Below are positions 1 through 64,000 of a stretch of 64,000 nucleotides of DNA, piece after piece. Under the pieces are notes generated by a model. That model was not told the DNA's origin, did not search any database, and saw only the letters and a program-made list of their open reading frames with translations. Position numbers and translations under genes: made by a program. Position 1 is the stretch's first letter. Each line of letters opens with the position of its first letter. Origin of the DNA: Dysidea avara (taxonomy: Eukaryota > Porifera > Demospongiae > Dictyoceratida > Dysideidae); assembly GCF_963678975.1 (NCBI RefSeq), contig NC_089280.1, forward strand, positions 34,601,508-34,665,507, in the 5' to 3' direction.

Positions 1-481
1 GGTAATGGTTGCTAAGTGTGATTAGCTTTTTGCTGTAGTGAACTACTGTTACAGTTGTTATGGTAGGATGGCTAGGAAGGAAATAGTCACCTTGCACTAT
101 TTTACTCCTTACTGTTTACAACGCTCACACCATTAATCCCGAATATCACAGCCAGCTGTCCTATTTGCTACATATACTAATATGCATCACAGTACCATGA
201 AAACATGACAACAGAATTTTTTCAGATTAAATATTTCCATTATGGATGCACTCTACAGTTAAATTGCCCTTAAGTAACAAAATTCATCATAATATCAAGA
301 GTTTATAATGTGGGAGGGCTCCCACAATATACATTTATTAAGAAAGGAAACTTGCATCCCAGCATGTTACCAGCTGATGTGAATTTGATCCCTGGATCGG
401 TACATAGTTAATAACTTATGTAATTAGTTGTGTGTATGATATTTTGGTTAACTTGTGTATCATCATCATCTACTTTAACAG
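1..481. other. Left edge, intronic or upstream sequence of GSTK copy A
   Basis: No coding exon is seen. By comparison with copy B this should be intron 2 of GSTK copy A, because the first recognisable exon after it (482) matches exon 3 of copy B. AT-rich, with no clear repeat. Confidence 0.5.
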
Positions 482-2418
482 GTAACCACTCTCAAAATGT
501 TCCACTAAAAGCCCAGTATGTAGGACAGGATGTTGCAAGACTGGCTGAATATTATTGTATTCCATTAAACCCACCTCCACCTTCAGTGAGTGTAGTGGTC
601 TATTATCACACTACTAGTTAGTGTTGTGTTTCTAACCATACAGAAACTTGCTGAGGCTTTGTTTGTGAAAGGTGAGACTATTATGTGCATGTACTCAGTG
701 TAGCTATGTTGTGGTGGTTACACTGGAGGGTTATACATGGTAGAACTATTATCTGATTGGACTTGTAGCTAGGAGGAAAGTGGGATTTTTTCAATAAAAA
801 GTGGCACTGATATCATCAGGAACTTTATTATAAGTTCCAATACTTCAATCATTTCAATTGAATTATAGTAGTTACATAGTAATGTGCATCATTTATGTTA
901 TGCTCGCTTGTGTGTGGCTAATGCTTACTGTGGGCTGTACATTTGAACTTGTGTACTATTAATGATGTCATATAGCCACTACACCATGTACTCTTAAGTG
1001 TCTAATCTCTGTGATGTAGGGACGCTGAGAGCTCAGCTATTACTAACTGCAGCCAACTTGGAGTATCCTGATAGTGTTGAGGCAATATCTAGGAAATTGT
1101 TTATGCGGTTGTGGGCAAAGGTATGTTAACACAAAAGTATAGATTAAGGATGTGAATTGTATTGCGGATAATTATGTTTTTATTATAATGTATCAGTATT
1201 GATGAAATTATGATGTCACAGTTATAAATACGGTATTGCTAAAAATATTCTTAATCTGGTTATCTGGACAAAAAGTTTGTAGTGCAAGTAATCTGGCTAT
1301 CTGGTTCTATTATTGTAATATTGCCTATAATCTTGTCCATTCTTCACTACTACAGGATGAAGATATCACAGAAGATGCTAGCTTGATCCAAGTGTGTTGG
1401 TGGCTACTGACTTGTATCATAACACATTATGGTTTCCCCTCAGGCATGTGTTAAAGCTGGAATTGTGAAGGAAGAAGCTAGAAAACTGCTGGCTCGTTCT
1501 AAGGATCAAAATGTCAAAGAAAAGTTGGAAGCAACAACACAGGAAGCATTTGGGTTTGGGGTGAGTCCGCCTGTAATAATACAGCAAGGAGTATAGTATA
1601 TGTATATCTCTTGCATGGGCTCACCAATTTACCTGCAGGTAATACCTTTATACCTGTGTTCAGGAATACATCCAGAAGATGTTGATGTGAGGGGCTGGCC
1701 TGGGTTTAGAATATGTTTCTGGAAATAGGGTATATTGGCTATCTATAACACGCACTATCTCGATAAAAACTTTCATGGCGAAGTTTACATATCTGAATAA
1801 TATATAGTATTACTAAACTGTAGGTATAGAGAGTAGGGTTAAATCCTAGATAAGGATGATGACTTTTGTTGTAAAACTACTTTTAAGAGCACACATTTTG
1901 AACAAGAGTGTGATTTCAGACACCATCCATACACTGTGACAAGTTTAGGTCAGCTGTTTGCTAGTTAACTGTCCAGGTGTGAAATTGGTAGGCTACATGA
2001 CATAATGATAATTTACGACAACATAAGTATTGCTTTCTACACACTAACACAGTATAATTACTGTATGAGGAAATGGACAAATTATTACAAATGGTTGTAT
2101 GTTTCAATGAAGGCATTTGGTGCTCCATTTATGGTAGTGATGAAGGACAAGCCAGAAGTATTCTGGGGTCAAGACAGGATTGAACTAATGGGTCATACTC
2201 TTGGTAAGTCTTGTACGTGATGTCTGTCTGTCAGTGTGTTAGTCCACTACACAGGATTGAAGTGGGAAGGACCATTAGTGATAAAAACAAACCACAACTC
2301 TTCCTCCCAAAGTGTGGATAAGTCTAGAGATTCCACTGTCTTCACTTCACTTACAAAATGGATGATACTGCTTGTCCCAATCATTATACTTATTGTACTT
2401 CAATGGCTCAATTATTGA
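482..2418 (+). CDS. GSTK1-like: Kappa-class glutathione S-transferase, copy A (5' end outside window)
   Basis: 3' part of a GSTK (DsbA-like thioredoxin-fold) gene. Exons in the window: 482-585, 644-671, 1020-1120, 1356-1391, 1444-1560, 2113-2203, 2255-2418. They match exons 3-9 of copy B in phase and, apart from a 6-nt insertion (two extra prolines) in the first, in length. Family signatures seen: an ISRKLFMRLWAK helix, a DEDITEDASLIQ exon, and AFGAPFMVV...FWGQDRIELMGHTLG, which corresponds to the family's FG-P...FGSDR substrate region. The first two exons, with the catalytic YDVxSPYSW motif, must lie left of the window. Known GSTKs are soluble enzymes of mitochondria and peroxisomes that conjugate glutathione. 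This one adds a linker and a final hydrophobic stretch (MILLVPIIILIVLQW) before the stop, so it looks tail-anchored. All splice sites are GT-AG and no frame break is seen. Confidence 0.85.
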
Positions 2419-4479
2419 TACGGGCACTAATTCAGTTCTTGGATTTCAGAACAATGATTTTTTCCTTATATGATTTTGCTAGTGTACAGAGAAATGTCAT
2501 TAATCTCACATTTTGTTGCATGGTTAATTGGCAGAATTATATTTGTTGATAAACCATATCAGCAGACTGATAATTTGGTTGATGGGTTCCACATTCACTC
2601 ACAACGACATTGGACCAATAACAGGATTGGCAGAATTTTGGTTGCACCAAGTCTCTCAATTAAATTCCCTGCCATTTCAACCACATATAACAACATTAGC
2701 TATGTGTTGTGGATTATAAAACAGGCAAATGTCAGTAGCACAAAGGTTCCCTCCAAACTGATGCTCTTATGATTCAACATCAAATATTCTACTACATGAT
2801 ATCTTGTTAAAAAGTCTTAGTGAGTGTTTCTAACATCAAATAATATAGTATCAAAACTTAGAAAAAACTTACAGAATCACAGATAGCTATTACTTTTTAA
2901 AAATTGCCGATTCTGATTGTTGGTCTGTCCGCTAGCTGAGCACAGTTGTAAAACCTATAGTGGCTATACAGCTCATTGTACAGTTACTATCTTATGTCTA
3001 GCACAACAAAGTAGAATTGAAGATAAAGACAAGGCACAGAGAGCAATTGGTCTTTTGAACCCCAAATGGAATATAATATTATGAGTTTGCTATTGTGGAA
3101 ACCACATCAAGGCGTTCATTTTCCATACCAACACTTTCTTTACTGACGAGAATATAAATATCACAAAATAGTTCTAAGTGCTTATGCTATCAGTTGCACT
3201 TGTTATTATTGGTTTGCTGGAGAAAACAGAATGCATGTGACCACACCCCTTAATGATTATACTATCCCTCTACCAGTCCATGTCAAAGTAGGGATTTTCC
3301 CACATAGCCATGTTGTAATACCATTATCCATTGTTTCACAACTTTATAGCACTTGAATTTATACTCTTTAAATACTGACATGTAAAGCATTGAAGTGTGA
3401 CTAGAAAGTGATACAATGAACACATAGTTAATTGGGTTAAGGAGTAATTTTAATTCACTTTGAAGCTACATATACGAGTACCTGACACACAGAACAATGC
3501 ATGTAGATTGTTATGTAATCAGTAGACTGGAAATCACACACATTATAGATTATGTGATTGTACTATGTACACTCATGTAACCATTAAGTGTTGTAGTACA
3601 GCGTCTTGTAGCTACAGAATAAATCCTGCCCTTATACATGAGGATTTGCCAATACTGGCTAGTCACAATATAAGTAATGCACCAGTGATACACTGGATTA
3701 GTATACCTGTGTAAACAGCAGCCGGCTTTGTGTGCATATGCATGGGTGTGTGTAGTATGTGTGTTTGTGTGTAAAGTATGTGTGTGTATGTGTGTGTATG
3801 TGTGTATCTCAGTATGGTGTGTAATATGTGTGTTTGTATGTATATATAGTATATATAGTGTGTGTATGTGTGCGAGCATGATTTAAAAGCTTTAAAGCAT
3901 TCACTGTAGTCAGCTGCTTTATCACTTCTGTGTGTTATTACATCGAGAATAATCTCTATAGCAACATGGACTGAGAGGAAGTCTTGATCTTATAGGACAG
4001 CTACTATACAGTAGAACCTTTCTGAGAGGTTCTACTGTAGAGTAGCGAAGAATTCTTAGAAGACCCTCCCTGTAAAGGATGCTGTATGTACATTTAACTT
4101 CCTTATAAAGGATTGTTCTGATGCCATTTTACTTCTGTAAAGACAACCAATTGAGACTTCATCAAATCAGTCAGTCACAAAAGTGACTGTTAAATATTCC
4201 ACTGTATGTTATGTAGTAGTGTTTGATAGGAGTGGTGACTGTACTGTTTATGGAATGTGTGTAGCGGTGTACTTGCAATGTAAACTTTCAAACCTCACTA
4301 CATTTCCAGTAACAATTTAAATAACTAATTACTATAACAAGTATACTAAATTAGTAGAACCTCACCCAATTACTCAGTTGGCTATATATATACTGCTCTC
4401 CTCTTTGTTTGGTCATTTAATTGTGTCAGAGAATTTGGTAGGGAATCAACCAAACCTGTGTCTACATGTTGTACTGAAA
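2419..4479. repeat. Spacer between GSTK copies, part of the tandem unit
   Basis: No supported gene. About 2,420-3,330 is closely similar to 9,345-10,470 after copy B, and 3,880-4,479 is similar to 10,820-11,340 before copy C, so the spacer is part of the duplicated unit. A GT-rich microsatellite lies at about 3,735-3,880, and a small palindrome (AGAACCTTTCT...AGAGGTTCT) at about 4,012-4,032. Confidence 0.6.
3735..3880. repeat. Interrupted GT/ATGT microsatellite
   Basis: About 145 bases dominated by GT and GTAT units with interruptions. It lies in the GSTK A-B spacer. The open frame on its minus strand is a His/Thr repeat and is not a gene. Confidence 0.8.
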
Positions 4480-4542
4480 ATGACTCAACAAATTAAACTG
4501 TACTATGATGTGATGTCACCATATTCCTGGATAGGCTTTGAG
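4480..4542 (+). CDS. Alternative or relic first exon of GSTK copy B (exon 1a)
   Basis: A 63-nt exon, ATG to ...TTTGAG followed by GTAAGT. It encodes MTQQIKLYYDVMSPYSWIGFE, the catalytic N-terminus of GSTK. It ends in phase 0, like exon 1b at 5414-5476, so either can splice to exon 2 at 5744. Copy C has only this type of first exon (11341-11403). It is either a real alternative promoter/exon for copy B or the remains of a lost GSTK copy. RNA data would separate these. Confidence 0.7.
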
Positions 4543-5413
4543 GTAAGTAGATGCACATTATGAGAAGTACATAAAAGAATCTTGTAGCTATTACTAGCTG
4601 TGGTATGAATTGCTTACATGTATAAGATTTGTGTTCATATTCAAAATTGTTTCAGTCAGTTGTAGCTAGCTTTAAGTAGTCAGTTTTGTGAAGTAAGGAT
4701 TACTGGATTATTAGATTTAAAAAGTTGCTGCAAACATTTTTTGATATAAAAGCATACAAGTAGTACTGAGCTAGCATTCATGTGTAGCTATAATTATTTT
4801 ATGTAACTGTTGTGTGTAACACATTATAGAGCTAAGTATGTACATGGCTATGTGTAACACTAACACTTTTCAAAAATAAAAGCAAAGTTGTTTGATTGTA
4901 TTACCCTAACAGTAGTCAAGTGTGACACCATTTTCTACTAGACTGCAAATACAACAACAACACTACATAATTATAAGCGGAGCCATACAACAGCCCAAAC
5001 AAAGCAGAAAACAAGCACAAGAGGTAATTATCTACAAATCGCCGGAGGTTTTTCCTTTAACTTGAAATGTGCATATAAAAACATACAGTGCATGTGTTTA
5101 TATCTTCAAAGCTCACTCTGTTACGTACACTATACATATAGCTATATGTTTTAAAAAGATGACGTGAGGTACCGTGATGACATATGGTCAGTGCATTTTC
5201 AGTGGAAGAACACGGGACATGCATAAGCTACGTAACATGTGCATGTACACATTAATTTAACGCCACACATTGATATCTATCAACACTACAAGTATCAAAA
5301 CATGTCACAATATGTACTGTGTGTGGAGGTGTTAATATTGTTAGTAGTGTGAATTTTTGTTGTGACACTTGAGGCTTGAGTGAGTGACTAGTACTTACTT
5401 GTGTTTGCTGAAA

Positions 5414-8400
5414 ATGAGCAAGTATATCCAACTGTACTATGATGTTATGTCACCATATTCCTGGATAGGTTTTGAGGTAAATATACAATAACTAGTTTGT
5501 GCGTAATGAGAAATATATAGCAGACCTGACACATTAGGTAAAGAAGCTTACCTATACTAGCTACGTACATCCATTTCATGCATACTCGATGGTGCACATG
5601 ATGAAGAGTGATTTGTTTTGTAACTAAGTAACAAGTGCCACTGTTGGAGTACCTAGCTAACTATGAAGCAAGCAGCAATGGCATGACATTTTAATCTATG
5701 TATTAGTAGTGGTATATGATAAGCCGTATTATTTCTTTCTTAGGTTCTCCATCGATACAAACAAAAATGGGACCTTGATTTGCAACTGTGTCCTTTCCAG
5801 ATCCTTAAAGTCAGGGAGCAAAGTAAGTTTGAATTATTGTGCACAGAACTGCACACGTGTGCATACTATACCAGAAGCCATACACACATACACATTACTG
5901 ACCACAGCATGCTATACACTGCATAGATCAAAGCTGAATAGCACAAAGTACAGTTAACTGCAAGGAAACAATACACTGTTAACTTAAGTTGGTCTGTATA
6001 CTAAATACTTTACATGCAACTTAATGATTGGCTTGATACACATACGTATGTTTAGTATACTGTGAAGTATCAAGCACCACCAGCACCTTTTGTCATAAAA
6101 ACTACACTACACAAATTTGTGTAAAATCATTGGAATATAGGAAATAGAGATTGCTGGGAAAAAAAAAAAAGCCAAGAAACAAGAGCCAAACAAGTCAACA
6201 TGTTAAACTGCTCTAGGACTACAATGGAGCCTAACACTTAGAGATCTGTGTGTTATATTTTCAAGTGTTAGGGCTTTACAACATTTGACATGCCCCATTG
6301 TAGTCCTAGAGCTGTTCAACATGTTGACTTGTTTGGCTCTTGTTTCTTGCTTTTTTTTCCGGGAATCTCTATATTTTCTATACTATTATTTTCACACTGT
6401 AAGCCATTTCTTGCACACGTATCAATCTGTTGGTCACATTAGCAATTAATTTGTGTAATTTTTTGCACATTAACAACATATCAGTGAACTGAGTGTCAAG
6501 AATCCTTAACACTAAGTCAAGTCACTAGGTCTAAGTCCTTGTAGGTTAGGTAATCCTAAGGCTGCAGCACATGTTGCTGTTAGACCTTCAGTGCTGGTCA
6601 CTGTAAAGCACTAATTATATAACCAAGTACTAAGAATAATACGAAACGCGGTTAAAATTACGTAATAAATAAATAAATAAATAATTAAATAATTAATAAT
6701 TAATGTTTGAGAAAACTACGAGGCCTAGAGACATGAACTAACCGGGGATAGATTCGCCTGTGAATGAAGGCACAAACGTATAATCGTCGCTCCTGTTTGT
6801 GCTGATGACTTGACCATACGTGTAATTCTATATAACGCCCAGTACCACACCCTTGCTTAATTACTTACATATTGCGCGAAGAAGATTAGTGATGCCCGTG
6901 CAGGAGAGCCAGAAGCCACTTGTGTAAACAAGAAGATTACAGAAGCCACTTGTGTAAACAAGAAGATTACAAGTAAGTTTTTATGTCTGTAACATCTCAA
7001 GTCTCCATGCCAGCTGCCAGTGGATTCATTCATGTAAATAAACAATACAAGAATTAAAACATTAAACTGACATATGCCACGCTCTTTACAATAAGCTTAC
7101 AGTTACATATAAAATACAAGTAAACAATTTTGTCTTGTGCAGCTGGCATGGCGAACTTTCTTTGTGTTGGTGTCAGGCAATTCAATACGTGCTTAATCTT
7201 TTTTGCCTTCACCTGGCGTAGCTACTAGGCTCTAGTGGCTTGGCTGTCTTCCTTTATCTGGTTCATCTGGCTTGCATACGCCTACAGCATTGTGTAGCTA
7301 TCTCCTGAAAGTTGTGTATGCATAACTATGGTGTGTCACCCATCACTGTGCCATTGCTACATCACTGATGAACCTTACTTAGCTCTAGTTGATGTTGATA
7401 TGCATTGCTGTATATTGGCTAATAATTTTTATCTGCATGGTGATGTTGCCTATAATGTATTGCTGCATACAATACTGCAATAATGTATAGTTCTCTCCTG
7501 TATGTTTTGTATACATATACTTTGTACACATCACTGTGCCATTTATACCACACCAATGATGTACTGGCACTTAGCTACTGGTGGCCTTTAGTTACGATGC
7601 CACTATAGTGTTATATCTGTCACTACTGTGACATATTGAGTTGATTTGGGGATAATGCATTCACCACCTAATAGCCTCACCGGGGGGCTGTCACGTTGGT
7701 GTATGTACTTGGTTGTATGTGACGCGGTCCTAGTAATAATAATAATAATAATAACATATAATAATTATCTCATTGTACACTAACAGAATATTGCCTGAAT
7801 CATGGTTTGGTTACATTCTGTTATTAGGTAGCAATCTTCCTAAAAGTAAAGAAAAGGCAATTCATGTCGGATATGATATCGCAAGACTGGCTAAGTTTTA
7901 CAACATACCACTAAAGCCACCATCGGTAGGTGAATAATTTCAGTAATTTGTATAGTACTAATTGTTGTTAATTCCTCACAGAATCCTACAGAGACTTTGA
8001 TGGTAAAAGGTAAGTTAGTTGTGATATAATGCACATTAGCCACCTCTATCTATATTAGGGACAACACAGGCTCAGCAACTGCTCACTGCAGCAAATTTGG
8101 AGTTGCCGGATAAAGTTGAGGCAATTTCTAGGGAGCTATGGATGAGAGTGTGGTCTAGGGTGGGTTGATTACACAATGCTGTAGATAATGGGCTAATAAG
8201 AAAAAGGAGAACTAAAATTTCTAACACATTGTTGAGTTCTATTTGCATTCACTATCCATCTGTATCAGTACAGGTAGAGGTGCAATGGAATTTATAGGAG
8301 TTAGCTGGCTATCACTGTAGTGCTTGCCCTGTGTATAGCTATATAGATGACTAACTGTGTTGAGTATAATAGACTGAGCTAGTTCAGCCAGCCAGCTGTG

Positions 8401-9343
8401 TATATATGAGGGTTGGTCAGTTTCTCAGTACACCTAGTGGTTCTTTAGTAGCTAATGATATTATCTTTCTAGGATGAAGACATTACAGAAGATACTAGTT
8501 TGATCCAGGTGTGATATTGTGCTATTACGTTATGTGCAGAAGTATCAGATCCCATATGTAGGCATGTGTCAAAATTGGAATATCAAATGAAAATTCTAAG
8601 AAACTGTTGGCCCGTTCTAAGGATCAAGATGTCATTAATAAGTTGGAAGCTACCACACAGGAAGCGTTTAACTATGGAGTAAGTCATGACCATTTGTATA
8701 TAGCAACAGGTACTAGTTACACACTCCAAATTATGGTAAAGTTAAGATTTGTTTAGTGGACTGCAATAATGTGAGATATTAAAGGAGTCAAGAAATCAAT
8801 GTGACTTCTTTACTGGTCCTTCAGATAACCATCATCATCTGATTGGCCGGTAATGATTATCAACAATACATTAGCACAGAGTACTATCCATAAAAGAAAA
8901 TTGAAACATGCTAATAAAAGCACCACTCAGAAAGGATGTAGATAGTTATACCCTAACTGATCTGTATGTGTCGTGTTCAGGTGCCATATGTGCATGATCA
9001 CCTTATGTCTGTCTGTCGTTCCATCATTAAAGGCATTTGGTGCTCCATTTATGGTAGTGGGGAAGGATGATCCACAAATATTCTGGGGCTCAGACAGGAT
9101 TGAACTAATTGGCTACACACTTGGTAAGTATCCTGCATAAGTCTGTCTGTCAGTTAGTCAGTCTTTCATTATGTTGTAGGACTGAAGTGGGAAGGACCAC
9201 ATGTGACAAAAACAAACCACAATTCTTCTTTCCAAAGTGTAGAGAGATCTAAAGATTCCATTGTCTTCACTTCACTTACAAAATGGATGATACTACTTGT
9301 CCCAATCATTATACTTATTGTACTTCAATGGCTCAATTATTGA
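5414..9343 (+). CDS. GSTK1-like: Kappa-class glutathione S-transferase, copy B (complete, tail-anchored)
   Basis: Complete 258-aa model. Exons: 5414-5476, 5744-5822, 7828-7925, 7982-8009, 8059-8159, 8473-8508, 8562-8678, 9033-9123, 9180-9343 (777 nt, all GT-AG). The N-terminus MSKYIQLYYDVMSPYSWIGFE carries the family's SPYS site, whose serine is the glutathione-activating residue in known GSTKs. Next come RYKQKWDLDLQLCPFQ, the ARLAKFYNIPL helix, RELWMRVWSR, DEDITED and GAPFMVVGKD...FWGSDRIELIGYTLG, in family order. Human GSTK1 is 226 aa. The extra length is mostly a C-terminal linker plus a final hydrophobic segment of about 19 residues (about 240-258) ending QWLNY. There is no N-terminal presequence or peroxisomal tripeptide. 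The enzyme is therefore predicted to sit on an organelle membrane with its active domain in the cytosol (inference). Exon 1a (4480-4542) is an alternative start. Confidence 0.9.
6136..6381. mobile_element. Palindromic MITE in intron 2 of GSTK copy B
   Basis: Two long inverted arms face each other. The left arm runs from AGAGATTGCTGGG through GAGCCAAACAAGTCAACATG to CTAGGACTACAATGG; the right arm is its reverse complement, ending in GGGAATCTCT. Arms of about 90 bp plus a short centre, no coding capacity. A diverged copy sits in the same intron of copy C (12,669-12,920). Confidence 0.8.
6663..6702. repeat. AAAT/AAT microsatellite
   Basis: Short run of TAAA and AATTAATAA units in intron 2 of GSTK copy B. 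Confidence 0.8.
6911..6970. repeat. Two direct copies of a 30-bp unit
   Basis: The 30-base unit starting AGAAGCCACTTGTGTAAACA occurs twice head to tail, with no mismatch seen. It lies in GSTK copy B intron 2. Confidence 0.9.
7734..7755. repeat. AAT trinucleotide microsatellite
   Basis: About seven AAT units in GSTK copy B intron 2, just upstream of exon 3. Confidence 0.85.
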
Positions 9344-11340
9344 TATGGGCACTACTGAATTTAGTTCTTGGATATCAGAACAATGATTTCTTCCTTATTA
9401 TGATTTTTGCCAGTGTACATAGGAATGTCATTAATCTGCGTGGTTTAATTAATTGGCTGGAATTTTATTTGTTGATTTTGCCAATAAATCATGTTGGCAG
9501 ACTGTTAATTTGGCTGATGGGTTCAGCATTCACTGCAACGGCATTGGACCAATCACAGTATTGGCAGAATTTTGGTTGCACCAAGTTGCTAAATTAAATT
9601 CCTTGCCAGTGCAACCGCATATAACAGCAATACAACATTATGTGTTGTTGATTATAAAACAGGCAAATGTCAGTAGTACAAAGGTACCTGCCAATGTAAT
9701 GCTCTTAAGATTCATCATCAAATATTCTACTACGTACTTTTGTTAAAGAGTAAGAGATATTTAGTATAAGTGTGTTTGTTTGTAGCATCAAATATAAGTG
9801 AGTGTTTCTAACATCAAATATAGTGTCAAAACTTAGAAACACTGCTTGAAGTATCTTAGTTTACTACAGTGGTATATCCCCAGTATATGGAACAGTTAAT
9901 TGTTTGTTATTTTAGTAGTTTTTCAGTAAACCGGCATTCACTGATGTTTACTGAGAGTTTAAAACTTAGTAAAATAATTATGCTCCATATACTTAAGTTT
10001 ACTGACACTTTACTATCAGTATAACTACAGTAAGGCATATTAACAAATTAGTAAACTAAGAACCTTCAAGCAGTGAAAAAAACTTACAGAATAACCAATA
10101 TTACTTTCTGAATCCGATTGTTGGTCTGTCCACTATAGTGGCTAAACAATGCATATACAGTCACTGTTGCACAACAAGTGGAATTGAAGATAAAGACAAG
10201 ACACAGAGAGCAAGTGATCTTTTGAACCCCAATGGAACATATGAGTTTGGTATTGTGGAAACAACATCAAAGTGTTCATTTTCCATACCAACACTTTCTT
10301 TACTGATGAGAATACAAATATCTCCAAGTGCTTATGCTATCAGTTGCACTTGTAATTGTTGGTTTGCTGGAGAAAACAGAATGCATGTGACCACACCCCT
10401 TAATAATCATAGTTTCCCTCTACCAGTCCATACCAAAGTAGGGATTTTCCCATGTAACTGTGTTGTAATATCATCATGCTATGAATGCTATCCCACTGAG
10501 GACCTGTAGTCTGTAAATACAAGGAGTCTAGCTGAAATGTGAAGAATGCAGAAAAAAATCCCAGACCCAGTGTGGACTTGATCCCCAGTAACATGCAGTC
10601 TAGGCATGTGCCAAAGGAGCCACAACAGCTGGGATCTGAGATCTTCTCTGAATTCAACCTGTACTTAAACATCGACCTCTCACCAGCAAATGGCTTTATT
10701 CTGTGAATGCTATCCCACTAGGGACCTGAGAAGGCTTAAACCCTGTGATATTAAAGAGTGTGTATCAGTACAAGTGTATGTGATATGTATTTGAAGTGTG
10801 ACTGTATATGTGTGTTACATGGAACATGACTTAAAAGCTTCAAAAAATTATGCAGATGTTCTATCACTTCTGTGATCATTAATATGATAAACCATAGCTA
10901 TAAACGGAATAATCTCCTGATTGCTATGCATGGACTGAGAGGAACTGTTGATCTTATACAGGGACAGCTACTATACACTAAAACCTTTCTTAAAAGGCCA
11001 GTGAGACTTCATCAAAATGAGTTGATCCTAAAGTAACTGTTAACTAGTATGAGGTTCCACTGTAGTTAGCAGGAGTGGTGACTGTCCTGTTCATGGAATG
11101 TGTGTAGCAGTGTACTTGAAACGTAAACTTTCAAACCTCACCCCATTTTCTTTGTACCCAGTAACAATTTAATGCTAGCACATAACTAATTACTACAACA
11201 AGTATACTAAATTAGTAGAACCTCACCCAATTACTCAGTTGGCTATATGTATACTGCTCTACTCTTTGTTTGGTCACTTAATCGTGTTAGAGAATTTGGT
11301 AGGGAATTAACCAAACCTGTGTCTATATGTTGTACTGAAA
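9344..11340. repeat. Spacer between GSTK copies B and C, second copy of the tandem unit
   Basis: No supported gene. The left part repeats the 3' flank of copy A (2,420-3,330), including a long stretch starting near 10,180 that is almost the same as one near 3,010. The right part (10,820-11,340) repeats 3,880-4,479. A direct repeat built on AATGCTATCCCACT.GGGACCTG occurs near 10,487 and 10,708. The open frame at 10,138-10,509 lies wholly in this repeated DNA. Confidence 0.6.
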
Positions 11341-14300
11341 ATGACTCAACAAATTAAACTGTACTATAATGTGATGTCACCATATTCCTGGATAGGCTTT
11401 GAGGTAAGTAGATGCACATTATGAGAAGTACATAAAAGAATCTTGTAGCTATTACTAGCTGTGGTATGAATTGCTTACATGTGGAAGTTTTGTGTTCATA
11501 TTCAAAATTGTTTCAGCCAGATGTAGCTAGCTTTAAGTAGTCAGTTTTGTGAAGTAAGGATTACTGAATTATTAGATTAAAAAAGTTGCTGCAAACATTT
11601 TTTGATATAAAAGCATACAAGTAGTACTGAGCTATATAGTTCATGTGTAGCTATAATTATTTTATGTAACTGTTGTGTGTAACACATTATAGAGCTAAGT
11701 ATGTACATGGTGCTATGTGTAACACTAACACTTTTCAAAAATAAAAGCAAAATTGTTTGATTGTATTACCCTAACAGTAGTCAAGTGTGACACCATTTTC
11801 TACTAGACTGCAAATACAACAACAACACTACATAATTATAAGCGGAGCCATACAACAGCCCAAACAAAGCAGAAAACAAGCACAAGAGGTAATTATCTAC
11901 AAATCACCGGAGGTTTTTCCTTTAACTTGAAATGTGCATATAAAAACATACAGTGCATGCAATTGTATCTTCAAAGTTCACTCTATTAGACTATATATGC
12001 TAACGGATAATAGCTATATGTTTTAAAAAGATGACATGAGGTACCATGATGACATATGGTCAATACATTTACAGTGAAAAAACACGGGACATGTATAAGT
12101 TCAACATGTTGACTTGTTGAGAAAAGCAGAGAGTAGCGTAGTCAGTTTTCACCTACTACTGAGTAACATATGGATGACTAACTATATGAAGCAGGCAGCA
12201 GCATGGCATTTTAATCTACATATTAGCAGTGGTATATGATAAGCCGTATTATTTCTTTCTTAGGTTCTCCATCGATACAAACAAAAATGGGACCTTCATT
12301 TGCAACTGTGTCCTTTCCAGATCCTTAAAGTCAGGGAACAAAGTAAGTTTGAATTATTGTGACACAGAACTGCACATGTGTGCATATTATACCAGAAGCC
12401 ATACGCACATACACATTGCTGACCACAGCATGCTATACACTGCATAGATCAAAGCTGAATAGCACAAAGTTCAGTTAACTGCAAGGAAACAATACACTGT
12501 TAACTTTGGTCTGTACAATACTGTGCATACAACTTAATGATTGGCTTGAACACACATATGTATGTTTAGTATACTGCGAAGTATCAAGCACAACCAGCAC
12601 CTTTTGTTTTATATCATTGTCATGGTATTCATAAATAAACTACACAAACTAGCGTAAAAATAAATGGAATATGGGAAATAGAAATCACTGCAAAAAAAAC
12701 AACCAAAAACCCCAAGAAACAAGACTGAGTCAAACAAGTCAACATGTTGAATTGCTCAGCTCTAGGACTACAATGGAGCATGTCAAATGCTAACAGATCT
12801 GTGTGTGTGACAATTCAAAGTGCTAGGTTTGACATGCTGTCATGCCCAATTGTAGTCCTAGAGCAGTTCAACATACTGACTTGTTTGTCTTTTTTCCAAC
12901 AATCTCTATATTTCCTATACTTTGATTATTTTTATCAGGTAACAATCTTCCTAAAAGTAAAGAAAAAGCAATTCATGTCGGATATGATATCACAAGACTG
13001 GCTAAGTTTTACAACATACCACTAAAGCCACCATCGGTAGGTGAATAATTTCAGTAATTTGTATAGTACTAATTGTTGTTAATTCCTCACAGAATCCTAC
13101 AGAGACTTTGATGGTAAAAGGTGTGATATAATGCACATTAGCCACCTCTATCTATATTAGGGACAATACAGGCTCAGCGACTTGCTCACTGCAGCAAATT
13201 TGGAGTTGCCGGATAAAGTTGAGGCAATTTCTTGGATGAGAGTGTGGTCTAGGGTGGGTTGATTACACAGTACTGTAGATAATGGACTAATAAGAAAATG
13301 GAGAACTAAAATTTCTAACGCATTATTGAGCTCTATTTGCATTCACCGTCCATCTGTAGGTATATAGCTAGAGGAGTGATGACATTCATAGGAGTTAATA
13401 GCTATCACTGTAATGCTTGTCCCGTGGCTATACAGACGACTAACTGTGTTGAGTATATTAGCTATAGACTGAGCTAGTTCAGTTTCTCAGTATTTAACTT
13501 TGTTTGGCCTGAAATAGAGGTTCTATAAAATTAGTAGTTAAATTATGATATATCTTTCTAGGATGAAGACATTACAGAAGATACTAGCTTGCTATTACAC
13601 TATGTGCTGAAGTCTCAGATCCCCCATGTAGGCATGTGTCAAAATTGGAATATCAAATGAAAAATCTAAGAAACTGTTGGCTCGTTGTAAAAATCAAGAT
13701 GTCATTAATAAGTTGAAAGCAACCGCACAGGAAGCCTTTAAGTATGGAGTAAGTGCCTGTATGGGCTAAATTATTTAAAATTTAAGATTTGTTTAGTGGA
13801 CTGCTATAATGTGAGACATTAAAGAAGTCTCAATGTATGAGAGAGCAAGTCTATTGCTATATAACCTGCAAGCAGCAGGTGGTTGGGTCATGTGATATAC
13901 ATATTTGGATAACTAACACATGTGCTGATAATGGCAAGGCTCATGATTCACCAGTTTAACATCATGGTGCCACCAACAAGTTCAGATTGTGGGTAGCCAT
14001 CTCTTGAGATAATTATTATGTAATACACTGCTGCCCTCTCCATGACGTTCAATAAATCAGTGTTACTTCTTTACTGGTCCTTACCAGATAACCATCATCT
14101 GTTGGACCACTCAGAAAGATGGCTACACCACAATACAACTGATATGTGTTATTCACCACTTTATTTCAATGTTGTTTCATCACTAAAGGTATTTGGTGCT
14201 CCATTTATGGTGGTGGGGAAGGATAATCCACAAAATATAATATTCTGGGGCTCAGACAGGAATGAATTGATTGGCTACACACTTGGTAAGTATCCTGTGC

Positions 14301-14360
14301 AAGTCAGTCTGTCAGTTGGTTAGTACATTACGTTATGGGGCTGAAGCGGGAAGGACCACT
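11341..14360 (+). pseudogene. GSTK copy C, decayed
   Basis: Exon remnants: 11341-11403, 12264-12342, 12939-13036, 13093-13120, 13161-13253, 13562-about 13590, 13632-13748, 14189-14285, then a last-exon relic near 14,340. Breaks seen: exon 5 has one extra base (CGACTTGCT where B has CAACTGCT), which shifts the frame into a TAA at GGATAA, plus a 9-nt deletion. Exon 6 has lost its 3' end and donor site. The last exon's acceptor AG is gone (ATGGGG where B has TGTAGG), and the membrane-anchor coding sequence is missing. Exon 1 has YNVMSPYSW instead of YDVMSPYSW. It cannot make a full GSTK. Confidence 0.88.
12669..12920. mobile_element. MITE in intron 2 of GSTK copy C
   Basis: Diverged copy of the palindromic element at 6,136-6,381, in the same intron and at the same distance from exon 3. 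It was therefore inserted before copies B and C separated. A short extra fragment of one arm (TTCAACATGTTGACTTGTT) is at about 12,101-12,119, where exon 1b of copy B would be expected. Confidence 0.75.
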
Positions 14361-15801
14361 TGTGGAACTGGCAAAGTGTTGAATTATTAAGCTCACTGAA
14401 ACATTAACGCTTGTAGCAGCGTTGAACTGAGAACAGAGTAATAGCTACACTCAGTAACCCTCTACAATAACTATAACTCCAAGGTACTCCAATAATAGCA
14501 CAGTTGATGGAACCATTGAACTGTCACTGCACAATGTTGTAGATGACAAAACTTGATGAACTAGTATTATAAACGGTAACTTCTAATATTTGCTCAATAG
14601 CCGTGTAGTAAAGGCTTACTAATCCCAAGAGCTTATAATATTAGGAAGTAAGGGCTGACACTGCCTATATGAAATACTATCTCTGCTTTTTGGTGGCCTC
14701 AAATACTGACAACGCAGACATATAATACATTATTTTGCATCTAGCAACAGTTGACATAGTAATCCATCTGGACTATATATGCTACATGAACACATGATCA
14801 TGACACAACAACCAACTGCTCTATTAGAGGAATGTCACTGCTTTAAGGTTGAATGTTCTATTAGAGTGTTTTACAATTCCCTCAGTGCCTGAATATGTTT
14901 TGTCATTTATGGTAACTAGTTTCTAAAAGAGAACAGTCTGCTACATAAGATAGTGGTCAGCTAATGCTACGTTGTAGTAGATTATTTCAGGGTCATTCTA
15001 TCATCCACACTGTTTGTAATGTCATTGACTCATTCTAGCTAGCCTAATGCTGTCCCCAGCTTGGCAATTATATAAGCTAGCTAGCTACACCTGCCATATT
15101 GTTCAATAAAGGACTGAAATCAGACACAAGATCTCAGTAATTTATTTAGTAGCCTATAATGTATACAAGTAGGATTGTCCTGTGGTCTGTATATCAGTGT
15201 TCTAGTATATACAATTGAATCGATTGATGGACATTATAACAGTTTACATGTAGTGTTATAATCAAGCATTTTGTTATTTTGGGTCTTCCAGTAAGTTGCA
15301 ACTGTGAAACAACAGACATTATAACAGTTTACATGTAGTGTTATAATCAAGCATTTTGTTATTTTGGGTCTTCCAGTAAGTTGCAACTGTGAAACAACAA
15401 TGTGGGTAAATTTTACTCTTAGCCAGTTAGACTAGTTACCATACCTCAGAGTACCTCCCACTGTCAGAAAAGGTTGGTTTGGCTCTGACCTTGCACAAGT
15501 GAAGTATCTGTTCTGCCACTTCGGAAAACAGCCAGTAAGTATTGTAGAACCATTCCTGGATGTACTATACACATGTAAACATTACCATCAACAGTCCATT
15601 TGTGCCTTGGGGTACTTGTGGGCTCTTGCCATAAACAATCCAACTCCTTGTATCTGAACCTTCGAACACTGACGTCCCTAGTAGATGTTCGAGAGAATCC
15701 ATGCATTAAACACTAGCTACGAGCTGTACTACTTGACGTATTTTTAAATTAAATATTAAAATCACTACAACTATATATTACAAAAATTTCAATTGCAGCT
15801 A
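14361..15801. other. Intergenic region between the GSTK array and PMPCA copy 1
   Basis: No gene supported. It holds the 85-bp direct repeat at 15,230-15,399 and, near 14,815-14,870, two matches to the CTCTATTAGAG motif shared with MITEs elsewhere. Small open frames here show no family resemblance. Confidence 0.6.
15230..15399. repeat. 85-bp tandem duplication
   Basis: Two head-to-tail copies (15,230-15,314 and 15,315-15,399) starting GACATTATAACAGTTTACAT and ending GTGAAACAACA. They appear identical, so the duplication is recent. Confidence 0.92.
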
Positions 15802-24360
<8,559 letters not shown>

Positions 24361-25093
24361 GTCATATACACGTGATCATGCTCGCGTGAGCAAATCGCCA
24401 TGTTTTTTTGATTTTTTGCAAAATCACACATCAAAGAACTAGTCTGGAGTGACCAAGCAACCTTTTCCTTCCGGGTGGCGCTTATGGATTAGAAATTATA
24501 AGCGCCCTATTGGAAAAGGAAGAATACAGAATGCCGGTATGATTTAACCATTACCCCAAGCTGCAGTTTTCCCTATTCCCCAAGCAACCTGAATTTGTAG
24601 TATAAAGCTGCAATGTAATACTATTATAGCATTTTAGGCCACTACCTTTGTCAAGTACGGCCGCGGCTGCTATATTCATGAGATCAAGGTCCTGCAGACA
24701 GATTTTTGATTTAGCTGCTAGTGCTTCAGTTTCTTCAAATGTTTATGGCAAGAGTTTGCCGGGGGAATCTTGAATGGTTACTGCTTTCACTTTAACTTGG
24801 GTTTTCCAACCACTCTATGGTAGGAATGGATGGAAGTTATATTACCTATTGAATTTGGAAATTTACTAAGCTGCCCAAACTTTTAGCCCCGGCAAACTCA
24901 TCATCTATGTGACCAGATTTTACAAAACACAAAATCAAACTAACTCAATGGATAGTACATTGCAAGGACACAACTGATTTTTTTATGACAATATTGATAT
25001 CACCACAACTAGCTATTACTAAAAAAAAATTACTTGCTGCTATTATCTTGGGAACAGTATAGTCTACTCCTATTAGCAGGAGTCATGGCTGCT
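24361..25093. other. Intergenic region between PMPCA copies
   Basis: Holds the promoter of copy 1 and the 3' end of copy 2. No further gene seen. At about 25,045-25,093 the former coding sequence of copy 2 exon 11 can still be read after its premature stop, out of frame. Confidence 0.6.
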
Positions 25094-28000
25094 TCAATCC
25101 TCTATCTGACTGAAGTCCCCCAAGGCAGCTAGTGATGGCTCACTCTTTATCATGGTTGACGCTACTCTCTGTATATCCTCTGCTGTCACTGCATCTGTAA
25201 GATGAGAGGGTTAGTGTGAAAATTATTCATTCATTATTAATGAACACGTTTTAACAACACATAAAAACAATTGTTCTAATCCGTAAGAATACGGCTCTCC
25301 ACTAGGCACAGCTCAGTGGAAACAGTGGGGAGCTCGGTTGACTGCAGCTTTCTGCTCCCACGGATGGCCAGTACAGCGGAATGTAATAAGGAAAATAATA
25401 AAGCACAGCGCATCCAGGAGAGTGTGAAAATTATAGGCTATATTTATATTATATATATCTAGAATGTGGGATAACTGTTGAACTATTATTGTACAGCTGC
25501 TGTAGAAGCTTAAGATTGAGCTGATAGAATGGCAGTTTCTATACTGCTATGTTTGTAGTATATTATTAACTAATGGTAGGTGTGGGTTACCATTAGAGTT
25601 AAAACTTTCATGCTAGTTAAGATATAGGTAAGCATTCAAGCAAAAAATAGACTACTCTAATAGGACATTTATTCAACTACGATGGAAACCTTCAAAAACC
25701 CTCTGGTGTGCCTTTGACAGGAGGCTGTACTGTGCATGTCTTACAGTTGAAGGTGTAGTCACCCAAAGTCTCACCTGGTGTTATGGACAGTTGACAAGTA
25801 CTACACATGTACAGACTGACACTGACCTATTTTCTTACACACTTCTTCCACTGATAATCTAATCCCTGTGGTCAGGACTTGTCTAAAATACAATAGACAC
25901 AAACTTAACACCAGTGAGTAGTATATGCATGCAATGCATATTCAGTATACAAAACTGTAACCCCATGACCCTCAATTATGTGTTACTGCAAATGACAGTT
26001 CTACTAGAGTATTTCAATGTAGGCACTACCAAGTTATGTATACATAAAAACAAGATTTTACTGTTTCTGGAATAATGCACACTTGTCTGTTGCATAGCCA
26101 CAGTAGCTTTCCTCGGATAAACGACAATTGTGTCTCGAGTGTAGTCTATTTGAATAGTTAACAAAACTATGTTTATAATCAAATGGGCTTCCTATAAATT
26201 GCCCAAGACCATTGGGGGTTAGGATAACTTGACTACTAATCCACAGGGGATCTGTTACACCACACCTTCCCATATTCTCAAGGTAGGTAATTTGATGCTC
26301 CATGTTACTCGTCAGAGCTGACTGTAACTGCTTCTTAGCTCGGCTAATATCATCCTACAACAAATGAGATCATTGTTAGCATCACATGAGACAGGTGGGT
26401 GGGGCTACTCAACTGGATTATGTTGTGATGCCATGTGATAAAACTGCTGACACAGCACCTCAAGAAGGTTACGAGTCTGCAAGAAATAGACTGAACTAAA
26501 TACAATGGAGAGTTGATTATCTTTAACCAATATGTACGTAGGTCAAATGCCATTAGAGTATTTTGATGTAAGCCTAGCAGAACATTCAAACGTTACTAAT
26601 GGCTTGGTATATTTATTCATGTGAAAAGTACAGTTTATAGTGATTGTCACAAATCCTCTTAAGAGTATTCTTTATTAGAACAGAGCTTGTATACAAATGA
26701 ATGGGCTCCAATTTGCTCCCCTGCACTCTTTGTGTAGTAGTTGACCTGGCCTGACAGAAGTTATATGAACACTAATAGTTCAGATACTCAACTCTCCACT
26801 GTAATTAGCTAACACACTTAATAGCAAAACTCATCATACACTGTTGTGCTCTGTATAGGGCAAAATGTCCAATTGTAAATTAATGGTAGTGGATGATGCT
26901 GACCGTTGATAAAAGAATGCCTTATTGTGAGATTTGATAATCATGATCCATTTGTGCTGTTCACTTTCACTGAGAAAACTATAACCAGTTAATCGATTGG
27001 AATTAGTTTCTAGAACTCCAATCCCATTTTGTACCATTCAACTGATTCTTACTAATTATTTACAACCAATGAACCAGTGATTAGAATTGGACCTAGTATC
27101 CATTGATAGTGATATCCATTAAAATCTTATGGATAAATATCAAATAGCCCTCCAGTGCCTAACTGGCAAAGCAGATAAAAATAACAAACAAACAACAAAC
27201 AAACAAGCAAATATTTTTTGGGAGCCTGTTAATGTGGACACTTGAGGACACCTACATAATCCAGACACTTAGTTAAGGTCCCAAAGTATCCCTTAGTACA
27301 AAAACTGACCTGGAAAATCAGGACACCTTGATAATCAGGACACTATTGGCTGGTCACAAGGTGCCCATGATGCACTCACACTACGCATCTTACGTGTGAA
27401 GGATGACTGGAGCCATAGATCGCAAATAGTCCAGTGTCAAAGTAGCTGTGATAATGGGCAGCAGCAGAATTGATCCAGTTGTGTCTGCTCAATGCTGTGG
27501 TGTACAACAATCCAGAGCTTCCTCCAACGAGTAAATTGAGGACCTCAAAGGGGAAGAAGTCCTCCAAGTTTTGATGAGAAGGGCTCTCCAAGGCAACAAC
27601 CACATGTGTTAATTCAGGCATTGGTGGGTTTGTTCCAACCACTGGAGGAACAAGTCTCTTGATCTACAGTGTGAAAATATCAAAAAATCTGTTTGTACTG
27701 AACCCATGCATAAGCAATTATAGTGGAATCCACACATTATACTGAGAAATTCTACTGCAAAAGGAACGATAAGCTTTTATGTAAAAGTACACAACATACG
27801 TACTTGTATTCTGTTGAGGTGTTCTCCTATATATATATTGGAATAGAACACTCAACGTGTTTATCCACATAAAACATCACAAAGCCTGAAAGAACATGTC
27901 TGAGATTGCACATGCTGTTCATGTGTACTGTTGTGTGGTGTGTGTGTATGCAGCATAGCCAAATGGCTAAAGCATCAGCCTGATAGTTGAAAGGTTCCAG

Positions 28001-28391
28001 GTTCAATGCTAGTTATACCAATTTGGTGTTATTGTTGTTTCCTTGAGCAAGAAACTTTACTCACATTGCTCCAGTCTACCCAGCTTTATAATGGGGACCT
28101 GGTGGATGTACTGGTGTCAACTGGCAGCTGTAATTCAACGGGTACCTGGTGTTTACTGGGGAAGCAAATGCCCAACTGTCCTTATCTTGCTTAGCGATGT
28201 TGGGGTCGTTGTGGAACTACGGGTGAGGCCTGGACAGTCCTGCTACAGGTTACTACGTATATAGTCCTGCACCAGAAGGATCTGCCTACACAAGACTCAA
28301 GTGCCTGAGTGGTGCACAGGAATCCCAGTAATGGTTCACTGGACGGCAATAGCTGTGTATGCATAGCTGCCATTTTAGGCTTTGCTTTGCA

Positions 28392-28442
<51 letters not shown>

Positions 28443-31400
28443 TCTGTATAATTGAACAAACTCTTTATTCAGCTTTACAGTCAGTACTTACCTTACAATG
28501 ACCTCCGGTATACTGGGAAATAGACCTATCAACAGGGATCATGTCTGAGCTATCCCAAGATGTCTTTGGGTTAACAAAGTGCTTTTCTGCCAACTCAACA
28601 AACTGCTCATGGTCGACACCCACCCCAGCCAGCACCATACGATCGGGAGTATAGTGAGATGCGACAAATCGTTTAATATCCACTGGGGTGATCTGCTCAT
28701 AGCCAGTGCCTTTGGTTATATCTGCATCATCAGCACAATAGTCAATTAACATTCTGGGTAACCCCAATGTGTTGTCTTGATAAGCAGCCTGTAACAGGAA
28801 GGGAATAAAGGAGTAGTATATACACAGTGAAACCTCTCTAATCTGACGTAGCACTAGTAGAGGACTTTAATTTCTTTGTGTAATACCACCAGTACATTCT
28901 CACTAACCTAACACAATATTTGGGTACTATACGTATGTAGCTCTAGTGAATGTGTCAGTGTATTGTATGGTGTAAGTTACAAATCAGTGTTATAATTATG
29001 AAAACTACACACCCAAATAAACACTAGACCAATGTGCTACCTTAACACGTGTTAGCTACAAATTTAATTGAGGTACTATTATTGTTGGCCCAAAGTGATT
29101 GTTATAATGCCACACTATAATTTTAGAAAATAAAACAGCTACAATTACTGAGAATTACATGAACGGATACCACCTGAGTAAGGAGCAGAATATAAGAACT
29201 TCCCAGCCAAGTGATCCAACAAAAAAATTCTAAAGTGCATACACTACTAACAGTGGGGTATAACTATAGATAGCTGCACTTATAACACAGTCTGGTTTGT
29301 TGTAGAAACAACAATCACTTTATCATGTGGGGAGCTTAAATAGACAAACAGGGAGACTGAGATAGTCTAATATAAACGGTTACCCTAATACAATAGTCAG
29401 TCATTTGTACCTACCATTGCTATACTATAACAAAAAAACAAACTACTGCTATTTTGAAAAGAGCTACAAAGTGTGAAGTGAAACAAAAGCTTACCATAGC
29501 TCTTTGTGGGAAACCACTAGCAATTACAATTCAATACCACAATAAGGTTTATCACACAAGTACCATGATATTTTAATACTGAGCCTTTATCAACATAAGA
29601 ACACATACTGATAGTACCCGGTGGATCATTTCTGTCAGAATTGGTTCAGGGTTAGGAAGATTAATGGCATCCTCCGTCTCATTCAGGATAGACTGTAACT
29701 CAATGTTGATCTGTGTGGGAGATACAATATGGTAGTCACTTTACTGATAGCTCTCCCTACCTGTTCCTCAGTGAACTGAGGTCTGTACAATACCTCGGCT
29801 AGAATCTGCATGATCTCCGGTAGACTGTAGCTAAACGCTGCTAATGCATAAGCTATTGTGTCACTACAAATGGAACAACACTTTGATAACCACAAAATAT
29901 TTTTGAAACAGCACCTTTGTTACTGTGCTGCACCTTAGATAATTAACTAGAAGGATTCACGAATTCCACATCATGGCTACTAGACAATGATTGTGTTGAT
30001 CGTGTGCAGTAGAATTCACTGCTTTGATTGTTGAGATAATAAAGCTTTGGTAGAAGCACTCTACCCCTTCCTCCTCTGTACTTAGTACCAACTACTGTGT
30101 GCTTGACCAGAAATTGAATCCGAATAAGCCATGGCTTTTTCAGCCATTCTAACTATATTATAGTTACAGTATTTGCTCTCAGATTAGTGCACTTTAATGA
30201 ACAATTTTCATTTAGGATCCAAGACTCATCACAGGTCATCATGTAGGCTACATGTTTTCCTTCTGAGTGGCTGAAAGTGGCCCAGTGCTTAGTAACTGAT
30301 AGGACAGAAAACAAACATGGAACACCTTACTTTTCAGTTTGATTAGTTATCACTCATAAAAGGTAATTATTGGTACTTGTAATAATAACACCATATAATA
30401 CCATACCTGTTTCACTGCCCATACAAAAGTCTCAATAGTAGCAGTGAAATTTATCCTGCATTTCACTGACAGCAGTGAAAAAGTTGTAATTGTAATTTCA
30501 TTGGCTAGAATTTATGTTAACAATGTAGCGCCAATTAGTGTCGACCGTGTTAGTACATAGTGACAAATTGCGTACATAGCAATGCTAATGCACAGCATGC
30601 GTATATACAGCGAGTATGGTATTAACTGGGAATAGCATGGATAGCAGTGAAATTTGGGATAAATACCACTCTTGTTGTATTGGAAATGGTAAATTCCACT
30701 CGGCTTCATCTCATGAAATTTATCCCCATTTCCAATACAACACTCGTGATATTTATCCCAAATTTCACTGCTACCCATGCTATTACTAGTACAAATCACG
30801 CACACACCTAACAAATCTGTAGTATAATTTATGCGTACAATAACACTCCCAAGTACCAAGGATCCCATAACAAGTACTTGATAGAAATAATTAAGGTGGC
30901 TCCATTATACTTAACTGACCGGAATGACTGGCAGTTAATCGCCCCTCCATATTTCTTCAACTCCTCAAGAATCTTCTCTCTACCTGAAAATTGTTCTGTT
31001 TTCTGAACACACAAAAGTACACCATATATACACCAGTACACAATGTAATGTTACCTCTATAGTCACACTCGATAGTAGGTGTGAGACGCCAGGCTTGTAA
31101 GGTAGTTCATTTCGTGAACCAGCATCTATGAACACTGTGACAAAATCCATTAATAGATACAACATGATTGTTTAGTAACAACTCAGGGCTTTGGAATAAC
31201 AGAAATTACTACATAAATTAGTTCACATCATTTTCTTTACCATGTCAATGAATTTTGTACCACTGGTAGCTGATTACAGCTACAGGCAACTTTTCAACTT
31301 CTCACTAGATCAGACTAAAAGAAGTTGCATTCTGACTCATGTGAGCTATCTTTGCAGGGGTGGATCTAAAAGGGGGACTAAGACAGACAGGGACATAGGT

Positions 31401-34400
31401 AACTAGCCAGAAATTAGATGATACCAAGCCTTCTCACAGGTCCCTAGTGGGATAGCACTTATAAGGGGTATTAGAACACAGAAACCAAGTGGTAAGATTC
31501 ATCTAGTATCCATAGTCAAATTAGCTATTTGGAATCATTGCTACATTAGTGTGCAACCTAGTTTTTCAGTGGAAAATAATGGAATTTTATCATTTACTTT
31601 ACTATTAAATATGCACCGAGTATCATGCATGATAGTCTCTTTCACAGATTTAGCTGATTAGAGCATGGATAAGAGGAGCTGATGCATTAGGTAATAATAG
31701 CAACATCTAAATGCTTGGTAGCTAGCTACAAATGAAAAGAGACGAAACATGTATAGCTAAGTAGTAGTGGTGTTGAACGTAATGACACTTTAAAGATCAC
31801 AATTAGTATGCATGCTCCTTAGCTTAGTGACACTTTTTGTTAGCCTTAGCACCAAAATTAATAAAGCAGTGGCGGATCTAGATGGGTTCTGTGTTTCAAC
31901 AGAAACCCCCTTTTAAATTTAACTTATGGCAGTCTAACTAGCTTTATTAATGTTGTATTGAAAATTTGCCATAGCAAACAACTACGTACCACTGTACTTC
32001 AGTAGCATGTATGAATTGCACTTCGATTTATAACCATTAAACTTAGCAACACTTCACTTTTCATCTCCCACAACATTTAAAATGATTGAGATACTCTAAT
32101 AGAGCACTCAAGTAACTACTCTAATAGAGCAATCAAAGCTACAGCTTAGTCACAACTTTGCCCTACAGTTAGCTATAGTACCTATGTTGACTAAAAGTAG
32201 CTGCCTAAAATCTTCTTAGATACCTTATTTTTCAGCTATAGCTACCAACTTTCAGAAACTCCCTTTTAAAAATCCTAGATCTGCCACTGCAAAGTGTACA
32301 GAGCAATGCAGTGAAGCACAAAGCAGGGTGTAATATAGTAGCTATTAGTCCTCTCACAATCCTTAGCAAAGAGCAAGTATACTTGCATTTATGAGCTTTC
32401 TGAATTTGCTGTTGTGATAGTCAACTTATTTTCTATGATTTGCCGGATTATGAAGACTGATTTAGCTAGCTACAAATGCCAGCACCATAATCCACAGCAT
32501 GGTAACATATTGAAAAGTACATTCATAGACAAAAGTGGGTGAATATGCTATAGCTGCCTTATCAGACTGTCAGTTACCAAAAGACTACAGTTTTGCTAAA
32601 TAGCTGAGTTGGTTGCCTATATACTTACTCTAACACTTTGAATCCTTCATAAAACCCCCACACTTTGATTAAGAATCACTTCTTATATATTAGTTTTAAT
32701 TGTGGGTTTTGTTTTATTCAGATAATTAGCAGTGTTTTCCACTATGGCTATATTAGCCACATTGGAATAGCCATACTGGAAAATACTGCTAATTATCTGA
32801 ATAAAACAAAACCCACAATTATTAGCCATAGTGGAAAACACTGCTAATTATCTGAACAAAACCCACAATTAAAACTTTGCAACTGTGGAGATGCAACCCA
32901 CAATGGAAAACTTTTTAAAATAACTCTGGAGGAAAAGTCTCCTGGAACAGAGTTAAACAATTAGTTACATAGACATCAATAGTGTTGCTAGTGATGTATA
33001 GTTTTTGAAATAAAATAAGTGAACATGTCACACATTTAATGAAAATATTATTTTGAACTGGTTTTAGCAGGTAGAGCAGTATTACAAATGAGTCACATTT
33101 CAAGATCTTCTGTAATTCCATCCCATGAGTTAATTAATATATGTTTTTGAGGGCTCAGCTTAGAGCTGTGATACTTAACCGGTTAATCAACCAGCTATTT
33201 TTATATATTCAGTTACCAGTTATTCTTTCTCATAACCGGATAACCAATCCCTAACATGAGTTTTCACTTTAAAATGTATGGTTTGGGTATTCTTTTCATT
33301 CTTCAACATTGATATCACACTTGTTGGTTTATGTATTATGACTTGTTGCCTATTACGTACTTTGGCCACTACAAGTATAATCAACTATAAATTTTTAGGT
33401 GGACGTAGCTTAAAAACTAAGTCTATAGCATAAAATATTAGAGATAATTTTGTTAAATTCAGTTAACTGGATAACTGGCAGTTATGATTTACCCAGTAAC
33501 TGGTTATGATAACTATTCTGTGCTCTAGCTCAGCTCAATGTGAATGCACTATAATTCAGGTGTCTAGTTAATCAACTGTTTTTGAAAAGATGCGGCAGAT
33601 TGTTGGCCCAAATAACACTAGCCAGTGCATAGGTAGATGTATTTTGCGTTCATCAAAGGTAAAATAAAAACCTTTTTTTTTGCTGGCCGCTTGAGTTCAA
33701 ACTATACATACTTGCTACATAGTGCTGGCTGGTAGTGAAAAAATGCAGGAAACACAACATTGAAATGCTTTATTAGCTTTTTTCATTCAAGTTGAGAGTT
33801 TACTCATTGATTGATTGATTATTTAAACTCCCACTGAGTACTCGGTAAAGCCATTCTTCCATACACTGGAGTACACAAGACACAGCAGAAGTACAAGATG
33901 AAAGAGTTCACCCATAGCCCAAGGACCCCAGAAAATTGTCACAAATGACTGCTCGAATATAAGAGGAAAAGCCAAGCCTGTTCTCAATTTCATCATCACA
34001 ATTCCCACTTCCACCATCTTGAAAAAAAACAACTTGCCAGTGCATGGGGACAGTTTCAATTCTGCAGTAAGATCCTGCAATATTTCTTAGTGCAGAACTG
34101 AGATCCTTTTTATATCACATCTTACAAGAATTTTTCTGTAATGGAGCCTGGACTGCTAAAATTCTTACAGAAACTGATGTTGCAGGTTGTTAGTGTTATT
34201 AGCACTTTACAGTGACCAGCACTGAAGGTCTGACAGCAACATGTGCTGCAGCCTTAGGCCACTACAATGAGATTACTTGTTTCTCATCAACCGCCCGCAC
34301 CAAAATTTTCTTTTGCCCATGCGCACTCATTATTGCACGAGATGGCAGCATGGCTTTTTTGAGTGTTGTGGTAGTGGGTTTATCACGTAGAAAAGCACTA

Positions 34401-35307
34401 TTTCCATGAAAAACTGCAATCCCATTGAGATACAGACACCATTTATGAGTGTTTTTTACTTCTGTGTTGATTAGAGAGCTTTCTGGAGCATCAACAACCA
34501 CCAAGGCATCAACAGTGAGTGCTACAGTGTACATTAGACCATACACTAGCATTGGTATCGTGACCTGCATGCCCTATGTGCAGGGCCATCATATCTAAGA
34601 GACATAGTAGCTTTAGTCTTGCTACTTCTGCCACAAGCTTACACAGCCCCTCCCCCTAATAAGACTGACCAGCCTACATGTGCTAAGACTGCTGCTGTCT
34701 GCTGCTGCATGGTACATGACTCCAAGACTGGTGGAACTTTCGCAAAGGACTTGAATGCTATGTTACTGAAGTTGAAGTTTATGTGCACTTGGAATTTTAC
34801 CCTCAATGTGCACCAGTGCTTGGTGTGCACCCTGCCAATAACCTAAAATAAAGGATTATTATACTGGTTTTGTACAAATATGCTATGGCTTGTGTAATAA
34901 TGAGTTAATGAGATAACCCGCCCGCCCGCATGTGTTACTCTATGAGAAGTTGATGAGAAACAAGTTATCTCATTGTAGTGGCCTTAGGATTACCTAACAA
35001 GAACTGGAGCTGGGGTGATAACTCTCTAGTCGTATGTGCAGCCGGCAGTGAGCTAGCAGATATGGTACAACTATAACTCACCTCCAATTGTGCAATATTG
35101 ACTGTGCGCGCTCTGGGAGGTTACCTTCAGTCCGCTGGATAACGTGCTGATATGCGTCGGATATTGTCGTGGCACACTCGAAGTATTCGAGAACCACTGA
35201 ACATCTTTAAGAGCTCCCACAGGCTGGGTAAGCGGCTCCTTGAGGTAAGAACGCAATCTCGCTACTAGGGGTGCACATCGCAACCTTCGCGTTGACTTTC
35301 TGAGCAT
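25094..35307 (-). CDS. PMPCA-like: MPP alpha subunit paralogue, copy 2, lacking the glycine-rich loop and C-terminus
   Basis: Tandem paralogue of copy 1 with the same exon plan. Exons: 35307-35082, 31134-31055, 31002-30920, 29863-29761, 29710-29618, 28788-28492, 27663-27394, 26476-26414, 26354-26266, 25882-25827, 25194-25094; 1461 nt, 486 aa, all GT-AG and in phase. Two notable changes. In exon 7, copy 1 reads MGGGSSFSPGGPGKGMYTQLYTT but copy 2 reads VGGSSGLLYTT, so about 12 residues of the glycine-rich loop are gone. In exon 11 an 11-nt deletion gives a TGA after SQIED, removing the conserved RLPRS.LLFPR end. The presequence is kept (MLRKSTRRLRC). The frame is open across the other ten exons, so it may make a protein with a changed role, or it may be a young pseudogene. 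It is head-to-head with the Crumbs gene. Confidence 0.85.
27232..27369. mobile_element. TATGGACAC-family element in PMPCA copy 2
   Basis: Diverged copy of the element at 18,428-18,547, in the same intron 7. Left end TGTGGACACTTGAGGACACC, right end CACAAGGTGCCCATGA. Confidence 0.55.
27950..28440 (+). mobile_element. tRNA-derived SINE with GT microsatellite tail
   Basis: The head resembles a tRNA promoter: A box TAGCCAAATGG at 27,956 and B box-like GGTTCAATGCT at 28,000-28,010. A conserved body follows (TTCCTTGAGCAAGAAACTTT), then a (GT)n tail (28,391-28,440). It lies in intron 6 of PMPCA copy 2. A 3' relic is in intron 6 of copy 1, and a head-plus-body fragment is at the right edge of the window on the minus strand. 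Confidence 0.75.
30633..30780. mobile_element. Palindromic element built on AGCAGTGAAATTTGGGATAA
   Basis: Left arm GCATGGATAGCAGTGAAATT...; right arm is its reverse complement, ending ATTTCACTGCTACCCATGC. Arms of about 65 bp fold on a short loop. Related pieces (CAGTGAAATTTATCC) lie just upstream at 30,450-30,480. In intron 3 of PMPCA copy 2. Confidence 0.75.
31866..32290. mobile_element. MITE with GCAGTGGCGGATCTAG ends
   Basis: Perfect 16-bp inverted ends: GCAGTGGCGGATCTAG at 31,866 and CTAGATCTGCCACTGC ending 32,290. No coding sequence. It contains two copies of the CTCTAATAGAGC motif (about 32,093-32,135). hAT-like end sequence; no clean target-site duplication seen. In intron 1 of PMPCA copy 2. 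Confidence 0.85.
32689..32876. mobile_element. Long palindromic element with internal repeat
   Basis: TTTTAATTGTGGGTTTTGTT at the left is mirrored by AACAAAACCCACAATTAAAA at the right. The arms contain CAGATAATTAGCAGTGTTTTCC and its complement, and an extra partial copy of the arm sits in the right half. In intron 1 of PMPCA copy 2. Confidence 0.8.
34257..34983. mobile_element. 727-bp PIF/Harbinger-like MITE with TTA target duplication
   Basis: Ends GGCCACTACAATGAGAT and ATCTCATTGTAGTGGCC are perfect inverted repeats, extending imperfectly to about 36 bp. It is flanked by TTA on both sides (34,254-34,256 and 34,984-34,986). The uninterrupted host sequence (CAGCC-TTA-GGATTACCTAAC) is present at about 58,287-58,309, which defines the insertion. 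A 3-bp TWA duplication is typical of PIF/Harbinger elements. No transposase frame is recognised. Confidence 0.88.
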
Positions 35308-35579
35308 GTCGTATTCACGTGATCTATCGCGTGAGCAAAAACGCCCCGTTCAAATGCGAAAAAAGGGGTGTATCTATGTAAAGCTGTGTGTTGTACGTAT
35401 TTTAGAATCTACGAGATGCTAGCTATGTTGTGTAGAAGAATTTACCTTGATCCTACTACAGCTACTGACTGCTAAATTGCTCGGTGATTACAGTAAAGCA
35501 CAGCGCGCTAGAATTGTTGTACTGCAGGCGGTTCTTGCTTATCACATGCTAACAGAGACATTGTTATTTATTGTGCAGC
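35308..35579. promoter_or_regulatory. Possible bidirectional promoter, PMPCA copy 2 / Crumbs
   Basis: The start codons of PMPCA copy 2 (35307, minus) and the Crumbs gene (35580, plus) are 272 bp apart in opposite directions, with no exon between. A shared promoter is inferred from spacing alone. No TATA box or factor site is called. Confidence 0.4.
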
Positions 35580-38500
35580 ATGTATCAACTCAGAGGAATC
35601 TGGAAAACAGCTCTCATAGTCTGCTTATATGGTCAGTACGAATGCACCTGGAAAAATCAGTAGCAATGATCAGAACACTAGCTAACGTGTAGCCCCAAGT
35701 GTACATATTGTACTGTTCCCAAGGTATCCATTGTACAGTAGTCCCAAGGTGTACACAAGGGACTTCACATTATGCACTGGTTGTAGGTGCCTGGATTGCA
35801 CAGACCCTTATTATTGTACTGGTTTTGAAGTGCCCATATCATATTAGCTGCACTATATTATTAAGCAAATTACATGCTATTTCTCAATAGGTGCAGTGAC
35901 AGTGTTGGGACAAGACACTGATCAATGTGCCACTCTCATGCCATGTCAAAATGATGGAAGGTGTCGAATGATGAATGATGGAGGCTACGAATGCTTCTGT
36001 GTACCAGGGTGGACAGGAATAAACTGCACGATACAAGTAGATGAGTGCGCTAGTGACCCTTGTAGGAATGGAGGAACATGCACTGATCTTCAGCTGGACT
36101 ATCAGTGTGACTGCCTACCAGGTTTTACTGCTGAGGATTGTTTTATTGATATTGATGAGTGTGGATCATTGCCGTGTGACAATGGAGGCACTTGTATGAA
36201 CACATATGGTAGTTTTGTGTGCTACTGTCAACCAGGCTACACCGGCAGTACGTGTGACATTAATATTGATGATTGTCAAAATGACCCATGCCAAAATGGT
36301 GCAAATTGTATAGATTTAGTAAATGATTTTCAATGCCAATGCCCTGCTGGGTTTACTGGAGAAAGGTGTGAAACCAATACAGATGATTGTGCCAGTAACC
36401 CTTGCACAGATAGCTCTACCTGTGTAGATCTTGTAAATGGTTTCTCTTGTATGTGTATACCAGGATTCACGGGGTCTAGATGTGAGACTGACATAGACTT
36501 TTGTGACTCTAGTCCATGTGTGAATGGGAACTGTACAGAAAGGATTGACGGGTTTGAGTGTATTTGTGAACCTGACTATACCGGCACCCAGTGTGAAGCC
36601 ATGATCAACCAGTGTGATCCAATGCCTTGTGAGAACAATGGAACATGTGAAGACTTGGGACTGACTTATCAGTGTACATGCAATGGTGGCTACACAGGAG
36701 TAGATTGTGAAGTGATAATATGTGACACAGACCCTTGTCTTAATGACGGTACTTGCGAGAGCATCGTGGGTGGTTATATGTGCTCATGTGTGGATGGTTT
36801 TACTGGTACAAACTGTGAGGTCAATATTGATGATTGTGCTGGTGATCCATGCCAGAATAATGCTACTTGCATGGATGGGATCAACATGTATGACTGCATT
36901 TGTGTCAATGGCTACACAGGTCAAAATTGTGATATTGAAATCAACGAGTGTATGCCCAACCCATGCCTGTATGGAGAATGTAGAGATCTCATTGGAGAAT
37001 ATGAGTGCATTTGTCCAGTGTATTTCACAGGTCGTCAATGTGAGATTGACATCAATGAATGTGACTTTGGCTACTGCCAAAATGGAGCCACTTGTGTGGA
37101 GCGTAATGTAACTGAGCTGCTGGTCACAAATGACACTGCATACTACTGTATATGTCCTAGTGGATTCACCGGATATAACTGTTCAGTCAACATTGATGAT
37201 TGTCCACCTAATGCTTGTACCAATGGCGGAGTATGTGTTGATGAAATTGACAACTACTTTTGTAGATGTCCGGAAGATTTCATAGGAAGTAGATGTGGAC
37301 TACTTGAAAGATTAACTTTTATGGAGACTAACTCATATCTAGCCTTGAACGCTACAATTGATTCAACTGAAGTTACCATAAGTCTTAATTTTGCTACTAG
37401 TTTTTCCAGTGGTATAGTCTTCTATGCCAGAGGGGTAAGCCAAAATATGTCATTAGCTACTGCATATATAATATTATTCTTTGTTATACAGGTCAGTAAT
37501 ACACAGTTCTACATGATCAATTCAATATCACTGGAACTATCTTATGGTAGTTTGCTATTCAAGTACAACTCAAATGATAATCCTTTACTAATAAGACTTG
37601 GTGATCAGCTAAATGATGGAGAATATCATGCTGTGACAATACAGACATTCAACAATGGATCTGTTCTGTTGTGTGTTGATTACGCTTTGTGCCAGAGCAG
37701 TGACAGTGTTAATCCAGGGGTTACCTTTAATACTGAGTTACCTTTTTATATTGGAGGAATTGAAACGACATCCAATGAAAGTATGTATTATTTAACAACC
37801 AGTTCATCAATGATTGGTGCTATAAGTAACTTTTCGATTGATGGAGAATTATTTGATTTGTTACCAAACAGCAGCAGCACTTTAGGATCAAGAAATATCA
37901 TAGTCAGTCATCAAAGAGTAGATCAGTGTGATTCTAAACCATGTTTGAATGATGGCCAATGTACTGACATGTGGTTCAGTTATGAGTGTCAGTGTGCAGT
38001 AGGGTTTAGTGGTGAAGATTGTGGCTTTCAATATCTGGCCAACTTTGACAACCATTCTTTCCTCCACATCAATGATGATGGACAAGTAACATCTCTCTCA
38101 CTAGAGTTCTCTACACTATCTAGTAATGGTGTTCTCCTGTACACTGGAAATGTGAGTGTTAATGTCATTATAGTACTTGTTAGTAATGTGTGACTGCATC
38201 TTGTAGAGCACGGCTGGTGTGCAGGTAGTGGCAGAACTGGTGTCTGGTACATTACATGTCTCATTCACTACTGATCCTCTAATGATGGTACAGTTAGGGG
38301 GTGATCTACATGATGGAGACTGGTACCAGCTCAACATCACTATCATCAGTGGAATGGCTACAGTACAGTTAGGAAGTGATCCAACACTGCAAGCAGATGC
38401 AAACCTGTTAGGTGGTGTGGTGTATGGTCCAGTGCTGCTTGGTAGTATGCCAGTTGAAAACTCTGACAGCTTTGGAGGATGTGTCAGAACTCTTAGTATA

Positions 38501-41500
38501 AATAAGGTCCCTATTAACCTGGATATCAAGGTTCCATATAGTGAAAATGATCCACCATTTGCCTCAGCTAGTTGTCCACGGGAAGAAAATTGTTCTCCAA
38601 ATCCTTGTAGGAATGATGGTGCATGTACATCTAGCTGGGGTAGCTTCAGCTGCAGGTGTTCTCCTGATTCTACTGGCCCCACTTGTGGTGAATGTAAGTG
38701 TCCACTGTAATGTTACATAACATGCCATATTCCTCCTACACAGCTGTGGCTGTTTCATTCAGTGGCAATATAAGTTTTGCACGCTATCCAGTCACTGAAA
38801 GAGCATATGATTTCTTTGAGAGTGGCAGTGTTACGTTAAGAACACGAGATGATGATGGTATTATTCTTCATGCTGGATGGCAGGAAAGTCATCGATTATC
38901 AGTACACCAATATTTGATCTTAGAAATTATTGGTGGTGATCTACGGCTTGCTGCTTTTGATATATTAAATGGAGGTTAGATATATAACATTTAGTTCATT
39001 ATTAATTTTATTGATCCTGATACCACAGAATCATTTGCAAGTTTCGATAATTCACCTGTTAATATTACTGATGGGGAATGGCATACCATTCAATGGATTT
39101 ATGATCGTAATTCAAATGAGGTGTCCGTCCACATTGATGGTTCTTTACAGAGTCCTACAATCACTTGGGGCAATGCATACCAGTTAGCAGCTGATGGTAC
39201 AGCTTATCTACACCTTGGAGGACTGACCAGTTTTGATAGTTTACAAATTCTGGGACAGTCAGATGGAGTTTTTGTTGGAGGTAAAAATGCAATAAATTAA
39301 GAAAAATGTTTTAATTTACAATAGAATATTTCATGCACACTTTAATACATGCCTGGTTTACTGAAATTGCTAATGAAATAATGTGTGTATCCCTACGCAG
39401 GGGCGGATCCAGACTTTTTAAAAAGGGCTCTGGAATTACAACTTTAGCCTAGCTGTAAATTGAAGACCAAAAAAAAAAAAAAAAAAGTCATCACCTGCTG
39501 ACAATAGCTGCCCCTCACCATAGATATCCTCACCAACTATATTTCCTTATTTATAACTTCACATGTAGCCTGCTACACTGCTCCTCTTAAAGTATCTCAA
39601 GTAAAAGAAGGTCTTTCCACACGATCTAGATAGCAATTCAGATTTTTGAGCTGGATGTGACCTTGTTACAATAAAACAGAGGTGAACAATGCTAGCAGCA
39701 GTTTTCTAGTTTTAAATGTACAGGTCTACGTATGCAAAAATAATCAGTATGCAGTGGTTAAAGTAATTACAAATTGAAATTATTTTAAAATAAAATTTTT
39801 AAGTGTTCATGCATTATATGTAGCAAGAAGAAAAGCTAATGGGTTAGCTACATAGCTACATACATATACAAAGCAGAAAAATGTTTAAGGCTTCGTCATG
39901 CTAAATGCTCAAATTTATTCATGTACGTAATTAGTGGACATGGATGGTTTCCAAAAGTTTATTGACTGAATACAATTGTGCCTGCACACAAATTCTACTA
40001 ATTTTGACACCCAGTTCCTATTTTCAGAGCTGGCCGGCACTTATTGCATAAGATCCTGCTTTATGAAATGTGTCTAATTTATGCTGAAGACTATAAGTTA
40101 GTGCTCTGCTTTAAAACTTCTTGAGCATGTGCTGCACTGTAGCACATACATCATCCAATTCATCATCACACATGATCTAATTTGGGTCAGAACCAGCATA
40201 CTCTGATAGAGGATGAGACTAACTTGATCACTTCCAACCCTAAATTACATCTCTAATTGGTACAAAAATAAGATACATCTCCTGAATCATCAGCTGAACA
40301 AACTTCATATAACCAAGATTTGTATCTTTAATGTTTTTTTCCTGAAGGAATGGCTTAATTTGGTATGTAAAGTTTGTTTGGATATTTAGGGTTAGTGCTT
40401 TGGCTGGACTTTACAGAGGTGTTGATTTTTATAAGTATAAGGTCCAGTTTAAATTGTTGTACCTCTATCATGTAGTATCTATACACTAAATTGTATCTCA
40501 TATGTTGTGGATCAAGGTGCTTAAATAAATGGCATTTTCTTTTAGAATCTTCTTCTCAAGATTATTTACGTTGCTGCATATCAGGTGTCATATTGGATGA
40601 CAGGCAAGTGTTATTATATAGTGATGAAAGTGTAGCATTGTTTAACACTGAAAGAGACTGTCCTAACTTGTGTGATACCAATCCTTGCCCTGAGAACAAT
40701 ACTTGTTCAGGAGGATATGAGGAGTTTACTTGTGACTGTAATGAAGGCTTTACTGGAAATGACTGCTCTATCAATGTTGATGATTGCACCATTGATTCTT
40801 GTCTGAACAATGGAACTTGTGTTGACTTGGTGAATGCGTTTATGTGTATCTGTGCTAGTGGATATACTGGTAGTAAATGTTCAATTGATATTGACAATTG
40901 TGCCCCTAACCCATGTGAGAATAATGGCACATGTTTTGATGGGGTAGATGTGTTTACATGCAATTGTACTGCTGGATATACTGGGGATAATTGTTCTATC
41001 AACATTGATGACTGTATTGCTAACTCTTGCTTCAACAATGGTACTTGTATAGATGGTGACAACATGTTCATTTGTGAATGTGTTAGTGGCTTCACTGGAG
41101 ATGACTGTTCTATTAATATCAATGATTGCACTGATGAACCTTGTCTTAATAATGGTACTTGTGTGGATGATGTGAACGCATTCATTTGCATCTGTGCTAA
41201 TGGATTTACTGGGAATAACTGCTCCATTGATATTGACGATTGCGCTCCTAATCCATGCGATAATAATGGAACTTGTATAGATGGTGTTAACGAGTTTACT
41301 TGCTCCTGCACCAGTGGCTTTACAGGAGATAACTGTTCAGTTAACATTGATGACTGTACTCCTGATCCTTGTCTCTACAATGGCACATGTGTAGATGGTA
41401 TAAACACATTTACTTGCAACTGTATTAGTGGATTTACAGGGGAAAACTGTTCTATTAATATTAATGATTGTACTCCTGATGTGTGTGAAAATAATAGTAC

Positions 41501-44500
41501 TTGTATAGATGGGGTAGACACGTTTACATGTGATTGTGTGACCGGATTTACTGGTGATAACTGTTCAGTTAACATCGATGATTGTACTACTGACTCGTGC
41601 CTCAACAATGGTACTTGTGTAGATGGTGTGAACATGTTTACTTGTGATTGTATCTCTGGATTTACTGGTGATAACTGTTCAATAGATATTGATGATTGTG
41701 CTGCTAACCCATGTGAAAATAATGGCACTTGTATAGATGATGTAGACATGTTTATCTGTAACTGCATCAGTGGCTTCACAGGAAGAAACTGTTCAATCGA
41801 TATTGATGATTGCTCTCCTAATCCATGTGATAATAATGGCACTTGTGTGGATGGTGTGAATGAGTTTACATGTGACTGTACTACTGGATTTACCGGAGAT
41901 AACTGTTCAGTTAACATTGACGATTGTACTCCAGACTCATGCCTTAACAATGGCACCTGTGTAGATGGCCTGAACACATTTACTTGTGATTGTGTTAGTG
42001 GATATACTGGAGATAATTGTGCTAATGATACTGATGATTGTACTCCTGAATCTTGCTTTAATAATGGCACTTGTATAGATGAACTAAATGGATTCACTTG
42101 CAGCTGTGCTAGTGGCTTCACAGGAGGTAATTGTTCAATCGATATTGATGATTGCACTCCTAACCCATGTAATAATAATGGCACTTGTATGGATGGTGTG
42201 AATGAATTTATGTGTGACTGCACTGCTGGTTTTACTGGAGATAATTGCTCAGTAAACATTGACGATTGTACTCCTGACTCATGCCTTAACAATGGGACTT
42301 GTGTAGATGACCTGAACACATTTACTTGCAATTGTGTTATTGGGTTTACTGGAAATAATTGTTCAATGGATATTGATGATTGCTCTCCTAATCCATGTGA
42401 AAACGATGGCACTTGCGTGGATGATGTTAATGAGTTTACTTGCGAATGTGGTGCAGGGTTTACTGGAGATAATTGTTCAGTAAACATTGATGACTGTACA
42501 CCAGAATCCTGTATGAATAATGGAACTTGTGTGGATGGAGTGGATACATTTACGTGTAACTGTTCAACTGGATTTACTGGTGATAACTGCTCCATCAACA
42601 TTGATGACTGCACGGTTGAGTCTTGTCTGAACAACGGCACTTGTGTAGATGGTCTTAATACATTTACTTGTAATTGTGTTAGTGGATTTACGGAGGAAAA
42701 CTGCTCTGTTAATATCGATGATTGTACTCCTGATCTGTGTGATAATAATAGTACTTGCATAGATGGTGTGGACACATTTACTTGTGAGTGTGTAACTGGA
42801 TTTACTGGGGAAAACTGTTCAATCAACATTGATGATTGTACAACTGGCCCATGTCTCAACAATGGCACTTGCGTAGATGGTGTAAACATGTTTACTTGTA
42901 ACTGCCTTAGTGGGTTTACTGAGGATAACTGTGGATTTAATATTGATGATTGCACTCCTAACCCATGTGATAATAATGGCACTTGTATGGATGGTGTGAA
43001 CGGGTTTAATTGTAACTGTACTACTGGGTTTGCTGGTGATAATTGCTCGATAAACATTGACGATTGTACCCCTGACTTGTGTCTCAACAACAGCACTTGT
43101 GTAGATGGTGTGAACTCATTTACCTGTGACTGCGCCATTGGATTTACTGGGGATAACTGCTCCACCAATATTAATGATTGCACTGCTGGATCCTGCCTTA
43201 ATGGTGGTACTTGCGTAGACTTGGTGAATACATTTACTTGCCAATGTCCATCAGGTTATAGTGGGTTGATGTGCCAGACAGATATTGATGAGTGTGACCC
43301 TAATCCTTGTGAGAATAATGCGACTTGTGTGCCTGTGGATACCTTGTCCAGTGGTGATGGATTGGACACTGTAGGTTCTGGGACCACTATAATATGTAGG
43401 TGTCCACCAGGCTACTATGGGGATACCTGTGCTAATGTGAACCAGTGTACATTACTAACACCATGTCAGAATAATGGCACATGTGTAAATGTGAGTAACA
43501 GCTACAGGTGTGACTGTTCTCCTGGTTATAATGGTACAGACTGTGAAGTTAACATAAATGAGTGTGAGCCAAATCCTTGTCAGAATAATGGAACATGTGA
43601 AGATCTAATAAATGGTTTTGCTTGTATGTGTCAAGATGGTTATGATGGATATACTTGTTCTATTGATATTAATGAATGTGAGATTAATCCTTGTGTTAAT
43701 GGTGTTTGTATGGACTTGATCAATAACTACACTTGTGGCTGTAATGTTGGTTATGAAGGTCGTAACTGCTCTGACAATACTGATGATTGTTCTCCTAATC
43801 CTTGTGGTAACAATGCTACTTGTAGTGACCAGTTGGCTGATTATACTTGCAACTGTACAGCTGGATGGACTGGGAAGAATTGTACTGAGGACATTGACGA
43901 GTGTTTGAGTGTTACTTGTCAAAATAATGGAACATGTCAAACACCAGAGTTTAATAGTTTTGTATGCATGTGTCAACCAGGGTTTACTGACCAATTCTGT
44001 CGAACTGATATTGATGATTGTGAGAGCACAACTGAGTTGTGTATGAATGGCGGAACTTGTGAAGATGCCATCAATAACTATATTTGTTCATGTGCTGTTG
44101 GCTTTACAGGACGTAACTGTGAGACTAATATTAACGACTGTCTACTACCAGATCTATGTGGACCAGGAACATGCATAGATGAGATCAATAACTTCACTTG
44201 TAACTGCACAGGAACTGGCTTCACTGGAGATAATTGTAGTGTTGATATTAATGAGTGTGACAACCAACCTTGTGTTAATGGTGACTGTATTAATGAGATA
44301 GGATCGTTCCAGTGTAACTGTACTACTGGATATACTGGACTATCATGTGATGAGAATATTGATGAGTGTTCTAGTGGACCTGTATGTCTCAATGAAGGTG
44401 ACTGTATGGATCTTGTCCCAAGTTTTGCCTGTATCTGTCAACAAGGGTATACCGGCACTTTATGTGAGACAAACATTGATGAATGTGTCTCCAGTAATTG

Positions 44501-46820
44501 TACCAACAATGGAACTTGTATGGATCTTGTCAATGGCTACATGTGTGTATGTCCACAATGTTTCTATGGAGACTCCTGTGAGTTTGAAATAGAGTTTTCT
44601 GTTTGTGCTAACTGCACTTGTCAAAACAATGCAACATGTGAGCCAGACAACATGCCAGCTAGTGGCAGTGGAATGGACACAGGAGAGATACTGACAAGGT
44701 GTATATGTCTGCCTGGTTTCACCGATGACAACTGCTCCACTAACATCGATGATTGTGAGCCAGTTGATCCATGCTTGAATAATGGAACATGTATTGATTT
44801 AGTTAATGATTACATGTGTGAGTGTCTTAATGGATTTGATGGAAACGAGTGTCAGAATAACATTGATGAATGCTCACCTGATTTGTGTGACAATGGCACT
44901 TGCATAGATGGAATAGCAAACTACAGCTGTGAATGTTTTGTTGGATTTACTGGTCTTAATTGTGAGATTAACATTGATGATTGTGAATCAATGCCGTGTC
45001 AAAACAATGGCACATGTGTAGATGGCATAAATGAGTTTACATGTATGTGTGCTGATGGATACGGTGGACCTGAAGGGGTTTGTGATATCCCTAATCCCTG
45101 CATCCTGTCACCACCGTGCCAGAATAGTGCAGACTGCTTTCCCACTGGCACTGGTAACTACACATGTAGTTGTACACCAGGATACACTGATAGAAACTGT
45201 AGCATTAACATTAATGATTGTGACCCCAATCCTTGTGGGAATAATGGTACATGTACTGATGGCATCAACGACTATATCTGCATGTGCCTGGATGGATACA
45301 CTGGTAGCAATTGTACTGTTGAAATTAACGAATGCAGTCCTGAGCCATGTATGAACAATGGAACTTGTAATGACTTGATTAACAATTACACATGTTCGTG
45401 CTCTACTGGGTACAGTGGTAGAAACTGTCAAATTGAGGATCAGTGTATTCTTCGTAATCCTTGCCAGAACAATGCTACATGTGTGAGTGATAATAATGAC
45501 TATACCTGTTCATGTGTTCGTGGCTTCAATGGCACCAACTGTGAGATAAATATCGATGATTGTGAGTCAATGCCGTGTGAAAATAGTGGCACTTGTACAG
45601 ATGAAGTTGATGCATTTACTTGTACCTGTCCATTTACCCACACTGGAGCTTTCTGTGATGTGGAGAATCCTTGTGCTATGAGTGACACATGCATGAACAA
45701 TGGAACATGTATCAATGTTGACATCAGCTTCATGTGTGAGTGTGTAGCTGGCTTTACTGGTGTAAACTGTGAGAGTGAACTGAATGAGTGTGAGCCAAAT
45801 ATTTGTGAGAATAATGGAACGTGTGTTGATCTAATAAATGGTTTTGCTTGTATGTGTCAAGATGGTTATGATGGAGATACTTGTACTATTGATATTAACG
45901 AATGTGAGATTAATCCTTGTGTTAATGGTGTTTGTACAGACTTGATCAATAACTACAATTGTAGTTGTGATGTTGGTTATGAAGGTCGTAACTGCTCCGA
46001 CAATATCAATGATTGTTCTCCTAATCCTTGTGATAACAATGCTCCTTGTAGTGACCAGTTGGCTGATTATACTTGCAACTGTACAGCTGGATGGACCGGA
46101 AAGAATTGTACTGAGGACATTGATGAGTGTTTGAGTGTTACTTGTCAAAATAATGGAACATGTCAAACACCAGAGTTTAATAGTTTTATATGCATGTGTC
46201 AACCAGGGTTTACTGACCAATTATGTCAAACTGATATTGATGATTGTGAGAGCACAACTGAGTTGTGTATGAATGGCGGAACTTGTGAAGATGCTGTCAA
46301 TAACTATATTTGTTCATGTGCTGTTGGCTTTACAGGACGTAACTGTGTGACTAATATTAACGACTGTCAACCTAATCCTTGTGAACCAGGGACATGTATA
46401 GATGAGATCAATGACTTCACTTGTAACTGCATAGATACTGGCTTCACTGGAGATAATTGTAGTATTAATATTAATGAGTGTGAGAGCCCACAGCCACCTT
46501 GTTCTAATAGTAGTATTTGCATAGATGAGGAAGGAACATTCCGATGTGAGTGCTTCCAAGGATTTCAAGGGGACAGATGTGAAGAAATCATACCAGAGCC
46601 TGGAGATGATAATGACATAACAGCACTGGTGATTGGCTTGGCAGTTGGCCTTGTTATAGTGACAATACTACTAGGATTGATTGTAGCATATGTGGCATAT
46701 AGACAACATCGTAGTAACAAGTACAGTGGATCATACAGCCCCAGGAATGCTGAAATAGCAAATGGACGTCATGGAGATGATGAAACTGATAGTGCAGGAA
46801 AAACTGAAAGATTAATATAA
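35580..46820 (+). CDS. crb-like: Crumbs-type transmembrane polarity protein, 3166 aa
   Basis: Exons: 35580-35631, 35891-37434, 37492-38151, 38207-38693, 38744-38974, 39029-39280, 40546-46820; 9501 nt, phases all consistent. The first exon, chosen by phase and hydrophobicity, encodes a signal peptide (WKTALIVCLYGAVTVLG). Order: 12 EGF repeats, laminin-G (about 493-673), EGF, laminin-G (713-877), EGF, laminin-G (916-1110), 51 EGF repeats, a membrane span (about 3103-3125) and a 40-residue tail. The EGF/LamG alternation, the juxtamembrane GSYSP (GTYxP in known Crumbs, FERM-binding) and the C-terminal ERLI (the PDZ ligand for Pals1/Par-6) identify Crumbs, a regulator of apical polarity. Notch is excluded: there are no LNR or ankyrin repeats. 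Human CRB1 has about 19 EGFs, so this protein is greatly expanded after the third LamG. Most repeats carry NNGT and NCS glycosylation sequons. Confidence 0.93.
37435..37491 (+). other. 57-nt stop-free intron in Crumbs LamG1
   Basis: GTAAGC...TTATACAG lies between ...FYARG and VSNTQFY. The length is a multiple of three and it has no in-frame stop, so retention would insert 19 residues into the laminin-G domain. Called an intron because removal restores a normal LamG sequence. Confidence 0.8.
39281..40545. other. Intron 6 of the Crumbs gene with a partial hAT-like MITE end
   Basis: No gene. At 39,397 CAGGGGCGGATCCAGAC resembles the ends of the elements at 20,243 and 31,866, followed by a poly-A run (39,469-39,486). 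No matching right end is found. The rest is AT-rich with nothing recognised. Confidence 0.6.
40770..43180 (+). repeat. Array of about 21 near-identical 114-bp EGF repeats
   Basis: Repeats 2-22 after LamG3 are each 38 codons, built on DDCxPxxCxNNGTCxDGVNxF with FTGDNCS(V/I)(N/D)I. Alternating types recur: NPC...DGVNEF followed by DSC/PC...DG(I/L)NTF. This suggests expansion by unequal crossover of multi-repeat blocks within the one large exon. Confidence 0.85.
43555..44240 (+). repeat. Six-EGF block duplicated at 45,781-46,463
   Basis: EGF repeats 26-31 after LamG3 (from NECEPNPC to GFTGDNCS) recur as repeats 45-50. The offset is 2,226 nt over most of the block and 2,223 nt at its end. Long DNA stretches are identical, so this is a recent internal duplication. 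Confidence 0.9.
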
Positions 46821-48000
46821 TGGACAAGTACTAATTCCAACATTGATACATCATCACCTCATTTTGTACAGATAATTATAAGTAATAATTGCACTGATTA
46901 TATGTTGTTATGTATCTGTTCTGTACAATTTCAGAAACATTAAGTTATATAATACCATCTTTGTGACTTATCAATGTAGACCATGCAGTGTAAACTTTGT
47001 GGTATAAGTGTTGAATTCTGACCCAATTAATATACTGGCTCTCCTAGAATTTTATATGATGAATTAAGTGTACTCTTGTACACAATTTGATAAATGATTC
47101 CATATAGCAAGCACTGCTGATTTCCAACATCAAGTGTAGGAGTTGACATTAAGAAATTGTGTTTAGTGGAAAAGAAACACTACAACAGCATGTTGGTTAA
47201 CATGTTAGGTAGGTAAGACCAGAATTTGTGTGGTCTCATGAAGTAACCACCTGTAATCACTGTGATTTGGTCAAAACAACACAACCACTGAGACACACAC
47301 CACACAGGTAAACTACATTGTGATAACTTAACACAAAATAAATTATGAATGTGTGATTGTACCAACTACTCAGGTGACCAGGCTTTTTTGGAAGGTAAAA
47401 AACCATGGCACCAGAACAATAAACATGCAAACTATAACATGCAACTTCAGCAGTGACCTTAACCACTAGTGCATTGAGTGCTTTAGTGGTCAAACACAAA
47501 TTTACGAGGTTCTTATAATAGTACAACAGCATGAACAAGTGCGTATGCATTAAAAAACTTTGTGGCCTAGATTCAAACTATGCCATACAAATCAACTAGT
47601 TTCTGTACCTAATAGTTGAACAACTGATGAAATGATGTCAACCACTGTTAAGCTTGTTATAGTGAATTACACAACTATTGTAGCACAATTAGTTAAACCT
47701 TTCACTAAACTCAAAACATTTCTTCATGGACAATTAACCAAAACCATACATGCCAATGATACCTATGGCTTCGGCTTGACATTCAAAAGCAGGAATAGTA
47801 GCTATCGTGGAAAGATAACTCATAACTAAATCATACGCACACAAACAATTTCCATCACCAAACTCAATCAGTTCATGGGTTACATGTACAATAGATATTA
47901 ATGTTGTAGCATAAAAACAATACATACAAAAATCATGCTGTTGGGATATGATGGACATTTTGACAGCTGAAATTAATGGACAGAGTCAATCATAGTATTA
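46821..48000. other. Intergenic region after Crumbs
   Basis: 3' untranslated and intergenic DNA between the convergent Crumbs and Bcl-2 copy 1 genes. No coding region or clear mobile element is supported. AATAAA occurs at about 47,337. Confidence 0.55.
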
Positions 48001-48724
48001 TCATACTGGAGTTCCTTCAGGTGGGATAAAAATAGATGCATCAGTTCCAGGACGGACAGCCTCTCCGACATGTTGCTACAAAACAGTGGCAATAAGTGAC
48101 AGTGTGTGTTATGTGATCAGCTTACCCATCCACCCTGTTCTTGAATCCATGTCCCAAAATCATGGTCATTTAAAAACCTTGCTACATATGTAGCAAATTC
48201 GTTCTGACGGCTGACATCACCACCAGCATGTTGCAGTTCTGTACTGATCCTCAAGTACCCAGCATATATCAACAGTATTTGCTCCCAGCGGTCAGATACC
48301 CCATTAACCGTAAGGTGTAGGGCACCCATACAAGCATCACGAAAACTACCATATGTCACATCCCAAATAGACCTCTGTACTTGTGCATTAAATTCTTTTT
48401 CTAGCACACCTCTGTATCTATCTGCAGTGAACCTTAGCTTTTGTCCCAACAGTTCTGCCGCCTGCAGATGGGAATCATCCGCTTCTATGTCTGCGCCAAC
48501 ACGTTCCATTGCTGATTGACCAGGTCCTTTTGTAGAAACTAAATAGATCAAACATAATGACCTGTTAGTTATGTCAAGTTTAGCTTACGGCATTCGTTGA
48601 CGATCAAAACTTGCTGTTCGCGGACCTGCAGTTGCGCTAGTACCAAGGCCAGCGTCTTCGTTTCAGCGAGGAACGCCTCCTCACTATCCGCACTCGTCAA
48701 CCGCTCTACCTCCATACTCGCCAT
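48001..48724 (-). CDS. Bcl-2 family protein, copy 1
   Basis: Apoptosis regulator of the Bcl-2 fold, 207 aa. Exons 48724-48589, 48538-48126, 48075-48001 (624 nt, GT-AG). BH3-like segment: LGQKLRFTADRY. BH1-like region: NGVSDRWEQILLIYAGYL, without the usual NWGR. BH2: WIQEQGGW, the clearest mark, with the intron placed right after GGW. The last exon encodes 24 residues ending PPEGTPV and has no hydrophobic anchor, unlike most Bcl-2 proteins. I cannot tell pro- from anti-apoptotic from sequence alone; the BH2 resembles Bak/Bax-type proteins. The start MASMEVERL gives the only open first exon. It is head-to-head with DUSP12, 132 bp between start codons. Confidence 0.88.
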
Positions 48725-48856
48725 GTTTGTCTGAGTCAGCTAATTTATTTTGATGCTCTTTACATAGACACTAAGCATATAGTGCGCTTCAATTAGAATA
48801 ATGCACGGCTTTAATTAGAAACAAATTGCACCATAGATTATCAATAATTGCAAGAA
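48725..48856. promoter_or_regulatory. Possible bidirectional promoter, Bcl-2 copy 1 / DUSP12
   Basis: Only 132 bp separate the divergent start codons at 48724 (minus) and 48857 (plus). It contains both 5' untranslated regions. A shared promoter is inferred from spacing. Confidence 0.45.
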
Positions 48857-51043
48857 ATGGTGGTGTTTAAGATTAGAGACGGGCTGTATCTAGGCAGCGA
48901 AAGTGACGCTTTGATGGTAGACAGACGAAGAAAATGCTCACAAGTAATATCTCCAATTACTCACATATTATCAATCACCAACCAACCACCAGAATGGGAG
49001 AAGGCTTGTTTAACTGGTGAAATCTGCACGCTACACATTGAAGCTAAAGACATGCCATCCTCCGACCTGCTACAACACTTTGAAGCGTGTATTGATTATA
49101 TTGAAGGCGCTAGGAAAGCAGGAAGTGTGCTTGTCCATTGGTAAGTGCATTTTACTGTGGAATAGCATCTGACATTGTCCAATATACCTCTAGTATGTAT
49201 GGAGTGTCTCGCAGTACAACTATTGTAGCTGCTTATCTAATGAAGTCTGAAAAATTGTCACGGGATGCTGCTCTGCAGAGTATAGTTGCCATCAAACCAA
49301 GTGTCAAGTTAGTTTGCTATTTGACTGCTCTATTAGAGACATTGTATGGTTGTGTTGCTAGGCCCAACTATGGTTTCATGGAGCAGCTAGAGATATGGGA
49401 GGACATGAGGTGGTGTATTGATCCACAGCATAAGTCGTTCATGAGTTATAGACTTGGGAAGGTGGCTAAAGTAATGAAAGGCAAGTTAATTAGCCAAGTG
49501 AAGTGATATGGTAGCCCTCTCTTCTTAGACTATTATAATTAAGTGTCATGATTTTAGAGGTCTGAATGTGTGTACTAATACAAATGGCCATGGAACCTAC
49601 CATGAACCGGACAATTCTTTTTTCATAAAATAAACATTTTCTTTATATAGAGGGAGGCCGTGTTGACTTATTTCCATCACCTGACCCCGCTACTGGATCA
49701 CATGATCACAATATAACATACAAGTGCAGGAAATGCCGGTAAGATGTAACTAAAGTGACCTGACTGTATTATCATCACCACAGAAAACTATTATTTACTG
49801 ATAAAGATGTCCTACCACACGAGCTGGGAGCTGGCTCTACTTTTAAGCAGCAACAACAACAATCAGTGGGCACACAACAAAGAGAAGATCCAATTCAAGA
49901 GACTTTACTAGACACTGAACCTAAGAGTAAACTGGTATCTCATTGTCATGACTCTCCAGTTACCCACAAAATTGAAGAGTTGAAAATTGTGGATGAAACT
50001 AACACAGCTAATAGTGTAGCAGAATCATCTCATGGTGTACCTCACTCTGGTGATAGTCCTGATGAGTGTACTAGTGTTACCGGGGCAACTTGTGATGACC
50101 CTCTTGTTCCAATTACAGCCCATCACTCACCCACCAAGACTACACATTGCACATCATTGTTCATTGATACAGTGGAGTGGTTGTCAACCATCATCGTGGG
50201 GACCTTGGATGGAAAGGTAGGAGTGTTTTCATATCTCATAACATTATTACTTGGTGTGCTTGTCCTTTCAGATATCATGTCCCAAGTGTGCTGCCAGATT
50301 GGGCTCCTTCAGTTGGTCAGGTAAAAGAAACACTGCCAGGCTCAGTACATAACTGCACCCTTTATACAATAAGCATTCTTTTACACATCCCCATCCTTAA
50401 CCAGCATAATATATTTCACAGGCTGGACTGAGCTAGTAATATTGATCCAGACAAATATCTAGTCTTGTATTGCTGGAGGCGCTACAACTGTGTGCTTTCC
50501 ATAACTTGACTCATACAGAACAGTATCTTGCCATGTTGTTTGTTTTGTTTACTTCAAGAGACCATCCTCCTCCCAGCAATTGTTTGCCCAACAATATGTT
50601 TATTACTGTTTGGTCATTTAATAAAATTTCACAACACATTTTTGAAGAGCAATATCATCAATGAATGTTTGTCAGCATTTACAGACACTACATATAAGGG
50701 TGTAGCCTTTGGTTGGTTAGTAGTAGCAAGAGGAGAACTTTTGTTGGCCTTATATCAATATCTCATGTTGAGAGTTAGGGTACCTGGAAGAATGGCCTGT
50801 CCTTTGCTTGCGCTGCTTACTAATAATGACTATAGTCATTACTATATTACTACTAGAGTCATTGTAAGATGTTTGATTTATTGTGTTTGTGATTTACCCT
50901 TAGTAACGTGTTTTGTCACAGGTGCAAGGTGTTCATGTGGACAATGGGTGACCCCATCCTTCCAGATACACAAGAACAAGATAGACCAGTGTCTTCCTCA
51001 TGAAGCAGTGACCTTCCCTCATAGAACTGACCCTAGAACATGA
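48857..51043 (+). CDS. DUSP12: Dual-specificity phosphatase of DUSP12/YVH1 type
   Basis: 402 aa. Exons 48857-49140, 49194-49307, 49362-49480, 49651-49738, 49784-50216, 50272-50320, 50922-51043 (1209 nt). The N-terminal phosphatase domain starts IRDGLYLGSESDA. The active-site loop spans an intron and reads HCMYGVSRS (HC-x5-R intact). Then come NYGFMEQLEIWEDM and YRLGKVAK, as in DUSP12. The C-terminal zinc-binding domain has CRKCRKLLF, CTSLFIDTVEW, CPKCAARLGSF and CSCGQWVTPSFQIHKNKID. Known DUSP12/Yvh1 proteins act in 60S ribosome maturation and stress responses. Exon 5 is longer than in vertebrates, with a Ser/Thr/Pro-rich insert and a short Gln run. Intron 3 has an AAAG|GCAAGT donor (GC-AG type); intron 2 is 54 nt and stop-free. 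AATAAA is at 51,256. Confidence 0.93.
49308..49361 (+). other. 54-nt DUSP12 intron containing a MITE-associated motif
   Basis: GTTAGT...GCTAG. It includes TTTGACTGCTCTATTAGAGA, the reverse complement (one end base apart) of the TCTAATAGAGCAGTCA motif found in several MITEs here. Length divisible by three and no in-frame stop. Confidence 0.75.
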
Positions 51044-51357
51044 TCCCTTGTACAGCTTTTCTGTATAATACTTCCTTTGTTGGATGATCATTGTGGACCC
51101 AGCGGGACCTCGCATTAAACTGTCAGCATGATTTTAGCAAAGGAGAACCGCACATATTAAGTACGACTTGTAAGTGTTGTATTTAACGAGATATTTTTTA
51201 CAGTGTTCATGCACAATTGTGTGTACATATTGTTTACTGTTAAAGTATTATGTATAATAAATACAATTTCAAATTTATTCTCTGGCATTAAAAAAAATTG
51301 AGCATTTTTGAGCAGAAGTTTGTAAGACATACTTGTCTGTCAACCTGGTACAGTTCA

Positions 51358-52130
51358 TCATACAGGAGTGTCCTCTGGTAGATCAATCAAAGCAGCAGTC
51401 ACATCTACATTAGAGCCTATCAATTTGTCCTATAATACAAATTCACAATGTACTGAAGGTCATTTTTACTGTTACCACCACTTACCCAGCCTCCTTGCTC
51501 ACGAATCCAAGGTTGGAAACCATGTTGAACAAGGTATCGACCTACATGATTAATAAACTCATTTTGCCGGTGTGTGTCACCACCACCAGCGTTCTTTAAC
51601 TCTTCATAGATGTAAGATCCGTTTGCAAACACCAGTAAGATCTGTTCACTGCGGTTTGCTAAGGCATGAGCAGCGGCACGCAACACACCAGTGCATCCGC
51701 GCTTGAAGACGTCGTAGGTGATGTCCCAGGTTGTATGGTCACGGAAAAATCTGTCGTATTGGTCTTTAAGCACTTGATCGTATTTTTCTGCTATTTGGCT
51801 AAGTTTCTCTGCGAACAAAGCAGCTTCTTCACTGACTGACTCACTAGCTGAGGAACTGGAAGGTACTACTACTGAAGACTGAACTCGAGACTGAGAGAGA
51901 CCCTTTGTAGTGGTAGCCGCCAGACCTGTGATACAAAGTGATGCGTATAATGGCCCTACAAAACTTAATTGTATTAATTACCAACCTTGGGATCGAAGTT
52001 TGTCGCTCTGTTTCAGATTGTAGTGAATTCCGATAACACATTTGGCAAACGTTGCAGTTTCAGCGAGGAACACCTCCTCCTGGCCCAAACTGTCCAATGA
52101 GTCTTCCGTCATTACCACTCCAGCTGCCAT
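51358..52130 (-). CDS. Bcl-2 family protein, copy 2
   Basis: 218 aa. Exons 52130-51986, 51925-51486, 51429-51358 (657 nt). Same three-exon plan as copy 1, with the intron after the BH2 motif WIREQGGW. BH3-like segment FAEKLSQIAEKYDQ; BH1-like region NRSEQILLVFANGSYIYEEL. A Ser/Thr/Gln-rich linker (SRVQSSVVVPSSSASES) precedes the fold. The tail is hydrophilic and ends LPEDTPV; no membrane anchor. Convergent with DUSP12: AATAAA signals face each other (51,256-51,261 plus; 51,279-51,274 minus), so the 3' ends may overlap. Sister to copy 3 by segmental duplication. Confidence 0.88.
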
Positions 52131-52615
52131 CACGACACCTCATCAAACTAAGTTGACTATAACTCCCTAGGGAAGTGCCCGATGCTTTTGTAGTTAATGA
52201 GAAGCCACATCAATGTGCTTATTATGACGTCACAACTAGTATACTGTAATAATTATGGCCTACCTACCACAGATACACTGGAACTGTACACATGCTAATG
52301 TGGGTGTTTGGTTTATTTCAACAGACATGAAATTCTGATAAATGTTTGCAACAGGCTTACTGTGGCACAGTTGAATCACTCCTATAGTTTTATCATGTGA
52401 CGTTTGATAGGACCAGTTACTTTTGTATTTATTTGTACTCATTCTGGAAACCATTGACCATACAGATAAAATATGGTGTACTCTCACTAGTGGCTTGCCT
52501 GACCTAAAATATCAGGACATTGTTCCCAAGGTGTCCATATTATCAATACAGATTCCCACTATGGAGTATACACTTATCAAGACCAGATTCTGGACTGTCA
52601 TTTCATAGGTGGTTG
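52131..52615. other. Intergenic region, Bcl-2 copy 2 to WDR24 fragment
   Basis: No gene. At about 52,510-52,545 it holds one end of the TATGGACAC-family repeat (CAGGACATTGTTCCCAAGGT), also present in unit 2 near 58,620. Confidence 0.5.
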
Positions 52616-54576
52616 CTAAGTGATGCAGACATGTCCACAGCCGGACAGACACATTTTGCTTTGACGATACCACTCCGTCATGTGATAAAGATGGCCACCA
52701 TGACCACAAGTCTGACAACTAGTGTACAGTCCCTGCACTGTACTGTGGCTAAGGTGGAAGAACACACAATGAAGATTATCTGTAAAACTAATAACGATGC
52801 AATGAACATTCATGGACACATATAAGAGTAACCATATCATAAAGTCAAAAGTTTTAGTTAGGGATGGAATGAAGGTCAAATTTTAACCTTTGCAAGAAAG
52901 CTATTGAAATTTCAAAGCCTTGTTGATTATATTATGCTAATAATTAATGATGGTGTACACCCATATGGTCTCACACTTTGTTGCAGGCTCTAGTGCAACT
53001 GTTTAGGCTACAAATATACCAAAAATTTAGTCAATGATAGTTGCATCCTTCCAGTAAGCACATGGTTTTTTTGACTGATTACACATGCCAGTATCCATGG
53101 TTACAGGGGTAAAACTTTCTCCGAAGCTTTGTCCCAGCCCTAGTGTAGTATGAGCCTAGCAATGCTGCAGTTACAGCATGGTATGGCTTGGAGTCAGAGT
53201 AAAAGTGATGGTAAGCTTAAGGGCTCAGTCAGCTTGTGTGCAAGTGCTGATAGTCTAAGGGGCCGGGCCTGGCTGCTATCTGGAGGTTTCACTGTATGCA
53301 AGGTGATATGTGACAGTGCTCAACGTTTGAGATAAAACATCACAGACAAAACACTCTGTAAAAATTAAGAGATAAAGTGTATGGATTGTATACCTTTGTA
53401 GTGGCTGCAAAGAGAAACAAAGCCATGCCTGACTAGTGCGATAAATATTTTTGAGGGTGCTTACACAGATATAGATGATACGAAAACTATTAGGGATGAT
53501 TGATAGGTAAGATAAGTGTCTATATCAAGTACTGTATGACAAAAATTTTTATGAATCTACACTCCATCAGTTTTGATAAATTAAATGTTGAAGAAAATCA
53601 ACAAATCACATGATCCTAACATGTCCTTTTAAAGGTGATTATGGATTTTAAAAGTTGACAAATTTAACTGGTTCATCGAATTCATCAACTTTTTCTTTTG
53701 TCTAAGTTTCCTATTGTACAGTACTGTATTTCTAACAAAACAAATGATAACTGCTGTATGTAGTTTGGACTTTAAGATTTTAGCTGAAAGTAGTAAGGGT
53801 CTTGGCTCACTTGTCGAGCCTACACCGATGCCCTTGGTCAATGGTGTTTGTGTACATTGATTAGCAGTGATAGTTGAGAGTGTGTCTACAACTCCTCCAT
53901 TCTGTCATCAGCTGAAATAACACAGTTAGGGCTGTAAAAGAACACACACTCGGCCCTATCAGAAACAAAAGCTCCAGATACACTATAAGAGTAGGCCTTG
54001 TTAGTACGGAGTCTATGGACCCTGAGCAGTAACAAAAAGGTCTCACTACAGACAAACTACAGATAACACATTCCTCAGGTTGAGATGTATGTTTTATGAA
54101 AATGAAAAGATTTGTGCTTTCACCTCATTATTGTCAATATGAGGGGCTATACAGGGGACACTCCCTGTTTTTTAAAAATTGTTAAACCTGTCTGTTGATA
54201 AGGAGTTGAGAAACACCAAACATCCTTTGAGAAATTTCAATACCATTAATGTCAGTTAGTGTGTTGATTAACACCTTATGTGTTATAGGTCAGCAAGATT
54301 GTTTTTTGCTGACACATATTTCTCAGAAATGTGGATAACAAGTTGTGTGACTTTAAATACCTAACCTTGCTGACAATACCAGGCTACACCATGTTTACTA
54401 GCACACACACAGACACACACGTGCGCGCGTGCACACAAACACACACACCAGTGACACCCTTACACATACCATACTGAACAGTGGTTGGTTAGTTTTTCAC
54501 ATCGTTCACAATTCCAGCCAGAGGTGGGTAAGGCTTTGTGACAATGTCCACAATTGTTGATCATCACAGTGGAGTT
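52616..54576 (-). pseudogene. WDR24 3' fragment (last two exons), from segmental duplication
   Basis: Exons 54576-54470 and 52748-52616 match the last two exons of the WDR24 gene at 58.8-60.9 kb, with intact splice sites and frame. They encode CGHCHKALPTSGWNCERC and a final RING-like part ending CLSGCGHVCIT (CPSGCGHVC in the other copy; the P-to-L change is next to a zinc ligand). No upstream exons are present, because the duplication stops at about 54,635. It is therefore a 5'-truncated copy with no visible start. Confidence 0.8.
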
Positions 54577-54635
54577 CTAGTGTGTCACACAGAGGAGAGA
54601 GCGGGTAATGGTGACACACACACACACAGTGACAC

Positions 54636-55736
54636 AAAATTAGAGTTGGGGGTAACGCATTACAAATTGCATTGCATATATTCAGGGCCGCCCACAGGGG
54701 GGGGCAATTGGGGCATTTTGCCCCGGGCCCCAGCCTGAAAGGGGCCCCAGGAGGCCCCATGAAGGGCCCCCTGAATACCTGTTTAAAAGATCGATATACT
54801 CTAATAGAGCAGTCAGATCTAAATACTCTAATAGAGCAGTCACAGTATTCTTCAGAGGAGCAGTGTAGCAAGCTTATAGATAAGGAGATATGGTTGGTGA
54901 TGGGTAGTTATTGTCATTGCCAGCAGGTTGTGACCTTTTTTTTTTTTTTTTTTTTTTTTTTGGTCTTCACCTTACAACTTGGGTCAAGGGCCCCACTTTA
55001 ACTCTTTGCCCTGGGCCCCTTAATTTCTCTGGGCGGCCCTGCATATATTACTTTTGCAGTAATGAGTAATATAACATGTTACATGATGAAGTAGCAAGTA
55101 TATTATAACGGATATTACATCCGGAAATTGTAATGAATGCAACGTATTGCTTCTTTTTAAGGAGCATTGTAGTCAGCCTCGTGATTGATAGCATTTTGGG
55201 TCCAGACAGCACTGGAGACAGAGTTGCAGGCATCAACAAAGAGTGATAGTGCATGGGGAGTGCCTTTGAGGTCAAGACAATACAACAAAGTTTTTTTTTG
55301 TGGCTGACTTACACTAGAGAAACCCATGTCTTGTTTGTGTCACTTGAAATTGTAGGCTGGTAGCTTGTATTTAGAAGGTTGGACTTACTAATAATTTTAT
55401 AACTAGTAACAAACAAATGTAATATGTAACATATTACTAGTTACAGACCTCAAAGTAGCAAGTAATTTGGTAGCAAGTAATTTGTAACTCAAGCTACTAT
55501 GCAAAAGCGGTTACTATCTGAGGGTGGCTACTATGGGCTTATGTGGCAGCAACCTGCGGTGTTTAAACGAATTCACGTGTGACTGACCTTGTTTAATCAT
55601 CCTTCAACGAGCACACGAAAAAATTTGGAATTTTCAACTAGAGTAGAGACCATAGCACATCAATAAAAAGTACTGAAACAAGTTTTAGTGCACTATATTA
55701 AATCACAGTAAAACAATAAGAAGTGTAATATCCCTA
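54636..55736. other. Insert between the two duplication units
   Basis: No gene. It contains the hAT-like MITE (54,683-55,041) lodged inside an older repeat whose ends read TTGGGGGTAACGCATTAC and GTAATATGTAACATATTACT. The rest shows only AT-rich sequence. Confidence 0.6.
54683..55041. mobile_element. 359-bp hAT-like MITE with 8-bp target duplication
   Basis: Inverted ends CAGGGCCGCCCA and TGGGCGGCCCTG, flanked on both sides by CATATATT (54,675-54,682 and 55,042-55,049). CAGGG ends and 8-bp duplications are hallmarks of hAT elements. It contains two CTCTAATAGAGCAGTCA motifs and a run of about 25 T. No coding sequence. Confidence 0.92.
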
Positions 55737-56788
55737 CTGTGCTCACTCTGATGATAGTCCTGATGAGTGTACTAGTGTTACTGGGGCAACTTGTGATGAC
55801 CCTCTTGTTCCAATTACAGCCCATCATTCACCCACCAAGGAGACTACACATTGCACATCATTGTTCATTGATACTGACAGTGGAGTGGGTTGTCAACTAT
55901 CATTGTGGGGACCTTGGATGGCAAGGTAGGCCTGTTGTCATATCTCATGACATTGTCACATGATATGCTTGTTCTTTCAGATATCGATCGATCATGTCCC
56001 ATGTGCTGCCAGATTGGGCTCCTTCAGTTGGGCAGGTAATAAAAGCACTGTACATGCTGCACCCTTTATGCGATGTGCATTCTCAATATAGAATCTGCCA
56101 AAGACCACCTTTTTATCAACCCTCCTCCCAAGAATTATAAGTGTTAGCTATGTCTGGGTCATTGTTACAAGGCTGTTTCCAGCACAGTCCAGTCTGCTAA
56201 ATACATTTCCATAATGTGACTCAAACAATATCAGCATTTGGTTGCCATGTTGTTTGTTTACTTACAAAGGACCATCCTCCTCCCTGCAATTGCTTTCCCG
56301 ATAACATGTTGACTACCATTTGGTCATTTCTCAACACATTTTTGAAGAATGTTTATCAGCATTATCAAAAAGTTTACATCAGCCAGGTGCACATTATAAA
56401 GGTGGAATGGTCTGTAGTGTTTGGTGGTAGCAAGAGGAGAAACTTTTGCTGTTGTACAGACCTCTATCAATATCTGTTGAGGGTTTAGGGTCTTTGGAAA
56501 AATGGCCTGTCCCTCGCTTAAGCAATATTGTGTAATCACTTTTTCATTACTATACTCCTGCTCCTATATGTAGATGTTTGAATTGTTATGTATGGTTTAC
56601 CCTTAGTAATGTGTTTTGTCAGGTGTTCGCGTGGACAATGGGTGACCCCATCCTTCCAGATACACAAGAGCAAGATCATAGACCAGTGTCTTCCTCATGA
56701 AGCAGTAATCTTACCTCATAGAATTGACCCTATAGAACGTGAACCCTTGTACAACTTTTTAAAAATTGAATATTTTAATATATAATGG
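55737..56788 (+). pseudogene. DUSP12 3'-half pseudogene
   Basis: Copies of DUSP12 exon 5 (partial, 55,737-55,925), exon 6 (55,981-56,035) and exon 7 (from 56,623). Exon 5 has small insertions (extra CTGA and G around the VEWLST region) that break the frame. Exon 6 has an inserted GATCGATC-like repeat and a lost base pair in CPKC. Exon 7 lacks the start of its coding part (AGGTGTTCGCGTGG where the gene has AGGTGCAAGGTGTTCATGTGG). The phosphatase domain is absent. Non-functional remnant of segmental duplication. Confidence 0.88.
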
Positions 56789-56818
56789 AAGTACATATGT
56801 TTTGTCGTATGATTTATG

Positions 56819-57077
56819 CACCTATCAATGTCAAGCCCCACCTACCCCAGGTCGGGCAGAGGTAGAGATTGTTGGGGATTTGCAAATGCGAGAATGCAAA
56901 TTCCCCACCCCTGGGGACAACTTTGAGTTATGAATCCCCTATATACTAATTATCCCGGGAATCACAACAGTATGGAAAAGTACAGATATTCGTGTTGCAA
57001 ATGCCCCTACCCTGGGGACGAGCTTGGGTGACAAATCCCCCCGACCTGGGGTAGGTGGGGCGTGACATTGATAGGTG
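56819..57077. mobile_element. GC-rich palindromic MITE
   Basis: Left arm CACCTATCAATGTCAAGCCC..CCACCTACCCCAGGTCGGG; right arm is the inverse (CCCGACCTGGGGTAGGTGG ... TGACATTGATAGGTG). Inner direct repeats: CTGGGGAC(A/G)A...AATCCCC twice. Much richer in G+C than its surroundings. Absent from the matching place in unit 1 (near 51,110). Confidence 0.85.
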
Positions 57078-57259
57078 GTACATCACGTCAAACTGACTTT
57101 AGCAAAGGAGGGAGAGTGACATGTTAGTTTTGTGATGAGACTATATAGTTTTACCTTTACTATATGACATAATACAATTTCATACATTATGATTAATTTC
57201 ATTTATGCTCTGGCATTATAAAAATTGAGCATTTTGAGCAAAAGTGTACAAGTTCATAC

Positions 57260-58017
57260 TCATACAGGAGTGTCCTCAGATAGATCAATTGGCGCAGCAA
57301 TTGTATCTACACTAGAGCCCATCATTTTGTCCTACAATACAAATTCACACAATACGGTCATTAACAACACTCCTTACCCAGCCTCCTTGCTCACGAATCC
57401 AAGGTTGGAAGCCATGTTCAACAAGGTATCGACCTACATGATTAACAAATTGATTTTGCCGATGTGTGTCACCACCAGCGTTATTTAATTCTTCACAGAC
57501 GTAACAACAGTTCGCAAGTACTAGTAAGATTTGTTCTTTACGGTTTGCTAGGGCATTGGCAGCGGCGCGCAACACACTGGTGCATATGCCCTTGAAATCA
57601 TTGTAGTTTGAGTTGATGTCCCAAACTGTGTGACCGCTACTGATGTAACCGTCATATAGATCATCAAGTACTTTCTTATGTTTCTCTGCTATTTGGATAA
57701 GCTTTTCTGCGGTGGCAGTAGTTTGGTCAATTTGCTCTTCACTGACTGACGCGCCAACTGAGGCAGAGAGGGGTACTACTACTGAAGACTGAACCCGAGA
57801 CTGGGTGAGACCTTTCGGCTTAGTTTCCAGACCTATAATGTATATACAATAGTACTAGTCCAGTAAACGGCTAACCTTGGGATATAAGTTTCTTGCTCTG
57901 TTTTTGATGGTAAATTTTAATAACAGATCCCGCAAACTGTGCAGTTTCAGCGAGGAACACCTCCTCCTGGCCCAAACTGTCCAGCGACTCTTCCTTTGTT
58001 ACGACGCAAGCTGCCAT
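57260..58017 (-). CDS. Bcl-2 family protein, copy 3
   Basis: 222 aa. Exons 58017-57876, 57832-57378, 57331-57260 (669 nt). Close paralogue of copy 2: same LDSLGQEEVFLAETA start region, linker SRVQSSVVVP, BH3-like AEKLIQIAEKHKK, BH1-like NRKEQILLVLANCCYVCEEL and BH2 WIREQGGW, with the intron directly after it. The last exon ends LSEDTPV without a membrane anchor. An ATG three bases upstream (58020) is an equally possible start. The frame is intact, so it is probably functional, although its DUSP12 neighbour in the same unit is broken. Confidence 0.87.
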
Positions 58018-58782
58018 CATGACACGCCACCAAACCAAGTTGATTATAACTCCCTAGGGAAATGCCCTCTGTACTTTTAAATTTATGCAAGTGTTAATGA
58101 GTTGAGAAGCCGCATCAATGTACTTATTATGATGTCACTACTAATCTATATTTGGCCTCAGTCAAAAAGTTCGCCCTGGCATTGATTTTACAGTACTGCA
58201 TACAGGTATAATCTATCAATGGTCCCATTTATGCACACACATTATTATGACCAGCACTGAAGGTCTGACAGCAACATGTGCCACAGCCTTAGGATTACCT
58301 AACCTAATTTCAAGGACATGACTTAATTAAAAAGGTCAGCTATTATAATGGCCTAGCTAGCTACCATGGATACACTGGAAGTCACCTGGATGTACACTTG
58401 GCAGATACTAACAGCATTGTGGTGTGAGCATCAGCTTGACAGTGTCCGGAACGAGTACAAATAAATTAATACAAAGTTAACTTGTCCTATCAAACATCAC
58501 ACAATAAACTAGAGAAGTTACTTCAACAGTGTAATGGTAAGCATGCTGCAAATATTTATCAATTCCAGAATTACAAGTTACCAAAACATTGGCTTGCTCA
58601 GGCTTGCCCGACCTAAAATATCAGGACATTGTTCCCAAGGTGTGCATCCCAAGGTGTGCAACTATCAATACAGGTTTCCACTATGGAGTATACACTTATC
58701 ATTACCAGATCTGTCTGTACACATGATTCATGAATTAATATTATAAAATGATAAAAATTGACTGTCATTTTATTGGTGGTTA
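58018..58782. other. Intergenic region between Bcl-2 copy 3 and WDR24
   Basis: No gene. At about 58,248-58,309 it holds a short repeat (GACCAGCACTGAAGGTCTGA...TTAGGATTACCTAAC), the uninterrupted version of the sequence into which the 727-bp element at 34,257 inserted. A TATGGACAC-family end is near 58,620-58,660. Confidence 0.65.
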
Positions 58783-61700
58783 CTAAGTGATGCAGACATG
58801 TCCACAGCCAGACGGACACATTTTGCTTTGACGATACCACTCCGTCATGTGATAAAGATGGCCACCATGACCACAAGTCTGACAACTAGTGTAAAGTCCC
58901 TGCACCGTACTGTGGCTAAGGGGGAAGAACACACAATGAAGATTATCTCTTAAACAAAATAACAAGAGTATATTATATGCTCTCCCCATTATATATTCTC
59001 TTGTAGAGAAACCTTTATAATAAAGTAGCTAGGACTGGAACCAACGTCAAACTTTAACCTTTGAAGTTTTTGTAAGAAAGCTACTGAATCTTCAAAGCTT
59101 TGTTGATTATGTCATGTTCATAACTGATGGGTGTATGGTCTCACACTTTGTTGCAGGTATAGTACAACTGCTTATATAGACTACAAATTTTGTCAATGAT
59201 AGTTGGATTCTTACAGGGCTTTTGACTGATTAGACCTGCCAGTATCCATGGTTACAAAGCTTTGGAGGGGTAAAACTACCTTTGAAGGTTCTTTGAAGTG
59301 TTGGACCAGCCCTAGTTTTAGAGCGAGTCTAGCAATTTTGTAGTTACAGAAAGGTATGGCTCGCAGGGATAGGGGAGTCAGACAGAGTGACAGTAAGGCT
59401 CAGTCAGCCTCTATGTGTGTAACTATATCTGTGTTAAGCACCCTCTAAAAATAATATTGTACTATTCACTGTATTCAGGTATGGCTTTGTTTCTCATTTG
59501 ATATCACCATCTAGATAGCAGTGAAATTTTGGCTAGATCCAGCCCCTAGACTAGTTGCTTTCAGCAGCACTCGAATGACACAAAAGCTCTTCTGGATGAT
59601 AGACAGGTAAGATCAGTGCTTTTCTATACGAAAAAAACTTGATAGAAGGAAAAGTTGTCAAATCCACACTTGATCAGCTTAAATGTTGATGGTCCTTTTA
59701 AAGGCATTAATGGACAATTCATGAATTAAAATTCGACAAATTTAACTGATTCATCAACCTTTTCTTGTCTGAGTTTCCTGTGGTACAGTACTGTATTTCT
59801 ATCTAAAACAAATGATAAGTACAGCATGTAGTTTGGACTTCATCAGTTTTTTTTTTGCATTATAGCCATAAAGTAGTCAGGGTTTTGGCTCACTTGTCGA
59901 GTCTACTCTGATGCTCTTGGTCAATAGCGTTTGTTTACATTGGTTAATTGGTAGGGATAATTGGGAGCGTGTCTACAACTCTATTATGTCATCAGCTGAA
60001 GTAACACAGTTACAGCTGCAATAGAACAATCAAATACTCAAGTAGAGCATTTATTTGCCTTCATCAATTTCCCCTGATGAAAAAAACAATCATACCCTGG
60101 CCCTAGAGGACCTTTATGGCCTCTTGGCAGTATTGCTTCGGTAGAGAATTAAGCCCAAAGTGTTTCAGAGCAGCAAAATAAACACTTTTGATAAGTTGTT
60201 ATGAAAATTAAATTTTTTAAAGTAGTAAAGTTTCCACTGACTAACTGCCTGTCTGATGCCTTCAGACAAGTGTAACTTGATAACAGCAAGGCTACAGGCC
60301 TGATTTTTTTTCACTGTGTTAGTATGGAGTCTACGGACCCTCAACAGTAAAAGGTCTTACAACAAACAAACTACAGAGAACAAGCAGCATAGTAACCTGT
60401 TCCTCAGGTTGTGATGTATGTTTCATGAAAATGATAAGAATTTATGTGCTTGTGCTTCAATGAAGAGTCACCTCTTTATTGTGAATATAAGGGGCTATAC
60501 AGCGGACACTCCCTGTTGTGTAAAAATTGTTAAACCTGTCTGTAGGTAAGGAGTTGAGAAACACCAAACATCCTTTGAGAAATTTCAACACCATTAATGT
60601 CAGTTAGTGTGTTGATTAACACCTCATATGTTATGATTATTTTTGGCTGACAGATATTTCTCAGAACTCAGCTATGTAAAGAAGACTCAGTAACACGAGT
60701 CACAAGTTGTGTGACTTTAAGAACAACACCGAGCCAGTTACCTTGTTGACAACACAACAATACCATGTTTACTAGCAGACACACACACGCACACACACCA
60801 GTGACACCCTTACACATACCATACTGAACAGTGGTTGGTTAGTTTTTCACATCGTTCACAATTCCAACCGGAGGAGGGTAAGGATTTGTGACAATGACCA
60901 CAGTTGTTGATCATGACAGTGGAGTTCTAGTGTGTCACACAGAGGGGAGAGGGGGTAATGGTGACACACACAGTGACACAAGACACACCTGACTCTCGCC
61001 ACTGATCTCTTCCAATGGACACAGCTTAATGACAAGAGCTGCTTGTTTCCAGAGCTGTTTCCGTTTTAACAAATCTAGAAAGAAAAGATATTCTTTATCA
61101 GAGAGGAGGGATCATACAGTATGTATATTTTGGATCACGAGATTTGGGTTTTTTGGTCAAAAAAATATCACCCAAAAACCAGCTTCAAAATACCATCCTG
61201 GCGTCTTGGCAGTATTGGTTAGGTATAATCAAGCTCAAAAGTGCCTTCAGTACAACCCTAAACGTTTCCAATAGATTGCTACAAATTAAATGGAATTTTC
61301 TACTGACTGACTAACTGTAAACAAAAATCGTCTGTAGTTTCATTTTCGAGTCAGCAATTGATAGTCAGGGTGAATGTTCAATTGAAAATGTTACTTCTGG
61401 TGCCATCCTTTATTTTGATACGGTATGCACAGGTTCACCAGTCGTAATAATGTTATAAAAAGTAAACAAACAAGTATTAGAAACTTAAGAATTTTAGGGA
61501 TCATAGAAGAAAAAAGTAAGGAAACAAGGGAGGTCACCTACACATGCAGATATACTAGTGAACATGTAATCCCTGATTCAGTCTATGATCTCTAATCGAA
61601 CTTAAAATTCTTATACTTGTCATAATTATCCCCACAATGTGTGACTACACTACCAAATATGGCAACAGGTGTTAAGGTTAGTTTATTAGCTAAGAAAGTA

Positions 61701-63429
61701 ATGTGTTGTGTTGAGAGGGATCTGGGACATATATGACATGGATAACAATTATCCTTGCTATGGATCTGAGGTGTAAATGTTGAATTACGGTAGTTCAACA
61801 TGTCAATGAACAATAAACATCAGAAATGGAGTAAATTAGTTGAACTTTTATAACTAATATGTATTTTCAATTGTCATGTGTTTTACCACACAAATTGTTT
61901 AGTGCACTGGCTATTCACACGATCGACGGTGTCACTAAAAGTATTACTAAAAGCTAATGACACTGACCAAGCAACTCAAACATCAAATACACCAAAAACT
62001 TACCTTCACACAGACAGTGAAAGACATCACTGGCAAACTTCAGTTTTAGCGTTAGGGCTGGGTTCAGCCTTAGTTTCTTCTTCACTAGTCTTCCATTCTT
62101 TTGACTTGCATTTATAAGGTAGAAAACAAATAGCTGGCACAGGTAGTTGAATGGTTAGCATAGTAGACTAGAGTATAGGTTGTGGGCAAGGGTTGGGTAT
62201 CTGCTTCAGTACAATGTTTGTTCTTCTACAGTTTTTTTTTGTTGTCTAAGCTTTTGCTGGTTGGTGTCAATAGCTTTTGGTGGTGCTTAATGTCAATAGC
62301 CTCAGGCATTTTATAGTGGTAGAGTACATTAAATAGAACACACTTACCAATGTATGTTGAGAACCACAGCTCCATTAGAGCTGGGTCAATCTTCTTCTGT
62401 AAGTTAACATCTTGTAGTACCAGTAACACTGATACACTGGTCTGTACATCTCCCTACAGTACAGGTATAATACAGGATGTACAGGATGAGGTATATAACC
62501 ATATAAGGAACTAGGAACTACAGATTACATGTACAGGGGGTACAGCAATTTTTACTAGTCTAATAATTATGAACTAAACGACCAATTATTCAATTATTCT
62601 TTAAGCACTGAAATCTTGTGTTGGACAGTAAGGTAAAGCCTGAGAGCCATTTCTATCTTTCAGTATGAACATGTCACTTAGTTCACAATCTCAAAGCTTC
62701 TAAACTGGTTCATTTGTCACATCACAACTTATTAAACTGCTAACAAAATTAGTATTCAAATAGTGTGTTAATGAATCAAATAATATCATGCCAATTGAAT
62801 AGTTGAATATCTGAATAATTGTTTCGAAAGCAATTTGGCAGGTAAACATATGGTGAAAAATCAACAAATGCTATGTACATACATGTAGAACAGTCCAGCA
62901 GCATGAGGTTAATAAAATATTATTTATTGTGTCTAAATAAAGCCTGGTGGGTTGGGATAATACATGGACCGATTCCAAGTACATGAGTATAGGAATTTTG
63001 TACTTAAGTAAATTATTTGTACTATGAACAGTTTCAAATCTACTTGGCCATATTCCCACCAGGGGTACTACCTCTGTATGAATAAACAACACAATAATTA
63101 CAGGATTGTAAACTGGGATTTTCCCTTCTATTTGTATATCATATGAACTAGTACTATTCTGTATAGGTGATTTTTGTTGGGTAGAAAGTCATCAATTTAA
63201 CAGATTGAGATATACTCTAATAGAACAGTCAGAAAATGTACAGACATACTTTTCAAGTTGTTATATATAGCAGAAAGGAGAAAAATAAGCCACAAAATAT
63301 GAAGTGGACAGTGACTGAATGTTCTGCACACACCAACAAAGTTGTACATACAACACACACCTTCTCAGCATAAAAGTACAACATGTTTACTACAATTTGA
63401 TGGAAGTTCCAGTGTGGGAACAGTAATGC
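58783..63429 (-). CDS. WDR24: WDR24-like GATOR2 subunit, C-terminal exons (5' end outside window)
   Basis: Subunit of GATOR2, which relays amino-acid sufficiency to mTORC1 at the lysosome. Exons found: 63429-63361, 62453-62348, 61074-60989, 60926-60820, 58915-58783, all GT-AG with matching phase. They read ...FHQIVVNMLYFYAEK / GDVQTSVSVLLVLQ...STYI / DLLKRKQLWKQAALVIKL / CGHCHKSLPSSGWNCERC / CHSTVQGLYTSCQTCGHGGH...CPSGCGHVC. The GDVQ...VL, YIDLL...LW and C-terminal double zinc/RING signature match WDR24 better than WDR59, though the last exon resembles both. An exon ending ...LAHHHHQQQQ (about 63,531-63,470, minus) probably precedes these. The WD40 propeller exons must lie right of the window. 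Confidence 0.82.
60777..60799. repeat. CA microsatellite
   Basis: Short ACACAC(G)CACAC run beside the donor of the WDR24 zinc-finger exon. The unit 1 equivalent is longer (54,400-54,450) and includes GTGCGCGCGTGC. Confidence 0.8.
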
Positions 63430-63469
63430 CTGTAGGAGAACATGATGACATCACTGCACCCCATCCCCA

Positions 63470-64000
63470 AACCTGTTGCTGCTGGTGATGATGATGAGCT
63501 AAGGCGTCCACTAGTCGAGAAGTCTTTCCAGCCTCTGTAGACCCATGGGCACTGTGTGTGATGATGTTATACTACATGCTATGATGTCATCATATAGGGG
63601 ACTAACCTCTGACTGGCTGACTCTGCAGATATCAGGTCAGGACTAGGACGTCTGGAATAATATATATGTAACTGTTTAGCTTATAAATTCACAAACAATA
63701 AACACAGCTTCTGGTGTTTACTAGGACATCATACATTGCATAGATTAGGGACAGGACTACTACTAGGGAGGTTGTACCATGTCTTTCATATGAAGGTGGG
63801 GGAATCAGAAGTACCATCTGAAACTCACTTGATATGGAGACATGCGACAGTTGGTATTTGCCTACCCAAGTATAATATTGATGTTAGAGGTAGGTGGGCT
63901 GCTTCCTTAGTTTATACCAAGTCTCGTAGTAAAGGTTCTTGTTCAACAACGACAGCAACTGGGCACAACCAAAGATTGAGCCTGGAACTTTCAATTACCA
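63470..64000. other. Right edge: probable WDR24 intron and exon sequence plus SINE fragment
   Basis: A probable WDR24 exon (about 63,531-63,470, minus; AGKTSRLVDALAHHHHQQQQ) in a frame compatible with the next exon. Beyond it no exon is firmly placed. From about 63,925 to 64,000, minus strand, the sequence matches the head and body of the SINE at 27,950 (GAAAGTTCCAGGCTCAATC and GAACAAGAACCTTTACT). Confidence 0.5.

Follow-up and report, generated by a model that had tools for sequence, protein, structure and literature searches.

The window analysed here, a stretch of 64,000 nucleotides from the sponge Dysidea avara, contains on its forward strand a Crumbs-like gene (positions 35580-46820) that is very probably an orthologue of Crumbs, organized as one gene whose stalk was enlarged inside the last exon by EGF duplication. 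The gene is modeled with seven exons, GT-AG introns and a single open frame of 3166 residues, a splice model drawn from the sequence alone, and 65 EGF modules were counted by their cysteine pattern. The coordinates, the protein length, the number of EGFs and the domain order are all as stated in the original prediction, according to gene model, cysteine pattern and Pfam matches, and its assignment of the protein to Crumbs is supported by the domain order, the tail alignment and the gene structure.

The protein begins with a signal-peptide-like start, followed by 12 EGF modules, LamG1, one EGF, LamG2, one EGF, LamG3, 51 EGFs, a single transmembrane helix and a short tail that terminates in ERLI, with the LamG domains interspersed among EGF repeats as in the Crumbs ectodomain. 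Exon 1 (35580-35631) contains the start codon and part of the hydrophobic, signal-peptide-like segment (gene model, hydropathy), which runs on into exon 2 (35891-37434); the latter encodes EGF 1-12 and the beginning of LamG1 (gene model, cysteine pattern). Exon 3 (37492-38151) covers the remainder of LamG1, EGF 13 and the beginning of LamG2, exon 4 (38207-38693) the remainder of LamG2 and EGF 14, and exons 5 (38744-38974) and 6 (39029-39280) the opening and the central part of LamG3, as assigned by gene model and Pfam. Exon 7 (40546-46820) encodes the end of LamG3, EGF 15-65, the transmembrane helix, the tail and the stop codon (gene model, hydropathy).

All three LamG domains exceed the Pfam cut-off of 22.9 bits for Laminin_G_2, and at least one intron lies inside each of them; their coordinates were derived from the gene model. 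LamG1 (37390-37848) is split by one intron and reaches 52.0 bits when spliced, as compared to 46.5 bits for the unspliced or partial piece. LamG2 (38107-38506), also split by one intron, scores 45.4 bits against 27.9 bits for exon 4 alone, and the exon 3 piece alone matched no Pfam family. LamG3 (38836-40598) is split by two introns, has its last part in exon 7 and scores 43.4 bits.

LamG3 is completed in the last exon, which also encodes the tail, and this arrangement argues for a single gene uniting the LamG domains with ERLI. Two adjoining genes, one for an EGF/LamG protein (exons 1-6) and one for an EGF-transmembrane-ERLI protein (exon 7 with a first exon of its own), are a very improbable alternative, in favor of which stand the length of intron 6 (1265 bp, versus 50-57 bp for introns 2-5) and the slight gain that exon 7 brings to LamG3: 1.4 bits with Laminin_G_2 (43.4 versus 42.0) and 0.7 bits with Laminin_G_1 (35.7 versus 35.0), the Laminin_G_1 match not being extended by exon 7 (1-102 versus 1-104). 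The Laminin_G_2 match, however, is lengthened by exon 7 from position 104 to position 124 of 126, and exon 7 opens with an apparent last LamG strand, its start phase being the phase left by exon 6. Since the open frame of exon 7 lacks a methionine upstream of EGF 16 (coordinate 40842), an upstream exon is needed. When any GT donor was accepted, a scan of intron 6 delivered four possible first exons whose phase fits, including a hydrophobic one (39944-40013), whereas a scan for GTNAG donors delivered none in intron 6 and one in the exon 1 region, which served as control. The narrower GTRAG scan also delivered none in intron 6, but misses the real exon 1 and counts for little. Inverted repeats in intron 6 consist of one 20-nt pair with 80% complementarity, which does not establish a transposon at this site.

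In the single gene favored here, the stalk leads into a transmembrane helix (46623-46691, limits approximate; residues 3104-3122, mean hydropathy 3.05), so that, judged by hydropathy only, the protein has the signal peptide and single membrane passage of Crumbs. The tail of about 37-39 residues has a length typical of Crumbs and ends like Crumbs in ERLI, a predicted class II PDZ-binding motif encoded by the codons GAA AGA TTA ATA at 46806-46817; these are followed by TAA, which makes ERLI the encoded C-terminus. Over its last 37 residues the protein can be aligned gap-free to the tail of Drosophila Crumbs (PDB 4wsi), with 12 of 37 positions identical. None of 200,000 shuffles of the tail reached 12 identities, and four of the 200,000 ended in ERLI. 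GSYSP (46728-46742) represents the core of the FERM-binding motif; against the consensus RxxxGxYxPS given in the text of PMC5968619, G, Y and P are kept, and R and S are replaced by N and R. The "intact cytoplasmic code" that had been predicted thus holds for the PDZ-binding end, where ERLI is complete, but not for the FERM-binding motif, of which three of five consensus residues are present. At the aPKC threonine pair (TxGTY) Y and S are found instead. These threonines are described in the text of PMC5968619 as a bilaterian and cnidarian feature absent from all sponges studied, and are therefore not defining for sponge Crumbs.

A phmmer search of PDB with the 77 residues of transmembrane helix and tail returned unrelated proteins only (best HLA class I, E 0.017), and the evidence from the tail therefore rests on the direct alignment. 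When the whole genome was searched with the same segment, the gene's own locus was matched with E 1.1e-44 and the next match had E 0.0026. Four of the 11 other matches were read (L010, L011, L014 and L018) and rejected as a second Crumbs tail, since none of these ends in ERLI; the remaining seven have E values of 0.225-4.3. By eye, L011 is cadherin-like and L014 kinase-like.

That the gene encodes an adhesion protein from some other EGF/LamG family, such as an Eyes-shut-like one, and acquired ERLI by convergence is scarcely credible, even though the strongest LamG match at another locus of the genome (29% identity, E 2e-11, with 70 of 412 candidates scored) falls in a C5 gene that is Eyes-shut-like. 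EYS combines EGF arrays with LamG domains and is secreted without a transmembrane helix. The protein described here differs by its one EGF between LamGs, by its transmembrane helix, a strong hydrophobic segment, and by the ERLI tail, and the ungapped match of 37 residues to fly Crumbs likewise speaks against another family. The C5 gene shows EGF pairs after three of the four LamG frames in view and, by eye, no transmembrane segment or ERLI end in 3.6 kb translated around and beyond the last frame.

The size of the Crumbs stalk is owed largely to a tandem array of 22 EGF units (EGF 16-37, 40785-43292) with a period of 114 bp and a higher-order period of 342 bp, and to a younger duplication of a six-EGF block, present as block A (EGF 40-45, 43545-44255) and block B (EGF 59-64, 45771-46478). 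The array units share a mean nucleotide identity of 71%, with pN 0.19 versus pS 0.68; the blocks are 92.8% identical over aligned codons, with dS 0.13 and dN/dS 0.49. Both ratios are as expected for coding sequence under selection. The repetitive array and the similarity of the block pair could point to a giant stalk assembled in error from collapsed or duplicated repeats, an extremely improbable reading given the divergence of the array units and the dS of the blocks; neither is therefore one sequence read twice, and the frame is open over 2114 codons. Other EGF frames, of 2597-3344 codons, are present in the same genome. The last exon would accordingly be the site of size growth in this Crumbs, largely by old tandem amplification of the 22 EGF units; the block duplication would have lengthened the stalk further, with head order and tail length staying Crumbs-like. 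It is conceivable, though on balance unlikely, that the 51-EGF membrane-proximal stalk, built by repeated internal duplication with the LamG head order and 37-residue tail kept, serves as a length-tunable spacer or adhesion rod. If so, the LamG head would be carried on a rod of perhaps more than 100 nm, a rough estimate from the size of an EGF module, and extracellular reach would evolve independently of the polarity-signalling tail. In human CRB1 few EGFs make up the stalk after LamG3.

In this architecture, that of a type I membrane protein, the head of EGF and LamG modules is N-terminal and is followed by the long EGF stalk, the single membrane helix and about 39 tail residues. Localisation, binding and function are inferred by analogy to fly and mammal Crumbs: the ERLI end may bind the PDZ domain of a PALS1/Stardust orthologue or of Par6, which would build an apical scaffold with PATJ. 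GxYxP may dock a protein with a FERM domain, in a way that is probably weaker than in bilaterians or different from it. Candidate genes for two such partners, PALS1 and PATJ, were located elsewhere in the same genome. The PALS1-like PDZ-SH3-GuK candidate lies on C10 at about 14.239-14.242 Mb, and its joined SH3-GuK pieces score 228 bits to human PALS1 versus 128 bits to DLG1. Its GuK piece alone matches ordinary guanylate kinases best (54.4 bits; PALS1 46.4), and at a C12 locus (5.459 Mb) PALS1 is the best match by a hair (72.5 versus 71.9 bits for CASK); because of this competition the C10 locus is a candidate PALS1 orthologue, not a proven one. The PATJ-like candidate on C5 (36.4536 Mb) scores 19.2 bits (E 0.66), under the Pfam cut-off of 27; it has an L27 whose best PDB match is PATJ and a PDZ whose best single-domain match is MUPP1, with multi-domain chains of DLG4 ranking first overall. 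The L27_N profile gave no matches, in the controls as well, and is uninformative.

Sponge Crumbs had been discussed before, as the original prediction noted: the text of Belahbib et al. (2018; PMC5968619) already describes them, with a kept ERLI-type end, three of five FERM-motif residues in demosponges and one copy per sponge. Unlike this single copy, several Crumbs-like regions in Amphimedon are cited in passages of PMC9729800. Retention of the Crumbs complex in sponges being already published in PMC5968619, the interpretation is mostly not new and leaves that view unchanged; the present work contributes a gene model that covers a probable sponge Crumbs in full at the genomic level. In the literature searched no paper was found on Crumbs together with Dysidea, and in the text searched no EGF counts for sponge Crumbs; PMC5968619 gives the domain counts of its proteins in a figure.

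With the sponge Crumbs described in the text of PMC5968619 the protein shares the EGF and LamG ectodomain, the ERLI-type end and the demosponge state of the FERM motif; one strong tail match was found here and one copy per sponge is reported there. Drosophila Crumbs likewise has three LamG-like repeats among its EGFs, according to passages of PMC5312091, and its tail, 37 residues long, has GxYxP and ERLI spaced identically; it reads RxxxGTYSPS versus NxxxGSYSPR here, and of its two aPKC threonines one is replaced by tyrosine and one by serine in the sponge protein. The cytoplasmic spacing is that of fly Crumbs, yet strict retention is limited to the PDZ end of the code. Human CRB1, as described in passages of PMC11129452, also combines an EGF and LamG ectodomain with a short tail carrying FERM and PDZ motifs. 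The predicted size is large against Drosophila Crumbs, with 27-29 EGFs (PMC5312091) versus 65 here, and human CRB1-A, with 1406 aa (PMC11129452) versus 3166 residues here, these two being the only comparisons.

The predicted Crumbs gene lies at 35580-46820 on contig C9 of an assembly of 550.8 Mb in 108 contigs and was modelled from reading frames and splice signals as seven exons. All six introns start with GT and end with AG (intron 1, 259 bp; introns 2-5, 50-57 bp; intron 6, 1265 bp), and the spliced frame is open up to a single terminal stop, giving a predicted protein of 3166 residues. Counted by cysteine pattern, the protein contains 65 EGF modules: 12 N-terminal of LamG1, a single one in each of the two intervals between successive LamG domains, and 51 C-terminal of LamG3. 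All three LamG domains exceed the Pfam cut-off; in the last 603 residues, the sole EGF part submitted to Pfam, 14 EGF stretches were recognized. The most hydrophobic 19-residue stretch is formed by residues 3104-3122, followed by the N-terminus (residues 6-24). By exon model, cysteine pattern and Pfam, the coordinates, length, EGF count and domain order of the original prediction are exact. The gene is very probably a Crumbs orthologue with an EGF/LamG head, a stalk of 51 EGFs, one transmembrane helix and an ERLI tail.

Downstream, a Bcl-2 family-like frame (48117-48584, minus strand; Pfam Bcl-2 E 1.1e-4, under the curated cut-off) and parts of a gene that probably encodes a dual-specificity phosphatase (48848-49506, plus strand; first part Pfam DSPc E 6.6e-5, under the cut-off) were observed.

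At least one intron interrupts each LamG domain, and splicing clearly improves the score of LamG1 and LamG2 over that of an unspliced or partial piece. Exon 7 (40546-46820), which carries the end of LamG3, EGF 15-65, the transmembrane helix and the tail, adds little to the LamG3 score: with Laminin_G_2 the gain is 1.4 bits and the match ends at position 124 of 126 instead of 104, and with Laminin_G_1 it is 0.7 bits, with no lengthening of the match. This favours a reading in which exons 1-6 encode an EGF/LamG protein and exon 7, with a first exon of its own, a separate adjacent EGF-transmembrane-ERLI protein, as does a scan of intron 6 for alternative first exons, which gave four candidates with any GT donor, one of them hydrophobic; because of these four, the two-gene reading was weighted up slightly and the main reading down. 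Against it, exon 7 continues the reading phase of exon 6, begins with what resembles the conserved end of a LamG fold and stays open through to the stop, without any methionine in its frame ahead of EGF 16, and with GTNAG donors the scan found no first exon in intron 6 versus one in the exon 1 control region. The separation into two genes, which the original prediction named as its possible undoing, is highly improbable, and a single gene encoding both the LamG domains and the ERLI tail is much likelier. At 39395-39490 intron 6 contains CAGGGGCGGATCCAGAC followed by a poly-A stretch, presumably resembling the end of a DNA transposon; no terminal inverted repeat for this element was found inside intron 6.

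The last 37 residues align without gaps to the Drosophila Crumbs tail (PDB 4wsi/4yl8) with 12 identities, at G, Y, S, P, E, N, R, D and ERLI, a score reached by none of 200,000 shuffled sponge tails. The Crumbs FERM motif has been defined as RxxxGxYxPS and the C-terminal end as ERLI; ERLI-type ends are retained in three of four sponge classes, demosponges keep three of the five FERM residues, and both aPKC threonines are missing from all sponges studied (PMC5968619). The FERM stretch found here, NKYSGSYSPR, likewise keeps three of five (R to N, S to R). The cytoplasmic code, originally described as intact, is thus intact in its PDZ half, since ERLI is complete, and partial in its FERM half, as published for demosponges. 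The aPKC positions hold one tyrosine and one serine; the latter (46731-46733), at the second aPKC threonine of bilaterian Crumbs (GTY to GSY), may still be phosphorylatable.

With the transmembrane-plus-tail query the own locus was recovered at E 1.1e-44 and the next best match in the genome at E 0.0026; none of the four matches read among the 11 others ends in ERLI. One Crumbs copy per sponge has been reported (PMC5968619), whereas excerpts of another study describe several Crumbs-like coding regions in Amphimedon (PMC9729800).

On the minus strand of contig C5 (6212001-6230000), an extended EGF array, of which 1736 codons are visible, precedes four LamG frames and, by eye, fragments of a probable fifth; in three of the four, an EGF pair comes after LamG. 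We take this gene to be Eyes-shut-like; no transmembrane or ERLI end was noticed within the 3.6 kb translated. About 460 kb away, at C5:6682001-6692000, near-copies of parts of this gene apparently form a segmental duplicate, and a more distant LamG-EGF relative lies at C3:16405001-16415000.

Human PALS1 matches all seven guanylate-kinase loci found in the genome by tblastn. The best candidate, on contig C10 (about 14.239-14.242 Mb), comprises PDZ (57% over 30 residues), SH3 (60% over 45) and GuK pieces. Joined by eye, its SH3-GuK pieces score 228 bits against PALS1 and 128 against DLG1, among PDB matches that lack SH3-GuK chains of other MPP proteins; for the GuK piece alone, ordinary guanylate kinases score higher. 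PALS1 is, narrowly, also the best match of a C12 locus (5.459 Mb), and SH3 and GuK pieces are present at three other loci. A PALS1 orthologue is likely encoded in this genome, with the C10 locus as the best candidate. On contig C5, at 36.4536 Mb, a PATJ-like frame contains L27 (Pfam L27_2 19.2 bits, under the 27-bit cut-off; PDB matches PATJ first at E 0.0016, SAP97 at E 0.02) and then PDZ, for which MUPP1 is the top single-domain match and DLG4 multi-domain chains rank higher.

With the anatomy as observed, and binding and localisation drawn by analogy with Crumbs elsewhere, the ectodomain would most likely engage neighbours or itself, the ERLI tail would most likely nucleate a PALS1/PATJ scaffold, and the weakened FERM motif would most likely touch the actin cortex. 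According to excerpts of a study on Oscarella, Crumbs, Pals1 and Patj expression drops on dissociation and climbs on reaggregation, with differential expression called for Crumbs alone of the three, at one time point (PMC8380372); this pattern fits a role of Crumbs in sponge epithelia.

The original prediction is a real observation, accurately read, and its main claim is already in print; what is new here is a complete gene model, together with the history of the stalk. Within exon 7, in the stretch from LamG3 to the membrane, EGF 16-37 are arranged as a tandem array (period 114 bp, higher-order period 342 bp). Its units have a mean nucleotide identity of 71%, a mean pS of 0.68, close to saturation, and a pN of 0.19, and the array is thus old and constrained. 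In the same stretch, EGF 40-45 and EGF 59-64 are copies of one six-EGF block (identical at 206 of 236 aligned residues, with a nucleotide identity of 92.8%; dS 0.13, dN/dS 0.49), a duplication more recent than the array. Two findings qualify the size, held to be unusual: the number and placement of EGF and LamG domains differ across ten cnidarian and bilaterian species (excerpts of PMC9012326), and this genome contains at least four further open frames rich in EGF (2597, 2825, 3014 and 3344 codons; 150 of 2420 candidates scored). The protein is nevertheless large, since Drosophila Crumbs, with three LamG-like repeats, has 27-29 EGFs as compared with 65 in Dysidea avara, and human CRB1-A has 1406 residues as compared with 3166 (excerpts of PMC5312091 and PMC11129452, respectively).
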